Source: Onthophagus taurus
Taxonomy: Eukaryota; Arthropoda; Insecta; Coleoptera; Scarabaeidae
Direction of reading: 5' to 3'
NCBI RefSeq assembly: GCF_036711975.1
Contig: NC_091973.1
Span: forward strand, 6,262,001 to 6,326,000
DNA: 64,000 nt
Position 1 is the first letter of the stretch. Each line of letters starts with the position of its first letter. Positions 1 to 64,000 of this stretch are shown here, piece by piece. Below the pieces are notes generated by a model. It did no database searches and was not told the origin of the DNA. It saw only the letters and a list, made by a program, of their open reading frames with translations. The translations under genes were made by a program, and so were the position numbers.

Positions 1-42
1 ACAAAAAAAATGTTATATATTCGATATTGTAAACATGTTTAC

Positions 43-387
43 CTTTTTATAGAAGTACTCTTCCTCATGGGCGGCCTCAGCTTTGCCAAATGCGCCACCC
101 GCTTGTCTGATGGAACCGCCACCACCACCGCCTTTTCCAGCGCCACTTCCTAAGTCGCCCAATTGAGTCATAAATCGTAAACTATGAAGCAAAAAAAATG
201 TAGAAATTAGCTTTTTATTTGTTAATTTTATGTGGAAATATAGAAAACGACGACCATGTTGTTGATTCTTAATTCGCGCATGATTATGTCATAATCCAAA
301 AAAAGCCAAATTTTAAACATCTAAATAAATAAGAACTTACTTAGATATAGCAGCGAGTCTTGGTTTTAAAAGGCCAAGATTGTTCAT
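43..387 (-). CDS. Mitochondrial ATPase inhibitor IF1-like, 5' part (cut by window edge)
   Basis: IF1 blocks ATP hydrolysis by mitochondrial F1Fo-ATPase when the membrane potential falls. Two coding exons are visible. Exon 1 (387-341) starts at the ATG at 387-385 and encodes 15 residues plus two bases. Exon 2 (181-43) follows a CAG acceptor in matching phase and ends at a GT donor (42-41). The first ~20 residues ([15 protein letters not shown] and on) are basic and hydroxylated, as in a matrix-targeting peptide. Next come a glycine-rich run ([13 protein letters not shown]) and then [19 protein letters not shown], the start of the IF1 inhibitory helix. The C-terminal coiled coil must lie left of base 1. 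The glycine run plus the FGK-EAA-EEEYF signature is characteristic of the family. The start is the first ATG, and the splice phase supports it. Confidence 0.88.
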
Positions 388-797
388 TTTTTTAATATAA
401 GAACTTAACACACGTTAAGTAAGTTAACTCGTAGAAAGAATGACCTATTTCGTTCGCAGAACTTCTCCGTGAGTGCCGGTGACAATTATTTTATCTCTGT
501 TTTGTTGGCTATTCTTAGACATAGTACCACACCCTTAGTAACTTAAATAAAAAATTACCTAACATTTTCGTTTTCTGTATTATCGGCGAAATCACGTGAA
601 TTTGAGATTATTTTGTTTTGTAATAATATTTTTTGGTAGATTATATGTTTTAGAGGATATATTAAAAAAATATAACTTGATAATAAAATTTGATTGGGTA
701 GGCAACCAATTAATCGTAACCTAAAAATTATGTATTTCTTAAACGTCACCTTTATGATATAAAAATAGATTTATTAAAAAATTCGTTTGGTTCAAGA
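388..797. other. Spacer between IF1 and PARP16 genes
   Basis: This is an AT-rich stretch between two divergently transcribed genes (IF1 leftward, PARP16 rightward), so it should hold both promoters. I see no convincing TATA-initiator pair. An open frame on the minus strand (749-555) has no recognisable domain and looks like chance. Confidence 0.5.
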
Positions 798-1831
798 ATG
801 GATGAGGAATTTGTTTTTAAATTTTTAAACCAAAACTTACTCGGCTGTGATTTAGTATTTAGTTTTTTTACGAGCGCTGTGAATTCCCTCCGGTCTGATT
901 CTAGTGTTAGACCATTTCCCCCTATGTATTTTAAAGAAGATGGTATTGAAAAGGATTTTAATTCTTTGGTAAATTATATTAATTAATTATATATTATGTT
1001 ATATTAAGTTTTTTTTGCAGAGATCAATTTGTAATAGTATGCCCCCTTTAAGAGATCTTCCATTTTTACCAAATATGGAGAAACATATTCAACTTTTAAC
1101 CTGGTTATACACCAAATGTGATCCAATTTCTTACACATTTTTTACACAAAAATTCAATGTAAGTTTATATTATTTATAAAGTACTATATATACTAATATA
1201 TATATTATATATTATATTTATGTTTATACTAAAGTGTGAAATTATTATTTTTATTTTATAGGAAAATGAGTTTCCTTTAAATATCTCAGGATTTAACCCA
1301 AAATGTATATTTAAAATAAACCACAGTTCCTCCTCTGAACAGTCTTGGAATGCACGTAAAGGAACTTTTAATACATCTTTAGCATTTCATGGGAGCCAAT
1401 TAGATAGATTCTATTCCATTTCAAGAGTGGGTCTTCAACAAATATTTAGTACAAAAACCAACCCTTTGTTTGGAGAAGGTATATACCTAAGCAAACATCT
1501 TTCCACAAGTATTATTTACGCCCCGTATGGAGCTGGGTGGATTAATAGTATTATAGGGGAGAATTTGAGTGTGGTTGCTGTTTGTGAGTATATTGATGAT
1601 ATTTCAAAGCAAAGAAAACTTAAAGATTCGAGAGGTTCCACTATTAAAGGAATGATTGTTGTTACGGATAGTGATTATATACGTGTGAATTACCTTTTAG
1701 TCTTTAGTAAAAAAATAAAAAGCATTTCTGGTAATGGAAATATCAAATTAATTATTATTTTACTTTTTGTATTTCTCGCAATTATTTTGTATAGCAATAA
1801 GTTTTTGAGGGAATTTAAAATGTTTAAATAA
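798..1831 (+). CDS. PARP16-like mono-ADP-ribosyltransferase
   Basis: PARP16 is a tail-anchored enzyme of the endoplasmic reticulum that transfers single ADP-ribose units from NAD+ and acts in the unfolded protein response. There are three exons: 798-968, 1021-1158 and 1262-1831, all joined in phase 0 at GT-AG borders, giving 292 residues against 322 in human. The N-terminal half resembles the PARP16 alpha-helical domain. The catalytic half shows the His of the FHGS motif (about residue 146), the LFGEGIYL loop with its Tyr (about 178), and a VAVCEYID strand typical of this subfamily. A hydrophobic segment rich in I, L and F near residues 260-282, followed by a basic tail (NKFLREFKMFK), is the C-terminal membrane anchor. 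The start is the first in-frame ATG. Both introns are short (52 and 103 bases). Orthology is supported by the catalytic motifs and by the tail anchor. Confidence 0.9.
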
Positions 1832-3289
1832 AATTATTATATTACTCCAATTTATTTTAATGCTGCCATCTATTAATAAACTAGATAAAAAAAAAATTAA
1901 GAATTCGTTGAGCGCCATCTTTGTATTAACTACGAAATATTCGGCAGTTATCTGTATAAAAAGTGTCTTCACTACCTAAAAGATATTTGACAGCTTATTT
2001 TATTCTGTTATAAGCAGTGAGGATACGAGGTTGTTTTGTGTCGAGATAGGGTTTAGTCAAAAAAAAATTCAAATACCGATTCGTAACAACGGTATTTAAA
2101 CCACCCAGACGCACGCTCGTCAGGTAAGCCACATCGTTTCATTTAACACAATAATCTCAATAATATCACGTTAATCTCTCCCTTGAATTTATCTTCGACA
2201 GTGAAAGTCCTCCTGTTCGAGATTTTTTTACTCTCTATTGCACCATGTAACTCGTTAGGATTCGAAGATACCCCACCAATTATTACATACCGCGTTCTAC
2301 TAATAAAATCAAATGGTCACTCAATTTATATAACCCAAAACGTATTACGTTTTGAGTTCGGGAGAGTGTGGGATATAATATTTTGTGATAGGAAATTGCG
2401 GGGGCAGATGTTCGCGAACTCCTCCTCTTGAAACAGGATGTAAGAGAAAAAAAGTTAATAACCTTTTGGTTTCTCAGCAATGATAATTGAATTTATCTGA
2501 TAAATAGGTCATATTAACGTCTTTCAGAAGGGCATGTATACCCCCAACTGTGATCTAAATCATTTTCCCTTATAAAATAAAAAAATTATTTTATTACCGG
2601 TTTCGAATATAAACCATCTTCAGACTCGAGACTCGTTAAGAATTAAAAAAAAATAAATTTATGCAACGTTTTCAGGATAATAATTGGATTAATCTTATAA
2701 ATAGGTCATATGAATATGTTTCACTGTAAAGTAGGGTAGAAGAGGGTCAAGAAACGTTTGTGGTTTTATGTCAAAAAGAATAAAAAGAAATAAAATCTTT
2801 TCGTTATTTTTTTTAGAAGGGTGGTTTTTCTTTTTTGTTAAATTTCGCGGTTTAAAAACAACCCTCTTTTTCGGTTGTAGTGGGTGGATATATAGGTATC
2901 GATATATGCGCAGAAAGAGGTGCGCGACAACAAACCTTTAGTAGTCGATAGAATTTTACGTTATTTCAAGTACGTGCTGTTTTAAAAAAAGATTATCGCA
3001 AGAATTATTAACAACCATTTGGTAGCCGCCCTTATCTACTAATTGTCGTAAGTTCTTATTATAAAAATTTTACAAATTCTTCTATTAATCATCCTTATTA
3101 ACACGTATTTCATAATCATCCACTTTTTTTTAGTATAGTCCAATTTTTACTATCAAAAAACTTTTATTTTCATTAAATTTTATTTTTACTTCAATATTTA
3201 GTGGAAATCATGAGTAACTTAAAGCTGTTCGTATTGAATTCTTTTATAAGTTTTATATTTTTCTTCTAGTATCTTCCATAAAACTAAAC
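1832..3289. other. Spacer and probable endophilin 5' UTR
   Basis: No gene is supported here. There is a possible non-coding first exon of endophilin near 2900-2969 (followed by GTACGT). A splice acceptor at 3268-3269 (tctag) lies 21 bases before the endophilin ATG, so the 5' UTR is probably split. At 2598-2632 is an ACCGGTTTCGA ... CATCTTCAG motif that recurs at 52635-52668 inside a MITE, so a MITE scrap probably lies here. A CTCF-like GCGCCATCT sits at 1912-1920. Confidence 0.4.
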
Positions 3290-6200
3290 ATGGCTTTTGC
3301 TGGATTAAAGAAACAAATCAACAAATGCAACCAGGTAACAAACGCGTTTTCTAGATAACAATTTCTTTTAATTTTTTTTTTAATAGTATGTTACAGAAAA
3401 AATGGGTGGCGCAGAGGGAACGAAATTGGATTTGGACTTTATGGATATGGAACGTAAGACGGACGTCACGCACGAGTTGGTTGAAGAACTTCAGGTGAAG
3501 ACGAAAGAGTTCCTGCAGCCGAATCCGAACGCGCGCGCGAAAATGGCCGCGGTTAAAGGTATTAGTAAACTGAGCGGACAGGCTAAGTCAAACACTTATC
3601 CGCAACCAGAGGGGGTCCTCGGTGACTGCATGCTGACCTATGGGAAGAAGCTCGGCGACGACAGCATGTTCGGACAGGCTCTCGTCGAGATGGGGGAGGC
3701 CCTCAAACAAATGGCAGATGTTAAGTATTCCCTTGATGATAATATCAAACAGAACTTCCTGGAACCATTACATCACTTACAAACTAAGGACCTTAAAGAA
3801 GTTATGGTAAGATATAAAAATCATAGCAACATTTTTGGAGGTACATTGAATTGATTTTTTTAGCATCTTGTAGAAAAATTGATTAGAAATCGAAAATAAA
3901 GAATGAACTTTTTTCCTATCATCTTTCATTCTTAAGATATTTACACTTAAATATTAATTTTTAAGTGTAAGTAGATTTTCGTAAATATCTCGATAACGAT
4001 GCTCGTTGGGCAAAAACTTTATTCTTTATTTTCGTTTTAAAATATATTTTTTAATAAGATTTCGTCTTAATATAGTTAATTTTCCGAGTTCGATTCCATA
4101 TAATGAATCCACATCCACTTAAAAATTAATTTCTTAAAATTGTAAGTTTAAAACATCACATTTTATAGAAAATCTGATTATAAATCAAAAATAAAGAATG
4201 AACTTTTTTCTTATCATCTTTCATTCTTAAGATATTTACACTTAAATATTAATTTTTAAGTGTAAGTAGATTTTCGTAAATATGTCAATAACGATGCTCG
4301 TTGGGAAAAAACTTTATTCTTTATTTTCGTTTTAAAATAGATTTTTTAATAAGATTTCATCTTAATTTAGTTCATTTTTCGAACTCGATTCCATATAATG
4401 AATCCACATCCACTTAAAAATTAATTTCTTAAATTTTAAGTTTAAAACATCACATCTTATAGAAAATCTGATTATAAATCGAAAATAAAGAATGAATTTT
4501 TCTCCAATCGTTTTTAATTTTCGAGATATTACGTTTAAAAATTGATTTTTAAGGGATTTGCGTTAATATCTCGATAACGATGCTCGATGGGGAAAAACTT
4601 TATTCTTTATTTTCGTTTTAAAATATATTTTTTAATAAGATTTCATCTTAATTTAGTTCATTTTTCGAGCTTGATTCCATATAATGAATCCACATCCACT
4701 TAAAAATTAATTTCTTAAATTGTAAGTTTAAAACATCACATCTTATAGAAAATCTGATTATAAATCGAAAATAAAGAATGAACTTTTTTCTTATTATCTT
4801 TCATTCTTAAGATATTTACATTTTAAGATGTAAATAAGATTCATTTTTAAGTGTAAGTAGATTTTCCGTAAATATCTCGATAACGATGCTCGTTGGGAAA
4901 AAACTTTATTCTTTATTTTCGTTTTAAAATAGATTTTTTAATAAGATTTCATCTTAATTTAGTTCATTTTTCGAACTCGATTCCATATAATAAATCCACG
5001 TCCACTCAAAAATTAATTTCTTAAATTGTAAGTTTAAAACATCACATCTTATAGAAAATCTGATTATAAATCGAAAATAAAGAATGAATTTTTCTCCTAT
5101 CGTTTTTAATTTTCGAGATATTACGTTTAAAAATTGATTTTTAAGGGATTTGCGTTAATATCTCGATAACGATGCTCGATGGGGAAAAACTTTATTCTTT
5201 ATTTTCGTTTTAAAATAGATTTTTTAATAAGATTTCATCGTAATTTAGTTCATTTTTCGAACTCGATTCCATATAATGAATCCACATCCACTTAAAAATT
5301 AATTTCTTACATTGTAAGTTTAAAACATCACATCTTATAGAAAATCTGATTATAAATCGAAAATAAAGAATGAATTATTTCCCTATTATCTTTCATTCTT
5401 AAGATATTTACACTTAAATATTAATTTTTATGTGTAAGTAGATTTTCGTAAATATGTCAATAACGATGCTCGTTGGGAAAAAACTTTATTCTTTATTTTC
5501 GTTTTAAAATATATTTTTTAATAAGATTTCATCTTAATTTTGTTAATTTTTCGAGCTTGATTCCCTATAATGAATCCACATCCACCTAAAAATTAATTTC
5601 TTAAATTGCAAGTTTAAAACATCACATCTTATAGAAAATCTGATTATAAATCGAAAATAAAGAATGAACTTTTTTCCTATCATCATTCATTCTTAAGATA
5701 TTTACACTTCAATATTAATTTTTAAGTGTAAGTAGATTTTTATAAATATCTCGATAACGATGCTCGTTTTGAAAAAACTTTATTCTTTATTTTCGTTTTA
5801 AAATAGATTTTTTAATAAGATTTCATCGTAATTTAGTTCATTTTTCGAACTCGATTCCATATAATGAATCCACATCCACTTAAAAATTAATTTCTTAAAG
5901 TTGTAAGTTTAAAACATCACATCTTATAGAAAATTTGATTATAAATCGAAAATAAAGAATGAATTTTTTTCCTATCATCTTTCATTCTTAAGATATTTAC
6001 ACTTAAATATTAATTATATAAGTAGATTTTTATAAATATCTCGATAACGATGCTCGTTTTGAAAAAACTTCATTCTTTATTTTCGTTTTAAAATAGATTT
6101 TTTAATAAGATTTCATCTTAGTTTAGTTCCACTTAAAAATTCCTTTTTAATACATAAAAATTAAAACGTCACATCTTGTAAAAAATCTGATAGATCGGAT

Positions 6201-8371
6201 AGATTTTTTCCCATCGTCTTTTTTAACTATGATAAATATTCATTATTAAAAAAAAGGTGATGAGAAAAAAACTTTCTTTATTTTCGTTTTATAATGAAAT
6301 TTAATACATGATAGTTGTTACACATATCAAATTGTTCTTATTTCACTATCAAAAAAAAATGATAAGTGAAATTTAGAACATTATGTGGGTAACAACGAGG
6401 TAATGCGAATAATTTAAACTTTGAATATATGTTAAATAATTATCGTTTCTTAATTTGTGATTTTTTTGTAGCATCACCGGAAAAAGTTACAAGGCCGAAG
6501 ACTCGATTTCGATTGTAAACGTCGCCGTCAAGCCAAAGGTAAGCATTAAAAAAAATTAATTATGAAAAATATCGTCAAAGTTTTGCATGTATAGTGTCTA
6601 GGGGTAACACCCCTCACTCCAGTCCAGTGAAAAATCTAAAGGCTACTGGTATGTGGAGTAGATAGCCAATAAAAATTTTAATTAGAAAGTAGAGTAGATT
6701 TAATTTAAGATTAAGCTTAATTTTTTTTGTGCTAGTTTATGTAAAAGTTCTTGTTTGTTAATATTATTATTAAAATATGATTTATTGTTTTAATATTTGT
6801 TTTCGTTTTAATTTCTTTATTTAGGCTATGCATGAGTTTATATTTTTTCTTTTTCTTTTCGTTTTTGACACGTCAGGTTCGCATATTACAGATGAGGAGA
6901 TTAAAATGGCCGAAGATAAATTCGCGGAGTCTCTCCATTTGGCTCAAGTGGGGATGTTTAATCTCCTCGAAAACGATGTAAGTTTTCAAAAACGAAAAAT
7001 TATTATATTAAAATTTTTATTTCTCAATGTGTTAGGTTGAACAAATATCTCAATTAGCAACGTTTGCTGATGGCTTAATAGACTATCATAGTCAATGTAC
7101 GGAAATTTTGAAAGCTTTATCTGAAACGCTTCATGAAAAGTAAGTTAGTTGTTGTATTTAAATAATCTTGTTAATAATAATCTGTTTAGGAGGGATGAAG
7201 CTGCAAGTCGTCCAAAAGTAGATTTTAATCCGAAAACTTTAGCTGATCTTAATATAGAGGGCGTCGACGGAATGAATGGTACGAATTTTAACAATCCCGT
7301 TATAAGTACTCGCCCTACGCCTGTTTTTAGGTCCACATCCATAACACAACCTACCCAAAAATCCGACCCTTTTGAATGGAACAATTTTACAGGTATTTTT
7401 TGTTTTTTTTTTTTCGTTTGGTTTTATTTTTAATTAATTTAATTCACGTTAAATAATTATTATTTAAAAAAAATTAAGTTTTTTAACACTTTTATTTTTA
7501 AACCCCCACCCATTTAAATCTAAACGCAACTTGGCAACGACTCAAAAGATCCTCTTATAAATAAGTTTCACTGCGTTTTCACGCACGCGGTGAAAACAAA
7601 AAGAAAGCTAAAAACATACAAAAAACGTTTTTTTTTTAAATTTATTTAACACGATGAATTGCATTGTTAAATTATTATCGCGATGTGGTTTCAAAAAAAG
7701 CGATTCTCATCAACCCCATTTATTAACTACAGGCTCTTCCCAATTGTCTTCGCCCCAACATAAACCGTACCAGCTTGAATTGACATCGGGACAACATTCG
7801 GCGAACGGTGAGTATTAATTAAGCGGAATTTCCTATGTTAAAGTTAACTCCACTTTTGTTTCGTTCTTTTTGTCGCTCGAATCGAATAATTAAATTAAGT
7901 TTTGTCAGCGTCGCCGTTACCATCTCCGATGAAATCCCCGGCGAGGACTCCAATGACTCGAGCTCCATGTTGTACGGCTCTTTATGACTTTGAAGCCGAA
8001 AATATGGGCGAACTCGGGTTTAAGGTAAGATTTATATTTAAATGAATTAAATTAACACATCTTACGCATCTTTCCGCCAAAGTAGCGGGCATCGATACTA
8101 TGCAAAACGAGTTTAGTCGTTTCCCGCGTAAGATGTGTTAAGTCTAAGTCGAGGTTATTTGATGTGATAATGTAAATGGGTCATTAAATATCGCGACTTG
8201 ATTGTGGAGTTTTATGTTTAAATAAAATTATTTACTTGATTATGTTTTTAGGAGAATGATGTAATAACATTGATTAATAAAATCGATGAGAATTGGTTCG
8301 AAGGAAGCCTGAATGGTCGCACGGGATACTTTCCGGTATCGTATGTGAGAGTTGACATTCCATTGCCATAA
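3290..8371 (+). CDS. EndoA: Endophilin A (BAR and SH3 domain membrane-remodelling protein)
   Basis: Endophilin A bends membrane through its N-terminal amphipathic helix and BAR domain, and recruits dynamin and synaptojanin through its SH3 domain during synaptic vesicle endocytosis. Coding exons: 3290-3334, 3387-3806, 6472-6538, 6877-6977, 7036-7139, 7190-7392, 7909-8024 and 8252-8371. All phases match. It opens [15 protein letters not shown], followed by the BAR stretch with [16 protein letters not shown] and [19 protein letters not shown], then [20 protein letters not shown]. After a proline/serine linker, the SH3 domain runs from [12 protein letters not shown] to [15 protein letters not shown]. 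For the 6877 exon an acceptor 15 bases downstream (6892) would drop GSHIT and give the fly-like junction QAKDEEIK, so both forms are possible. The large intron 2 holds a ~290 bp tandem repeat. A non-coding leader exon is likely upstream of 3270. Confidence 0.95.
3860..6180. repeat. ~290 bp tandem repeat in endophilin intron 2 (about 8 units)
   Basis: A unit starting near AGAAAATCTGATTATAAATC recurs at about 3871 (diverged), 4167, 4461, 4747, 5053, 5339, 5633 and 5928, with spacing of 286-306 bases. Every unit contains an inverted pair: CGAAAATAAAGAATGAA and, about 140 bases on, TTTATTCTTTATTTTCG, so each unit could fold into a stem. The motif ATCTCGATAACGATGCTCG is in the loop. Units alternate slightly in sequence, as in a locally amplified array. 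No coding content is seen. Confidence 0.9.
7556..7563 (+). promoter_or_regulatory. TATA box of a possible internal endophilin promoter
   Basis: TATAAATA lies in endophilin intron 6, 98 bases before an ATG (7654) whose open frame runs to a phase-compatible donor. The following 30 bases are unusually GC-rich for the region (cacgcacgcgg). No perfect initiator is seen at the expected distance; a TCA at 7579-7581 is about 25 bases away. The call is inference from position and composition. Confidence 0.4.
7654..7807 (+). CDS. Possible alternative first coding exon of endophilin A (SH3-only form)
   Basis: The ATG at 7654 opens a frame of 51 codons plus one base, ending at a GTGAGT donor (7808). That phase matches the SH3-encoding exon at 7909, exactly as the regular exon 6 (ending 7392) does. 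The product would start [17 protein letters not shown], lack the BAR domain, and consist of ~51 novel residues, the proline/serine linker and the SH3 domain. The N-terminus, with Cys at residues 3 and 11 and basic residues, could be lipidated. No good acceptor lies just upstream, which favours a first exon over an internal cassette. Transcript evidence is lacking, so this is a hypothesis. Confidence 0.5.
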
Positions 8372-10140
8372 ATAAATTTGTAGCCATTTTCGCCAGTTTT
8401 TAACGATTACGATATTATTTCCGTGTTTTCCGTTCGTCTTTATCTACATTGTATTTGATTAGAATTAGTTGTATATATATAAATACGTTTAAAATTGTTT
8501 CATCTTAATTGGTTAATTATTTTTTTTATGAATATATAAATGCGCTTGCCTTTTTAAAAGTCGTTAAATTTTTTTATTAACTGATTGTACTAATTTTGAG
8601 ATTAGAAAGAATAATAATAATAATAATAGACGATTTAAAAAACGATAACCATTTTACGGATATGTACAAATGTGATGTTATGAACGATGAGAAATGTTTA
8701 AAAAAACAAGCAACAAAAAAGATAATGAAAATAACAAAAAAATACATATATTGACATGTTATGATTTTTTATTTTTAGTGGTGTTTTGTCTATGGACATA
8801 ATTATATATATATATTATACAACTATAAATATATATAAATACATGAATATTACTATTATAAAAATAAGAAGGAAAATAGTATGTTTATTAAAATAAAAAT
8901 TCTAAAGGGTCAAAATTATTTTCCAACAAATTTGTTAAAGTTGGTAGAACCTCATCTAGTCAACTTCTAAAATTTAGCGCCCTAGATGATTTATTTTATT
9001 AAACACGCGATACAAAGAAAAACAAGTTTCGTCTTCGGTTGGTTTTTTCAAATGTCCATTAATATACAAAAACGGCTTTCCTCGGACGCTTTAAAAAAAT
9101 TCACTGCGCACACAATTTGCTACGATTTCGTTTTAAAATTTTTACAAATTTCATTTACATGTAATTAAAATTATTCGATAGAAACGGCGTTGATCGCTTT
9201 TGCTCCTTTTATCTTTCATGCATGAAAACTTCAAAAAAGTTGTTTCAAATAAATGTTTGAAAAAATTTTAAAAAATATATATATATAAATAAAAAGAATT
9301 TCGTTCCTCAATGTGTACTGATGTTGAAAGTGGGACCCGTTTCTTTAATCTCCAAAAAAGCAACAAAATTAAGATACGCGTCCCATTGAAAATGAGTATC
9401 GTTCGTTGTCATAAAAAAGAATTAAATTAGGATTAATGTAGATATATTAGTTATATTTGTCTGAATAAGAATATTACCAGATATAAAAATTATATATATA
9501 CGTATGACTGTTTACTTTGCCCGTATACGTGTCATCAACTACGTAAACAAAAAAATAGAAACAAACAAAAAACGGTGTACTTATCTGGTTCTTGACAATA
9601 CCTAGGTTAAAAGAAACTATAAAAGTAAGTAAATTAACCAGTAAGGCTATTGTTATAAAAAAAAGCGTGTTTTTAAGATTCGTTGAGAAAAAAACATAAT
9701 TCCTCTTAATATTTAGATAGTTGCATTTTACATTTTATTAAGAAAGAACTCTTAAAACTAGTCTCTCAATATAAATTTATCATCAAATGCTCGTCCGTAA
9801 TAACGGAATTTAAAACCCTTAAACAAATATTATGATATTAAGAAACGGACGGGCGCGTTATTTAACTAAAAAAGAGTCACGTTAAAACAATTATTTTAGC
9901 AATAAAAAATGTGTAGCCTCAATTAAAACGGTTTTTGGGCTGCAAACAAACGAAACATAGTGAGATATGTACGATATATAATAACTATATACTTTACAGT
10001 CAATTAAGCAATTTAATTTTTAACTCTTTTTGTTTAAATTCGTAAATTAATTATTTTTTTTTCTTTTCTTCTAACGTAGATGTTACCAAAAACTTGTTAT
10101 TATATACATGTATACAAATTAAATGTTACCGTATTTATGC
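8372..10140. other. Endophilin 3' UTR and AT-rich spacer
   Basis: The endophilin 3' UTR starts here; AATAAA-like signals occur just after the stop (8369-8375). The rest is AT-rich with short (TAA)n and (TA)n runs (for example 8620-8630 and 8805-8815). No gene, domain or clear repeat was recognised. Confidence 0.5.
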
Positions 10141-10960
10141 ATAAATAAAAAAATTGTCGCTAAATCAATTTTTTATTCTTCAACTTTTCAATCTAACAGG
10201 TTTTTAATTAATAACTTGTTGGGAGTCTAATTTCATGTATTGCAATAAAACAATAATATCAAAGTAAGATAGAATTATATTCGGAGTATTTATAGGTTGT
10301 ATTATATACGAAATTAGTCTCCAATTAGATAGTATTTTGATTATAATGGCTGAGATTATTTCTTATATCACGAATAATACTTACCCGTGCTTTTTTTAGC
10401 CGATATCTTCCTTGTTATTAGAGATAGCGCAAAACTAAATGCACCATTTGAAAGCTTGATTCTTTCTCTATCTAGATCCCTTCTTAAAAATACTGTTATC
10501 ACAGCCAGAAAGAGCGCCCCTTCATTACTTATGGGATGTATATTACACGTAGAAACGCTTTTGGCGACAAACAGCTAACGTTATGGCGTATAATACGCAG
10601 GTGAGGGAAAAAAGCGCGGTTGCCGTTTAAAAAAATTAACTTAACGTTTAAAAATCAAGAAACTGGTAATTATATTCGGAGTATTTATAGGTTGTATTAT
10701 ATGCGAAATTAGCCCCCAATTAGATAGTATTTTGATTATAACGGCTGAGATTATTTCTTATATCACGAATTTTCTATCTGCTTTCATAGCTGATATCTTC
10801 CTTATTATTAGAGATAGCGAAAAATTAAATGCACCGTTTGAAACCTTGATTCCTTCTCTATCTAAAACCATACTACCATTAATAGGTTACCGTTTAAAAA
10901 ATTAACTTTTCGACTTTTCGAGATAGGGAAATTTGACGCACATTTTTGACCACCCTGTAT
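10141..10960. repeat. Rearranged copies of peroxidase-locus sequence and of an interspersed element
   Basis: Two consecutive blocks (about 10275-10620 and 10645-10960) carry ATTCGGAGTATTTATAGG followed by TTGTATTATATxCGAAATTAG. These are the end of peroxidase exon 4 and the start of its intron 4, found in place at 15342-15380. Both continue into the same element end (TATCTTCCTT, TTATTAGAGATAGCG). The left flank (10141-10270) matches 12745-12840 and the exon tail at 12912-12930 (AATAATATCAAAGTAAG). The block ends at the inverted terminus CACCCTGTATA (10964). This looks like local duplication and shuffling of the peroxidase 5' exon tail, exon 4 end and intron 4 element. Confidence 0.75.
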
Positions 10961-10964
10961 AAGC

Positions 10965-12745
10965 GAGTGTTATACACCATTAGAAAGAGCAGAAAATTTT
11001 CGATAAGATAGATATGGTTCTAGAGGTTTCTCCTGGTCATATAAGAAAATTATCGACCCGAACAAGGTTTAAAAGTAGCTAAAACGTGGGAATTTAGTAG
11101 TTTTTGGCCAAAAACGTACTTGTGCAAATGCGCGATCGTCGCGTGTTATGCACCATTAGAAAGAGCAGAAAATTTTCGATAAAAAAAATATGGTTCTAGA
11201 GTTTTCTCCTGGTCATATAAGAAAGTTATTGACCCGAACAAGATAAAAGTAGCTAAAATGTGTGAATTTAGTACCAATAATGTACTTGTACAAACGAGCT
11301 ATCGTCGCGTGTTATGCACCATTAGAAAGAGCAGAAAATTATCGATAAAATAAATATGGTTCTAGAGTTTTTTCCTGGTCATATAAGAAAGTTATCGACC
11401 CGAACAAACTTGAAAAGTGGCTAAAACGTGGGAATTTAGTAGTTTTTGGCCAAAAATGTACTTGTGCAGGCGCGTAATCGCCGCGTGTTATACATCATTA
11501 GAAAGAGCAGAAAATTTTCGATAAAAAAAATATGGTTCTAGAGTTTTCTCCTGGTTATATAAGAAAATTATCCCGAACAAGGTTTAAAAGTGGCTAAAAT
11601 GTGGGAATTTAGTAGTTTTTGGCCAAAAACGTACTTGTGCAAATGAGCGATCGCCGCGTGTTATACACCATTAGAAAGAGCAGAAAATTTTCGATAAAAA
11701 AAATATGGTTCTAGAGTTTTCTCCTGGTCATATAAGATAGTTATTGACCCGAACAAGATAAAAGTAGCTAAAATGTTTGAATTTAGTACCAATAATGTAT
11801 TTGTACAAATGAGCTATCGTCGCGTGTTATGCACCATTAGAAAGAGCAGAAAATTTTCGATAAAATAAATATGGTTCTAGAGTTTTCTCCTGGTCATATA
11901 AGAAAATTATCGACCCGAACAAGATAAAAGTAGCTAAAATGTGTGAATTTAGTACCAATAATGTGCTTGTACAAACGAGCTATCGTCGCGTGTTATACAC
12001 CATTAGAAAGAGCAGAAAATTTTCGATAAAATAAATATGGTTCTAGAGTTTTCTTCTGGTCATATAAGAAAGTTATCGACCCGAACAAGGTTTAAAAGTG
12101 GCTAAAACGTGGGAATTTAGTAGTTTTTGGCCAGGAACGTACTTGTGCGAATGAGGGATCGCCGCGTGTTATACACCATTAGAAAGAGCAGAAAATTTTC
12201 GATAAAAAAAATATGGTTCTAGAGTTTTCTTCTGGTCATATAAGAAAGTTATTGACCCGAACAAGATAAAAGTAGCTAAAATATGTGAATTTAGTACCAA
12301 TAATGTGCTTGTACAAACGAGCTATCGTCGCGTGTTATACACCATTAGAAAGAGCAGAAAATTTTCGATAAAAAAAATATGGTTCTAGAGTTTTCTCCTG
12401 GTCATATAAGAAAGTTATCGACCCGAACAAACTTGAAAAGTGGCTAAAACGTGGGAATTTAATAGTTTTTGGCCAAAAACGTACTTGTGCAAGCACGTAA
12501 TCGCCGCGTGTTATACACCATTAGAAAGAGCAGAAAATTTTCGATAAAATAAATATGGTTCTAGAGTTTTCTCCTGGTCATATAAAAAAGTTATCCCGAA
12601 CAAACTTGAAAAATAGCTAAAACGTGGGAATTTAGTACCAAAAACGTACTTGTGCAAATCAGCGATCGCCGCGTGTTATACACCATTAGAAAAAGCAGAA
12701 CATTTTCGATAATATAAATATGGTTCTAGAATTTTCTCCTGGCAA
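10965..12745. repeat. ~170 bp satellite (family A), first array, about 11 units
   Basis: Direct tandem units are marked by CACCATTAGAAAGAGCAGAA about every 168-176 bases, followed by ATATGGTTCTAGAG, CTCCTGGTCATATAAG and GACCCGAACAAG. Two unit variants alternate (with or without the TAGTTTTTGGCC block). The same family fills the peroxidase intron at 15.6-18.7 kb. The array is bordered on the left by the element end with CACCCTGTATA, and on the right by a direct copy of the 10141-10250 flank. Confidence 0.92.
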
Positions 12746-12876
12746 TAAATAAAAAAATTGTCGCTATATCAATTTTTTATTCTTCAACTTTTCAATATAC
12801 CAAGTTTTTAATTAATAACTTGTTTTGAGTCTCATTTCATGTATTCTTTGAACATGTCCATTATTTTATCCTATAG

Positions 12877-13098
12877 GTACCATAAGATGGCCGAAGAGAG
12901 CAAAGAAGAAAAGGCAATAATATCAAAGTAAGAAAATTCTTTTATTTTTTCTTGCCAAAATTATAGTAATAATTTTATTAAATTAAAAGTTATTTATTTC
13001 CTCGTATATTTTGCAACTTTAGCAGGGCTTCCTCACGCTTCAACGAGTCTATCGGTATCACATTTCTTCGAGAAAATCGATCGCCATCGAGTTCTTAG
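12877..13098 (+). other. Peroxidase 5' leader exons with an upstream ORF
   Basis: A CTATAG acceptor (12876) starts a short exon with an ATG at 12887 and a donor at 12928 (GTAAG). The next exon starts at 13026 after GCAG. Spliced, they hold a 37-codon ORF starting MAEESKEEKAIIS and ending at the TAG at 13096-13098, 26 bases before the peroxidase ATG (13125). The ORF resembles nothing I know and is most likely an untranslated leader with an uORF. The splice sites are plausible but inferred. Confidence 0.45.
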
Positions 13099-13124
13099 TT
13101 TAGTTCTACGTCGTACTTTGCAAA

Positions 13125-16100
13125 ATGAAAACTGAAAGAACCGCTTTGCTTGTTAGCGAAACCCCAAATTATGCATTCGAGAGTAGCATCACGAGAAAAC
13201 GAAAACAACAACTTCGTATTTTCCAAATTTGTTTTTGCAGTGCGCTCATGTAAGTAATAAAAAAGTTTTGATTAAATTTCATTTGATGCTTTATAGATTT
13301 ATATTTATAATTGCATTGATAATATCGACAACGTTAAGTTTGGATTCAAATGAAACAACTTCTTTAATAAACGATACTGTTCCGATAGATTTATTTTTTT
13401 TAACAACTGGAATTTTAAGTAATAATAACTCAAAAAGTTATAATTTAAATTCAACGGATTATAAAAGCGCGATTAATTCGACGTTGAAAGATTTGGAGAT
13501 GTTAAAGATGATAGAAAATCAGCAACCGATTTTAGAATCAACTTCGCCGAGTTACAAGCATCAAATGGTGACCTCTTTTTCGAATAAAAGTAAAGAGTTA
13601 GCTTTTATTGGTTATATGGAAGAAATAGCAACGAGAAATTATGCGTTAAAAAATGGGATTATTCCAAATTTATGCGTTAAAAGTGATGTTATTAAAAATT
13701 GCAGCGAGTTTTTAAAATATAGGTCGTACGACGGGGTTTGCAATAATTTATTATCGCCGAATTCTGGATCGGGTTATTCTCCGTTTAGAAGAGTAATACC
13801 ACCTATATATTCAGACGGAATCGGTTCACCACGAAACGGAATTAATAACTCGTTGCCGTCGCCAAGAACGGTTAGCAATGTAGTCCACAGACCTTATTTT
13901 CGAAATGACCCAAAATTCACTGTAATGCTCGCCGTTTTTGGACAATTTTTAGACCACGACATCACAGCGACCGTTTCGAGTAAAGGAAAAAATTTAACGG
14001 CGATTTCATGTTGTGAAAAATCCGATTTTATCGCGCATCCGGAATGTTTTCCGGTCATCATAGACCCAGATGATCCTTATTATTCCAACTACAACATTAC
14101 TTGTATGAACTTTGTGCGATCAGCTCGAGTTAACACATCGTGTTTAGGTGTTAGAGAGCAAATGAATCAGGTTTCGTCATACATTGATGGATCAGTTATT
14201 TACGGACCAACCCAAGAAGTTTCATCCAAATTAAGAACCTTCCAAAACGGCTTATTCAATGTTTTAATCACACAAGATAATCGAACATTATTACCAATTT
14301 CTCATGACTTATCGGACGGTTGCAATCGTAAAGAAAAAATCAAAGATGGAAAATATTGTTTTATGTCCGGTGACGCCAGGGCGAACGAAAACGTTCACTT
14401 GACGACGATGCACTTAATTTGGACGAGACATCACAACAATTTGGCGAAGAGGATGCATTCCATAAACCCACATTGGAGTGATGAACGGATATTCCAAGAG
14501 ACAAGGAAGATATTAATAGCGCAATTGCAACACATTACTTATAACGAGTTTTTAAATATCATCTTAGGTTAGTATACACAAATAGTGTATTTTTGATACA
14601 TTTTATAACCTTGAAATTCTTAATATATACAATTTGGTATTATTAAGATTAGTTAGCTAAAACATTTTTTGTTGACATATTAGATTTAAATGTTTTTGCA
14701 AAGATAAAAAAGTAAATTGAGATAACGCTAAAAAAAATCTTTTTTATTTTTTTTTAACCGTGACCTAATTGTATCTATTAAAAGATTGAAATAAATTTTA
14801 GGTAATAAACTGTTAAAAAAATACGAGTTATCGCCAAGAAAACGAGGATTCTACAAAAATTATAACAATTCAATAGACGCAACGATTTCTAATAATTTCG
14901 CCACAGCATCATTTCGATTCGGGCATTCATTAATCCCGACATTAGTCAGTTTGATCGACAATGACAAATCGACCGTGGAGTATTTAAAATTACACGAAAT
15001 CCTTTTCGATCCGTTTTTATTATACAAACCTGGCGAAATGGATCGAATTTTAAAAGGAACCGTTCGAAGCAGCGTTCAAGCCCATGACCCATTTTTTACT
15101 CCGGAGGTAAACATTTTTTTTTAAATAATCCAAGAAAATTTAATCAATCTTTTTAGTTAAAAGAACATTTATTCGAGAATAAAAATCAAATTTGTGGATT
15201 AGATTTGGTATCTTTGAACATACAAAGAGGGCGAGATCATGGTTTACCTGGTTACACAAAATTTCGGGAGATATGCCAACTAAAAAAAGTTAATAATTTC
15301 GATGATATCGAAGATATTAATCAAGAAACTGTTAATTACATTCGGAGTATCTATAGGTTGTATTATATGCGAAATTAGCCCCCAATTAGATAATAATACC
15401 TACACATGAGACAAATTTTTACCCATAGTTTTCTATCTGCTTTCTTAGCTGATATCTTCCTTATTATTAGAGATAGCGAAAAATTAAATGCACCGTTTGA
15501 AACCTTGATTCCTTCTCTATCTAAAACCATACTACCATTAATAGGTTACCGTTTAAAAAAAATTAACTTTTCGACTTTTCGAGATAGGGAAATTTGACGC
15601 ACATTTCTGACCACCCTGTATAACCGCGTGTTACACCATTAGAAAGAGCAGAAAATTTTCGATAAGATAAATATGATTCTAGAGTTTTTTCCTGGTCATA
15701 TAAGAAAGTTATCCCGAACAAGGTGTAAAACGTGGGAATTTTGTAGTTTTTAGCCAAAAACGTACTTGTACAAATCAGTGATCGCCGCGTGTTATACACC
15801 ATTAGAAAGAGCAGAAAATTTTCGATAAAAAAAATATGGTTCTAGAGTTTTCTCCCGGTCATATAAGAAAGTTATCCCGAAAAAGATTTAAAAGTGGCTA
15901 AAATGTGGGAATTTAACAGTTTTTGGCCAAAAACGTACTTGTGCAAATGAGCGATCGCCGCGTGTTATACACCATTAGAAAGAGCAGAAAATTTTCGATA
16001 AAAAAAATATGGTTCTAGAGTTTTTTCTTGGTCATATAAGGAAGTTATTGACCCGAACAAGATAAAAGTAGGTAAAACGTGAGAATTTAGTAGTTTTTGG

Positions 16101-19100
16101 CCAAAAACATACTTGTACAAACGAGTTATCGTCGCGTATTATACACCATTAGAAAGAGCAGAAAATTTTCGATAAAAAAAATATGGTTCTAGCGTTTTCT
16201 CCTGGTCATATAAGAAAGTTATTGGCCCGAACAAGATGAAAGTAGCTAAAATGTGTGAATTTAGTACCAATAATGTACTTGTACAAACGAGCTATCGACG
16301 CATGTTATGCACCATTAGAAAGAGCAGAAAATTTTTGATAAAAAAAATATGGTTCTAGAGTTTTCTCCTGGTCATATAAGAAAATTATCGACCCGAACAA
16401 GATAAAAGTAGCTAAAACGTGTGAATTTAGTAGTTTTTGACCAATAATGTACTTGTACAAACGAGCTATCGTCGCATGTTATGCACCATTAGAAAGAGCA
16501 GAAAATTTTCGATAAAAAAAATATGGTTCTAGAGTTTTCTCCTGGTCATATAAGAAAATTATCGACCCGAACAAGATAAAAGTAGCTAAAACGTGTGAAT
16601 TTAGTAGTTTTTGACCAATAATGTACTTGTACAAACGAGATATCGTCGCGTGTTATGCACCATTAGAAAGAGCAGAAAATTTTCGATAAAAAAAATATGG
16701 TTCTAGAGTTTTCTCCTGGTCATATAAGAAAGTTATTGACCCGAACAAGATAAAAGTAGCTAAAATGTGTGAATTTAGTACCAATAATGTACTTGTACAA
16801 ACGAGCTATAGTCGCGTGTTATGCACCATTAGAAAGAGCAGAAAATTTTCGATAAAAAAAATATGGTTTTAGAGTTTTCTCCTGGTCATATAAGAAAATT
16901 ATCGACCCGAACAAGATAAAAGTAGCTAAAACGTGTGAATTTAGTAGTTTTTGACCAATAATGTACTTGTACAAACGAGCTATCGTCGCGTGTTATGCAC
17001 CATTAGAAAGAGCAGAAAATTTTCGATAAAAAAAATATGGTTCTAGAGTTTTCTCCTGGTCATATAAGAAAATTATCGACCCGAACAAGGTTTAAAAGTA
17101 GCTAAAACGTGAGAATTTAGTAGTTTTTGGCCAAAAACGTACTTGTACAAATCAGCGATCGTCGCGTGTTATGCACCATTAGAAAGAGCAGAAAATTTTC
17201 GATAAAATAAATATGGTTCTAGAGTTTTCTCCTGGTCAAATAAGAAAATTATCGACCCGAACAAGATAAAAGTAGCGAAAACGTGTGAATTTAGTAGTTT
17301 TTGACCAATAATGTACTTGTACAAACGAGCTATCGTCGCGGGTTATGCACCATTAGAAAGAGCAGAAAATTTTCGATAAAAAAAATATGGTTCTAGAGTT
17401 TTCTCCTGGTCATATAAGAAAATTATCGACCCGAACAAGATAAAAGTAGCTAAAACGTGTGAATTTAGTAGTTTTTGACCAATAATGTACTTGTACAAAC
17501 GAGCTATCGTCGCGTGTTATGCACCATTAGAAAGAGCAGAAAATTTTCGATAAAAAAAATATGGTTCTAGAGTTTTCTCCTGGTCATATAAGAAAATTAT
17601 CGACCCGAACAAGATAAAAGTAGCTAAAACGTGTGAATTTAGTAGTTTTTGACCAATAATGTACTTGTACAAACGAGCTATCGTCGCGTGTTATGCACCA
17701 TTAGAAAGAGCAGAAAATTTTCGATAAAAAAAATATGGTTCTAGAGTTTTCTCCTGGTCATATAAGAAAGTTATTGACCCGAACAAGATAAAAGTAGCTA
17801 AAATGTGTGAATTTAGTACCAATAATGTACTTGTACAAACGAGCTATAGTCGCGTGTTATGCACCATTAGAAAGAGCAGAAAATTTTCGATAAAAAAAAT
17901 ATGGTTCTAGAGTTTTCTCCTGGTCATATAAGAAAATTATCGACCCGAACAAGATAAAAGTGGCTAAAACGTGTGAATTTAGTAGTTTTTGACCAATAAT
18001 GTACTTGTACAAACGAGCTATCGTCGCGTTTATGCACCATTAGAAAGAGCAGAAAATTTTCGATAAAAAAAATATGGTTCTAGAGTTTTCTCCTGGTCAT
18101 ATAAGGAAGTTATTGACCCGAACATGATAAAAGTAGCTAAAACGTGTGAATTTAGTAGTTTTTGATCAATAATGTACTTGTACAAACGAGCTATCGTCGC
18201 GTGTTATGCACTATTAGAAAGAGCAGAAAATTTTCGATAAAATAAATATGGTTCTAGAGTTTTCTCCTGGTCATATAAGGAAGTTATTGACCCGAACAAG
18301 ATAAAAGTAGCTAAAATGTGTGAATTTAGTACCAATAATGTACTTGTACAAACGAGCTATCGTCGCGTGTTATGCACCATTAGAAAGAGCAGAAAATTTT
18401 CGATAAAATAAATATGGTTCTAGAGTTTTCTCCTGGTCAAATAAGAAAATTATCGACCCGAACAAGATAAAAGTAGCGAAAACGTGTGAATTTAGTAGTT
18501 TTTGACCAATAATGTACTTGTACAAACGAGCTATCGTCGCGTGTTATGCACCATTAGAAAGAGCAGAAAATTTTCGATAAAAAAAATATGGTTCTAGAGT
18601 TTTCTCCTGGTCATATAAGAAAGTTACCCCGAACAAGGTTTAAAAGTGGCTAAAACGTGGGAATACACCATTACAAAGAGCAGAAAATTTTTGATAAGAT
18701 AGATATACTTCTATAGTTTTCTTTTTTTTTATTATTAAGCTTTTCGAGTCCTATGTCTAATATTCAATGGATTGTAAGGATTAGAATCTAATTCTAGTGC
18801 TTGCGAGGAATCGTCCGATAATATAATAAATATCTTTTCTATTTAAACTTAGCAACTCAATATTGCATGTCGGTAGTCGCACGCCACTATCCAGAAGATT
18901 TTGCAAAAAACTCTCTCTTTGGCTATGATGTCACCTACCTCATTACCACATGAACATCCAAGAGAGTCTACAATACCCAGTTTATAAAAATGACTAGGGA
19001 ATTTACCATGGTCAAATTTCATCCTCGTAATAGAGGTGTATAGAAATTTCTTGGGTGGATTCGTGCATATTGGGTCATCCTAGCCCTCCAACAGTTGACC

Positions 19101-19974
19101 CAATATTTGTCCCACTCAGCTTCTAACATCTCTTGTCTCACCATGGTAATTAGATCCTTCACATATATTTTGCCCATGTTCTGCATACCACTCACTATCG
19201 CATCCTTCGCTAGACGATCCACTATTTCGTTCGGCTTTAAGTTTACATGACCTACTTTTATAGTTTTCCCCTTATCAAATAAGAAAGTGTAAGGATATAT
19301 ATTAAAGGTGATTTAAGCATGTGTTTTTAATTTTTTATTGATATTAGTATCAACTTATTGGCGGACGAATAGTTTTAGATAGAGAAAGAATCAAGTATTC
19401 AAATGGTGCGTTTAATTTTTCGCTATCTCTAATAATAAGGAAGATATTAGGTAAGAAAATATTTATGGAAGAAATAATCTCGGCCGACTTTAGTTATTGT
19501 TCTTGTTAGGCTATCTAATTGGATGATAACTTTGTATAGGTAATTTTTGATAATAATTTAAAAATTTTTTTTAGAGATGTGGATGATATAGATTTATATA
19601 CAGGTGCATTAAGTGAAAATCCTGAAAGTGGTAGTATGTTGGGTCCAACATTAAATTGTTTAGTAATCGATCAATTCGCACGGTTAAAACGAGGAGATAG
19701 ACATTATTATGAGAATACCGGTGAATTTGATGAAACGCAGCTGGCCGAGATACGAAAAACGATGCTTGCGAAGATATTGTGCGAGAATTCGGATGGCGTG
19801 AAGTTTATACAACGGTACGCGATGGAAAATATCGGTGACGACAATCGGGAGGAGCCATGCGAAGATCTACCACAGGTCGATCTGAAATACTGGAAGGAAA
19901 ACGCCGGTCGCGTTCACGTCCCAAATCGGGACATGGCCATCGTCGCCGAGAACATCTGGCACCGTACCGGATAA
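13125..19974 (+). CDS. Membrane-anchored animal haem peroxidase (peroxinectin/chorion peroxidase type)
   Basis: This is a haem peroxidase of the animal superfamily, whose insect members oxidise tyrosine or halides with H2O2 in cuticle, eggshell and immunity. Coding exons: 13125-13249, 13297-14567, 14802-15106, 15157-15356 and 19575-19974; all phases match, giving 766 residues. The start is the ATG of [18 protein letters not shown], spliced over a 47-base intron. The N-terminus is cytosolic and basic (RKRKQQ), followed by a membrane segment (about residues 36-55, [15 protein letters not shown]), so the enzyme domain faces outside. Catalytic elements: [11 protein letters not shown] (distal His and haem-linked Asp), DARANE (catalytic Arg, haem-linked Glu) and FRFGHSL (proximal His). 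[10 protein letters not shown] is diagnostic. Many Asn-x-Ser/Thr sites lie in the 200-residue N-terminal propeptide-like region. Intron 4 is 4.2 kb because of a satellite-bearing element and a LINE. Confidence 0.94.
15615..18711. repeat. ~170 bp satellite (family A), second array, about 18 units
   Basis: Same unit as at 10965-12745, with CACCATTAGAAAGAGCAGAA recurring every ~165-176 bases in one orientation. Units here are more alike than in the first array. Several ~345 bp two-unit blocks repeat almost exactly between 16480 and 18560, suggesting recent higher-order amplification. It begins right after CACCCTGTATA (15614-15624) and is broken on the right by a LINE fragment. Confidence 0.93.
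18722..19258 (-). mobile_element. 5'-truncated LINE fragment (RNase H end and zinc-knuckle region)
   Basis: On the minus strand, [16 protein letters not shown] matches the end of a LINE RNase H domain (HVGLxGNExVDxLAK). After that, in shifted frames, comes a zf-RVT-like segment ([23 protein letters not shown]). A poly(T) run at the left end (18722-18730) is the poly(A) tail read on the plus strand. The insert is bracketed by a 10-bp target-site duplication, TATAGTTTTC (18712-18721 and 19259-19268), inside satellite A. Frames are broken, so it is a dead copy. Confidence 0.85.
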
Positions 19975-21000
19975 ATCCCGCTACTAAAGGAGATCCCATG
20001 AGGTCAAAACACCAAGGTTACATAAAAAAATCGATTCACATTTTTTTTAAATCGACCTTTTTATACTTTTTTATATATACATTTGACACGAATAAATAAA
20101 AATATATATAAATATGTACAAAAATTTGTGTGTATTTTTTTCTTGATAAAATTGCTAATGTTGGGATCAGTATACGGGTTACGTTGGCGAGTGTCTAATA
20201 CGATGACGTCAGCATTCACTTCTGGCACTCTATTTTAGGAGTGCGCCAAGTTGAACTGGCGTTGGATAACTATGAATACAATTTCATATTATAATATACC
20301 GCCCCGGTTCTTTTTTTCTAACTCCGCCGAGTTAAACTTCTGTTTTTTAACTGTAGTCATAAATAAAACCCACTCTTGAGACTGATTTTTTTTATTGAAA
20401 ATGTTACTGATTACAAAATAAGAAACCTTTAAAACTATAACAAACAGCGCTTGTTGCTTAGATAATTTACAAAAAAAAAAACGATTTCTAAATGAGACGA
20501 TAAAAATAATAATAATAAGTGCTTATTAGTGAAAAAAAATTAAATTAAATAAGTGAATAAGTTTTAAATATATTTACAAAAAATAATTATTAATATATCC
20601 ATTTTATTTCCTCTTTTAATATATTAATAACATATTTTTTTTCTTTAATTTATTTACAAATAGCGTCCTCAGAAAAATAAAAATTAATATTATAACGCAA
20701 CACCTTATATTTATAAATACAGTATTAACAGATTCATTTTAGGACTCCCCCTAAAATAAACCGTATATTATCTTATATTTCATACGTTCCCTGAAAACAA
20801 TTAAATTAATTTTTATCTTCAATTTCTTTTAATGTAATAACAAAGACTGTACACGTTTAAAGGACTCTATCAATCAATTCTCCTTTAAAGTTTACTGTCC
20901 TTGATGTTATTGTACTAAAACGTACAGAGATTTATCCATCAACACACACGACATTCACTACTTCAAAAACAGTCTCTAATTGTAAAAAAAATGAAAGAAC
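19975..21000. other. Convergent 3' region of peroxidase and DnaJ
   Basis: The peroxidase 3' UTR has an AATAAA at 20092-20098. The stretch from about 20300 to 21000 is the 3' UTR side of the minus-strand DnaJ gene. It is AT-rich, with no further gene or clear repeat. Confidence 0.5.
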
Positions 21001-22065
21001 TTAAGGTAAAGTGTCATAAATAATATCCCTGGCTGATTCAGAAAGCTGCTCTGGGAAGCGAATATCAAAATTAACTATTAAATCTCCTTTTCTAGACGAT
21101 TCTTTTGGTAATGGCAATCCATGCCCTTGTAAACGTCGAACGGTGTTTGGCGTAACAATTTCGTTGGTGAAATGTAATGGGATGACTTTATCAGCAATCA
21201 TTGTTGGTACTCGAATAGTACAGCCGCATAAAGCTTCTTTAAGCGAAATTTTTGCCGTAAAGCGAATATCACTGCCTTCTCGTTTAAAATGCGGATGTGG
21301 CTTATCCCTGATTATAAATACTATATCAGCAGGAATCTTATTCCTTCCTTGATCACCTTCTTTTTGGAACGTTATTTTAGTTCCCGCCTTCCATCCTGGT
21401 TTAACGTTAATCGTCAAAACTTTATCTTCTTTTTTCGCCGTCCCATCCGACTGCAACACTTTCCTGCTAATTTTCATCTTCTTGGTACAACCTTTCATGA
21501 TATCTTCTAATGATACATAGAGGTCGTGTTCGATTGGCGGATCTTGCAGCTTATCTTTATTCCCTCGATTTGGACTGTTATGGAAATTGAAGGATTGGCT
21601 TCGAAATGCTCCTCCTGGTCCGCCTGGTCTTGGTTGACCAACATTTCCTATTCCAAATGGATCGTCTACATCCATGCTGTCATCATTGAACCCAAACATT
21701 CTATTACCGCCGCCGCCAAGATCAAAGAAAGCTTGGAACGGACTTGCGTTGCCGAAAAATTGGGCGAAGGTAGCTCGTGGATCACCATGGAAAGTGTAAC
21801 TGAACGATGGTCCACCAGGTGTCCCAGTTCCACCAGGAATTCCACTTTTTAGACCTTCCTCACCATGTTGATCGTAAATATCGCGCTTTTTCTTATCGGA
21901 TAAAACTTCGTAGGCTTCCGCAACTTCTTTGAAATGTTCCTCAGCTCCCGGTGCTTTGTTTTTATCCGGATGATATTTCAGAGCTAATTTACGGTACGCC
22001 TTTTTGATGTCGTCATCAGTCGCGTTCTTGCTGATTCCTAGGATTTTATAATAATCTTTTCCCAT
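21001..22065 (-). CDS. DnaJ-1: DnaJ homolog subfamily B (type II Hsp40, DnaJ-1/DNAJB4-like)
   Basis: This is a cochaperone that delivers unfolded clients to Hsp70 and stimulates its ATPase in the cytosol and nucleus. It is a single exon of 354 residues, usual for DNAJB1/B4 (337-351). The J domain spans residues 4-67 with HPD at 32-34. A Gly/Phe-rich linker follows (about 75-165, [13 protein letters not shown] and [10 protein letters not shown]). Two C-terminal client-binding beta domains come next ([20 protein letters not shown] onward) and a dimerisation tail ending in DIIYDTLP. There is no zinc-finger region, so it is type II. The start ATG opens [11 protein letters not shown] at the family's normal position. 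Absence of introns and an upstream heat-shock element fit rapid stress induction. Confidence 0.95.
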
Positions 22066-22196
22066 GATGATTTCGAATTAACGTGCTCGAATTTACGAAC
22101 GTAAAACTAAATCGCGTTCAAGACACTTAAAAATAAAATAACTGATCTTTAAAGTACGCTATTCGATGTCACACTACGTAATGGAGCTCGCCGACA

Positions 22197-22313
22197 TATA
22201 TATGCGTGTATATATCCAATCATATGATTCCAGAACCAACTAGAATCGAATGTACCAGAACAATTTTACGTTCCAGTGACGTACCAGCAATTATCTAACG
22301 AATTTTCGAGAAC
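22197..22313 (-). promoter_or_regulatory. Heat-shock promoter of the DnaJ gene
   Basis: A perfect three-unit heat-shock element GAAttTTCgaGAA lies at 22300-22312. A TTCcaGAA pair is at 22228-22235, and further GAA units are at 22243, 22248 and 22258 and a TTC at 22271, mostly spaced in steps near 5 bases. A TATATATA run at 22197-22204 is the likely TATA box on the minus strand, about 130 bases before the DnaJ ATG. HSF binding is the known function of such arrays; activity here is inferred. Confidence 0.8.
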
Positions 22314-22775
22314 ACTTCAATTTTTTTGTAAACACAAACGATGAGATTACTTTATTAAGATGTTTATAAACGCTTATCAATTAAATAAACGTTTATTTAT
22401 TGGATAAAAATGAAATTTTTGGTTCGAATAATACAGAAAACGAGTCGCTTATGAACGTGGCCTTCGCGTAACCTTTAATTCAAGGACATTCACAGAGATG
22501 GCGCTAAAGTATTAATTATATTTCACTTTGATTATATAATACATTGATGTAGTGGCTATTTAATAATTAATAATTACGATATAAATAAATATAATTTATT
22601 AACTTCAATACATTTTTAACGTTCTTTAAACTTCAAGTTTTAATGCGAGGATATTCAAACAGATGGCGCTGGTTTCAAATAATAATAATTAACAAATGAA
22701 TTTATAAATATATTGTTATTGACTCAGTTTTACGTTGTCTTTTAGGTTACATAACCTCTAATTACAAAAAAAATA
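22314..22775. other. Spacer upstream of DnaJ with two CTCF-like motifs
   Basis: AT-rich and without a gene. AGATGGCGC occurs at 22496-22504 and 22661-22669, both on the plus strand. It resembles the core of the insect CTCF motif. Confidence 0.4.
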
Positions 22776-22995
22776 TGTAAAATTTTACCCTTAACACATT
22801 ACTGTGTAACACTTTTGTTCTTAGATGCACCCATATAGAGAAATATTCGAAAATATGAAAATTAGAAAAATTTGCATTATCACAAGTTGCTAATGGAAAA
22901 AAAATCGGTGTTCTGAGCATAGAACAAAAGCTGTGGCAAAATTTAACCTTAACATATTGCTCTTAGATGCATCAATGTACAGTGGTGGTCAAAGA
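22776..22995. repeat. Diverged copies of ~173 bp satellite (family B)
   Basis: One full and one partial unit: ATTTTACCCTTAACACATTA, TATTCGAAAATATGAAAATT, CACAAGTTGCTAATGG. They match the arrays at 24.3, 25.8 and 29.3 kb. Confidence 0.8.
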
Positions 22996-23104
22996 AACGA
23001 AAATAATGTACTCATAATAACTTAAAAATAAAATAAATAAATATTGATTATTTTAGCTTGGACGGCTAATTAAGGACACTTCGAATTTTTAAACACACAA
23101 ATTA

Positions 23105-23740
23105 GTAACACTATGGAACACCACATTTGATTGCACAAGCAGAAGAAATTGAAGAGTTAGCGCGTACGCACAAGGAGCGATGGGAAAGGTAGGATTGAAA
23201 CCAAGAAACACAGGGGGGAGTGAATCCGTAGGCAGAAAGAGACGCTAAAAGAAGGCTGTGGTCGACAGAATCAAAAGCCTTGCTGAAATCGAGCAGTAAC
23301 ACATCTGTTGTCGCAGGCATACCTAATATCATCAGTAACTTTAATGAGGGCAGTAGTTGTACTATGCCCACTGCGAAAACCCGATTGCAACTCATTGTGT
23401 AAATTAAACCTCTCTAGAAATCCTTGGACTTGCAAATAAACTAAGCGTTCAAGAGCTTTTGATAGTACGGATAAAATTGAAATCGGACGGAAATCAGTGT
23501 TACATGAAGAGGACTTGGATTTGGGTATGGGAACGACATGAGCTACCTTCCAGACAGAGGGAAATAAAGACCGCTCACAAGAAAAGTTAAAGATATGAGT
23601 TAAGAGAGGAAGCACTATATCAAGGATAGGAAGAAGAAGGTTGAGACCGATACCATCAGAACCCACGCAAGGGGACTTCGAATAAGTCAAAGCATCACCT
23701 ACTTCGATCGCGGTCACAAGCGTAAGAGAGATTTAAGAGA
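23105..23740 (-). mobile_element. LINE reverse-transcriptase fragment (Jockey-superfamily type)
   Basis: The minus strand encodes RT domains: VGSDGIGLNLL, PIPKSKSSSCNTDFRPIS, LSKALERLVYLQ, ELQSGFRSGHSTTTALI, then in another frame LLLDFSKAFDSVDHSLLLA and ending CGVP. Fingers and part of the palm are present. The YADD box, endonuclease and 3' end are missing. At least one frameshift (near 23270-23395) and the loss of both ends make it dead. It differs in sequence from the other LINEs in the window. Confidence 0.85.
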
Positions 23741-23899
23741 AGCAAGAATTTCATTAATTGTAGCCGCCGCAGTTTACATTTTATACATAAATTTTCCTGG
23801 CTCGTGTCATCACGCCTCTTTCATGGCGCATAACGGAAATCCAGGCCCAAGAAAACTACTCCAGCAGAAGATCGCTTAATTTTTTTTTTTTGGCAATCC

Positions 23900-24265
23900 T
23901 TTTTTGAGTTCTAAGCAAAGTCACTTCTCAATTAAGTATGGAAATATGAACGCGAACCATAAGACGTCGACTATTGGAAAATGGACTCCGTGGATGCATT
24001 GCAAGGAAAAAGCATTCAGTTTGCAAAGGAACACATGGAAAAACCCTTAGAATTTTGAAAAAACATACTGTGGAGCGATGAATCAAAGTTCAACTTGTTT
24101 GACCAACATTTATACAAAGCCATCATGGCGAATACAATGAAGCCATTTGCGAACGAATATATTCCTGTGCATTCATTTTTATGCAGGATAACGATCCAAA
24201 GCAAACTGCTAGAAGCCTTAAAGCATGATCTTCTGCCGAAAACGTTAATGTTTTGGATTGGCCTG
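23900..24265 (+). mobile_element. Tc1-like transposase remnant
   Basis: In shifted plus-strand frames: QFAKEHMEKPLEFWKN, ILWSDESKFNLFDQH (the first catalytic Asp region WSDES of Tc1), and FMQDNDPKQTARSLK (second Asp, QDNDPKHTA of Tc1), ending near VLDWP. The N-terminal DNA-binding domain and the last acidic residue are absent or unrecognisable, and frames shift. Satellite B abuts its right edge. Confidence 0.8.
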
Positions 24266-24920
24266 TAGCAAATTTTACCCTTAACACATTACTCTGTAAC
24301 ATTTTTGCTCTCAGATGCATCAATGTAGAGAATTATTCAAAAATATGAAAATTGAAAGAATTCGTAGTTGCACAAGTTGCTACTTAATGGAAGAAATCGG
24401 TATTCCGAGCATGATACAGAAAAACTTTTATAACAAAAGTTGTTGCAAATTTTCCCCTTAACACATTACTCTGTAACATTTTTGCTCTCAGATGCATCAA
24501 TATAGAGAAATATTCGAAAATATGAAATTTTGAAGAATTCGTAGTTTCACAAGTTGCTAATGGAAAAAATCGGTATTCCAAGCATGATACAGAAAAACTT
24601 TTAGAACAAAAGTTGTGGCAAATTCTACCCTTAACACATTACTGTATAACACTTTTGCTCGTAGATGCATCAATGTAGAGAAATATTCGAAAATATGAAA
24701 ATTAGAAAAATTCGTAGTTTCACAAGTTGCTAATAGAAAAAATATAAATTCTGAGCATGATACAGAAAAACTTTTATAACAAAAGTTGTGGCAAATTTTA
24801 CCCTTAACACACTACTCCCTAAAATTTTTGCTCTCAGATGCGTGAATATAGAGAAATATTCGAAAATATTGCTACTTAATGGAAAAAAATCGGTATTCCG
24901 AGCATGATACAGAATAACAA
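24262..24920. repeat. ~173 bp satellite (family B), about 4 units
   Basis: GCAAATTTTACCCTTAACAC recurs at about 24268, 24441, 24619 and 24792 in the same orientation. Units also hold TTTTGCTCTCAGATGCATCA and CGGTATTCCGAGCATGATAC. Confidence 0.9.
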
Positions 24921-25790
24921 CACTAATGTGGTGAACAATACTTTTAAATCATTTTTGAAACATTGCTTAATCAGGTTATCCAATATGATGAACTACAATA
25001 ACGAGGATAACACTCCATCTTCATCATTCTGAAGTATCTTGTGGATACTTCCTTAGTATTTTTGCTAAAGTCAAAGCTACATCTATGCTGTACAAAAATT
25101 TTTATCAAAAACACCTTCTGGTAAGAGAAAACCGTAATGTAATAAGAATGAGGAAGAGTAATTGGTTGAAATGAGTTCGGAAGGAAGTATTTTCTTTTCT
25201 AAATTTAGTATTGAAAGCGAAGCATTAGATGTAATTGAAGTAAGCTTTTCAGGTGAGAAAGAGTTTATGGATCCCGTAAATGTCTTTGTAATAAGACATG
25301 ATCCCTCTGGTTCTGAAGTGTTATTCGGTGAAAATATAGAGGTTATTCCGTCCAGATCAATCAATGTGTAAATTAATCACATCACTTTTCATAGAGTTCA
25401 TAGAGTGTTAATAGTTGCAAAACTAAATCCATAAACAAAATCAGTTTGACACGTCGTGCCATAATTAACAACCAATTTTGGGATATGGAATTCCTTGGAA
25501 AATGAGTATCAACCCTAGAACTAACAACATTAATGATGAACTATAGTTTTAAATACATTTTCAATGTTTGGCGTTCTAGGTAGTCTGGTTGTGAAACGTT
25601 TTTCCTCTTGTCTTTGATATTCTATCTAAAATTCTATACAAAAGTATTTACAAATTTAAGTTGGCAAAAGATGTAAGTAGTCTGCAGGTAATAAGCTATA
25701 TTGTCATACCGATTCAATGATGTGGCCCTAACGTAAGATACATATATAATACATTATTCCGAAATACATTCACATAATGTAGCTACAACT
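24921..25790. other. Unassigned stretch between satellite B arrays
   Basis: No domain was recognised. Open frames on both strands at 25083-25371 overlap each other; neither has similarity that I know. It may be transposon body that carries the flanking satellite. Confidence 0.35.
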
Positions 25791-25794
25791 TGTA

Positions 25795-26670
25795 GAACAA
25801 AAGTTGTAGCAAATTTTACCCATAACACATTGTTGTGTAACACTTTTGCTCTCAGATGCATCAATGTAGATAAATATTTGAAAATTAGAAAAATTCGTAG
25901 TTTCACAAATTGCTAATGGAAAAAGTCGGTATTCCGAGCATGATACAGAAAAGCTGTTATAACAAAAGTTGTGGCAAATTTTACCCTTAACACATTGCTG
26001 TGTAACACTTTTGCTCTTAGATGTATCAATATAGAGAAATATTCGAAAATATGAAAATTAGAAGAATTCGTAGTTTCACAAGTTGCCAATGGAAAAAATC
26101 AGTATTCCGAGCATGATACAGAAAAACTTTTAGAACAAAAGTTGTAGCAAATTTTATCCTTAACACATTACTGTATAACACTTTTGCTCGTAGATGCATC
26201 AATGTAAAGAAATATTCGAAAATATGAAAATTAGAAGAATTCGTAGTTTCACAAGTTGCTACTTAATGGAAAAAATCGGTATTCCAAGCATGATACAGAA
26301 AAACTTTTAGAACAAAAGTTGTGGCAAATTTTACCCTTAACACATTGCTGTGTAACACTTTTGCTCGTAGATGCATCAATGTAAAGAAATATTCGAAAAT
26401 ATGAAAATTAGAAGAATTCGTAGTTTCACAAGTTGCTACTTAATGGAAAAAATCGGTATTCCAAGCATGATACAGAAAAACTTTTAGAACAAAAGTTGTA
26501 GCAAATTTTATCCTTAACACATTACTGTATAACACTTTTGCTCGTAGATGCATCAATTTAGAGAATTATTCAAAAATATGAAAATTAGAAAATTTCCTTC
26601 TTCTCCAGAAAATTCTCCAGTTATTTCTTGTACCTACATTTACAAAAGAAATTGTAATGAGCTTTGCATT
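25795..26670. repeat. ~173 bp satellite (family B), about 5 units, with an element-end segment
   Basis: Units begin near 25800, 25970, 26143, 26315 and 26490. The array ends in TTCTCCAGTTATTTCTTGTA and a following ~45 bases ending GAGCTTTGCATT (26615-26670). The same segment closes the satellite B array in the Arp8 intron at 31455-31512, so array and flank belong to one repeated element. Confidence 0.85.
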
Positions 26671-26749
26671 GAAAATTTGAAGTTGTAGATTAAGTGATTA
26701 AACTGAAATACTTTAATATCCCAGCAAAACTGATACTGCTTCCTCATCA

Positions 26750-26870
26750 AACTCCAGGGTTTAAGATGGGCTAGTCATGTGATTGGAATAGGAGAAGAGA
26801 GAATGCCTAAGCGACTAATCGGTAAAAGGATGCAAGAAGTGTGGTCAAGGAGACTCCTTTTCTTCTAATA
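26750..26870 (+). mobile_element. Possible LINE C-terminal scrap
   Basis: A short plus-strand stretch reads LRWASHVIGIGEERMPKRLI, like the LRWxGHVxRM-x-RxPK segment found near the C-terminus of many non-LTR retrotransposon polyproteins. It is only ~40 codons, with no other domain nearby. Confidence 0.5.
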
Positions 26871-27371
26871 TGCTCGTAGAATTCTCCTTTCCAGCTAAAA
26901 TACTTTGATGATAAAGTTCTTCTACTAGCCCTGGAATATACTTTAGTAAAACAAACTTAATTATTGTTCTGCTACATTATTTCTTACTCCTAAAAAGTAA
27001 TTAAGGATTTTATTATTTCTCAAAAGAAATAAATTTTTAATTCACAACACCCGTTTTAATTTGTTGTAAATAAGCATTCAAATCGATTTTGGACCTCCGT
27101 GACGTCACTCTCCATCTCCCTCCACTCTCCATATTTGATAGGATACAACTTAAAGTTATTCAAAAAATAAAACATAACCTCAACTTTTTTACTCCACTAA
27201 CTGTCTATGTTACAAAAGTTTCATAGCCACTACGTATTAAATGGTATGTAATTTTATAAAATTTAACTATTTTAATTCTAACATTTACAATTATTACAGA
27301 TGATACATCATTATTAGGACGTAAATCAACCTGTTTCATATAATCAGTATTATTTAATTGCTTTACGAACA

Positions 27372-30300
27372 ATGCCATTACCTCAGGAAAACACATCTGA
27401 GGTATTTTATCCCATGGAATTAATTATATATAATTCTTATTCATTCATATATAAAAAACACTTCTTCTCAGTATCAAATCAAAATGTTTCAACAAGAATT
27501 TCTGTTTTAATAATTCTTATTATTTTTTTTAAGCACTGCCATGCTTCTTCAATTATTGTAATTCATCCAGGATCATTAAACTTAAGAATTGGACGTGCGT
27601 CTGATTTACATCCTTTAGTAACTCTTCATTCGATAGCCAGGCGTTGTTACCCAAATGGGCAACGATATCAAGATTCATTTTTGCCTCAAAGAAGCGATAC
27701 GTACTCAACTCCAGAATTAGAAGAAACTCGTTTATCTGTATCTCATACTTTACAGTCTTGCTTACAATCGGATGGTCGGCGAAGGTATGCGACACCACCC
27801 CAACAAATAGCAGCGTTTAATCGCCGCACAACGCCGCAAATTTTAGGGGCAAGTGGGGGAGATTGGTTAATACCTGATGGCGATGTGGTAATCGGGAATG
27901 ATGTGTTAAGATTACCACCGAAATCCGATTTTAATATTCATTTTCCATTTCGGAGGGGCGATTTTAATGTACATTCGGGTTTAGGAGGATCAATAACATC
28001 GATTTTAGCCGATTTAGAAACGATTTGGTTACATATTTTAGAAACAAATTTTAATATTCCTCAACAAAACTTAAAAATGTATAAAGCAGTGTTGATTATA
28101 CCAGATATTTATAATAGGACGTATTTAAAAGAGTTAACCACGTTGTTACTTAATCGCATGGAATTTGGCAGCTGCTTTTTGGTACAAGATCACGTTGCTG
28201 CTACATTTGGCTCTGGATTAAGTTATGCATGCGTTGTCGATGTAGGCGACCAAAAAACATCGGTTTCTTGCGTTGAAGATGGGATATGCCACTCAAACAC
28301 CCGAGTTAGAATGGATTATGGGGGAGCAGATATAACTCAAACGTTTTTTTGGCTACTACAAAAATGCGCGTTTCCATACAAATCTTGTAGCGAATTGAAT
28401 CGATTAGATGCGATGTTGTTACGGAAATTAAAAGAAGATTTTTGCCACGTTAATTTGGATATTTGTGGGTCGCAAGAAAAAACGTTTTTAGTAAGACAGC
28501 CAAACATGAATCTTTTGCAGTACACCATACAAGTTGGGGATGAATGTATTGTTGCTCCTTTAAGCTTATTTAGTCCAGAACTTTTTGGTATCACTGGACC
28601 GAAATGTGTACATACTCAAAAAAGATCGACGGGTGATCCTGAGGATCCCCATGATGAAAATTATTTAAGAGAAATTCGAGTAAGATGATTTTTTTCTAAG
28701 TTAAAGTAGGGTAAACCATACAATTATTGGACAGTCCAGGTTTATGTGTGTATGTGGTTTATGTTACCGAAATCTGACGTTGTAGTTGACTTGAACACCG
28801 TCGGTGCTACTGCAAGTCATTTTGTTAAAGGTTTTGACAAGTTTTGTGTTTTTGGTGAGGTTGATTGTGAAACATTAAGGTAAGTTATGATTATTATCCA
28901 ACCTCAAAATGTAGTTTATGGTTTGTGGAATGGTGCAACATAGTTAATTTAGCGCTAAAAGTGTAAAGTGTTCCAATAACTGTATTATAATCAGTGTGGA
29001 TTTTAATCATTGGACACTGTGTCTTAAATAATTATAAAATTATTATTATTTATTATTCCTTAAAGGTTACCAAAAATGGTCAAAAGGCGATCATATGATC
29101 CTAGACACATCATAAATCTTCTCTAAGAGATATTGCCAATTAATACAATGTGCCCAAATTCACACTTGGTTGAATCAAAAATGTTCTGTCACTTGTTGAA
29201 ATGTTTTGTTTATGGAAAAACGTGTCAAAATAAGACCAAGTTGAAGTATGAGGAATGCGTTCCAAAATTTCATCGATGTAGCATCAACGTAGAGAATTAT
29301 TCGAAAATATGAAAATTAGAAGAATTCGTAGTTTCGCAAATTGCTAATGGAAAAAAATCGGTATTCCAAGCATGATACAAAAAAAAATTTAGAACAAAAG
29401 TTGTGGCAAATTTGACCCTTAACACATTACTGTATAACACTTTTGCTCGTAGATGCATCAATGTAGAGAAATATTCGAAAATATGAAAATTAGAAGAATT
29501 CGGAGTTTCACAAGCTGCTAATGGACAAAATCGGTATTCCGAGCATGATACAGAAAAACTTTTAGAACAAAAGTTGTAGCAAATTTCACCCTTAACACAT
29601 TACTGTATAACACTTTTGCTCGTAGATGCATCAATGTAGAGAAATATTCGAAAATATGAAAATTAGAAGAATTCGGAGTTTCACAAGCTGCTAATGGACA
29701 AAATCGGTATTCCGAGCATGATACAGAAAAACTTTTAGAACAAAAGTTGTAGCAAATTTCACCCTTAACACATTACTGTATAACACTTTTGCTCGTAGAT
29801 GCATCAATGTAGAGAAATATTCGAAAATATGAAAATTAGAAGAATTCGGAGTTTCACAAGCAGTTAATGGACAAAATCAGTATACCGAGCATGATACAGA
29901 AAAACTTTTAGAACAAAAGTTATAGCAAATTTTACCCTTAACACATTACTATATAACACTTTTGCTCGTAGATGCATCAATGTAGAGAAATATTCGAAAA
30001 TATGAAAATTAGAAAAATTCGGAGTTTCACAAGGTGCTAATGGAAAAAATCGGTATTCCGAACATGATACAGAAAAACTTTTCGAACAAAAGTTGTGGCA
30101 AATTTTATCCTTAACACATTACTGTATAACACTTTTGCTCGTAGATGCATGAATGTAGAGAAATATTCGAAAATATGAAAATTAGAAGAATTCGTAGTTT
30201 CACAAGCAGCTAATGAAAAAAATCGGTATTCCAAGGATGATACAGAAAAACTTTTAGAACAAAAGTTGTGGCAAATTTTACCCTTAACACATTACTGTAT

Positions 30301-33189
30301 AACACTTTTGCTCGTAGATGCATGAATGTAGAGAAATATTCGAAAATATGAAAATTAGAAGAATTCGTAGTTTCACAAACAGCTAATGAAAAAAATCGGT
30401 ATTCCAAGGATGATACAGAAAAACTTTTAGAACAAAACTTGTGGCAAATTTTACCCTTAACACTTTACTGTATAACATTTTTGCTCGTAGATGCATCAAT
30501 GTAGAGAAATATTCGAAAATATGAAAATTAGAAGAATTCGGAGTTTCACAAGGTGCTAATGGAAAAAATCGGTATTCCGAGCATGATACAGAAAAACTTT
30601 TAGAACAAAAGTTGTGGCAAATTTTGCCCTTAATACATTACTGTATAACATTTTTGCTCGTAGATGCATCAATGTAGAGAAATATTCGAAAATATGAAAA
30701 TTACAAGAATTCGGAGTTTCACAAGGTGCTAATGGAAAAAATCGGTATTCCGAGCATGTTACAGAAAAACTTTTAGAACAAAAGTTGTGGCAAATTTTGC
30801 CCTTAATACATTACTGTATAACATTTTTGCTCGTAGATGCATGAATGTAGAGAAATATTCGAAAATATGAAAATTAGAAGAATTCGGAGTTTCATAACCT
30901 GCTAATGGACAAAATCGGTATTCCAAGTATGATACAGAAAAACTTTTAGAACAAAAGTTGTAGCAAATTTTACCCTTAACACATTACTGTATAACACTTT
31001 TGCTCGTAGATGCATCAATGTAGAGAAATATTCGAAAATATGAAAATTAGAAGAATTCGGAGTTTCACAAGCTGCTAATGGAAAAAATCGGTATTCCGAG
31101 CATGATACAGAAAAACTTTTAGAACAAAAGTTGTGGCAAATTTTACCCTTAACACATTACTGCATAACACTTTTGCTCATAGATGCATCAATGTAGAGAA
31201 ATATTCGAAAATATGAAAATTAGAAGAATTCGGAGTTTCACAAGCTGCTAATGGAAAAAATTGGTATTCCGAGCATGATACAAAAAAACTTTTAGAACAA
31301 AAGTTGTGGCAAATTTCACACTTTTGCTCTCAGATGTATCAATATAGAGAAATATTCGAAAATTTGAAAATTAAAAGAATTCGTAGTTTCAAGAATTTAA
31401 AAATGTTAAAATTGCATTCGTTCGATATGTTCAGGTTAAGTAAATTAATTTAAATTCTCCAGTTATTTCTTGTACCTACATTTACAAAAGAAATTGTAAT
31501 GAGCTTTGCATTAATCTTGTCAAAATAAGACCAAGCTGAAGTGTAAGGAATATAAATATAGTTTCCTGATGACGACGATACTTATCTATGCCATAATTGT
31601 TACAGCAAAGAGACAACGAGCTCAGGAAATGAACTGTATGAGAACTCCTGTGATGAAGACTTATTAAGTACAGTAGATGTTGAACAACTTGAAACTGGCC
31701 AGAATAAGAACATTAATCATGATCCTTGCAATATCAGTAAGCCAAGAAATATCCTAAATAAGCGCTTTGTGTGTATAATCATATTACAATTAACTGTCCA
31801 ATAACTGTAACATTACCGTCCAATGACTGTACTTTTTTTGCAATAAATAATTAAAAATGTAATTGATGTTTTCAGTATTATCTACGAAATTTGCGTTTTC
31901 GTTACATAACTAATTTTTAAGAAAATCCCTTAACTGTCCAATAACTGTATGGTTCAATTCACAAATTCATCTAAAACATTTTTTAGCGTAAAGGAATAAA
32001 AGAAAATATGGAACCGACATCTGATTTATTAAACGAAGCTTATTTCGAACAAACTAACAACCAAAATAACACAAACGATGACGATATCGTCGTCGATACC
32101 ATTGAGGTAGCCGTACCAAAGGAATTTGTGATAAATCCAGGACAAATTTTAGGATTAGATCAAGCTGTACTTCAAAGTATTGATAGATGTCGTACGTAAC
32201 TTAAATTTTATTTAATTTAAACTAAAATTAGACCTAGAACTAGAAATTTTTTTAGAAAAAATGTTTGGCGTTTTGGTTTTGTCAAAGTCTATGGTGTGTC
32301 CTCCTTTGTGGCAATGCTCTTCGACTGCAAATTGTTGGATTTTAATCAGTCGGACATGTTTATCGTGGTCCTTGATGCGTCATTCGATGTTACGTCCAGT
32401 TTGGCCAACTAATATGTATTAGATAGACTTCCACTATCGGAAGAGCGTTTTCTATTTTGCTGACCGTACCTCGCAATTCGCTCCGTCACACCTAAAACAT
32501 AAAGAAGGCAGATAAAACCGGCTGGTGTCGTACTTACCATCCATGGACTCTTCTTTAACGCTTATACGACGATGGGCATAACTCCATTAGTCCTGGGACA
32601 TACTTTGGCAAACCCTCCTAGATGAGTTTCTGGCGAAGACCATGAACGGCATCTTTAACTGGTACTCTAGTACCAGGATGTACTGAGTCCTCCATATGCT
32701 TCTCTGTTTTTGATTCCTGTGGATCTATCTTCTCGATTGGATCCTTTTTTATCTTCTTATAGGTGGCTGGGTCCAACATTTTTTCAAAAAACGCACTACT
32801 TAACTCGAAAATTTATAGTTCTAGTTTAATTAACACTGGCCGTGAAAGATTTCGTACTAATATTTAGTTAATTTATTTTATTTCAAGCTAACGAAGACTT
32901 AAAACGGAAAATGTACGGCTGTATTTTAATCGTTGGGGGTGGTATGCAGTTTGCTGGTATTGCTACATGGTTACAAAACCGAATATCATTACAAATTCCT
33001 TATGTTTATCGCGGTGAACAATTAGACATAATTACAAATCCCCGCGATATGGATTCATCAATGGTCGCTTGGAAAGGAGCGTCCATAATGTCGTGTTTGG
33101 AGACTGCGCAAGAATTGTGGATAAATGGAGCGGAATGGGAAAAATACGGGGTTAGATTGTTGCGCGAACGAGCACCTTTTAGCTGGTAA
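27372..33189 (+). CDS. Arp8: Actin-related protein 8 (INO80 complex subunit)
   Basis: Arp8 is a nuclear actin-fold protein that binds nucleosomes in the INO80 remodelling complex. Likely coding exons: 27372-27401, 27534-28679, 31987-32191 and 32888-33189, about 560 residues against 624 in human. Exon 1 is inferred: MPLPQENTSE, then a donor at 27402 and an acceptor at 27532-27533. That 132-base intron keeps frame and has no stop, so retention cannot be excluded. Exon 2 holds SIIVIHPGSLNLRIGRASDL (ATP-site phosphate 1), RRGDFNVHSGLGGS, LIIPDIYNRTYLKEL, VVDVGDQKTSVSCVEDG and GDPEDPHDENYL. Exon 3 is the acidic insert plus LGLDQAVLQSIDRC. Exon 4 carries MYGCILIVGGGMQFAGIA and ends RERAPFSW, as in the family. 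Intron 2 of this numbering carries a 3.2 kb transposon with satellite B; intron 3 carries a Penelope-like fragment. Confidence 0.92.
28713..31960. mobile_element. DNA transposon with terminal inverted repeats and satellite cargo in an Arp8 intron
   Basis: The left end AACCATACAATTATTGGACA (28714) is the inverse of the right end TGTCCAATAACTGTATGGTT (31934-31953), so terminal inverted repeats of at least ~22 bases with two or three mismatches bound ~3.25 kb. Further copies of CCAATAACTGT occur inside both ends. After a possible leader intron, a plus-strand frame at 29076 opens MVKRRSYDPRHIINLL and soon breaks. Near the right end an acidic stretch (SFPDDDDTYLCHNCYSK, 31560-31620) looks like a transposase C-terminus. 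A direct repeat TGTCAAAATAAGACCAAG (29223 and 31519) flanks the inner satellite. A pogo/Tc1-type origin is a guess. Confidence 0.7.
29265..31390. repeat. ~173 bp satellite (family B), about 12 units
   Basis: AAGTTGTxGCAAATTT recurs at about 29397, 29571, 29746, 29920, 30091, 30264, 30438, 30609, 30781, 30955, 31128 and 31303, a period of 171-174 bases. Each unit carries TTTTGCTCGTAGATGCATCA and TATTCGAAAATATGAAAATT. It is bracketed by an 18-base direct repeat inside the Arp8-intron transposon. Short minus-strand open frames inside are by-products of the repeat. Confidence 0.93.
32255..32790 (-). mobile_element. Penelope-like retroelement remnant
   Basis: On the minus strand, VGQTGRNIE, then RIKDHDKHVRLIKIQQFAV and EEHCHKGGHTIDFDK (about 32420-32265) match the GIY-YIG endonuclease of Penelope-like elements (YVGQTGRxLxxRLKEH ... 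AVAEH ... GHxIDFD). Upstream on the same strand, LDPATYKKIKKDPIEKI (about 32780-32730) fits the Penelope RT start region. Several stops and frame changes lie between, and most of the RT is missing. It lies in the last Arp8 intron, antisense to the gene. Confidence 0.7.
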
Positions 33190-35254
33190 ATAAATGTAAA
33201 CATAAACGAAATAAATGTTTATTCTCAAAATAGTGTCGTTTACAATTAACTAACAAAAAAATCTAACTAAATATAGGGATATATTTAAAACGTTCATTAT
33301 TTATTCTAATACTAGTTTAGCATTTTTACCATTAATTTTTCTAATGCTACCAAATCTCAATAAATACTCTTTTTTGCTATAAGCAAATGCCACATCAGTT
33401 AGTATAAAAATAAATGCTGTTACAAAAGCTAGAGTGGTACCAAAATAAAAATTAGCATTCGCTGTTCCCATAAAAATCCATAAATCCCAGAGAATCGGCC
33501 CTAAAGCTGTAGTTATAAATATCGTAACACCGCTTACAAAAATTTGTTGCATACCTAAATCACAAAAAAAAAAAAAATTACCCACCAACGTAGTAACACC
33601 CCCAAATTACTTACAATTATACATATATTTCCAGCATGGCAAAACAGCCAAAGTAAAAGCAAAATCGCCGATTCCTGGATAAGACTTGAATATAGCAGTC
33701 AAAGTGATGAAGGTAAACGCCAAAAGAACCGGATCCTTCCGAAATTTGATAGTCAATGGTACGCAATACAATAAAGAGACATTAATTTGGTACGAATACA
33801 AAAATAATTGCCGGAAATGCTCAAACATTTCCATAAAAAAGTACCAATAAACTCCAATATTTGGTTATTGATCGGTTACGCCCAAACTAAAAATAAAAGC
33901 ATCACTAAAATGCATCAAAAAAAATTTTTCCAACTTACATAAACCCATAAGATTTATCAATAAACTCCCATCCATCATTAATAATATTACAAACCCCAAA
34001 GAATGTAGCAAGGCATATCAAAAACGAAACCAACGAAATAAAAGCTAATTTGGAACCGTTAAATTTCGCAATTGAAAGGTAAAGAGGTGAAATCAAAACG
34101 ATGGGATACAACGCTTGGGTTGAACACAAAACCAAAGCGACAACAGGAAATAAAATTGAACCATAAGAAATTCCAAACAAAAATATCGCGTAAGATAAAT
34201 TCAAAAACGTTTTACACCTTTTAGTTGGTAAATAAATTTAAACATAAACGAAATAAATAATTGTTTATTCTCAAAATAGCGTCGTTTACAATTAACTAAC
34301 AAAAAAATCTAACTAAATATAGGGATATATTTAAAACGTTCATTATTTATTCTAATACTAGTTTAGCATTTTTGCCATTAATTTTTCTAATGCTACCAAA
34401 TCTCAATAAATACTCTTTTTTGCTATAAGCAAAAGCCACATCAGTTAGTATAAAAATAAATGCTGTTACAAAAGCTAGAGTGGTACCAAAATAAAAATTA
34501 GCATTCGCTGTTCCCATAAAAATCCATAAATCCCACAGAATCGGCCCTAAAGCTGTAGTTATAAATATCGCAACACCGCTTACAAAAATTTGTTGCATAC
34601 CTAAATCACAAAAAAAAGAATTACCCACCAACATAGTAACACCCCCAAATTACTTACAATTATACATATATTTCCAACATGGCAAAACAGCCAAAGTAAA
34701 AGCAAAATCGCCGATTCCTGGATAAGACTTGAATATGGCAGTCAATGTGATGAAGGTAAACGCCAAAAGAACCGGATCCTTGCGAAATTTTATAGTCAAT
34801 GGTACGCAATACAATAAAGAGACATTAATTTGGTACGAATACAAAAATAATTGCCGGAAATGCTCAAACATTTCCATAAAAAAGTACCAATAAACCCCAA
34901 TATTTGGTTGTTGATCGGTTACGCCCAAACTAAAAATAAAAGCATCAGTTAAATCCATCAAAAGAAATTTTTCCAACTTACATAAATCCATAAGATTTAT
35001 CAATAAACTCCCATCCATCATTAATAATATTACAAACCGCAAAGAATGTAGCAAGGCATATCAAAAACGAAACCAACGAAATAAAAGCTAATTTGGAACC
35101 GTTAAATTTCGCGATTGAAAGGTAAAGAGGTGAAATCAAAACGATGGGATACAACGCTTGGGTTGAACACAAAACCAAAGCGACAACAGGAAATAAAATT
35201 GAACCATAAGAAATTCCAAACAAAAATATTGCATAAGATAAATTCAAAAACGTT
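33173..35254. repeat. ~1.04 kb tandem duplication spanning the Arp8/PIG-U convergent 3' ends
   Basis: Bases 33173-34212 and 34215-35254 are direct copies (offset 1042) with roughly 2% differences in the parts compared. The unit starts inside the last Arp8 codons (CACCTTTTAGCTGG at 33173; CACCTTTTAGTTGG at 34215) and ends inside PIG-U exon 2 (TTCAAAAACGTT at 34200 and 35243). Both parent genes stay whole: Arp8 uses the left copy's start, PIG-U the right copy. Confidence 0.93.
33301..34204 (-). pseudogene. Partial PIG-U copy (part of exon 2, exons 3 and 4)
   Basis: This is the left unit of the tandem duplication. It repeats part of PIG-U exon 2 (34204-33936), exon 3 (about 33873-33600) and exon 4 (33554-33301) with their introns. 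It has no 5' exons or promoter. The exon 3 copy has TAA where the gene has CAA (TDQ-stop-PNIG in place of TDQQPNIG). A longer A run sits in the intron before exon 4. It could be transcribed as read-through past the PIG-U polyadenylation site but cannot encode a useful subunit. Confidence 0.9.
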
Positions 35255-35803
35255 GCTGTGGTGCATCCCACACAATTAGCAATAACATAGGGATTAAATA
35301 AATAGGCAATTAGAACATATTTTGGTGTTGAAATGTAATCATAACCATTCAAAACTAATTCTTTATCGGTATACATGTATTCATCACCTTTTAATTCTTG
35401 TTCAATATATAAATAGAAAATGTAATTTTTTGCCATATTGAACAGAAGAAGAGCGATTAATAAATCGACGAAAATGAACACAAACGGAAGATAATCACCG
35501 AAATTAGTAATTAAGAACTGATAGAAAACTAAATGTAAAGGTGATTCGTGAAATATATCGCTGGAGTAAGGATCAACTCCTAAGTCGGCTCTATAACAGC
35601 TTTCAATCACTGAAAATTATACAAAAAAAATTAATGTTAATAAATTAATAAATTTGGGGTTATGGGTGATCCTAACCTCTATGAATCGAATTTACCGGCG
35701 TCGATACTTCAATTCTTAACGAAATTTGTTCTTTGTAACTCGATGTGATGATCCAACACCGTATTATTGCCGCAGCCAGGAATATTAACACTAAAGATTT
35801 CAT
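34347..35803 (-). CDS. PIGU: PIG-U, GPI transamidase subunit
   Basis: PIG-U is a multi-spanning ER membrane subunit of the GPI transamidase, which attaches preassembled GPI anchors to proteins, and is thought to help recognise the lipid anchor. Exons: 35803-35677, 35609-34982, 34929-34658 and 34600-34347, all with matching phase, giving 426 residues (human 435). It opens MKSLVLIFLAAAIIRCW. Characteristic stretches are RADLGVDPYSSDIFHESPLH, LNPYVIANCVGCTT in altered form, SYGFILGVTDQQPNIGVYWY, FFMEMFEHFRQLFLYSYQIN and FKSYPGIGDFAF. Eight or more hydrophobic helices are visible. It is convergent with Arp8; the two stop codons would have been ~110 bases apart before the tandem duplication. Introns are 47-67 bases. 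Confidence 0.94.
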
Positions 35804-36296
35804 TGTTGAATGTGTTAATTAGCGATTTATGTTTGAAAAAGTGTAACACAACCATAACACCAGCAAAGTGGGTAATGCCAACATAAAATATCAAAAACAA
35901 AACTCGGAATTGGTATGTTGAAAATTAAAATGCAATATAATTTATAATAATATTATTATTAAATGGTCTATATAATTTAGATTCCCTTAATTGTTTGCTG
36001 TAAAACATAAAATTTATTAAATTATATTAAAAAAATTAAAATTTATTTTTTGGTAGTGTTCGATTAACTCGATTAATTTATTTATATCATTATCATTACA
36101 AAATCATGTTTTGTGACGTCACAAGCAATTAATCATGCATTTTCTTATTAAACCGGTCAACACCTAGCCATAACAATTATAGCCACGCACAAAATCAATC
36201 TGATAAACTTAAAAGTAAAATTATTTTCACTAAGCTAGGTGAGATTACAATGTATATTTTCGGATGAAACACACGTTATGTTATGTCGTTAGATAG
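35804..36296. other. PIG-U upstream region
   Basis: AT-rich. A perfect palindromic cAMP-response-like element GTGACGTCAC lies at 36113-36122, about 310 bases before the PIG-U ATG. No gene is seen. Confidence 0.45.
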
Positions 36297-37135
36297 ACTG
36301 TGTGTAAATAAAGTCTGTGTTAATACTAGAACTAACACTATCACTAGAATTAACACAAGACCTAGAACTAGAATCATTCGGGTTTAGCCGTCTTGAGAGA
36401 CGTGCGGCTAAACCCGAATGATTCTAGTTCTAGGTCTTGTGTTGGTTCTAGTGATAGTGTAAAACTAGAACTAACACAAGACCTAGAACTAGAATCATTC
36501 TGGTTTAGCCGTCTTGAGAGACGTGCGGCTAAACCCGAATGATTCTAGTTCTAAGTCTTGTGTTGGTTCTAGTGATAGTGTAAAACTAGAACTAACACAA
36601 GACCTAGAACTAGAATCATTCGGGTTTAGCCGTCTTGAGAGACGTGCGGCTAAACCCGAATGATTCTAGTTATAGGTCTTGTGTTAGTTCTAGGTCTTGT
36701 GTTAGTTCTAGTAATAGTGTTAGTGTAAAACTAGAACTAACACAAGACCTAGAACTAGAATCATTCAGGTTTAGCCGTCTTGAGAGACGTGCGGCTACAC
36801 CCGAATGATTCTAGTTCTAGCTCTTGTGTTAGTTCTAGTGATAGTGTTAGTGTAAAACTAGAACTAACACTATTACTAGACCTAGAACTAGAATCATTCG
36901 GGTTTAGCCGTCTTGAGAGACGTGCGGCCAAACCCGAATGATTCTAGTTCAAGGTCTTGTGTTAGTTCTAGTGATAGTGCTAGTATAAAACTAGAACTAA
37001 CACTATGCCTAGTACTAGAATCATTTGGGTTTAGCCGTCTTTAGAGACGTGCGGCTAAACCCAAATGATTCTAGTTCTAGGTATAGTGTTAGTTCTACAT
37101 AGTAACAGTGTTAATGTAAAACTAGAACTAACAGT
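36297..37135. repeat. Array of near-perfect hairpin repeats
   Basis: Six tandem units of ~118-155 bases, each built as ACTAGAATCATTCGGGTTTA-GCCG, loop TCTTGAGAGACGTG, CGGC-TAAACCCGAATGATTCTAGT, with outer arms of CTAGAACTAACAC type that extend pairing to about 40-50 bases per arm. Hairpin centres are near 36400, 36518, 36636, 36791, 36918 and 37047. A seventh copy in opposite orientation, with its loop reading CACGTCTCTCAAGA, lies at about 37425-37490. Arm pairing is maintained between units even where both arms change (for example CATTTGGGTT with AACCCAAATG near 37047). Confidence 0.93.
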
Positions 37136-37144
37136 AGACCTAGA

Positions 37145-37370
37145 ACTTGAAATATTCGAGTTAATATCGCGCATAACTCCTAAGTATTTAATTCCATTTT
37201 ATATTATGATCTATTCTCTATTTATGGCATAGTAGGATCTCTTATCATTCTTAGTGTGAAAATTTTAGCTTCGCATTTATTCGTATTTAATTCTATATTC
37301 CACCTGGACAGCCATTTACTAATTTGATTGAGTGAGTTCTGAACTTGTTTCTTATGCTTATACCTGTCGT
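37145..37370 (-). mobile_element. LINE fragment (RT thumb region)
   Basis: The minus strand reads VQNSLNQISKWLSRWNIELN followed by TNKCEAKIF, the conserved stretch between RT motif C and the YLGV box of Jockey-type LINEs. It sits between the sixth and seventh hairpins of the array, so it probably inserted there. Only ~75 codons remain. Confidence 0.7.
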
Positions 37371-37974
37371 TAGATAGACTGTGTGTCAATAGAGTCTGTG
37401 TTAATACTAGAACTAACACTAGACCTAGAACTAGAATCATTCCGATTTAGCCGCACGTCTCTCAAGACGGCTAAACCCGAATGATTCTAATTCTAGTACG
37501 TGTGTTAGTTCTAGCATTGATTATACTACTCCAGATTACTAACCATATGTATAATTAATCTTAATAGTCTTCCGTATCAGAGCATTATACGGTTGTAGGA
37601 TACATTATTCTGAAGCGATTTTTCTAATAAAATTTTTTCGAAATGAAGGAGTATGTTTGGTCACTTTACTATGGCATATTGACTTTTCAAAATTTGGAGG
37701 TACCATAACTTAATTTTTTTAAATGGCACCCCCCATATTTTATTACTTAGTCGTCTTCTGCGTCTCATTTTACATCTTTTATACTCCATATGTCCAAACA
37801 CACCTCTTCTGAATCAAATCAAACATTACTTCCTAAATGACATACTCCCAACTTTTATTATTATTATTATTGCTGCCGGGCTGAGGGGAGTAACAATTGT
37901 AACTTTAGCCCTCCAAAGGTTTAGGGCAAATGTAGGTCCTTGATGAACCTTAGTATTGCCGCAATTGCACAGTA

Positions 37975-38850
37975 TACAGGGTGTCTCAGCGAGACCGGTC
38001 ATTAAACGTTTCTGGCCAAAAATTATGTTCTCTTCGTCTAAAATATTTTCAGATTTCTAGCACTTCCGGTTAAGTGTTTGGGCAGGCGAGTTAAAGTTTA
38101 AAGTGATTTTTCGGTAAGATTTACACTTTTCCGCAAATTGTCGATTTTTAAGCGACTTGATGATTTTTGAATTATACCCAAGTAGTTACTTATCAACTAA
38201 TTTATCATTTAATTATTATAATTAATATTATGGGAGTATTCGAGTGTTTTGTTAAATTATTAATACAAAAATTAATTATTTTTTTATATTAATATACAGG
38301 ATGTCTCAGCGAGACCGTTTCAAGGTTTATAAATAACTTTACTTTTTGCAATTTGATTCGGCCGTTCTCGAGTTGTTCGAATTTTTCCAGAAAAATCTGC
38401 TCCAGCAGACATTTGTTCAAAAAATCATAAAACACTCGATTTTTGAGATATCAATTAGGATTCAGAACATGCTTAAGCAACATGGTGGAGTATGTTTGGT
38501 CACTTTAGTATGTTACTTTTCAAAATTCGAGTGTTTTGTTAAATTATTAATAAAAAATTAATTATTTTTATATTAATATACAGGATGTCTCAGTACGTTC
38601 TCTTCGTCTAATATATTTTCAGATTTCTAGCACTTCCGGTTAAGTGTTTGGGCAGGCGAGTTAAAGTTTAAAGTGATTTTTGGGTAAGATTTACACTAAA
38701 ATTGTCGATTTTTAAGCGACTTGATGATTTTTTAATTATACCCAAATAGTTACTTATCAAGTAATTTATCATTTAATTACTATAATTAATATTATAGGAG
38801 TGTTTTGTTAAATTATTAATAAAAAATGGATTATTTTTTCTAAATTAATT
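37975..38850. repeat. Repeats with TACAGGxTGTCTCAG ends, three partial units
   Basis: ATACAGGGTGTCTCAGCGAG (37975), ATACAGGATGTCTCAGCGAG (38296) and ATACAGGATGTCTCAGTA (38578) head similar ~280-320 base blocks that share TTTTCAGATTTCTAGCACTT and TTAAGCGACTTGATGATTTT. They look like interspersed non-autonomous elements inserted next to or into each other. A short open frame at 38346-38561 inside has no known domain. Confidence 0.75.
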
Positions 38851-39330
38851 TATTATATCCCTCTAGTGAATAATAGTAAAACTACTAAGTGTGTCTTATA
38901 ACCTGAATTATAGGTTATGATTTTTATTAACCCTCAAAAAAAATAAGTGACAAAAAGGTAAAATTATAATCTAATTAATCATCCCCTTGTATTATTGGCA
39001 ATCGGTTTGAAATGAATTAAAAAAAAAGACAATTGTCAGTATAGATTGTGATAAATTATCGAAAAATTGATCGAACGTTCTCATTGGATATCGGCTTTAG
39101 AATACACAGAGTTCGTCTCACTCCGACTTTAGCAATAAAACGGTAAAGAATCAATTTGAGTCACATAAAATTTACACGTAAAATAATATTGGTCGTGTTG
39201 TCAGCACTGGAGACTACAGTAGATTGTTACTTGGCCCGCTGATAATGACCATTTAGATAACGTTCTCGTTTTGTGATTTCGCATTTAATCAACATTTTTT
39301 TCAATTTATTATAGTTTTCATTAGGAAAAA
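38851..39330. other. SCAMP upstream region
   Basis: AT-rich 5' flank and leader of SCAMP. A TTGTCAGCACTGG stretch near 39199 could be an initiator region. There is no other gene. Confidence 0.4.
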
Positions 39331-42300
39331 ATGTCCGGCTTTGATGAAAACCCATTTGGTGAACCAACAACAGATAATCCTTTTGCTGTAAGTAATACAC
39401 ACATACCCATATCAACCCTTAAAATATTAAGTATTATAACCTACGACGTATAAACCCTTATCTATCTTTTGTCATTGTTTCGCCTTAATCTAGAATTAAT
39501 GTTATTTTGTATTCTTGACTTTGAATCTATTCTTACTCATAACTTGTATTTACTTATTTATATTTGTGTATATTTTAGGATCCATCTGTTCAACAAGTTG
39601 CTCGAAATGCAACAGCACAAATTCGAGTCGAAGATTACAGGCCATTTGACAATAATCAAAGTGCAGATCCTAGAACGTATAATCAACCAAACAACGAACC
39701 TGCCATAATGCAACCTACACAAGATCCACCCATGTATACCAGAAGTGGACAACAGGCTCAAGTTAGACCTGTTTTAGATACAGCTGAATTACAAGTAAAT
39801 ATTAAAACGGTCTTTATTTTATATAATTTGTATTACAATCATTTTTGTAGAGAAAACAAGAAGAATTAGAGAGAAAAGAAGAAGAATTGGTCCGTCGAGA
39901 AGAAGAAATGCGTCAAAGCGTTTATAACGTTAGACGCAATAATTGGCCACCATTGCCTGAACAATGTTGTTTCCAACCTTGTTTTTATCAGGATATACAA
40001 GTTGACATCCCTATGGAGTTCCAAAAAATCGTTAGGAACTTATATTATATGTGGATTTGTAAGTTTTTGACATTTTATACATAATTTTTTAATAATTTTC
40101 TTTTATTTAGTTCACGGAATTCTGCTAATAGTGAATGTAATAGGTGGAATAATTGTAACCGACCCTACAATAATAGGTTTAGGGATCTTGTATGTAATCT
40201 TATTTACCCCTTTTTCGTACTTATGCTGGTTTAGGCCCGCGTATAAAGCGTTCCGTTCCGACTCCTCTTTCAATTTTATGGTTTTCTTTTTCGTCTTTTT
40301 CTTTCAATTTATGGTTACCGTCATTCAAGCAATTGGAATTCCAGATTCGGGAACTTTGTAAGTTATAATAATAATATACAGGATGATTCACATGCAGAGG
40401 ACAATAAATTAAGATGATTTAACCCAACTTACCTCTATACTAAGTTGTACCCCTCTCTTAAATTTTTAAAACATTGAATAAATTTGATATACATTATGAG
40501 TGTACCAAGGGTATTAATTGATTAATTAATTAATTGGTATTAAGGGTGATGGTCCCAGAAATTTGATACACTTTTTTAACCTTTTGGTGGATTTAATACA
40601 TTATTACCTCATTTCATGTAGAATTTAATTCTAAAACTTTTATTACTCTTATTATTTTTTAAAAAACTTTGTCGTTTTCATAAAAAACTCAAATAACTAA
40701 AGAGATGTATTTGGCTATGAAATTGTACTTTAAACTTTATATACAGGCTGTATCTGAATGACTGCAACAAACTTCAAGGGGTGATTCTTTAGTGAATTTT
40801 AAGGGTACTTTGATATATGATCCATGGGCGACTTCGGCCCCCCTAAGGAGCTACACCCCTCCAAAAATAGCGGAAAATCTTGATTTAATTTCTTTTTCTC
40901 AAAAACCATAACCGCTAGGAAAATGAAATTTGGGGAATATGTTTAACTCATAATAGGGCACGTTTTGGCCCTATTTGTACTTTCAATCTACCCTTCTAAA
41001 CTACTAAACGTAACCACCCCCGTTCAATTTATGCCTAGATTTTTTTTATGAAGATGATAAATACATTGGAAAAATTTCAGTTAGATAGATAAAACTATTC
41101 TAAAACTTTTTTGTCTCTCTGATGTTCTTCTAAAAATTAATAATTTCTGAGAAAAAAAATAATTAAGCAAACATTAACTGTTAAGCTGTAGGGTTAATCG
41201 AAAGTTGGAATGAATTTTTAATGAAAAAATCTTAGTAGGCTTTGCAATCTTTGTCAGAAATATTTTTGACGTTTAAATGTCAGTGGTTTTCGTACGATTA
41301 TTATTGTTTTATTTAACATTTTGAAACGTCGAGTGAACGAGCGTAAATGCGATAGAACTTTATTTAAAAATTAATTTGAAAAACAATAATAATAATAAGA
41401 AAAACGCTGACATTTAAACGTCAAATATATTTCTGACAAAGATTGCAAAGCCTACTAAGATTTTTTCAAAAAATACACTCCAACTTTTGATCGACAACCC
41501 CGTTGTTTAACGTGCAGTGTTTGCTTTATTATTTTTTTTCTCAAAAATTAGTCGTTTTTGGAAAAATTTTAAAGAGACAAAAAAGTTTTAGGATACTTCC
41601 ATCTACCTAGATAAAATTTTTTTAATGTATTTATCATCTGCATAAAAAAAATATTAGCAAAAATGTAAAGGGGGTGGTTACGTTTAGTAGTTTAGAAGGG
41701 TAGGTTGAAAGTACAAATAGGGTCAAAACATGCCCTATTATGAGTTAAACATATTCTCCAAATTTCATTTTCCTGGCGTTTATGGTTTTTGAGAAAAAAA
41801 AATTAAACCAAAATTTTCCGCCATTTTTGGATTTTTGGGGTGTAGCTCCTTAGGAGAGCCGAAGTCGCCCATGGTTCATATATCAAAGTACTCTTAAAAT
41901 TCACTAAAGAATCACCCCATGAAGTTTGTTGCAGTCATTCAGATACACCCTGTATAATACCCTTGGTACATTTATAATGGTTTTTCCAAGTCGGCCGCCC
42001 CAGAGATTATTTCTCTTAACCTGCTTAACCTACAACATTTAGGGCGGCCGACGTATTCGAAGTCGGCTGAGATTATTAAAACTATTGTTGACAATATCAC
42101 TTATAATACTTAGGGCGGCCGACGTCTTGGAAATCGGCCGAGATTTTTAAAATAAAAAATAATGTTTGGCTCCCCACGACTGCCCAAGCATTGTACGTGA
42201 TATAAGTAATAATCTCGGCCGACTTCAAAGACGTCGGCCGCCCGAAGTATTATAAGTGATATTTGAGATTATTAAAATAAGAAATTATTTATGGCCACGA

Positions 42301-44650
42301 CTGCCCAAGTATTGTTATGACATAAGAAATAATCTCTAAAGTAATGGGACGGTATTTGAGGAACGGTATTTTTGAGGAGCGTACTGCTTCCACGCGATTT
42401 TAAAATACCTGTTACACAACGTTACTAATATACTTACATATTTTTTATAGTTATAGTTCGGTATTTGGGGAACGATATATGGGAACATTATTCTAATGGA
42501 ACGTACCATTCTGGCGCGATTTCTAAAATACCCGATTCTGGGGTACGGAATATATAATTTTTTCTAACTTGCTACGAAACCAGCTATGTTTTTGCTCAAG
42601 GTCGCGGTATTTTGGAACGGTATTTTTGTGTAGCGACCGTTCCTGGAGCGCGACACAGTTATGAGCGGTATTCCCATCACTACTTATAACACTTAGAGCG
42701 GCCAACTTCGAAGACTTCGGCCGCCCTAAGTGTTGTAGGTTAAGCAGGTTAAGAGAAATAATCCCAACGTTGGTTGAACCAAATTTCTCAGAAAACTACT
42801 ACGTCAGATTCTTGGAATCTATAACATCGGACACTCCGAAAGTCATTGGTGGCGGCATAGCAAGTGCCTGTTTATACTCGCAATGAGCGTTTATTTATCG
42901 TGAATGGTTTAAAGGTACGCCACTGCTTGTAAATATTAGGCCGAGATTTTGAAAATAAGAAATTATTTATGGTCCAACCCAACCCAAGTATCACCTACAA
43001 CACTTAGGGCGGCCGACGTCTTCGAAGTCGGCCGGGATTTTTAAAATAATAAATTATGGTCCAACCCAACCCAAGTATCACCTACAATACTTAGGGCGGC
43101 CGACGTCTTCGAAGTCGGCCGAGATTTTTAAAATAAGAAATTATTAATGGTCCAACCCAACCCAAGTATTACCTGCAACACTTAGGGTGGCCGACGTCTT
43201 CGAAGTCGGCCGAAATTTTTAAAATAAAAAATTATTTATAACCCAATCCAACCCAAGTATCACCTACAACACTTAGGGCGGCCGACGTCTTCGAAGTCGG
43301 CCAAGATTTTTAAAATAAGAAATTATTTATGGCACCCCACGACCGCCCCAAGCATTGTTATAATATAAAAAATAATCTCGGCCGATTTCGAAGACATCGG
43401 CCGCCCTAAGTACCCTGAACGATACTTTGGGCTTTGGCGTAGGGCGGCCGACATCTTCAAAGTCGGTTTAAGGTCTTTGCCCACTACACCGTTCCATACT
43501 AGGACCGTAACAGGAATGTGTCAAGCACGTAAAAAAACGTTCCGAACACTACTATGCCCACTGCAACTGCGTTCTATTCTCGTATGAAACGCGTATTATG
43601 CCCGTATGCAACGCGTATTATGCCCGTGTATGCAAACTGTAGATGCCCCGTTCGGATCCCGTTTAGTGCAGCACCAGATCTATTAGTTGTTGTAGGTTTT
43701 TGCTGTTGCGCATACCTGCGGATTATCTATCAGACAATTGGCAATGATTGCCATTATATTGGACGAGGAAGAAGAAGTAACGCAAAAACAGCGACACGGT
43801 ACTGGATTCACGATGCTCTAAAAGAACGAAAAGCTGAGGACATTATTTAGACACTTAATTGATGATTAAGAAAAATTTTTCAGTACTTTCAAATGTCATC
43901 ATTTCAAATTTTCTTCCAGGCTCTCTCTTTCCTTTGAGTATCCATATATTTTGGATGTTGAAGGTTCACACCTGCTGCAGTGTTCTAACGCGAAAGGAAT
44001 AGTAAAACAGATATTTAATTAATCATTGCGTCTAACACATATGATCTCACTTGCTTTTTAAAATACGCCAGATAATAGAATATTAAGTATTTATCAATTG
44101 TGTATTCAATCAGTGTTACGAAAATATTGAATGTTTTAAAAATTTAAGACCCAACTTTGCAGGTTTATAACTCCTCAGGGATACAACTTGATATAAAGAC
44201 AATTAAATCATCTTAATTTATTGTCCTCTACATGTCCCTGCTCTGTGTTGGTTTTTATGTGAATCACCCTGTATAAAGATAATTTAATGTTTTTTTTCCA
44301 AGGGGATTTATCGTTGCTATGAAACAATTCGGTAATGGTGGAGCCTCTGGAATTGTTATTGGTATAATTGGGTTGTTAATAGCAATAGGGTTCTTATGTG
44401 CGGCTTTGGCTGATTTCTTTTTAATAACCAAGGTAATATTTTTTTGGAGATTTGAATCGAGGTGATTAATTGAGATTAATTTTAGATTCATCGTATGTAT
44501 CGCAGTACCGGGGCCAGTTTCGCTAAAGCCCAACAGGAATTTACCACCGAATTCTTTAGGAATCAACACGTTAGAAACGCTGCTTCGAATATGGCAGCGG
44601 CCGCCGTTCAATCGCAATTTTCCAACAACCAAAACACTAACCGTTACTAA
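39331..44650 (+). CDS. Scamp: Secretory carrier-associated membrane protein (SCAMP)
   Basis: SCAMPs are four-helix membrane proteins of recycling post-Golgi and endosomal vesicles. Exons: 39331-39387, 39579-39794, 39851-40058, 40111-40357, 44303-44432 and 44486-44650; phases match throughout, giving 340 residues (human SCAMP1, 338). Two NPF motifs near the N-terminus (ENPFGEP, DNPFA) would bind EH-domain proteins. A charged coiled coil follows ([20 protein letters not shown]). The core has [19 protein letters not shown] and [18 protein letters not shown]. Four membrane segments lie between about residues 140 and 280, with the conserved [18 protein letters not shown] loop between the second and third. 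Intron 4 is 3.9 kb and filled by a transposon; all other introns are shorter than 200 bases. Confidence 0.95.
40740..41957. repeat. ~1.2 kb near-palindrome (fold-back element) in SCAMP intron 4
   Basis: The left arm starts TATACAGGCTGTATCTGAAT and the right arm ends ATTCAGATACACCCTGTATA. Pairing continues inward: CTTCAAGGGGTGATTCTTTA with TAAAGAATCACCCCATGAAG, GGCGACTTCGGC with GCCGAAGTCGCC, and near the centre CTTAGTAGGCTTTGCAATCT (41232) with AGATTGCAAAGCCTACTAAG (41441). Arms are ~600 bases with only scattered mismatches, and the centre is near 41346. Transcribed as part of the SCAMP pre-mRNA, it could fold into a very long hairpin. Confidence 0.93.
41990..43470. repeat. GC-rich palindromic repeat field (about 10 copies)
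   Basis: The core GGCGGCCGACGTCTTCGAAG followed by TCGGCCGAGAT is itself a palindrome and recurs in both orientations, near 42046, 42112, 42225, 42700, 43010, 43095, 43185, 43280, 43385 and 43445. Direct copies at 42990-43330 have a unit of ~85-95 bases that includes TGGTCCAACCCAACCCAAGT. A longer inverted pair, TTCTCTTAACCTGCTTAACC (42018) and GGTTAAGCAGGTTAAGAGAA (42737), encloses part of the field. The same AATCTCGGCCGACTT motif ends the element in peroxidase intron 4. Confidence 0.88.
43690..43990 (+). mobile_element. PIF/Harbinger-like transposase N-terminal remnant
   Basis: The plus strand reads [20 protein letters not shown] (about 43768-43827), like the RRYWVHPxxxxR segment near the start of Harbinger transposases. 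In a further frame beyond a stop comes [12 protein letters not shown], like EKFFxYFRMSxxxF. No DDE residues were found. The upstream part of the 98-codon open frame (from 43554) is low-complexity and probably not coding. Confidence 0.55.
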
Positions 44651-46185
44651 TCGACTTATCACACCCACAGTATTTTTCATTTTTTATTATTTCTTTAAAT
44701 AGTTCTGTTTTTGAGACCACTATTATGCACACGACTTTTAAAACGTAATCAGAGAAGTTATTTCAAAAAGTTTTAAATTATTTTAACACATATGTATGTG
44801 TATATAGAAGCGTACCAAAACAAATAAATATATTGAACCCAGACAAGAAAAAAAACAGTGAGTATTTGAGATTTGTTGACGACTTAAGTCGGATTAATTT
44901 ATTTTAACGCAGGGCTGTGGTTTTTTTAACTTGTCGGTGAGAAACGAAACCCCACATAATTAAAAAAAAACGTTTTCCCACTTGTATATACATATGTGTA
45001 TGTGTATATATTATTTTTTGTTTTTGGGTTTATTTAATTATTAACCAATTTTACGTTGTGCGCGGGTTCATATTTAAGATATGTCCGTTTATCAAAGACT
45101 AATTATATTTTTTAATGCAAAATTTGTTTCTCAACGGCCTCTAAAAAGTGGCGAAACAAATTTTTGTGTATGTATGTAATTCTTGAAGTATATAAAAAAA
45201 TATAGTTATAAGTTATTTCATAATTATGAGTACTACTATTAGTAATATGAAAATTGTTCTATTATTCGCTGTTGTTTTTTTTTGTAATTACTTAAAAATC
45301 AGTAAATAAACTTGATAAACTAACAATATTTTTAGATTCTTATTAATATAGAGTCCAAAGTTGTTACACTTTCTACAAAGATCATAAGAAATATAGCGAT
45401 TCAGGACAAATAGATCCTTCCAACTTATTATTTATTGAAGTATGCCTATTAAAACGTAGATGGGATGTATTTTTAGTCATTTAAGTTAAATAATGGAATT
45501 TTCCAAGTTCAACTGACGTTAGCTTGACGCTTGAATTCTCTAAAAAAAGATTGAGATAAGAAAAAAATTGTTTTTGTACATTTTTTTATTCGCACTGACC
45601 TAAGATGTTATTTGTAAATAGATTCAAGGTCGTTATGATACAAAGACTTAGCATGATGCAATGGAAATGTGAATTGCAGATCAAAAAGAGATTGTATTAA
45701 TACATTTCTTTGGAGTTGAGAGATAACGGGTTATAAAAAAACATGTTTTGTACAGAAATAGCTTTTATTAGCTTAAAAACCCACAGTAATACATAATAAC
45801 ATAGAAATAGACGCGGATAATAACATTTAAAATGTATAAAATAGTTTATTTTAAGGCACAACAACTTTAGAAAATTTTTCTACACGCTACATTACTTTCA
45901 TTTCCCCATTTTTTATCACACGTTAATGTTAATAAACAAAATAAAGGTTAATAAAGAAAGAAAACAATCCCAAACCATATATAAAAAATAACATCATAAA
46001 ACGTTTAAAACTAAAGTTAAAATTAATAATAAAGTTAATAAAGATATAATCATTAAAACGTCAGCACGTTTAACAAATTATAAATGATATGATTAATTCT
46101 TGTGGAGTCAGCGACCCAAAAAAAAAACTTATTGATAAAATTAATAAAAGCAGATCTTAAAACGCAAAAATGGCTTTAATACAAG
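44651..46185. other. Convergent 3' UTRs of SCAMP and LIPT1
   Basis: SCAMP 3' UTR follows the stop; an AATAAATATA signal is at about 44822. The right part (about 45750-46185) is probably the LIPT1 3' UTR. AT-rich, with TATATA and short ATGTGTATGT runs near 44785 and 44990. No gene is seen. Confidence 0.5.
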
Positions 46186-48455
46186 TTAAAATGACGTCAT
46201 AACTTTTCTAACGCAATCGGAAACAAATTTATCCTCAGTTGAATCATTGGTGGATCCTCTTAAATAATACTCAAGGGAATTAATTGCGTCTTCAGAAAAT
46301 TTCCTGCCTTTTAACGATGTCAAAACTTTCGCCTCCCCGGTAAATCCACTTTTACTCAAACCGGGCGGCACAAACATAGTTACACCTTTAATACGACCAT
46401 TCTCCACCGACATATTTATGGTTAATTCGGAAGAAACTCCAGCGGTGTTTTTCAATATCGCGTTTGGTACGTGAAAAGAACGAGTGATTGTAAAATTTGG
46501 TGTTTTTCCATAGTTCCAATCCCATTTTGAGAGCTCATCACGAATCTCCATTAAACCTAAAAAATGCAATTGACGCATTTTATAACATTGCCAAAAAAAT
46601 AAATGTTTTACGTAAAACCATTATAAAATGTAATAATAACTTTATGCGATAAAATGATAACGAATTTTATTAATACTGAAATGAATAGAGAGGGAAAATG
46701 AAAAAATGAGAAAAAGAAAAAAAGGGTGATGTTGAGACTTGAGAGAGCGAAAATAGTAGGATGAGGACTTTGCCCTGTCACCTTGGAGTGTACTTTGTGA
46801 AATATAAAGCGAGAACTGGTTGCCAGGAGAGACGTTACGTCACCCGCGATAAAAGTACAAAGTACATCCATGAGAATAACAAATGTTTTAAAACCACACA
46901 TGATAATATAATTTCTTTTTACCGGGAAACCATTTCTCAGTGGGGTTAATCATGTTGAATCCTTTTTGTTGGTTTGCCAAATCTTTTCCACCATCTTTAA
47001 GGGTCAATGCTTCCGTTCGTAAAAATTCCCAACCAATTGCTGACAATAAACTTTCCACGTTAATCTTGTAATTTTCATCAGACAAATTCATATACTTCAT
47101 CGTTGTTTTTGGCTGTAAAAATATATATAAAAAAAGTTGTTTACTTTTTGTGCGCCAAAGATAAGATAAGAAATATACAGTGTTTTAATAATAATATTGC
47201 GCGTTATCTTTCGAGTGTTAAGAAACAACATTTTAAGTTAAACCTTAAATTCTACGTTTGAACCCTAACTCAGTTTTAAAATTATTAAATCATCTTGCTG
47301 ATACTTGCATATTTCGGGTTAATTTATGGATGTTGATTCTTTTGTAAAAACAATTTAAAGTTACAACTAGCAACAAGCTTTCAAAAAGTAATAAAACGAC
47401 TTTAACGAGTAACGGTTTTATGATTTAGAAAGAGAAATATTTTTACTCATTTTGAGAAAATCATAAATTGAAATTTTTGTGAATCATTATAAAATAAGTT
47501 ATAGTAAAATTATAAGCTTTCTAATGAAAGAAACCGATTTTGAAAATATCTTTTAGTTTTTGAGATATTAATTTTTACACATAATCTTGGAAAATTATTA
47601 AAAATGTTTTTGACTCCCTTGGTATTGATACAACTTTTAGGTTGGCTTGAAAATTCTTGTAGTTGTTTACATCTTTTTATATCTTATTAATTACATTCTT
47701 TTCTGATGATGTAATTAAATTTTAAAACCGGTGTTGATTCAAAATAACTTTTAATGTTAGTCTCTTTGCATAAAATGTAAAATCCTATTTTTAAAAATTG
47801 GCAATTCAAAATTGTCCGAAAATAGCGTTCCTTACCTCAGTTTTGCAAAGGGCATCAACAAGGTCAGGTTTGTTCACGTTCACAAGTAAGGAACAATGAA
47901 GATAAGAGCTATTATCGCCGATTTTTGACGCAGCATTTGACACCTAAATAATAAATAAAAAAATCTTTTTTTTAACTTTTTTGAAATACTTTTTACCTTA
48001 TAATTTCGTATCATTAAATCGTTGTTGAGAGCTAAATTGGTTTTTAAGGTATATTCCCTAAAAAGAGCTCGACGAAGTATTTCCATGTTATATAAAGAGT
48101 CGTGGTCTTGGGTTGAAGTGAAAAAGGTTGCATTTAAATTGCCGTGATCCTGATAAGAGGCCGTTCCGTTAATAATTCTTCGAGCAAGTTTAACCCCATT
48201 TTCGGCCAAATGTTTATGATTTTTAATGTTAGTTTCAACCCATGGGTTTTGGGTATGTCCTATGACGATGCTTGGATCATTTTTCGTTAATAACATAACG
48301 TGGTGATCTTTAAAATCGAAATTTTGGTACAACCATTGCTCTAAAGCGAGATTGGTGTAGACGTCGTTCGATTGAGATATAAATACTGATTTTTTGATCG
48401 AACGAGACTTTAAAACGGCAGTGATTTTGTTTACTTTAGATCGTGCTAAAGCCAT
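46186..48455 (-). CDS. LIPT1: Lipoyltransferase 1, mitochondrial
   Basis: LIPT1 transfers lipoate to the E2 subunits of 2-oxoacid dehydrogenases in mitochondria. Exons: 48455-47997, 47943-47836, 47112-46923 and 46556-46186, with matching phases, giving 375 residues (human 373). The N-terminus is basic (MALARSKVNKITAVLKSRSIKK), as in a targeting peptide. Family stretches: FISQSNDVYTNLALEQWLY, NDPSIVIGHTQNPWVE, KLARRIINGTASYQDHGN, NDLMIRNYKVSNAASKIGDN with the substrate-binding Lys, WEFLRTEALTL and WDWNYGKTPNFTI. The usual glycine-rich RRxSGGGTVYHD loop reads RRIINGTASYQD here, a notable departure in the lipoyl-binding site. A small gene or uORF lies just upstream on the same strand. Confidence 0.93.
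47113..47835. other. LIPT1 intron 2
   Basis: 723 bases of AT-rich intron between exons 2 and 3 of the minus-strand LIPT1 gene. No repeat or gene was recognised. Confidence 0.5.
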
Positions 48456-48517
48456 TTTCGCGATAAATTTTTCTTTATCACTGTTTTTTAATCAACAAGG
48501 AAAAAGGAATAAGTCTT

Positions 48518-48523
48518 TTTATT
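48518..48523 (-). terminator. Candidate polyadenylation signal of the small transcription unit
   Basis: AATAAA on the minus strand, 102 bases after the stop codon of the 46-residue ORF and 63 bases before the LIPT1 start codon. If used, it would end a ~450 base transcript. Confidence 0.4.
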
Positions 48524-48624
48524 ACTTAAAAAAATGTCTTAACTAAAACAGTCTTAGCACCAAGAAAATTCTCCGTAGCTGTTATGCCTTAAATGTATTT
48601 TTTTGAATTTTTTGGTGGTTTGAT

Positions 48625-48765
48625 TTATTCAGCGTCCGTGTGCGAGGCAGCTAAAGAAATCAAATAATCGTGGACGGTGATGGTTTGATGGAGCCACTTC
48701 CACGTTTGGTGTAGCCCGTTAATACGGCAACGTATACCGACGCAATCTCCACAGCTATTGAGCAT
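48625..48765 (-). CDS. Unrecognised 46-residue protein (small gene or LIPT1 upstream ORF)
   Basis: The first ATG downstream of a canonical TATA/initiator promoter opens a 46-codon frame. The protein has three cysteines near the start (MLNSCGDCVGIRCRINGL), a Trp-Lys-Trp with flanking histidines (HQTWKWLHQTITVHDY) and an acidic end. Base composition is much richer in GC than the surroundings and third positions vary, as in real coding sequence. The frame stays open upstream to a TGA at about 48849, so a non-AUG extension is possible. There is no membrane segment. I do not recognise the family. It could be an independent gene ending at 48518, or an uORF in the LIPT1 leader, since the LIPT1 ATG follows 170 bases after its stop. 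Confidence 0.55.
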   Translation of the reverse strand: MLNSCGDCVGIRCRINGLHQTWKWLHQTITVHDYLISLAASHTDAE

Positions 48766-48954
48766 CACTCCCTTAGGTTCCAGGGTGCGGTTAAAAAACT
48801 TATTCGAGTCCCGTAAAAACGAAAAACGAACTCACAGGAAAACACAAACGTGCTAAAACTATTCAAATTCAGGTCGATTCGAACACGATTAAACCTTTTC
48901 TTCTTCCCTCGCGCGAACTTTCGTTTCGTTTCGTTTCGACAGCAAACACACGAC

Positions 48955-48988
48955 TGATACTAAATTTAGATATTTACCGTTTTATATA
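48955..48988 (-). promoter_or_regulatory. TATA plus initiator core promoter
   Basis: On the minus strand TATATAAA (48988-48981) is followed by an arthropod initiator TCAGTC (48956-48951 region). The T of TATAAA lies at -31 relative to the initiator A at 48955, the canonical spacing. It faces the 46-residue ORF and LIPT1. TATA-plus-Inr promoters usually serve regulated rather than housekeeping genes. Confidence 0.75.
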
Positions 48989-49470
48989 AGCGTTAACGCG
49001 ACAAAAATAAAACCCAACTGGCGCTTATCGTTTGATAAAAACTTGCAAACTCCACCTACTTGAATCTCTCACTTCTATCTGGTTACTGTTTATTTATTCA
49101 ATGTCTAGATGACAGATCACAAATATTTCTAAACATACACAACCAGTTTATCCCACTTCCTTTCACAACATTACATTTCTTTCATCTTTTTTAATTATAT
49201 TCGGTTTCACTTAAACTAATTTTATTACAATTCCTTATATTTATTTTATTTATCATTTAATTCAACCATTTTTGTATTTCTTATTTTTAAATAAATTCCT
49301 CAAATAATCATTAATCTTTGGTGTTTACTAAGTTTCCTATCTTTTTAGGGGTCACCTTCTATAAGTTTTAATGGCACATAGATGGCGTTTTCGCATTATC
49401 TTGGATTATTCTAGAGCCCTGTAATTCCTGATTCATCCCTACAACATATCTGGGTATATTGTTATGCTGG
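48989..49470. other. Spacer left of the repeat/LINE region
   Basis: AT-rich spacer. An AGATGGCG motif is at about 49379. No gene is seen. Confidence 0.4.
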
Positions 49471-49622
49471 AGAACCTATTATATAGAATACGAATTTAGG
49501 TATTCTATATAATGCCTAGGTAATGTATAAAATACCTGAGGTGTCTAGGCAATGTATGAAATATTAAGTAATGTATATGTTACCGTTAATCTGTATAATT
49601 CAGGTACTCTATACAATGCCTA

Positions 49623-49627
<5 letters not shown>
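49471..49627. repeat. Left part of an interrupted AT-rich repeat (TGTATAAAATACC family)
   Basis: Motifs GCCTAGGTAATGTATAAAAT, ACCTGAGGTGTCTAGGCAAT and GTATGAAATATTA recur at 52035-52095 on the other side of a LINE. The repeat was probably one unit split by that LINE. Confidence 0.7.
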
Positions 49628-49665
<38 letters not shown>

Positions 49666-52035
49666 TATTGAGCTTCTCAATTACAATAATAAAGTAACAG
49701 TATCCTTTTTACATTAAATGTGCTCAATATGAGTTAGTTCGGTTTTCACCGTTCTTCCACCAACCCATCACAACAAAAAGAAAAACAAAACAATAATTTC
49801 AATTACATAACCGTAATCGCAGTGTAACATACATACATTATAACCTAATAAATCTAATCAAAATTCATGCCACAAAAGACCGATGCAAACAAAAGAAAAA
49901 TATCTATCACTTCTACAGATTCCCGTGTCCCTGTATTAACACTGTCCTTAATCGCCTCTTAAACTGCCACTCAGACGAGCACACTCCAACATTCATAATA
50001 ATATCATTAAATATTTTACTAATTTGATAGGTAAAACTGTTTTTAAAGAATTCAGTTCTGTGTATGGGCGGCGTTATCGTACCTTTAAATCTTATATTAA
50101 GATTGTGCACGTCCGAGCGGAAGGTAATTTTATCATACAAATATGCAGGTTTTTCCTTGGTGACCACATTGCGAAACAACAATGCCGAGTGCGCCAAACG
50201 TCGCGACTGCATGTCCATCCAGCCGATTTCCGACAGTTTACTACTTACATGGTCCCTTCGCCTCAACCCAAACAATAGTCTTATACAGGAGTTTTGAACT
50301 TTTTGAATTTTAGACTTAAGTACACAAGACAAAAACGGATAATACAAGCAATCCGCAAAATTAAAGTGCGATAACACTATGCTGTCACATAGTAATCATT
50401 TAGTTGTTCTATTGATGTACTCTCGGTTGCAATAAATCAATTTCAATGACGCATATGCTTTTTGTACACACTTATTAACATGAGAATCAAACTTTAAATT
50501 TTCGTCAAGAATTACTCCTAAGTCTTTTGCTGATTTACTAATTATCAATTGCTTATTGTTGATTTCAATTTTGATTTTATTTTGTAATTTAATTTTAAGT
50601 TTTTTGGGACCAAACAGCATTAATTCTGTTTTTTGCGGGTTGATGCAAAGGCCATGCCCCTCGGAAACCCGTACCAACCTTTGCAAGTCTTCATTAATTT
50701 TTGCGCACGCCACATCCACCTCCGATTCAGTGAATGAATGGTATATTTGTGTGTCGTCAGCATACCAATGGGCATTGCAATACCGAATTCTGTCTTTGAA
50801 TTGACTTGTGTATATACTATACAACAAGGGAGATATCATTGATCCCTGAGGACATCCGACCTTGACAAATGACGGCTTAGAAAAGCGACCATTTATCACG
50901 ACTTGCGGTTCCCTATCAGACAAGTAACTCATCAAAAGACCTACTGCTGGTTGACTCACCCCAATGTGATACAAAATTGAGGACAACATTTTATGATTCA
51001 TCCTGTCAAATGCCTTCGAATAATCAAGCAAACACAGTACCGTTACTTTACCGCTATCGGACGCCCTCAGTACATCATCCACTATGTTAAGCAAAGCCGT
51101 AGCGCAGCCATAACCCGCTCTGAAACCAGATTGCGTTTCTGGCAACAATTTATGTTTGTAAACAAACGCCTGGAGCTGCTCACACATAATTTTCTCCAGC
51201 ACCTTAGACAACACTGGTAGAATGCTAATCGGACGTAAATCAGCAAATGAATCTGGCTTTTTTTTCTTTGGTAATGGAACTATTTTCGCCTTTTTCCAAG
51301 CGTCTGGAAATCGACCGTCCGACAAACAGCAATTAACTATGTCTTTAATTTGAGGTATTATGTGAGGGCAACAGTAATTAATCATTTTAATATTAAGTCC
51401 ATCTAATCCTGTGGCGTTACTTCTTATGCAGTTAATAACTTCCTCTATTTTAGCATCACTGACACATTCAAAATTGAAAATATGTTTTGTGACTACATTA
51501 TTCATATAAGATTGATATAGATCTCTGTCAATGTCCCCATTCAGAGGAGCTATATTTGTGAAATAGTTGTTAATTTGATCCGAGTCAGCAAGCTGCTCAG
51601 GAATACTGTCAGTTGTGCGAGTTAAAATTCTACATTTCCGCAACGCTATCCATGGATTAGTTTCCAATCCCATACAATGACTAACATACGCCTTTCTTTC
51701 TCTGTTTATGGCTCCCTTTACATAATTCCTCATATCTTTATAGTATTGCCAAGACTCATTTGTTTTTAATGATCTATATTTTTTATATGCTTTATCTCGA
51801 AGCTTTTGCATTCTTCTTATTGTGTCCGTTATCCAAGGTGTCGGGGCAGCACATTCTTTAAAAGTTCGCACTGGAGCGTGAGCATCAAAAAGTGTCAGAA
51901 TATTTTCCGTCAAAAACCTTACTTTATTGTTAACATTAATCATATCAAAACTTAGAAAAAAAGGAATAGCATACAGATCCTGCAAAAACCTTTGATAAAC
52001 AAAATTTGAAAAGATACGCCTAGTGACAGAAGCAG
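49628..52035 (-). mobile_element. 5'-truncated LINE with reverse transcriptase (YADDTQIY type)
   Basis: The minus strand encodes a linker (DAHAPVRTFKECAAPTPWIT) and a full RT: GLDGLNIKMIN, KKAKIVPLPKKKKPDSFADL, LRPISILPVLSKVLEKIM, TQSGFRAGYGCATALL, LLDYSKAFDRMNH, GCPQGSMISPLLYSIY, HWYADDTQIYHSF and AKDLGVILDENL. One in-frame TGA (50398-50396) separates this 550-codon frame from a 154-codon C-terminal part without RNase H (SCIRLLFGLRRRDHVSSKL). The 3' end is a (TTA)n run, seen as (TAA)n at 49628-49661. The endonuclease is missing. The YADDTQIY box fits CR1/L2-like clades of the Jockey superfamily better than R1 or LOA. It looks fairly young: one break in ~2.1 kb. Confidence 0.9.
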
Positions 52036-53050
52036 GCAATGTAGGCAATGTATAAAATACCTGGGGTGTCTAAGCAATGTATGAAATATTATGAAGATTA
52101 TTATTATTTAGATACTTTACCTAGGTAATGTATACAATTCTTAGGGATTACATAGAGTACCTGTTGGTCGACCGGCAATGTGTAAAATAAATAGATTTCG
52201 GTCTGTATTTATCAATTTTTACTAATAATAAACTTTTTTATTACATTATTAAATTACATTAAACTTAAAATTTTTCTGGGTTAACTAACATAATGTCATT
52301 TGCTTATAAGTAATCAAGTAATAAGTATTAAAAACTTAAGAAACAAAATAATTTTGTAAAAACAAGACGTAGATCCACTGACCTCTCAGAATTGAATAAG
52401 TAAAAAAATTCTCTCTCTTCTGTTCTTGCCTTTTACACATTGCCGGCTTCGCATTCGGTATTTTATGGAATACTTAGGCAAAGTATAAAATTAATAATAT
52501 TTCATATATTACCTAAACGTTTTAGGTATTCTATAAATTAATAATTATTTGGTTATTTCTTTCCATCTCAATTTTAATGTAAATGCAATAAAACTGTGTG
52601 TATTTATAGATGGATTTTTTTATATTCAGCTCTACCGGTTTCGATCAATACATTTAATCATCTTCAGGAGCAACGTCAGTAAAAATATTTTTAAAAAACA
52701 TAATAGTTAGTTAATTAAGCTGGTATTTTCTCAATCTTGATTATTTAACTCTTCTCTTCCTTGTTACCCAGTTATTAAATCAGAAATATCCAATAAGGCT
52801 ACCATGCAACAATATGCACCATGTGTTTCTTTTATTTTTGAAATAAAAGAATGATTAAATGTATTGATCGAAACTGGTAGATCTGAAAATAAAAAAATCC
52901 ATCTATAAATACACACAGTTTTATTACATTTACATTCTATAAATTGCCTAGGTATTGTATAGAATACCAAATTATACAGATTGCCGGTAACATATACAAT
53001 TCTTAGGGATTATATAGAGTACCTGTTGGTCGACCGGCAATGTGTAAAAT
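52036..53050. repeat. Right part of the AT-rich repeat, with a second copy of its end
   Basis: TACAATTCTTAGGGATTA-type sequence followed by GAGTACCTGTTGGTCGACCG and GCAATGTGTAAAATAAATA occurs at 52130-52190 and again at 52990-53055. An inverted TTTTACACATTGCCGG lies at 52431. A 360 bp MITE sits inside (52576-52935). Family unknown. Confidence 0.7.
52576..52935. mobile_element. ~360 bp MITE with ~88 bp terminal inverted repeats
   Basis: The left arm AATGTAAATGCAATAAAACT ... ACCGGTTTCGATCAATACAT (52576-52663) is nearly the exact inverse of the right arm (52850-52935). Two small differences are ACCGGTTTC against ACCAGTTTC, and ATTCAGCTC against TTTCAGATC. No coding capacity. The ACCGGTTTCGA ... 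CATCTTCAG motif recurs at 2598-2632. Confidence 0.9.
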
Positions 53051-53278
53051 AAATATACAGGGTAATTCAAATTCGACCTCAGAAACCATAACAGATACAG
53101 AAATGATACATCTTAGAGCGCATCATTTTTCACCTACGTTTTTGGAACTAGCCGTTTTAGTTTTTAAAACAAAAAAATTACTTTTTTGTTTTTTGCCTAT
53201 AACTTATTTATTTTTCGTTTTCTCGTGAATCTGAAAAAACATTGTTAAGACAACTTTTTATGAAAAATGTCACGACAC
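53050..53278. repeat. Fragment with TATACAGGGTAATTC end
   Basis: ATATACAGGGTAATTCAAAT at 53052 is another member of the TATACAGGG-ended repeats. A short plus-strand frame inside (53040-53228) has no known domain. Confidence 0.5.
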
Positions 53279-53507
53279 TACTAGAAATTTTCTCCGACGT
53301 TTCGTTTTCGTGAAACTATCATCAGGTTAATTTATCTTTTTTAATAATTCAATGTTTTTCTAAATGAAATATACCGTATGACATATTATTGAAATCAGAA
53401 TTAATTATCCTATTTTTTTGTGTGAAAATCAAATAAAGCGTTCATAAGAAAAAATAAACCTGATGATAGTTTCACAAAAACGAAACGTTGGAGAAAATTT
53501 TTAGTAC
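53279..53507. mobile_element. ~230 bp MITE with ~50 bp terminal inverted repeats
   Basis: The left arm (53281-53328) runs AATTTTCTCCGACGTTTCGT then GTGAAACTATCATCAGGTT. The right arm (53457-53500) is its inverse, AACCTGATGATAGTTTCAC then AACGAAACGTTGGAGAAAAT. The ends are flanked by TACTAGAAA and TTTAGTAC. No ORF. Confidence 0.85.
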
Positions 53508-53609
53508 AAAAAAAGGCACCTAGTACCTTTCTGTAACTATAGTAAAATCACAATTAACTAACATAATGTAAAACTTAGGAAACAAAATAATTCTACAAAA
53601 ACAAGATGT

Positions 53610-54035
53610 ACAATTTTCGCCGATTAAGTTTTAAAAATTCGTATAAAATACAGTTCTTGGAATATGAGTTTGAAAATTTCCCAAAATGTTAATAAAAGTG
53701 TCCTCTTTCCAATGAACCAACCCGTTTTGAAAAATAAGTTTTAGTTTTTGAAAAAACAATATTTAAAATTTTCGATGTTGCAATAATTTTCAAAATTCGC
53801 TATAAAATTAATTTCTTGAAGGATCCTTGTAGAAATATCACTAATTATTAATTAAAGTATCCTGTTTTTAATGCAACAAGCCGTTTTGAAAAATCACTTT
53901 TAGTTCTTGAGAAAAAAATTTTTGAAATAATCGATAATTTTTTCGAATTTTGCCATTTTCGCCGATTAAGTTTTAAAAATTCGTATAAAATCCATTTCCT
54001 GGAATATGAGTATGAAAATCCGGCTTTTCGCAAAA
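53610..54035. repeat. ~350 bp repeat (family C), about 1.2 units
   Basis: CGCCGATTAAGTTTTAAAAA occurs at 53619 and 53965, with CAAAATTCGCTATAAAATTA between. It is the same unit as the tandem array in G6PD intron 4 (60345-61735). Confidence 0.85.
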
Positions 54036-54557
54036 TCACTATCCGTTCCATCACTAATACAGTGTATTTATGGAGTCTTACAGTCTTTAGAACTGGAACA
54101 AATATTCAAAAATTTCAGAAATTCAAATTCAGAAATTATAAAATGAAAGTCTTTCAGTTATTCTGCAAGTGTTGTCACTTCGTTTTCACTTACTTGCAAA
54201 CATCTCTTCTAATATCTCATCCAAAATGATAGAGTTCATACTAAGTTCCAAAGTATTCCTCATACAGTTCCTCATACAACTAAGTTCCAAAGAAATGTAA
54301 TCCGAAAGCGACCCAACTACATTGCAAGTCAACCTAAGCTGGAAACAACCCAACTTCAAACCAAACCAACGTTGAAGAATGCACCATAATACCTCGCTTG
54401 CGGCTGAGGCATTATAATTGATACCATATCGATACAACATTAAATAACATATATTGCAACGCCTTCAACAGCAAGGGATCTCAGCTTAATTTTACAACAA
54501 TAAACACTTTTGTTAGTTTCCTATCAGTTTAGTATTGTAGCCTTTGATCCATCTCCT

Positions 54558-54827
54558 TTACATATTCAACCTCCATCTTAAATTTTTTTTTCTTAATATG
54601 TCAGGCTCAGCCTTGAGTATCAACTTTCCTTCATTTCCTGCGTACGGTAGCTCTCCCGGAAAGTGTGCTTCCCTTTCATCATCGAATTTTGAGCACCTTA
54701 ATGTTAGTGAGAGTTGCTCTCTATGGCTTATATCAGGAGTACAGCCAGCTATGGTTGCAAAATGTTTTAAATTCTTTGCGTGGCATAATATTGTAGATTT
54801 AACTTGCGATGACATTAATTCTATCAT
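54558..54827 (-). mobile_element. hAT/ZMYM-type (DUF4371) transposase-derived fragment
   Basis: The minus strand reads HFATIAGCTPDISHREQLSL then TLRC, matching the (D)xTPDxSHxEQxSxxxRxV region of DUF4371/hAT-related transposases, here with Gly/Cys in place of the usual Asp before TPD. About 90 codons remain open. The rest of the transposase is not found. The neighbouring minus-strand frame (54440-54186) has no clear domain. Confidence 0.55.
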
Positions 54828-54879
54828 CTATTAATTTCATTTAAAGTTTGAAGCAAAGCCACACGCTTTCAAAAAGCAT

Positions 54880-55095
54880 GTAACATTTAGTCCTCAGCAA
54901 GCAGGATTTAGTCTTCTACAAGTATTTAATATTTTCCAAGCAATATCAAGTTTTATGCAAATTGCATTCAGTCTGCTACGAGTAATATTTAGTGCTCAAC
55001 AAGCAGTACCTAGTCCTTTACATGTATTTAGTCTTTTTTCTAGTAATATCCAGTCTTCTCCAAGCAATATCTAGTATTTTGCAAGCTGAATGATC
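54880..55095. repeat. Degenerate ~21-25 bp minisatellite
   Basis: ATTTAGTCTTCTACAAGTAA-like units recur about nine times with much divergence (ATTTAGTCCTCAGCAAGCAG, ATTTAGTGCTCAACAAGCAG, ATCCAGTCTTCTCCAAGCAA). One plus-strand frame stays open over most of it and gives a heptad-like FSxxQQA pattern, ending in a stop at about 55066. Confidence 0.7.
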
Positions 55096-55235
55096 TTTTT
55101 GGTACTTAAATATTGTTTACGCTGACAGGAATATAGAAATATTAGCCTCATTTAACTTGAACTAGATCTTTCTCCACAGCCATACTGCCATTATGGCATT
55201 TTCAGCAAAAATGGCTATTGTATCATATTCCACTT

Positions 55236-56379
55236 AATCTCTGGTGCGATAGGCACAACGCCAACTCTAGCAATGGAGGTTCTGCTTGGCCTATCTCCTC
55301 TGCATTTGCATATAGAGAAAGTGGCTAGAACAACCATTTACAGATTTAAGCAATATGCTCAAAACTGTTCCGACATGTCCTACCAATGGGCTGCGGAAGA
55401 CATTATACGCACTGATACTGTGCTATCAATGCCGTCAGATTTGGCGGTATCACTATCAGTGATTAATGCTCGATACCAGATTGTACTGCCTGAGCGGCAG
55501 TCCTGGATCGAAAATGAAAATTCTCTGGTTCGGGCAGACATTTGCTTGTACACAGATGGATCAAAAACGCCTTAAGGGGTAGGAGCAGGAGTATACTGCC
55601 AGACACCTCGAATTAAGCAAGCCTACAGCCTGGGTACGTACTGTACTGTATTCCAGGCGGAAGTATTTGCTATTGACATGGGTGCTAAAATCCTTCTTGA
55701 AAGAGGGGTGAAGAACATGACAGTACGAATTTTCTCAGACAGTCAAGCCGCTCTCCAGGCGCTGCAAGCCGTGAAAACGGTGTCGGCTCTGGTTAATGAT
55801 TGTAAGAGAACATTAAACACACTGAGTTGTGATAACAGAGTCTCTCTGATCTGGGTCCCGGGTCACTCTGGGGTTGCTGGCAATGAAGCGGCAGATAAGC
55901 TAGCACGAGATGGCAGCGCTGAAGCGTTTGTGGGACCGGAACCAGCAGTTGGTGTATCATTTGCGATGGCCAAATATAGGATTGGACTGTGGGCTGAAGA
56001 GAGACTACTGTGGACCAGTTCTCCTGGAATGAGACATGCTAAGGTGTTTATTAACATCGCCACTGTCAAACACGGGAATATTTTAGGACTTGCCCGTAGT
56101 AGCATAAAAGTTCTAATGGGCACTGCCGATTAAAAGCACACCTCAACTTGTTGGGTTTAGCCGACGATGTTGAATGCCGACTATGTGCGGAGGAAGCAGA
56201 GACGGTTGAGCATGTTTTATGCCACTGCCCTGCCGTTAACCGTATCAGATTCTCGATTTTTGGGTCGCAGTTTATCCCCTCAAAAGATCTGAATGACCTT
56301 TCGCTGAGCAAGGTATTAATGTTCGTTAAGAGCATTGAGCCTACCCGATATGTATTCTATGTAATGTAATGTAATGTAA
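55236..56379 (+). mobile_element. 5'-truncated LINE with RNase H (3' portion)
   Basis: The plus strand encodes the post-RT region (MEVLLGLSPLHLHIEKVA), RNase H (YTDGSKTP, QAEVFAIDMGAK, IFSDSQAALQAL, IWVPGHSGVAGNEAADKLA) and a CCHC-like end (CRLCAEEAETVEHVLCHCPA). The 3' tail is GTAATGTAATGTAATGTAA (56361-56379). A TAA stop interrupts RNase H at 55573-55575, and a frameshift lies near 56130. An 11-bp target-site duplication, ATATTCCACTT (55225-55235 and 56380-56390), brackets it. Clade R1/LOA/I-like. Confidence 0.92.
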
Positions 56380-56424
56380 ATATTCCACTTCAGGAGGACT
56401 AGAGTACACTGCTTTCTGGTACTT

Positions 56425-58208
56425 GTATGTATGTATGTATGGATTGGGGAGTGCATGCAAAACCGCACGCCACACTTAGGCCCCATTGGGCCCCTTGTGC
56501 ATCCTCCCATTACACACTCTGGTCACATCAACCAGCCTAAGGATTTACCAAAGGCTAGGACGGCTCCTAGAGGTGCATTCCTGATGTCATCTGTGGTCGG
56601 CCATTCCTCCCCGAAGGTCCTCATTCTGAGGTCGGTCAGAGAGGGGCAGTCACACAAGATGTGTTTAACCGTCTCGTCATCCTGTTCACAGGCTCGACAG
56701 AGAGGGGAGTCAGCAAGCTTCATGTTTTGAAGGTGCTTGTTTACCTTACAGTGTCCCGTGAGGAGACCTGTGGCAGTGCGAAGGGCACTTTTACCGAGCC
56801 CTACGAAGAACTGGGCTGTTGCGGCTGAAGGATATTTTAACAATTCCTTGGCGAGATGACAGCCCGGGGTACGGTCCCACCCGTTTAAAAATTTTTTGTG
56901 GGTAATGCGCTTGATTAACTCGATGTGAGTAGCTAAAGAGGGGGTAATTATCGGCTCGGGTGCACAGGGCGCTCTACCGGCAGCACGTTTGGCAAGCCTG
57001 TCAGCGTGGTTGTTACCCTTGGAGCCGGAATGCCCCTTAACCCACTGGATTCTGACACGATTGTATTTCGCGGCCTCCTCCAGTGCTTTGTGACAATCCA
57101 TTACTACTGCAGACGTTATAATAACTCTGCTTAGAGCTAAAAGAGATTGTTTACTGTCTGTGAAAATAGTGAAGCACTTACCCCGCTTGTTGGATTCAAC
57201 AATGCAGTCGGCAGCAAGTTTAATAGCAGTTAGTTCCGCTTGTATGACGGTGGTGCTAGACCCTAAAGGTTCCGAGAGGCGAATCGGGGGATCGTGAGAG
57301 AATACCCCGGCGCCTGCACCATTTCGTCCTTTTGAACCATCAGTGTAGATCTTAAAAGTTCTTCGTTCATCTACTACTGTGGGACTGACGTGGGTGAGGT
57401 ACTTCTTTGAGAAAACATATTTTGCTGGTCTGTGATCAGTCTTACACTCGAGTAGGGGTGTGTCTAACACTGCTTCCCTCCAGAGTGTTGAACTGCTGCC
57501 AGCGTCCTCATCCTTCATAGTTCCTACTGATTGTAGTCTTTTCATGGTTACCAACGCCACTTCCTGAATATGTAGGTTGAGTGGTGGTAAATTTAACATG
57601 ATTTCCATGGCCGCGGTGGGGGTTGATCGCAGCGCACCTGTAACATACAGACACGCGAGTCTCTGTATTCTATTAAGTGCAGTGGTGGCGGTAGACCTAG
57701 AAGTTCTAGTCCACCATACCACCGCACCGTACGTTAGCATTGGTCGAACAACGGCGGTGTAAATCCACAGGGCTATCTTGGGAGACAGACCCCAAGTCCT
57801 CCCGACAGCCCTCCGGCACTGGCCGAAGGCGACACAAGCTTTATTAACTCTATTGTCTAGGTGGGATTTCCACGTTAGTTTACTGTCTATTATTAAGCCC
57901 AAGTACTTAACTTCAGTAGACAGTTTAAGTGGAGTTTTAGCGAGCGTTGGCAATCTAGGATTGCCAATGTTGCGCTTGCGTGTAAAAAGAACCATTTCTG
58001 TCTTCTTGGGATTGACGGAAAGGCATTGTTTATTACACCAGTTCTCAATTAGATTGAGTGCTTCCTGCATCCTATCGAGGAGTACGTTAGCGTACTTGCC
58101 TCTAATGAGGATTGTCAGGTCATCTGCGTAGCCAACGGTTTTAAAACCGGCTAGTTTTAGGCGTTTCATGAGGCTATCGAGGGTGAGATTCCACAAAAGT
58201 GGAGAAAG
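56425..58208 (-). mobile_element. 5'-truncated LINE with RT palm and RNase H, open reading frame intact
   Basis: The minus strand has one unbroken frame from the truncation point to 56523. It holds RT motif C (KTVGYADDLTILIRG), LSVNPKKTEMVLFTRK, EVKYLGLIIDSKLTWKSHL, RNase H (FKIYTDGSKGRNGAGAGVF, VIQAELTAIKLAAD, IFTDSKQSLLALS, VRIQWVKGHSGSKGNNHADR) and a CxxC-H-C end (CRACEQDDETVKHILCDC). The 3' UTR ends in (CATA)n, seen as GTATGTATGTATG at 56425-56437. The 12-bp target-site duplication TTTCTGGTACTT lies at 56413-56424 and 58209-58220. The intact frame suggests recent insertion. It belongs to the same broad clade as the 55.2 kb LINE, but to a different family. Confidence 0.93.
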
Positions 58209-58235
58209 TTTCTGGTACTTATTTGGTGGGGGTTT

Positions 58236-58484
58236 GTAGGTCAATATGTTAGCTTGCCAGATGATAATGTTTTTTTGTATGTCTATGCTGATAGATATTT
58301 CATAGATGATGCTCAGTGGATTGATAACAAACTGAAAAGTTTGAAAGCTCTCATTGCTAATTTGACATGCTCCTTTATGTCAGGGTCAAACCTTGCCATT
58401 AATTGTACGAGTCCTAAAAATTTCCCATTATTTGAGGTAAATAATTTATCAGAAGATCCTCTGAAAGCCAGATATAAAATCTGA
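58236..58484 (+). CDS. Unrecognised open frame, possible 3' exon or element remnant
   Basis: An open frame of ~80 codons (GQYVSLPDDNVFLYVYADRY, DDAQWIDNKLKSLKALIANL, KNFPLFEVNNLSEDPLKARY) ends at a TGA at 58482-58484. Residue make-up looks like real protein. It starts just right of the LINE target-site duplication and lacks its own ATG near the open end; splice acceptors (TTAG at 58252, CCAG at 58260) are possible. I cannot tell whether it is the last exon of a damaged host gene or part of an old transposon. Confidence 0.4.
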   Translation, partial: VGQYVSLPDDNVFLYVYADRYFIDDAQWIDNKLKSLKALIANLTCSFMSGSNLAINCTSPKNFPLFEVNNLSEDPLKARYKI

Positions 58485-59078
58485 ATACATTAAAATTTAA
58501 CTGAGCTACAGAGGAAAACAGCAAAAAACATCAAAGTATTGCATTTATTGTTGCTTTATGATTATTTTTATGATTTTTACGTTATTAGCTATTTAATGCT
58601 TGATCCTAAAGCCACCACTGCTCTAGAGTACTGCAGTTTTTGATGCTTGAGGAAAGAAATTCTGCGATTACTACTAAAAATGTAATCAAAGTATTTGGCA
58701 TGTTTCCAAGTTGCTGAAGTCACTGATTCTGGACATAATAAATCCAAAATTAATAAAATTCTCTTTATTGCATAAATTCTAAAATAAAATTTTCTGTATA
58801 TTGGGTTGCATAAACTTTAGATCTAAATTTTATTTCACCTAAAATACCTAGATGGCGCAAAAGTTTGTTTAGAAACTTTTAGAAAGTATTCTAAATCGAC
58901 TTGTATCATCATTCTCGGTTTATTTCGTTTTAAAATTGCGAGAGGATCGGTATTTCATCTATAATCTAGGTGAGTTCAAGTCTTTGTCATTATCAGCAAC
59001 AGAGATTTACGTTTTATTTCGTTGTCATCCAGGTGTTCCATCTTAAACGAATAATTTCTAATCCAGTAACCAGGAAAA
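58485..59078 (+). promoter_or_regulatory. G6PD 5' flank and split leader
   Basis: A CTCF-like AGATGGCGC lies at 58850-58858. A likely leader exon ends at 58969 (CTAG before GTGAGT), with a 63-base intron to the acceptor CATCCAG (59032). The second leader part runs to the ATG at 59079. No TATA box is obvious. Confidence 0.45.
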
Positions 59079-62000
59079 ATGTCAGGTTAGTGTAAAGAAG
59101 TAATAAATTTTTTCCTATATTTGCTTATTTCACAATTATCATTGACCTAATATGCTTATTTCATAATTAACATTCACTCCTAGAATGAAGATAGCAATTT
59201 CTCACTTAATTATTCATGTAACCTTGAGAAATAAACGTGATCTTTCAATGACACTTTAATCATATTCTCATTTTTTTAATGTTTTATAGCTGAGGTTCAA
59301 CAAACTGAAGAATGTCTGGATTTGTACAGGAAATCTTTAAAAATCATCGAGACAGATCACGATGGGGCACAATTCGATATGGATCGTCCCCATGCTTTTG
59401 TTGTTTTGGGAGCTTCAGTAATTATTAAATATGAAAATGTCCAATGAAATTTAAAACTTTGTTATTTTTTCTTAATTCAGGGTGATTTAGCCATGAAGAA
59501 AATTTATCCAACTCTTTGGTGGTTATTCAGAGATGGTCTCCTCCCAGTAGATACAACATTTTATGGCTTTGCAAGGTCAGCAATGGATATTATAGCTCTA
59601 CGTGGATTGTGCCACAACAATATGAAGGTAAAAACAACTTTTAGACAGATTGAGATTATCACTCAATTTAATCATTTTATTATTTAGGTAAAAGATAGTG
59701 AATCTTCAGTTTATGAAGCATTCTGGAAGCGGAACTTTTACATTAAAGGAAAATATGATGACTGTCATGATTTTGAAAGGTTGGATGCTGAAATTGTTGC
59801 CCGAGAAAAAATTATTGCCAATAGAATTTTTTATCTTGCCTTACCACCATCTGTTTATGAAAACGTCACTGTTAATATTAAAAATGCTTGTTTGTCTAAA
59901 AAGTAAGTTGTTCAAAAAATTTTGATATACTGGGTATTCCATTAAGGGCTGTATCTCAATAATTTGTGAATCCTTATAGCCAATAAGTTAGATGAGCTAT
60001 GACTTTAACAAGCTTGGATAATACCACATCACTTTTGTATTGCAACATTTTTTATATCTGTCATAATAAGAGATCATATCTCCTGGACCATTCAACCGAT
60101 TTGAATATTTTTGGTCTTGTTTGAAAGAGCATTTCATTCACTTTTAAAAGATATTTTCAGTAAGACCGTTTAATTTAAAACAAATAAGCTAGAGGGCGTT
60201 ATCTGCAGCGATTACATATTTTCGTAATTTTTGAAAAAAAAAATTGAACGGAACGGTACTATTTACTTCACAGACCTTTAGTCACAATAAAATTTGCTAA
60301 ATATTAGTGAAAACCGCGTCTTGATATCTCCATCCATTCTTGAATTAATACGAATTTTGAACATTTTCTTCTATAATTCGAAATGTTGCAATTTTCATAA
60401 TAATAACTTTCAAAATTCGCTATAAAATTAATTAAAATATCCTCTTTTTAATACAAAAAGCCGTTTTGAAAAATCGCTTTCAGTTCTTGAGAAATAAATT
60501 TTTGAAATGATCAACAAATTTCCGAATTTTGCAATTTTCGCCGATTAAGTTTTAAAAATTCGTATAAAATCCATTTCTTGGAATCTGAGTTTGAAAATTT
60601 CCCAAAGTGTTAATAAGAGTGTCCTCTTTCCAATGAACCAACCCGTTTTGAAAAATAACTTAGTTTTTGAGAAAACAATATTTGAAGTTTTGATAAAATT
60701 TTCGATGTTGCTATAATTTTCAAAATTCGCTATAAAATTAATTTCTTAAAGGATCATTGTGGAAATATCACCAATTATTAATTAAAGTATCCTTTTTTTA
60801 ATGCAACAATCCGTTTTGAAAAATCACTTTCAGTTCTTGAGAAATAAATTTTTGAAATGTTCGACAAATTTTCGAATTTTGCAATTTTCGCCGATTAAGT
60901 TTTAAAAATTCGTATAAAATCCATTCCTTGGAATATGAGTTTGAAAATTTCCCAAAGTGTTAATAAGGGTGTGCTCTTTCCAATGAACCAACCCGTTTTG
61001 TAAAATAACTTTTAGTTTTTGAGAAAACAATATTTGAAGTTTTGATAAAATTTTCGATATTGCGATAATTTTCAAAATTCGCTATAAAATTAATTTCTTG
61101 AAGGATCCTTGTGGAAATATCACCATTTATTAATTAAAGTATCCTCTTTTTAATGCAACAAGCCGTTTTGAAAAATCACTTTCAGTTCTTGAAAAATAAA
61201 TTTTTGAAATGATCGAAAAATTTTCGAATTTTGCAATTTTCGCCGATTAAGTTTTAAAAATTCGTATAAAAACCATTTCTTGGAATATGAGTATGAAAAT
61301 TTCCTAAAGTGTTAATAAGAGTGCCCTCTTTCTAATGAACCAACCCGTTTTGTAAAATAACTTTTAGTTTTTGAGAAACCAATATTTGAAGTTTTGATAA
61401 AATTTTCTATGTTGCAATTTTCAAAATTCGCTATAAAATTAATTTCTTGAAGCATCATTGTGGAAATATCACCAGTTATTAATTAAAGTATCCTCTTTTT
61501 AATGCAAAAAGCCGTTTTGAAAAATCAATTTCAGTTCTTGAGAAATAAATTTTTGAAATAATCGATTTTGCAATTTTCGCCGATTAAGTTTTAAAAATTC
61601 GTATAAAATCCAGTTCTTGGAATATGAGTTTGAAAATTTCCCAAAGTGTTAATAAAAGTGTCCTCTTTCCAATGAACCAACCCGTTTTGAAAAATAACTT
61701 TTAGTTTTTGAGAAAACAATATTTGAAGCAATAAGTTGACGTATCTTATCAAAATAATTTCCAGATATTTCTCTTGTCCAGTTTGCCGATTACTATTTTT
61801 TCCCAAACCTCGGCCTTACAGTTGTCGAGATACTTACCCTTAATGGGACACCCGTTAGGAGATTTTAATCAGGAAATTTTACTGTACGTTTATTTATTTT
61901 TTTTTAATTTAGAGGTTGGACGAGAGTTATTATAGAAAAACCATTCGGTAGAGACTTGGCCAGCTCTCAAGTTCTTTCCGATCACATCGCACGATTATTT

Positions 62001-63120
62001 ACAGAAAAGCAAGTTTATAGAATCGATCATTACTTAGGAAAAGAGATGGTCCAAAATCTGATGACTTTAAGGTATTAATTTAAAATTTTTTTCGATTTCT
62101 AACATTTTTCAAATTTAAGATTTGGTAACCGCATTTTCTCACCGACTTGGAATCGCGATAACATCGCCTCAATTCAAATCTCGTTCAAAGAACCGTTTGG
62201 CACTCAAGGTCGCGGTGGTTATTTCGATAACTTCGGAATTATTCGCGATATAATGCAAAATCATCTTTTACAAATCCTCACGCTTGTTGCGATGGAAAAG
62301 CCGGCTTCGTGTCATCCCGACGATATTCGTAACGAAAAAGTTAAAGTTCTTCGCTGCATAAAACCACTTCAAATGGAAGACGTCGTTTTGGGGCAATATG
62401 TTGGGAACCCAGATGGTGAGGGTGAAGCGAAATTAGGTTACTTGGACGATCCAACCGTTCCTAATAATTCGAACACCCCAACTTATGCTTTGGGAGTCTT
62501 ACACATTAAGAATGAACGCTGGGATGGGGTTCCCTTCATTTTAAAATGTGGAAAAGCTTTAAATGAACGCAAAGCGGAAGTTCGCATTCAATATAAAGAT
62601 GTTGCTGGGGATATTTTCGAAGGGCAACCAAAAAGAAATGAATTGGTTATTAAAGTTCAACCTGGTGAAGCTTTGTATGTTAAATTAATGGTTAAAACTC
62701 CAGGGATGACTTTTGATATGGAGGAAACTGAGTTGGATTTAACTTATGGGAGTCGATATTCTGTAAGATTTAATACTTATTTATATATGAGTGTTATTTG
62801 TTTCTTTTTAGAACATAAAGTTGCCTGATGCTTATGAAAGATTAATTTTGGACGTATTTTGCGGCTCCCAAATGCATTTCGTTCGTGCCGACGAGTTGCG
62901 CGAAGCTTGGAGAATTTTTACCCCGATTCTTCACAAGATTGAAAAGGAAAATATCGCCCCGATTAAATACATGTACGTTTTTAAAACGATTTTTTAATAA
63001 ATTTAAATAAATTAAAATTTTAGGTTTGGAAGTCGCGGCCCAAAAGAAGCCGATGACAAAGTATTCAGCAATAATTTCCAATACTCAGGCTCCTACAAAT
63101 GGAAATCCTCTTCTTTATAA
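59079..63120 (+). CDS. Zw: Glucose-6-phosphate 1-dehydrogenase
   Basis: G6PD oxidises glucose 6-phosphate with NADP+ to 6-phosphogluconolactone, the first committed step of the pentose phosphate pathway, in the cytosol. Exons: 59079-59085, 59290-59417, 59481-59627, 59688-59902, 61913-62071, 62120-62762, 62812-62972 and 63024-63120; phases match, 518 residues (family 515-525). The NADP fingerprint [20 protein letters not shown] starts near residue 39. The active site [10 protein letters not shown] is near 200, and the EKPFGRDL motif precedes it. [39 protein letters not shown] and [18 protein letters not shown] are typical. Exon 1 holds only MS and one base. Intron 4 (2 kb) contains ~350 bp tandem repeats; the other introns are mostly under 65 bases. 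Confidence 0.97.
60345..61735. repeat. ~350 bp satellite (family C) in G6PD intron 4, about 4 units
   Basis: GCAATTTTCGCCGATTAAGT recurs at about 60531, 60881, 61233 and 61570 (period 337-352). Between copies lie CCAATGAACCAACCCGTTTT and CAAAATTCGCTATAAAATTA. A shorter copy is at 53610-54035. Within each unit two related halves occur, each with CCGTTTTGAAAAAT and TTTTGAGAAA-like words, so the unit may itself be an old dimer. Confidence 0.92.
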
Positions 63121-63775
63121 AATAATAACATATATCATTTACAATTTTATTAGGTTAGTTCCAAAAAATAATTAATCCCAGTTTCTTGCAATGTTCTTGT
63201 GATAAAACGCAAAGGCGTGTTATTTTTGTTATGATTGAAACGATTTTGTACGTTTGTAATATTTATTGAAACGCAATACATTCCATTTTCAATAACAGTC
63301 TATTGTTTTACTTCAAAAATAAACACCAAAAAATAAATCTCATTTAAAAAATCAACGTTTTGCGCATGCGTAATTTTTTAAATGTACACTAATATACATA
63401 CATTAGTTATAAATAATATTAATAATAAATAATACTTAACATTCGTTCACCTGTAGCAGTAAACCCAAAATTTTCCTCTGAAAAGAAAAAAAAAGAAAAA
63501 GAACGTTCAAAAAAAATGTTACATTTCAATTTTTAAAGCTTTTAAGAGTCTCGGTGCGTAAAAGCAAGAAATGCGTGATCAGAAGCTTTGTACATAAATG
63601 GCCTGAAAAAAAAACCACAACCAAACTCAAAATAAAAATTAATTAACGAAGAAACGGCAAGCAAGACGTCAAGAATTGAAGAAACGTGCGGGCAAGCAGT
63701 GTCGTTAGTCAAAATCCACAACAAGAAGTGTGTTAATAGTTTTTGAGACAGAAAAACTTTGCTGGGTGATTATTA
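63121..63775. other. Convergent 3' UTRs of G6PD and the isocitrate dehydrogenase gene
   Basis: G6PD 3' UTR with AATAAA-like signals near 63318-63332. The right part is the 3' UTR of the minus-strand gene. No other gene; a minus-strand frame at 63724-63542 looks like chance. Confidence 0.5.
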
Positions 63776-64000
63776 TTACCAGGCGCGGATGTCTGCTTGC
63801 AAAATATGGTCAATTATGCTTTGAACCACATCTGTACTGCTGTTTGATCCTCCCAAATCTATAAAAAAAATTAATTAAGAACTCATTAAACACTAAAATC
63901 ATCACTAATTTACCTGGAGTACGAATATTATCCTCACAAATAGTTCTCAAAATAGCATTTTCAATTAATTCGGCATGGCGGGTGTGTCCCAAATGTTGTA
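63776..64000 (-). CDS. NAD-dependent isocitrate dehydrogenase subunit, 3' end (cut by window edge)
   Basis: This is a subunit of the mitochondrial IDH3 complex, which converts isocitrate to 2-oxoglutarate in the TCA cycle. Two exons are visible: from beyond the edge to 63914, then 63858-63776, joined in matching phase. The protein end reads LQHLGHTRHAELIENAILRT, ICEDNIRTP, then DLGGSNSSTDVVQSIIDHIL and QADIRAW-stop. The (R/H)T-x-D-(L/M/I)GG-xxxTxDxxxxI pattern is the C-terminus of decarboxylating dehydrogenases. The HTPDIGG-like form points to the beta/gamma (regulatory) rather than the alpha subunit, but which one is not certain. The isopropylmalate dehydrogenase family shares the fold and cannot be fully excluded. 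Confidence 0.82.

Follow-up and report, generated by a model that had tools for sequence, protein, structure and literature searches.

The 500 nt preceding a lipoyltransferase gene (LIPT1) of Onthophagus taurus most probably form the promoter and 5′ leader of that gene, carrying one upstream open reading frame (uORF) that would act as a leaky brake on it; the region would then hold one transcription unit, not two. We analyzed this region within a stretch of 64,000 nucleotides, hereafter the window (Table 1). The arrangement outlined in the first-pass annotation was recovered throughout: on the minus strand, TATAAA lies exactly 31 bases ahead of an initiator A (48986 versus 48955), the first ATG follows about 190 bases past that A (48765), a 46-codon frame runs from 48765 to 48625 upstream of LIPT1 and on its strand, and AATAAA comes about 100 bases beyond the stop (102 nt, at 48523). 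All these motifs fit into less than 500 bases directly upstream of the LIPT1 ATG at 48455, and the frame does coincide with a GC-rich patch (48% GC with its stop codon versus 33% for the window).

Table 1. Coordinates, within the window, of the LIPT1 gene and of the features upstream of it.
Feature	Position	Strand	Remarks
TATA box, TATAAA	48981..48986	minus	in TTATATAAAA; its first T marks −31 relative to the initiator A
Initiator, TCAGTC	48952..48957	minus	putative transcription start, A at 48955
Putative unspliced 5′ leader of LIPT1	48456..48955	minus	500 nt, single ATG
uORF of 46 codons	48625..48765	minus	stop codon included; 169 nt ahead of the LIPT1 ATG
AATAAA	48518..48523	minus	102 nt past the uORF stop
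Candidate 5′-UTR intron	48651..48835	minus	185 nt; CCT/GTGAGT ... TTTGATTTCTTTAG/C; PWM scores: donor 7.8, acceptor 6.4
LIPT1-like lipoyltransferase gene	46186..48455	minus	375 aa, four exons; from homology and GT-AG
LIPT1 exons	48455-47997, 47943-47836, 47112-46923, 46556-46186	minus	limits from homology and GT-AG

Counting both strands, the window holds a single strict pair of TATAAA and TCAGTY with the spacing of a promoter, compared with 0.48 such pairs expected under a Markov model. Looser TATA and initiator motifs give three matches in the window, two of which are the same 48986/48955 site, versus 3.55 expected. The strict count by itself is not remarkable and, because the looser motifs occur at expectation, weight can be given only to the strict pair and to its location just before a gene. 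Since no more than about 500 nt separate this sole strict match from a gene start, a chance origin is unlikely, and the TATA-initiator pair upstream of LIPT1 is probably genuine. As a separate observation, tandem ACGAA units are found just 3′ of the putative start, at 48919-48938 on the minus strand; beginning at +18, they lie where, going by its consensus, the motif ten element would presumably be located. PMC8011201 reports that in locust and fly TATA signals accompany sharp promoters and are absent from the broad promoters of genes expressed ubiquitously. The earlier remark that a TATA-initiator promoter is unusual for a lipoylation enzyme is in line, by analogy, with this general trend, and the LIPT1 promoter described here would therefore be atypical if LIPT1 is a housekeeping gene. 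With its TATA box at −31 and its TCAGTC initiator, it resembles the focused TATA-initiator core promoters of insects described in PMC8011201, with the difference that the start is here a predicted one.

The gene presumably served by this promoter encodes a protein with a match to the Pfam family LplA-B_cat (1.4e-30). When the first exon of the gene is read slightly past its end into the first intron, the closest solved structures are those of lipoyltransferase 1 (2e5a, 8.9e-25). An AATAAA occurs 336 bases beyond the LIPT1 stop, at 45850, and another at 45769. The frame is complete from the ATG at 48455 and opens with MALARSKVNKITAVLKSRSIKK, a basic N-terminus of the kind expected for a mitochondrial presequence, so that an upstream coding exon is unneeded. 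We searched the O. taurus genome itself (290.8 Mb in 33 contigs; the nucleotide search skips very common words) and found no second copy of LIPT1, which matched its own place alone at E ≤ 1. A Pfam profile search of the same genome returned two places, the LIPT1 locus and C10. The C10 gene was rejected as a working second LIPT1: it reads TNRGGLITFHGPGQ and looks LIPT2/LipB-like, judged by the LipB signature. As LIPT1 is the sole such gene found and the other LplA/B-type gene is LIPT2-like, the promoter at 48986 would be needed by LIPT1 itself.

The leader is poor in ATG triplets. Within the 500 nt leading to LIPT1, the uORF start is the sole ATG, versus 5.5 expected from dinucleotide shuffles (P = 0.009; P = 0.019 in a Markov model), and 5 of 1,270 overlapping 500-nt tiles, taken on both strands, have as few. 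Such depletion is expected of a 5′ UTR that is scanned toward LIPT1 or under selection against upstream AUGs. No ORF of at least 80 aa lies between the TATA-initiator promoter and LIPT1. As for base composition, 16 places in the window, counting the uORF patch, reach 49.3% GC over 138 nt, and at 12 of them there is an overlapping ORF of 80 aa or longer, in several cases within a mobile element. CpG dinucleotides number 28 in 360 nt of the leader, a count attained in 24 of 3,182 comparison windows. Many CpG could suit a promoter and first exon, which would account for the GC content of the leader without coding; this argument is weak, however, because the observed/expected ratio of 1.66 is unexceptional (543 of the 3,182 windows are equally high).

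The stretch from 48500 to 48990 matched itself alone in the genome at E ≤ 0.001. A solo LTR, or a promoter belonging to another mobile element or repeat, was accordingly ruled out: the stretch is single-copy and the upstream repeat matches end at about 49477. Between 40000 and 60000, no known RNA element reached its Rfam gathering score. Taken as a whole, the leader has a somewhat better predicted fold than its shuffles (z = −2.31; equalled by 1 of 100). A hairpin at 48619-48664 on the minus strand, which covers both the stop of the uORF and the acceptor of the candidate intron in Table 1, stands out when considered in isolation (z = −4.19; equalled by 2 of 200); it is a 15-nt inverted repeat with 13 of 15 positions complementary, or 14 with a G-U pair. 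We do not count it as significant, an equally good 15-nt stem being present in 28% of 150 simulations when the whole leader is searched.

The uORF is an AUG frame located 5′ of the LIPT1 start, on the same strand and closed before 48455, that would encode the 46-aa peptide MLNSCGDCVGIRCRINGLHQTWKWLHQTITVHDYLISLAASHTDAE. Its start context, GGGAGTG/ATGC, with G at −3 and C at +4, is middling, while that of LIPT1, AAA AUG G, is strong. The length of the ORF is not unusual for the local composition (P = 0.21; P = 0.28 for the 68 codons from stop to stop). Pfam holds no family for the peptide or for its 68-codon stop-to-stop version, the PDB no credible relative (best E = 1.6), and the O. taurus genome no paralogue, the peptide matching itself alone at E ≤ 10; in these three collections, a recognizable homologue or paralogue by which an independent gene could be told was thus absent. 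Its cysteines, at positions 5, 8 and 13, form no CX9C pair. Codon use was scored with reference to 23 kinase exons (5,952 codons), 30 kinase loci having been taken from 131 matches and 7 with internal stops excluded beforehand. The uORF scores 0.075 bits per codon in frame, versus −0.076 and −0.054 in the other forward frames; one reverse frame scores similarly (0.061 bits per codon). This score ranks fifth among 73 window ORFs of 38-56 codons, a set that numbered 90 before the removal of ORFs overlapping ten listed gene or element ORFs. Of the off-frame CDS pieces, 4.3% attain this value; of the 223 true coding pieces, 43 fall below it. When synonymous choice alone is considered, the score falls to 0.006; this value is equalled or exceeded by 139 of 446 off-frame pieces, whereas 38 of 223 real CDS pieces stay under it. 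Codon use is therefore weakly coding-like overall, synonymous sites being uninformative, and this signal, suggestive at most, leaves room for a real peptide.

The first-pass annotation had proposed two readings, a uORF in the LIPT1 leader and a new regulated small-protein gene. The former is strengthened by the well-formed promoter, the ATG-depleted leader, the lack of any ORF of at least 80 aa in between and the completeness of LIPT1. The latter has lost ground to the missing relatives, the ordinary length of the frame, the weak coding signal and an uninformative AATAAA, and an independent gene terminating at 48523, ahead of LIPT1, now appears very improbable. Such a gene would explain why a full set of motifs is packed into less than 500 bases, and a pyrimidine-rich stretch, perhaps a chance one, does follow the AATAAA at 48523. 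Yet AATAAA occurs within 130 nt of 20% of sampled minus-strand positions; being expected this close at one place in five, it is uninformative about a separate gene, and the hexamer at 48523 probably does not serve as a poly(A) signal. A second AATAAA, absent from the first-pass annotation, overlaps the uORF stop codon at 48629. Furthermore, LIPT1 would then have to be driven by a different promoter within the 45-70 bases left, and strict and loose TATA-initiator motifs are both absent from these. A bicistronic mRNA, in which the LIPT1 transcript would also yield a functional, conserved 46-residue protein in the manner of Drosophila mitochondrial uORF-mORF pairs, seems to us improbable as well. 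It would agree with the high GC and weakly coding-like codon use of a frame whose start is the single ATG in the leader, and the fly genes with conserved-peptide uORFs, of 15 to 179 aa, are enriched for mitochondrial import according to PMC2276209. Against it stand the absence of a Pfam family, of a credible PDB match and of a second genomic copy, a length as expected by chance, and a synonymous codon choice that does not discriminate.

The main rival to a uORF acting on LIPT1, which we regard as possible although rather unlikely, is a leader with a 5′-UTR intron from 48835 to 48651, which would render the uORF start intronic and leave a mature 315-nt leader devoid of upstream ATG. Between 49000 and 46100, its donor scores second best and its acceptor sixth best with a splice-site PWM. 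The donor exceeds two of the three LIPT1 donors and the acceptor comes near the homology-based LIPT1 acceptors (6.7, 6.7 and 8.1), while the spliced leader has 0 ATGs versus 3.3 expected (P = 0.04). However, the PWM was built on assumed frequencies, 12% of simulated leaders contain a donor-acceptor pair of this quality, and some higher-scoring acceptors fall within the exons or introns of LIPT1, which makes the acceptor score alone unspecific. The donor also carries a T at −1, and the candidate has 45% GC compared to 11, 24 and 31% in the three LIPT1 introns. ATG depletion and GC content together favor a uORF that is exonic in the LIPT1 mRNA. Points that nevertheless speak against the reading as a leader with a uORF include the 46 codons of the frame, which exceed the typical fly length, its in-frame codon score, and this plausible intron, which could take out its start.

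If LIPT1 is indeed preceded by one leader with one uORF, RNA polymerase II would begin at the TATA-spaced initiator, with A at 48955, and transcribe the leader into LIPT1, ending past the AATAAA at 45850 or 45769. Scanning ribosomes would first meet the uORF AUG, and because its context is middling only some of them would initiate there. Those that translate the 46-codon frame would mostly be lost to LIPT1, whose output would be lowered, while the others would bypass the uORF, or reinitiate across the 169-nt spacer, and reach the strong-context LIPT1 AUG. The uORF peptide itself would need no function. If the uORF is real, LIPT1 of O. taurus joins the mitochondrial genes whose output upstream translation may set; if it is not, the locus exemplifies how, in AT-rich DNA, a promoter can combine with a chance ORF and a chance AATAAA to mimic a compact gene.

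No earlier report of a uORF in LIPT1, lipoyltransferase or CG8446, the last being the fly LIPT1, was found in a literature collection from which most subscription papers are missing, and papers there on lipoyltransferase 1 in insects, judged by title and opening of the abstract, do not address it. The main text of PMC2276209, for its part, has no occurrence of 'CG8446', 'lipoyl' or 'lipoate'. In Drosophila, uORFs are common, with 37,619 candidates of a median of 39 nt in PMC6070289. The frame described here shares with the canonical AUG uORFs of insects, as presented in PMC6070289 and PMC2276209, a short AUG frame on the same strand that closes before the main start; at 46 codons it is longer than the median of the D. 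melanogaster uORFs, and its transcription and translation are predicted ones. PMC2276209 lists 44 conserved-peptide uORFs in D. melanogaster, 15 to 179 aa in length, and reports the enrichment for mitochondrial import of the genes that carry them. In Drosophila, some of the conserved-peptide uORFs and dicistronic transcripts, such as that of the Tim9b uORF (PMC2276209), likewise place a short frame before the gene of a mitochondrial protein. The length of our uORF is within their range; it differs from them in having no CX9C pair, and conservation is their defining property, whereas here one genome is considered. Plant-protoplast work cited in PMC2276209 (2008) indicates that reinitiation drops sharply past 34 codons.

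Exon 1 of LIPT1 departs from its relatives at 48147-48182 on the minus strand, where it reads RRIINGTASYQD versus RRRSGGGTVYHD in 2e5a and RRSSGGGAVFHD in lipoate-protein ligase A (1x2g). The usual glycine-rich lipoate-binding loop is changed at this place, according to these alignments. LIPT1 also reads KVSNAASK versus KISGTASK in 2e5a, with retention of the catalytic lysine. The rest of the O. taurus genome yielded no canonical LIPT1, and this enzyme may have diverged or be altered. This altered loop looks more surprising than the finding in the leader. That the LIPT1 mRNA would yield a lineage-specific, Cys/Trp/His-containing peptide of 46 residues, expressed from a regulated TATA-initiator promoter and co-controlled with this loop-altered and sole detected LIPT1, strikes us as quite improbable.

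Mobile elements occupy the DNA farther upstream. A LINE-like element on the minus strand (49647-52037), with a reverse-transcriptase ORF at 50396-51943 and a TTA-repeat tail, is 90-97% identical to six other copies of more than 1.6 kb. It appears to be inserted in a short many-copy repeat, matches to which are found on both of its sides, at 52037-52400 (79-95% identity) and 49569-49628 (85-98%). The ORF of a second non-LTR element, at 56523-58169 on the minus strand, contains RNase H and zf-RVT domains according to Pfam.
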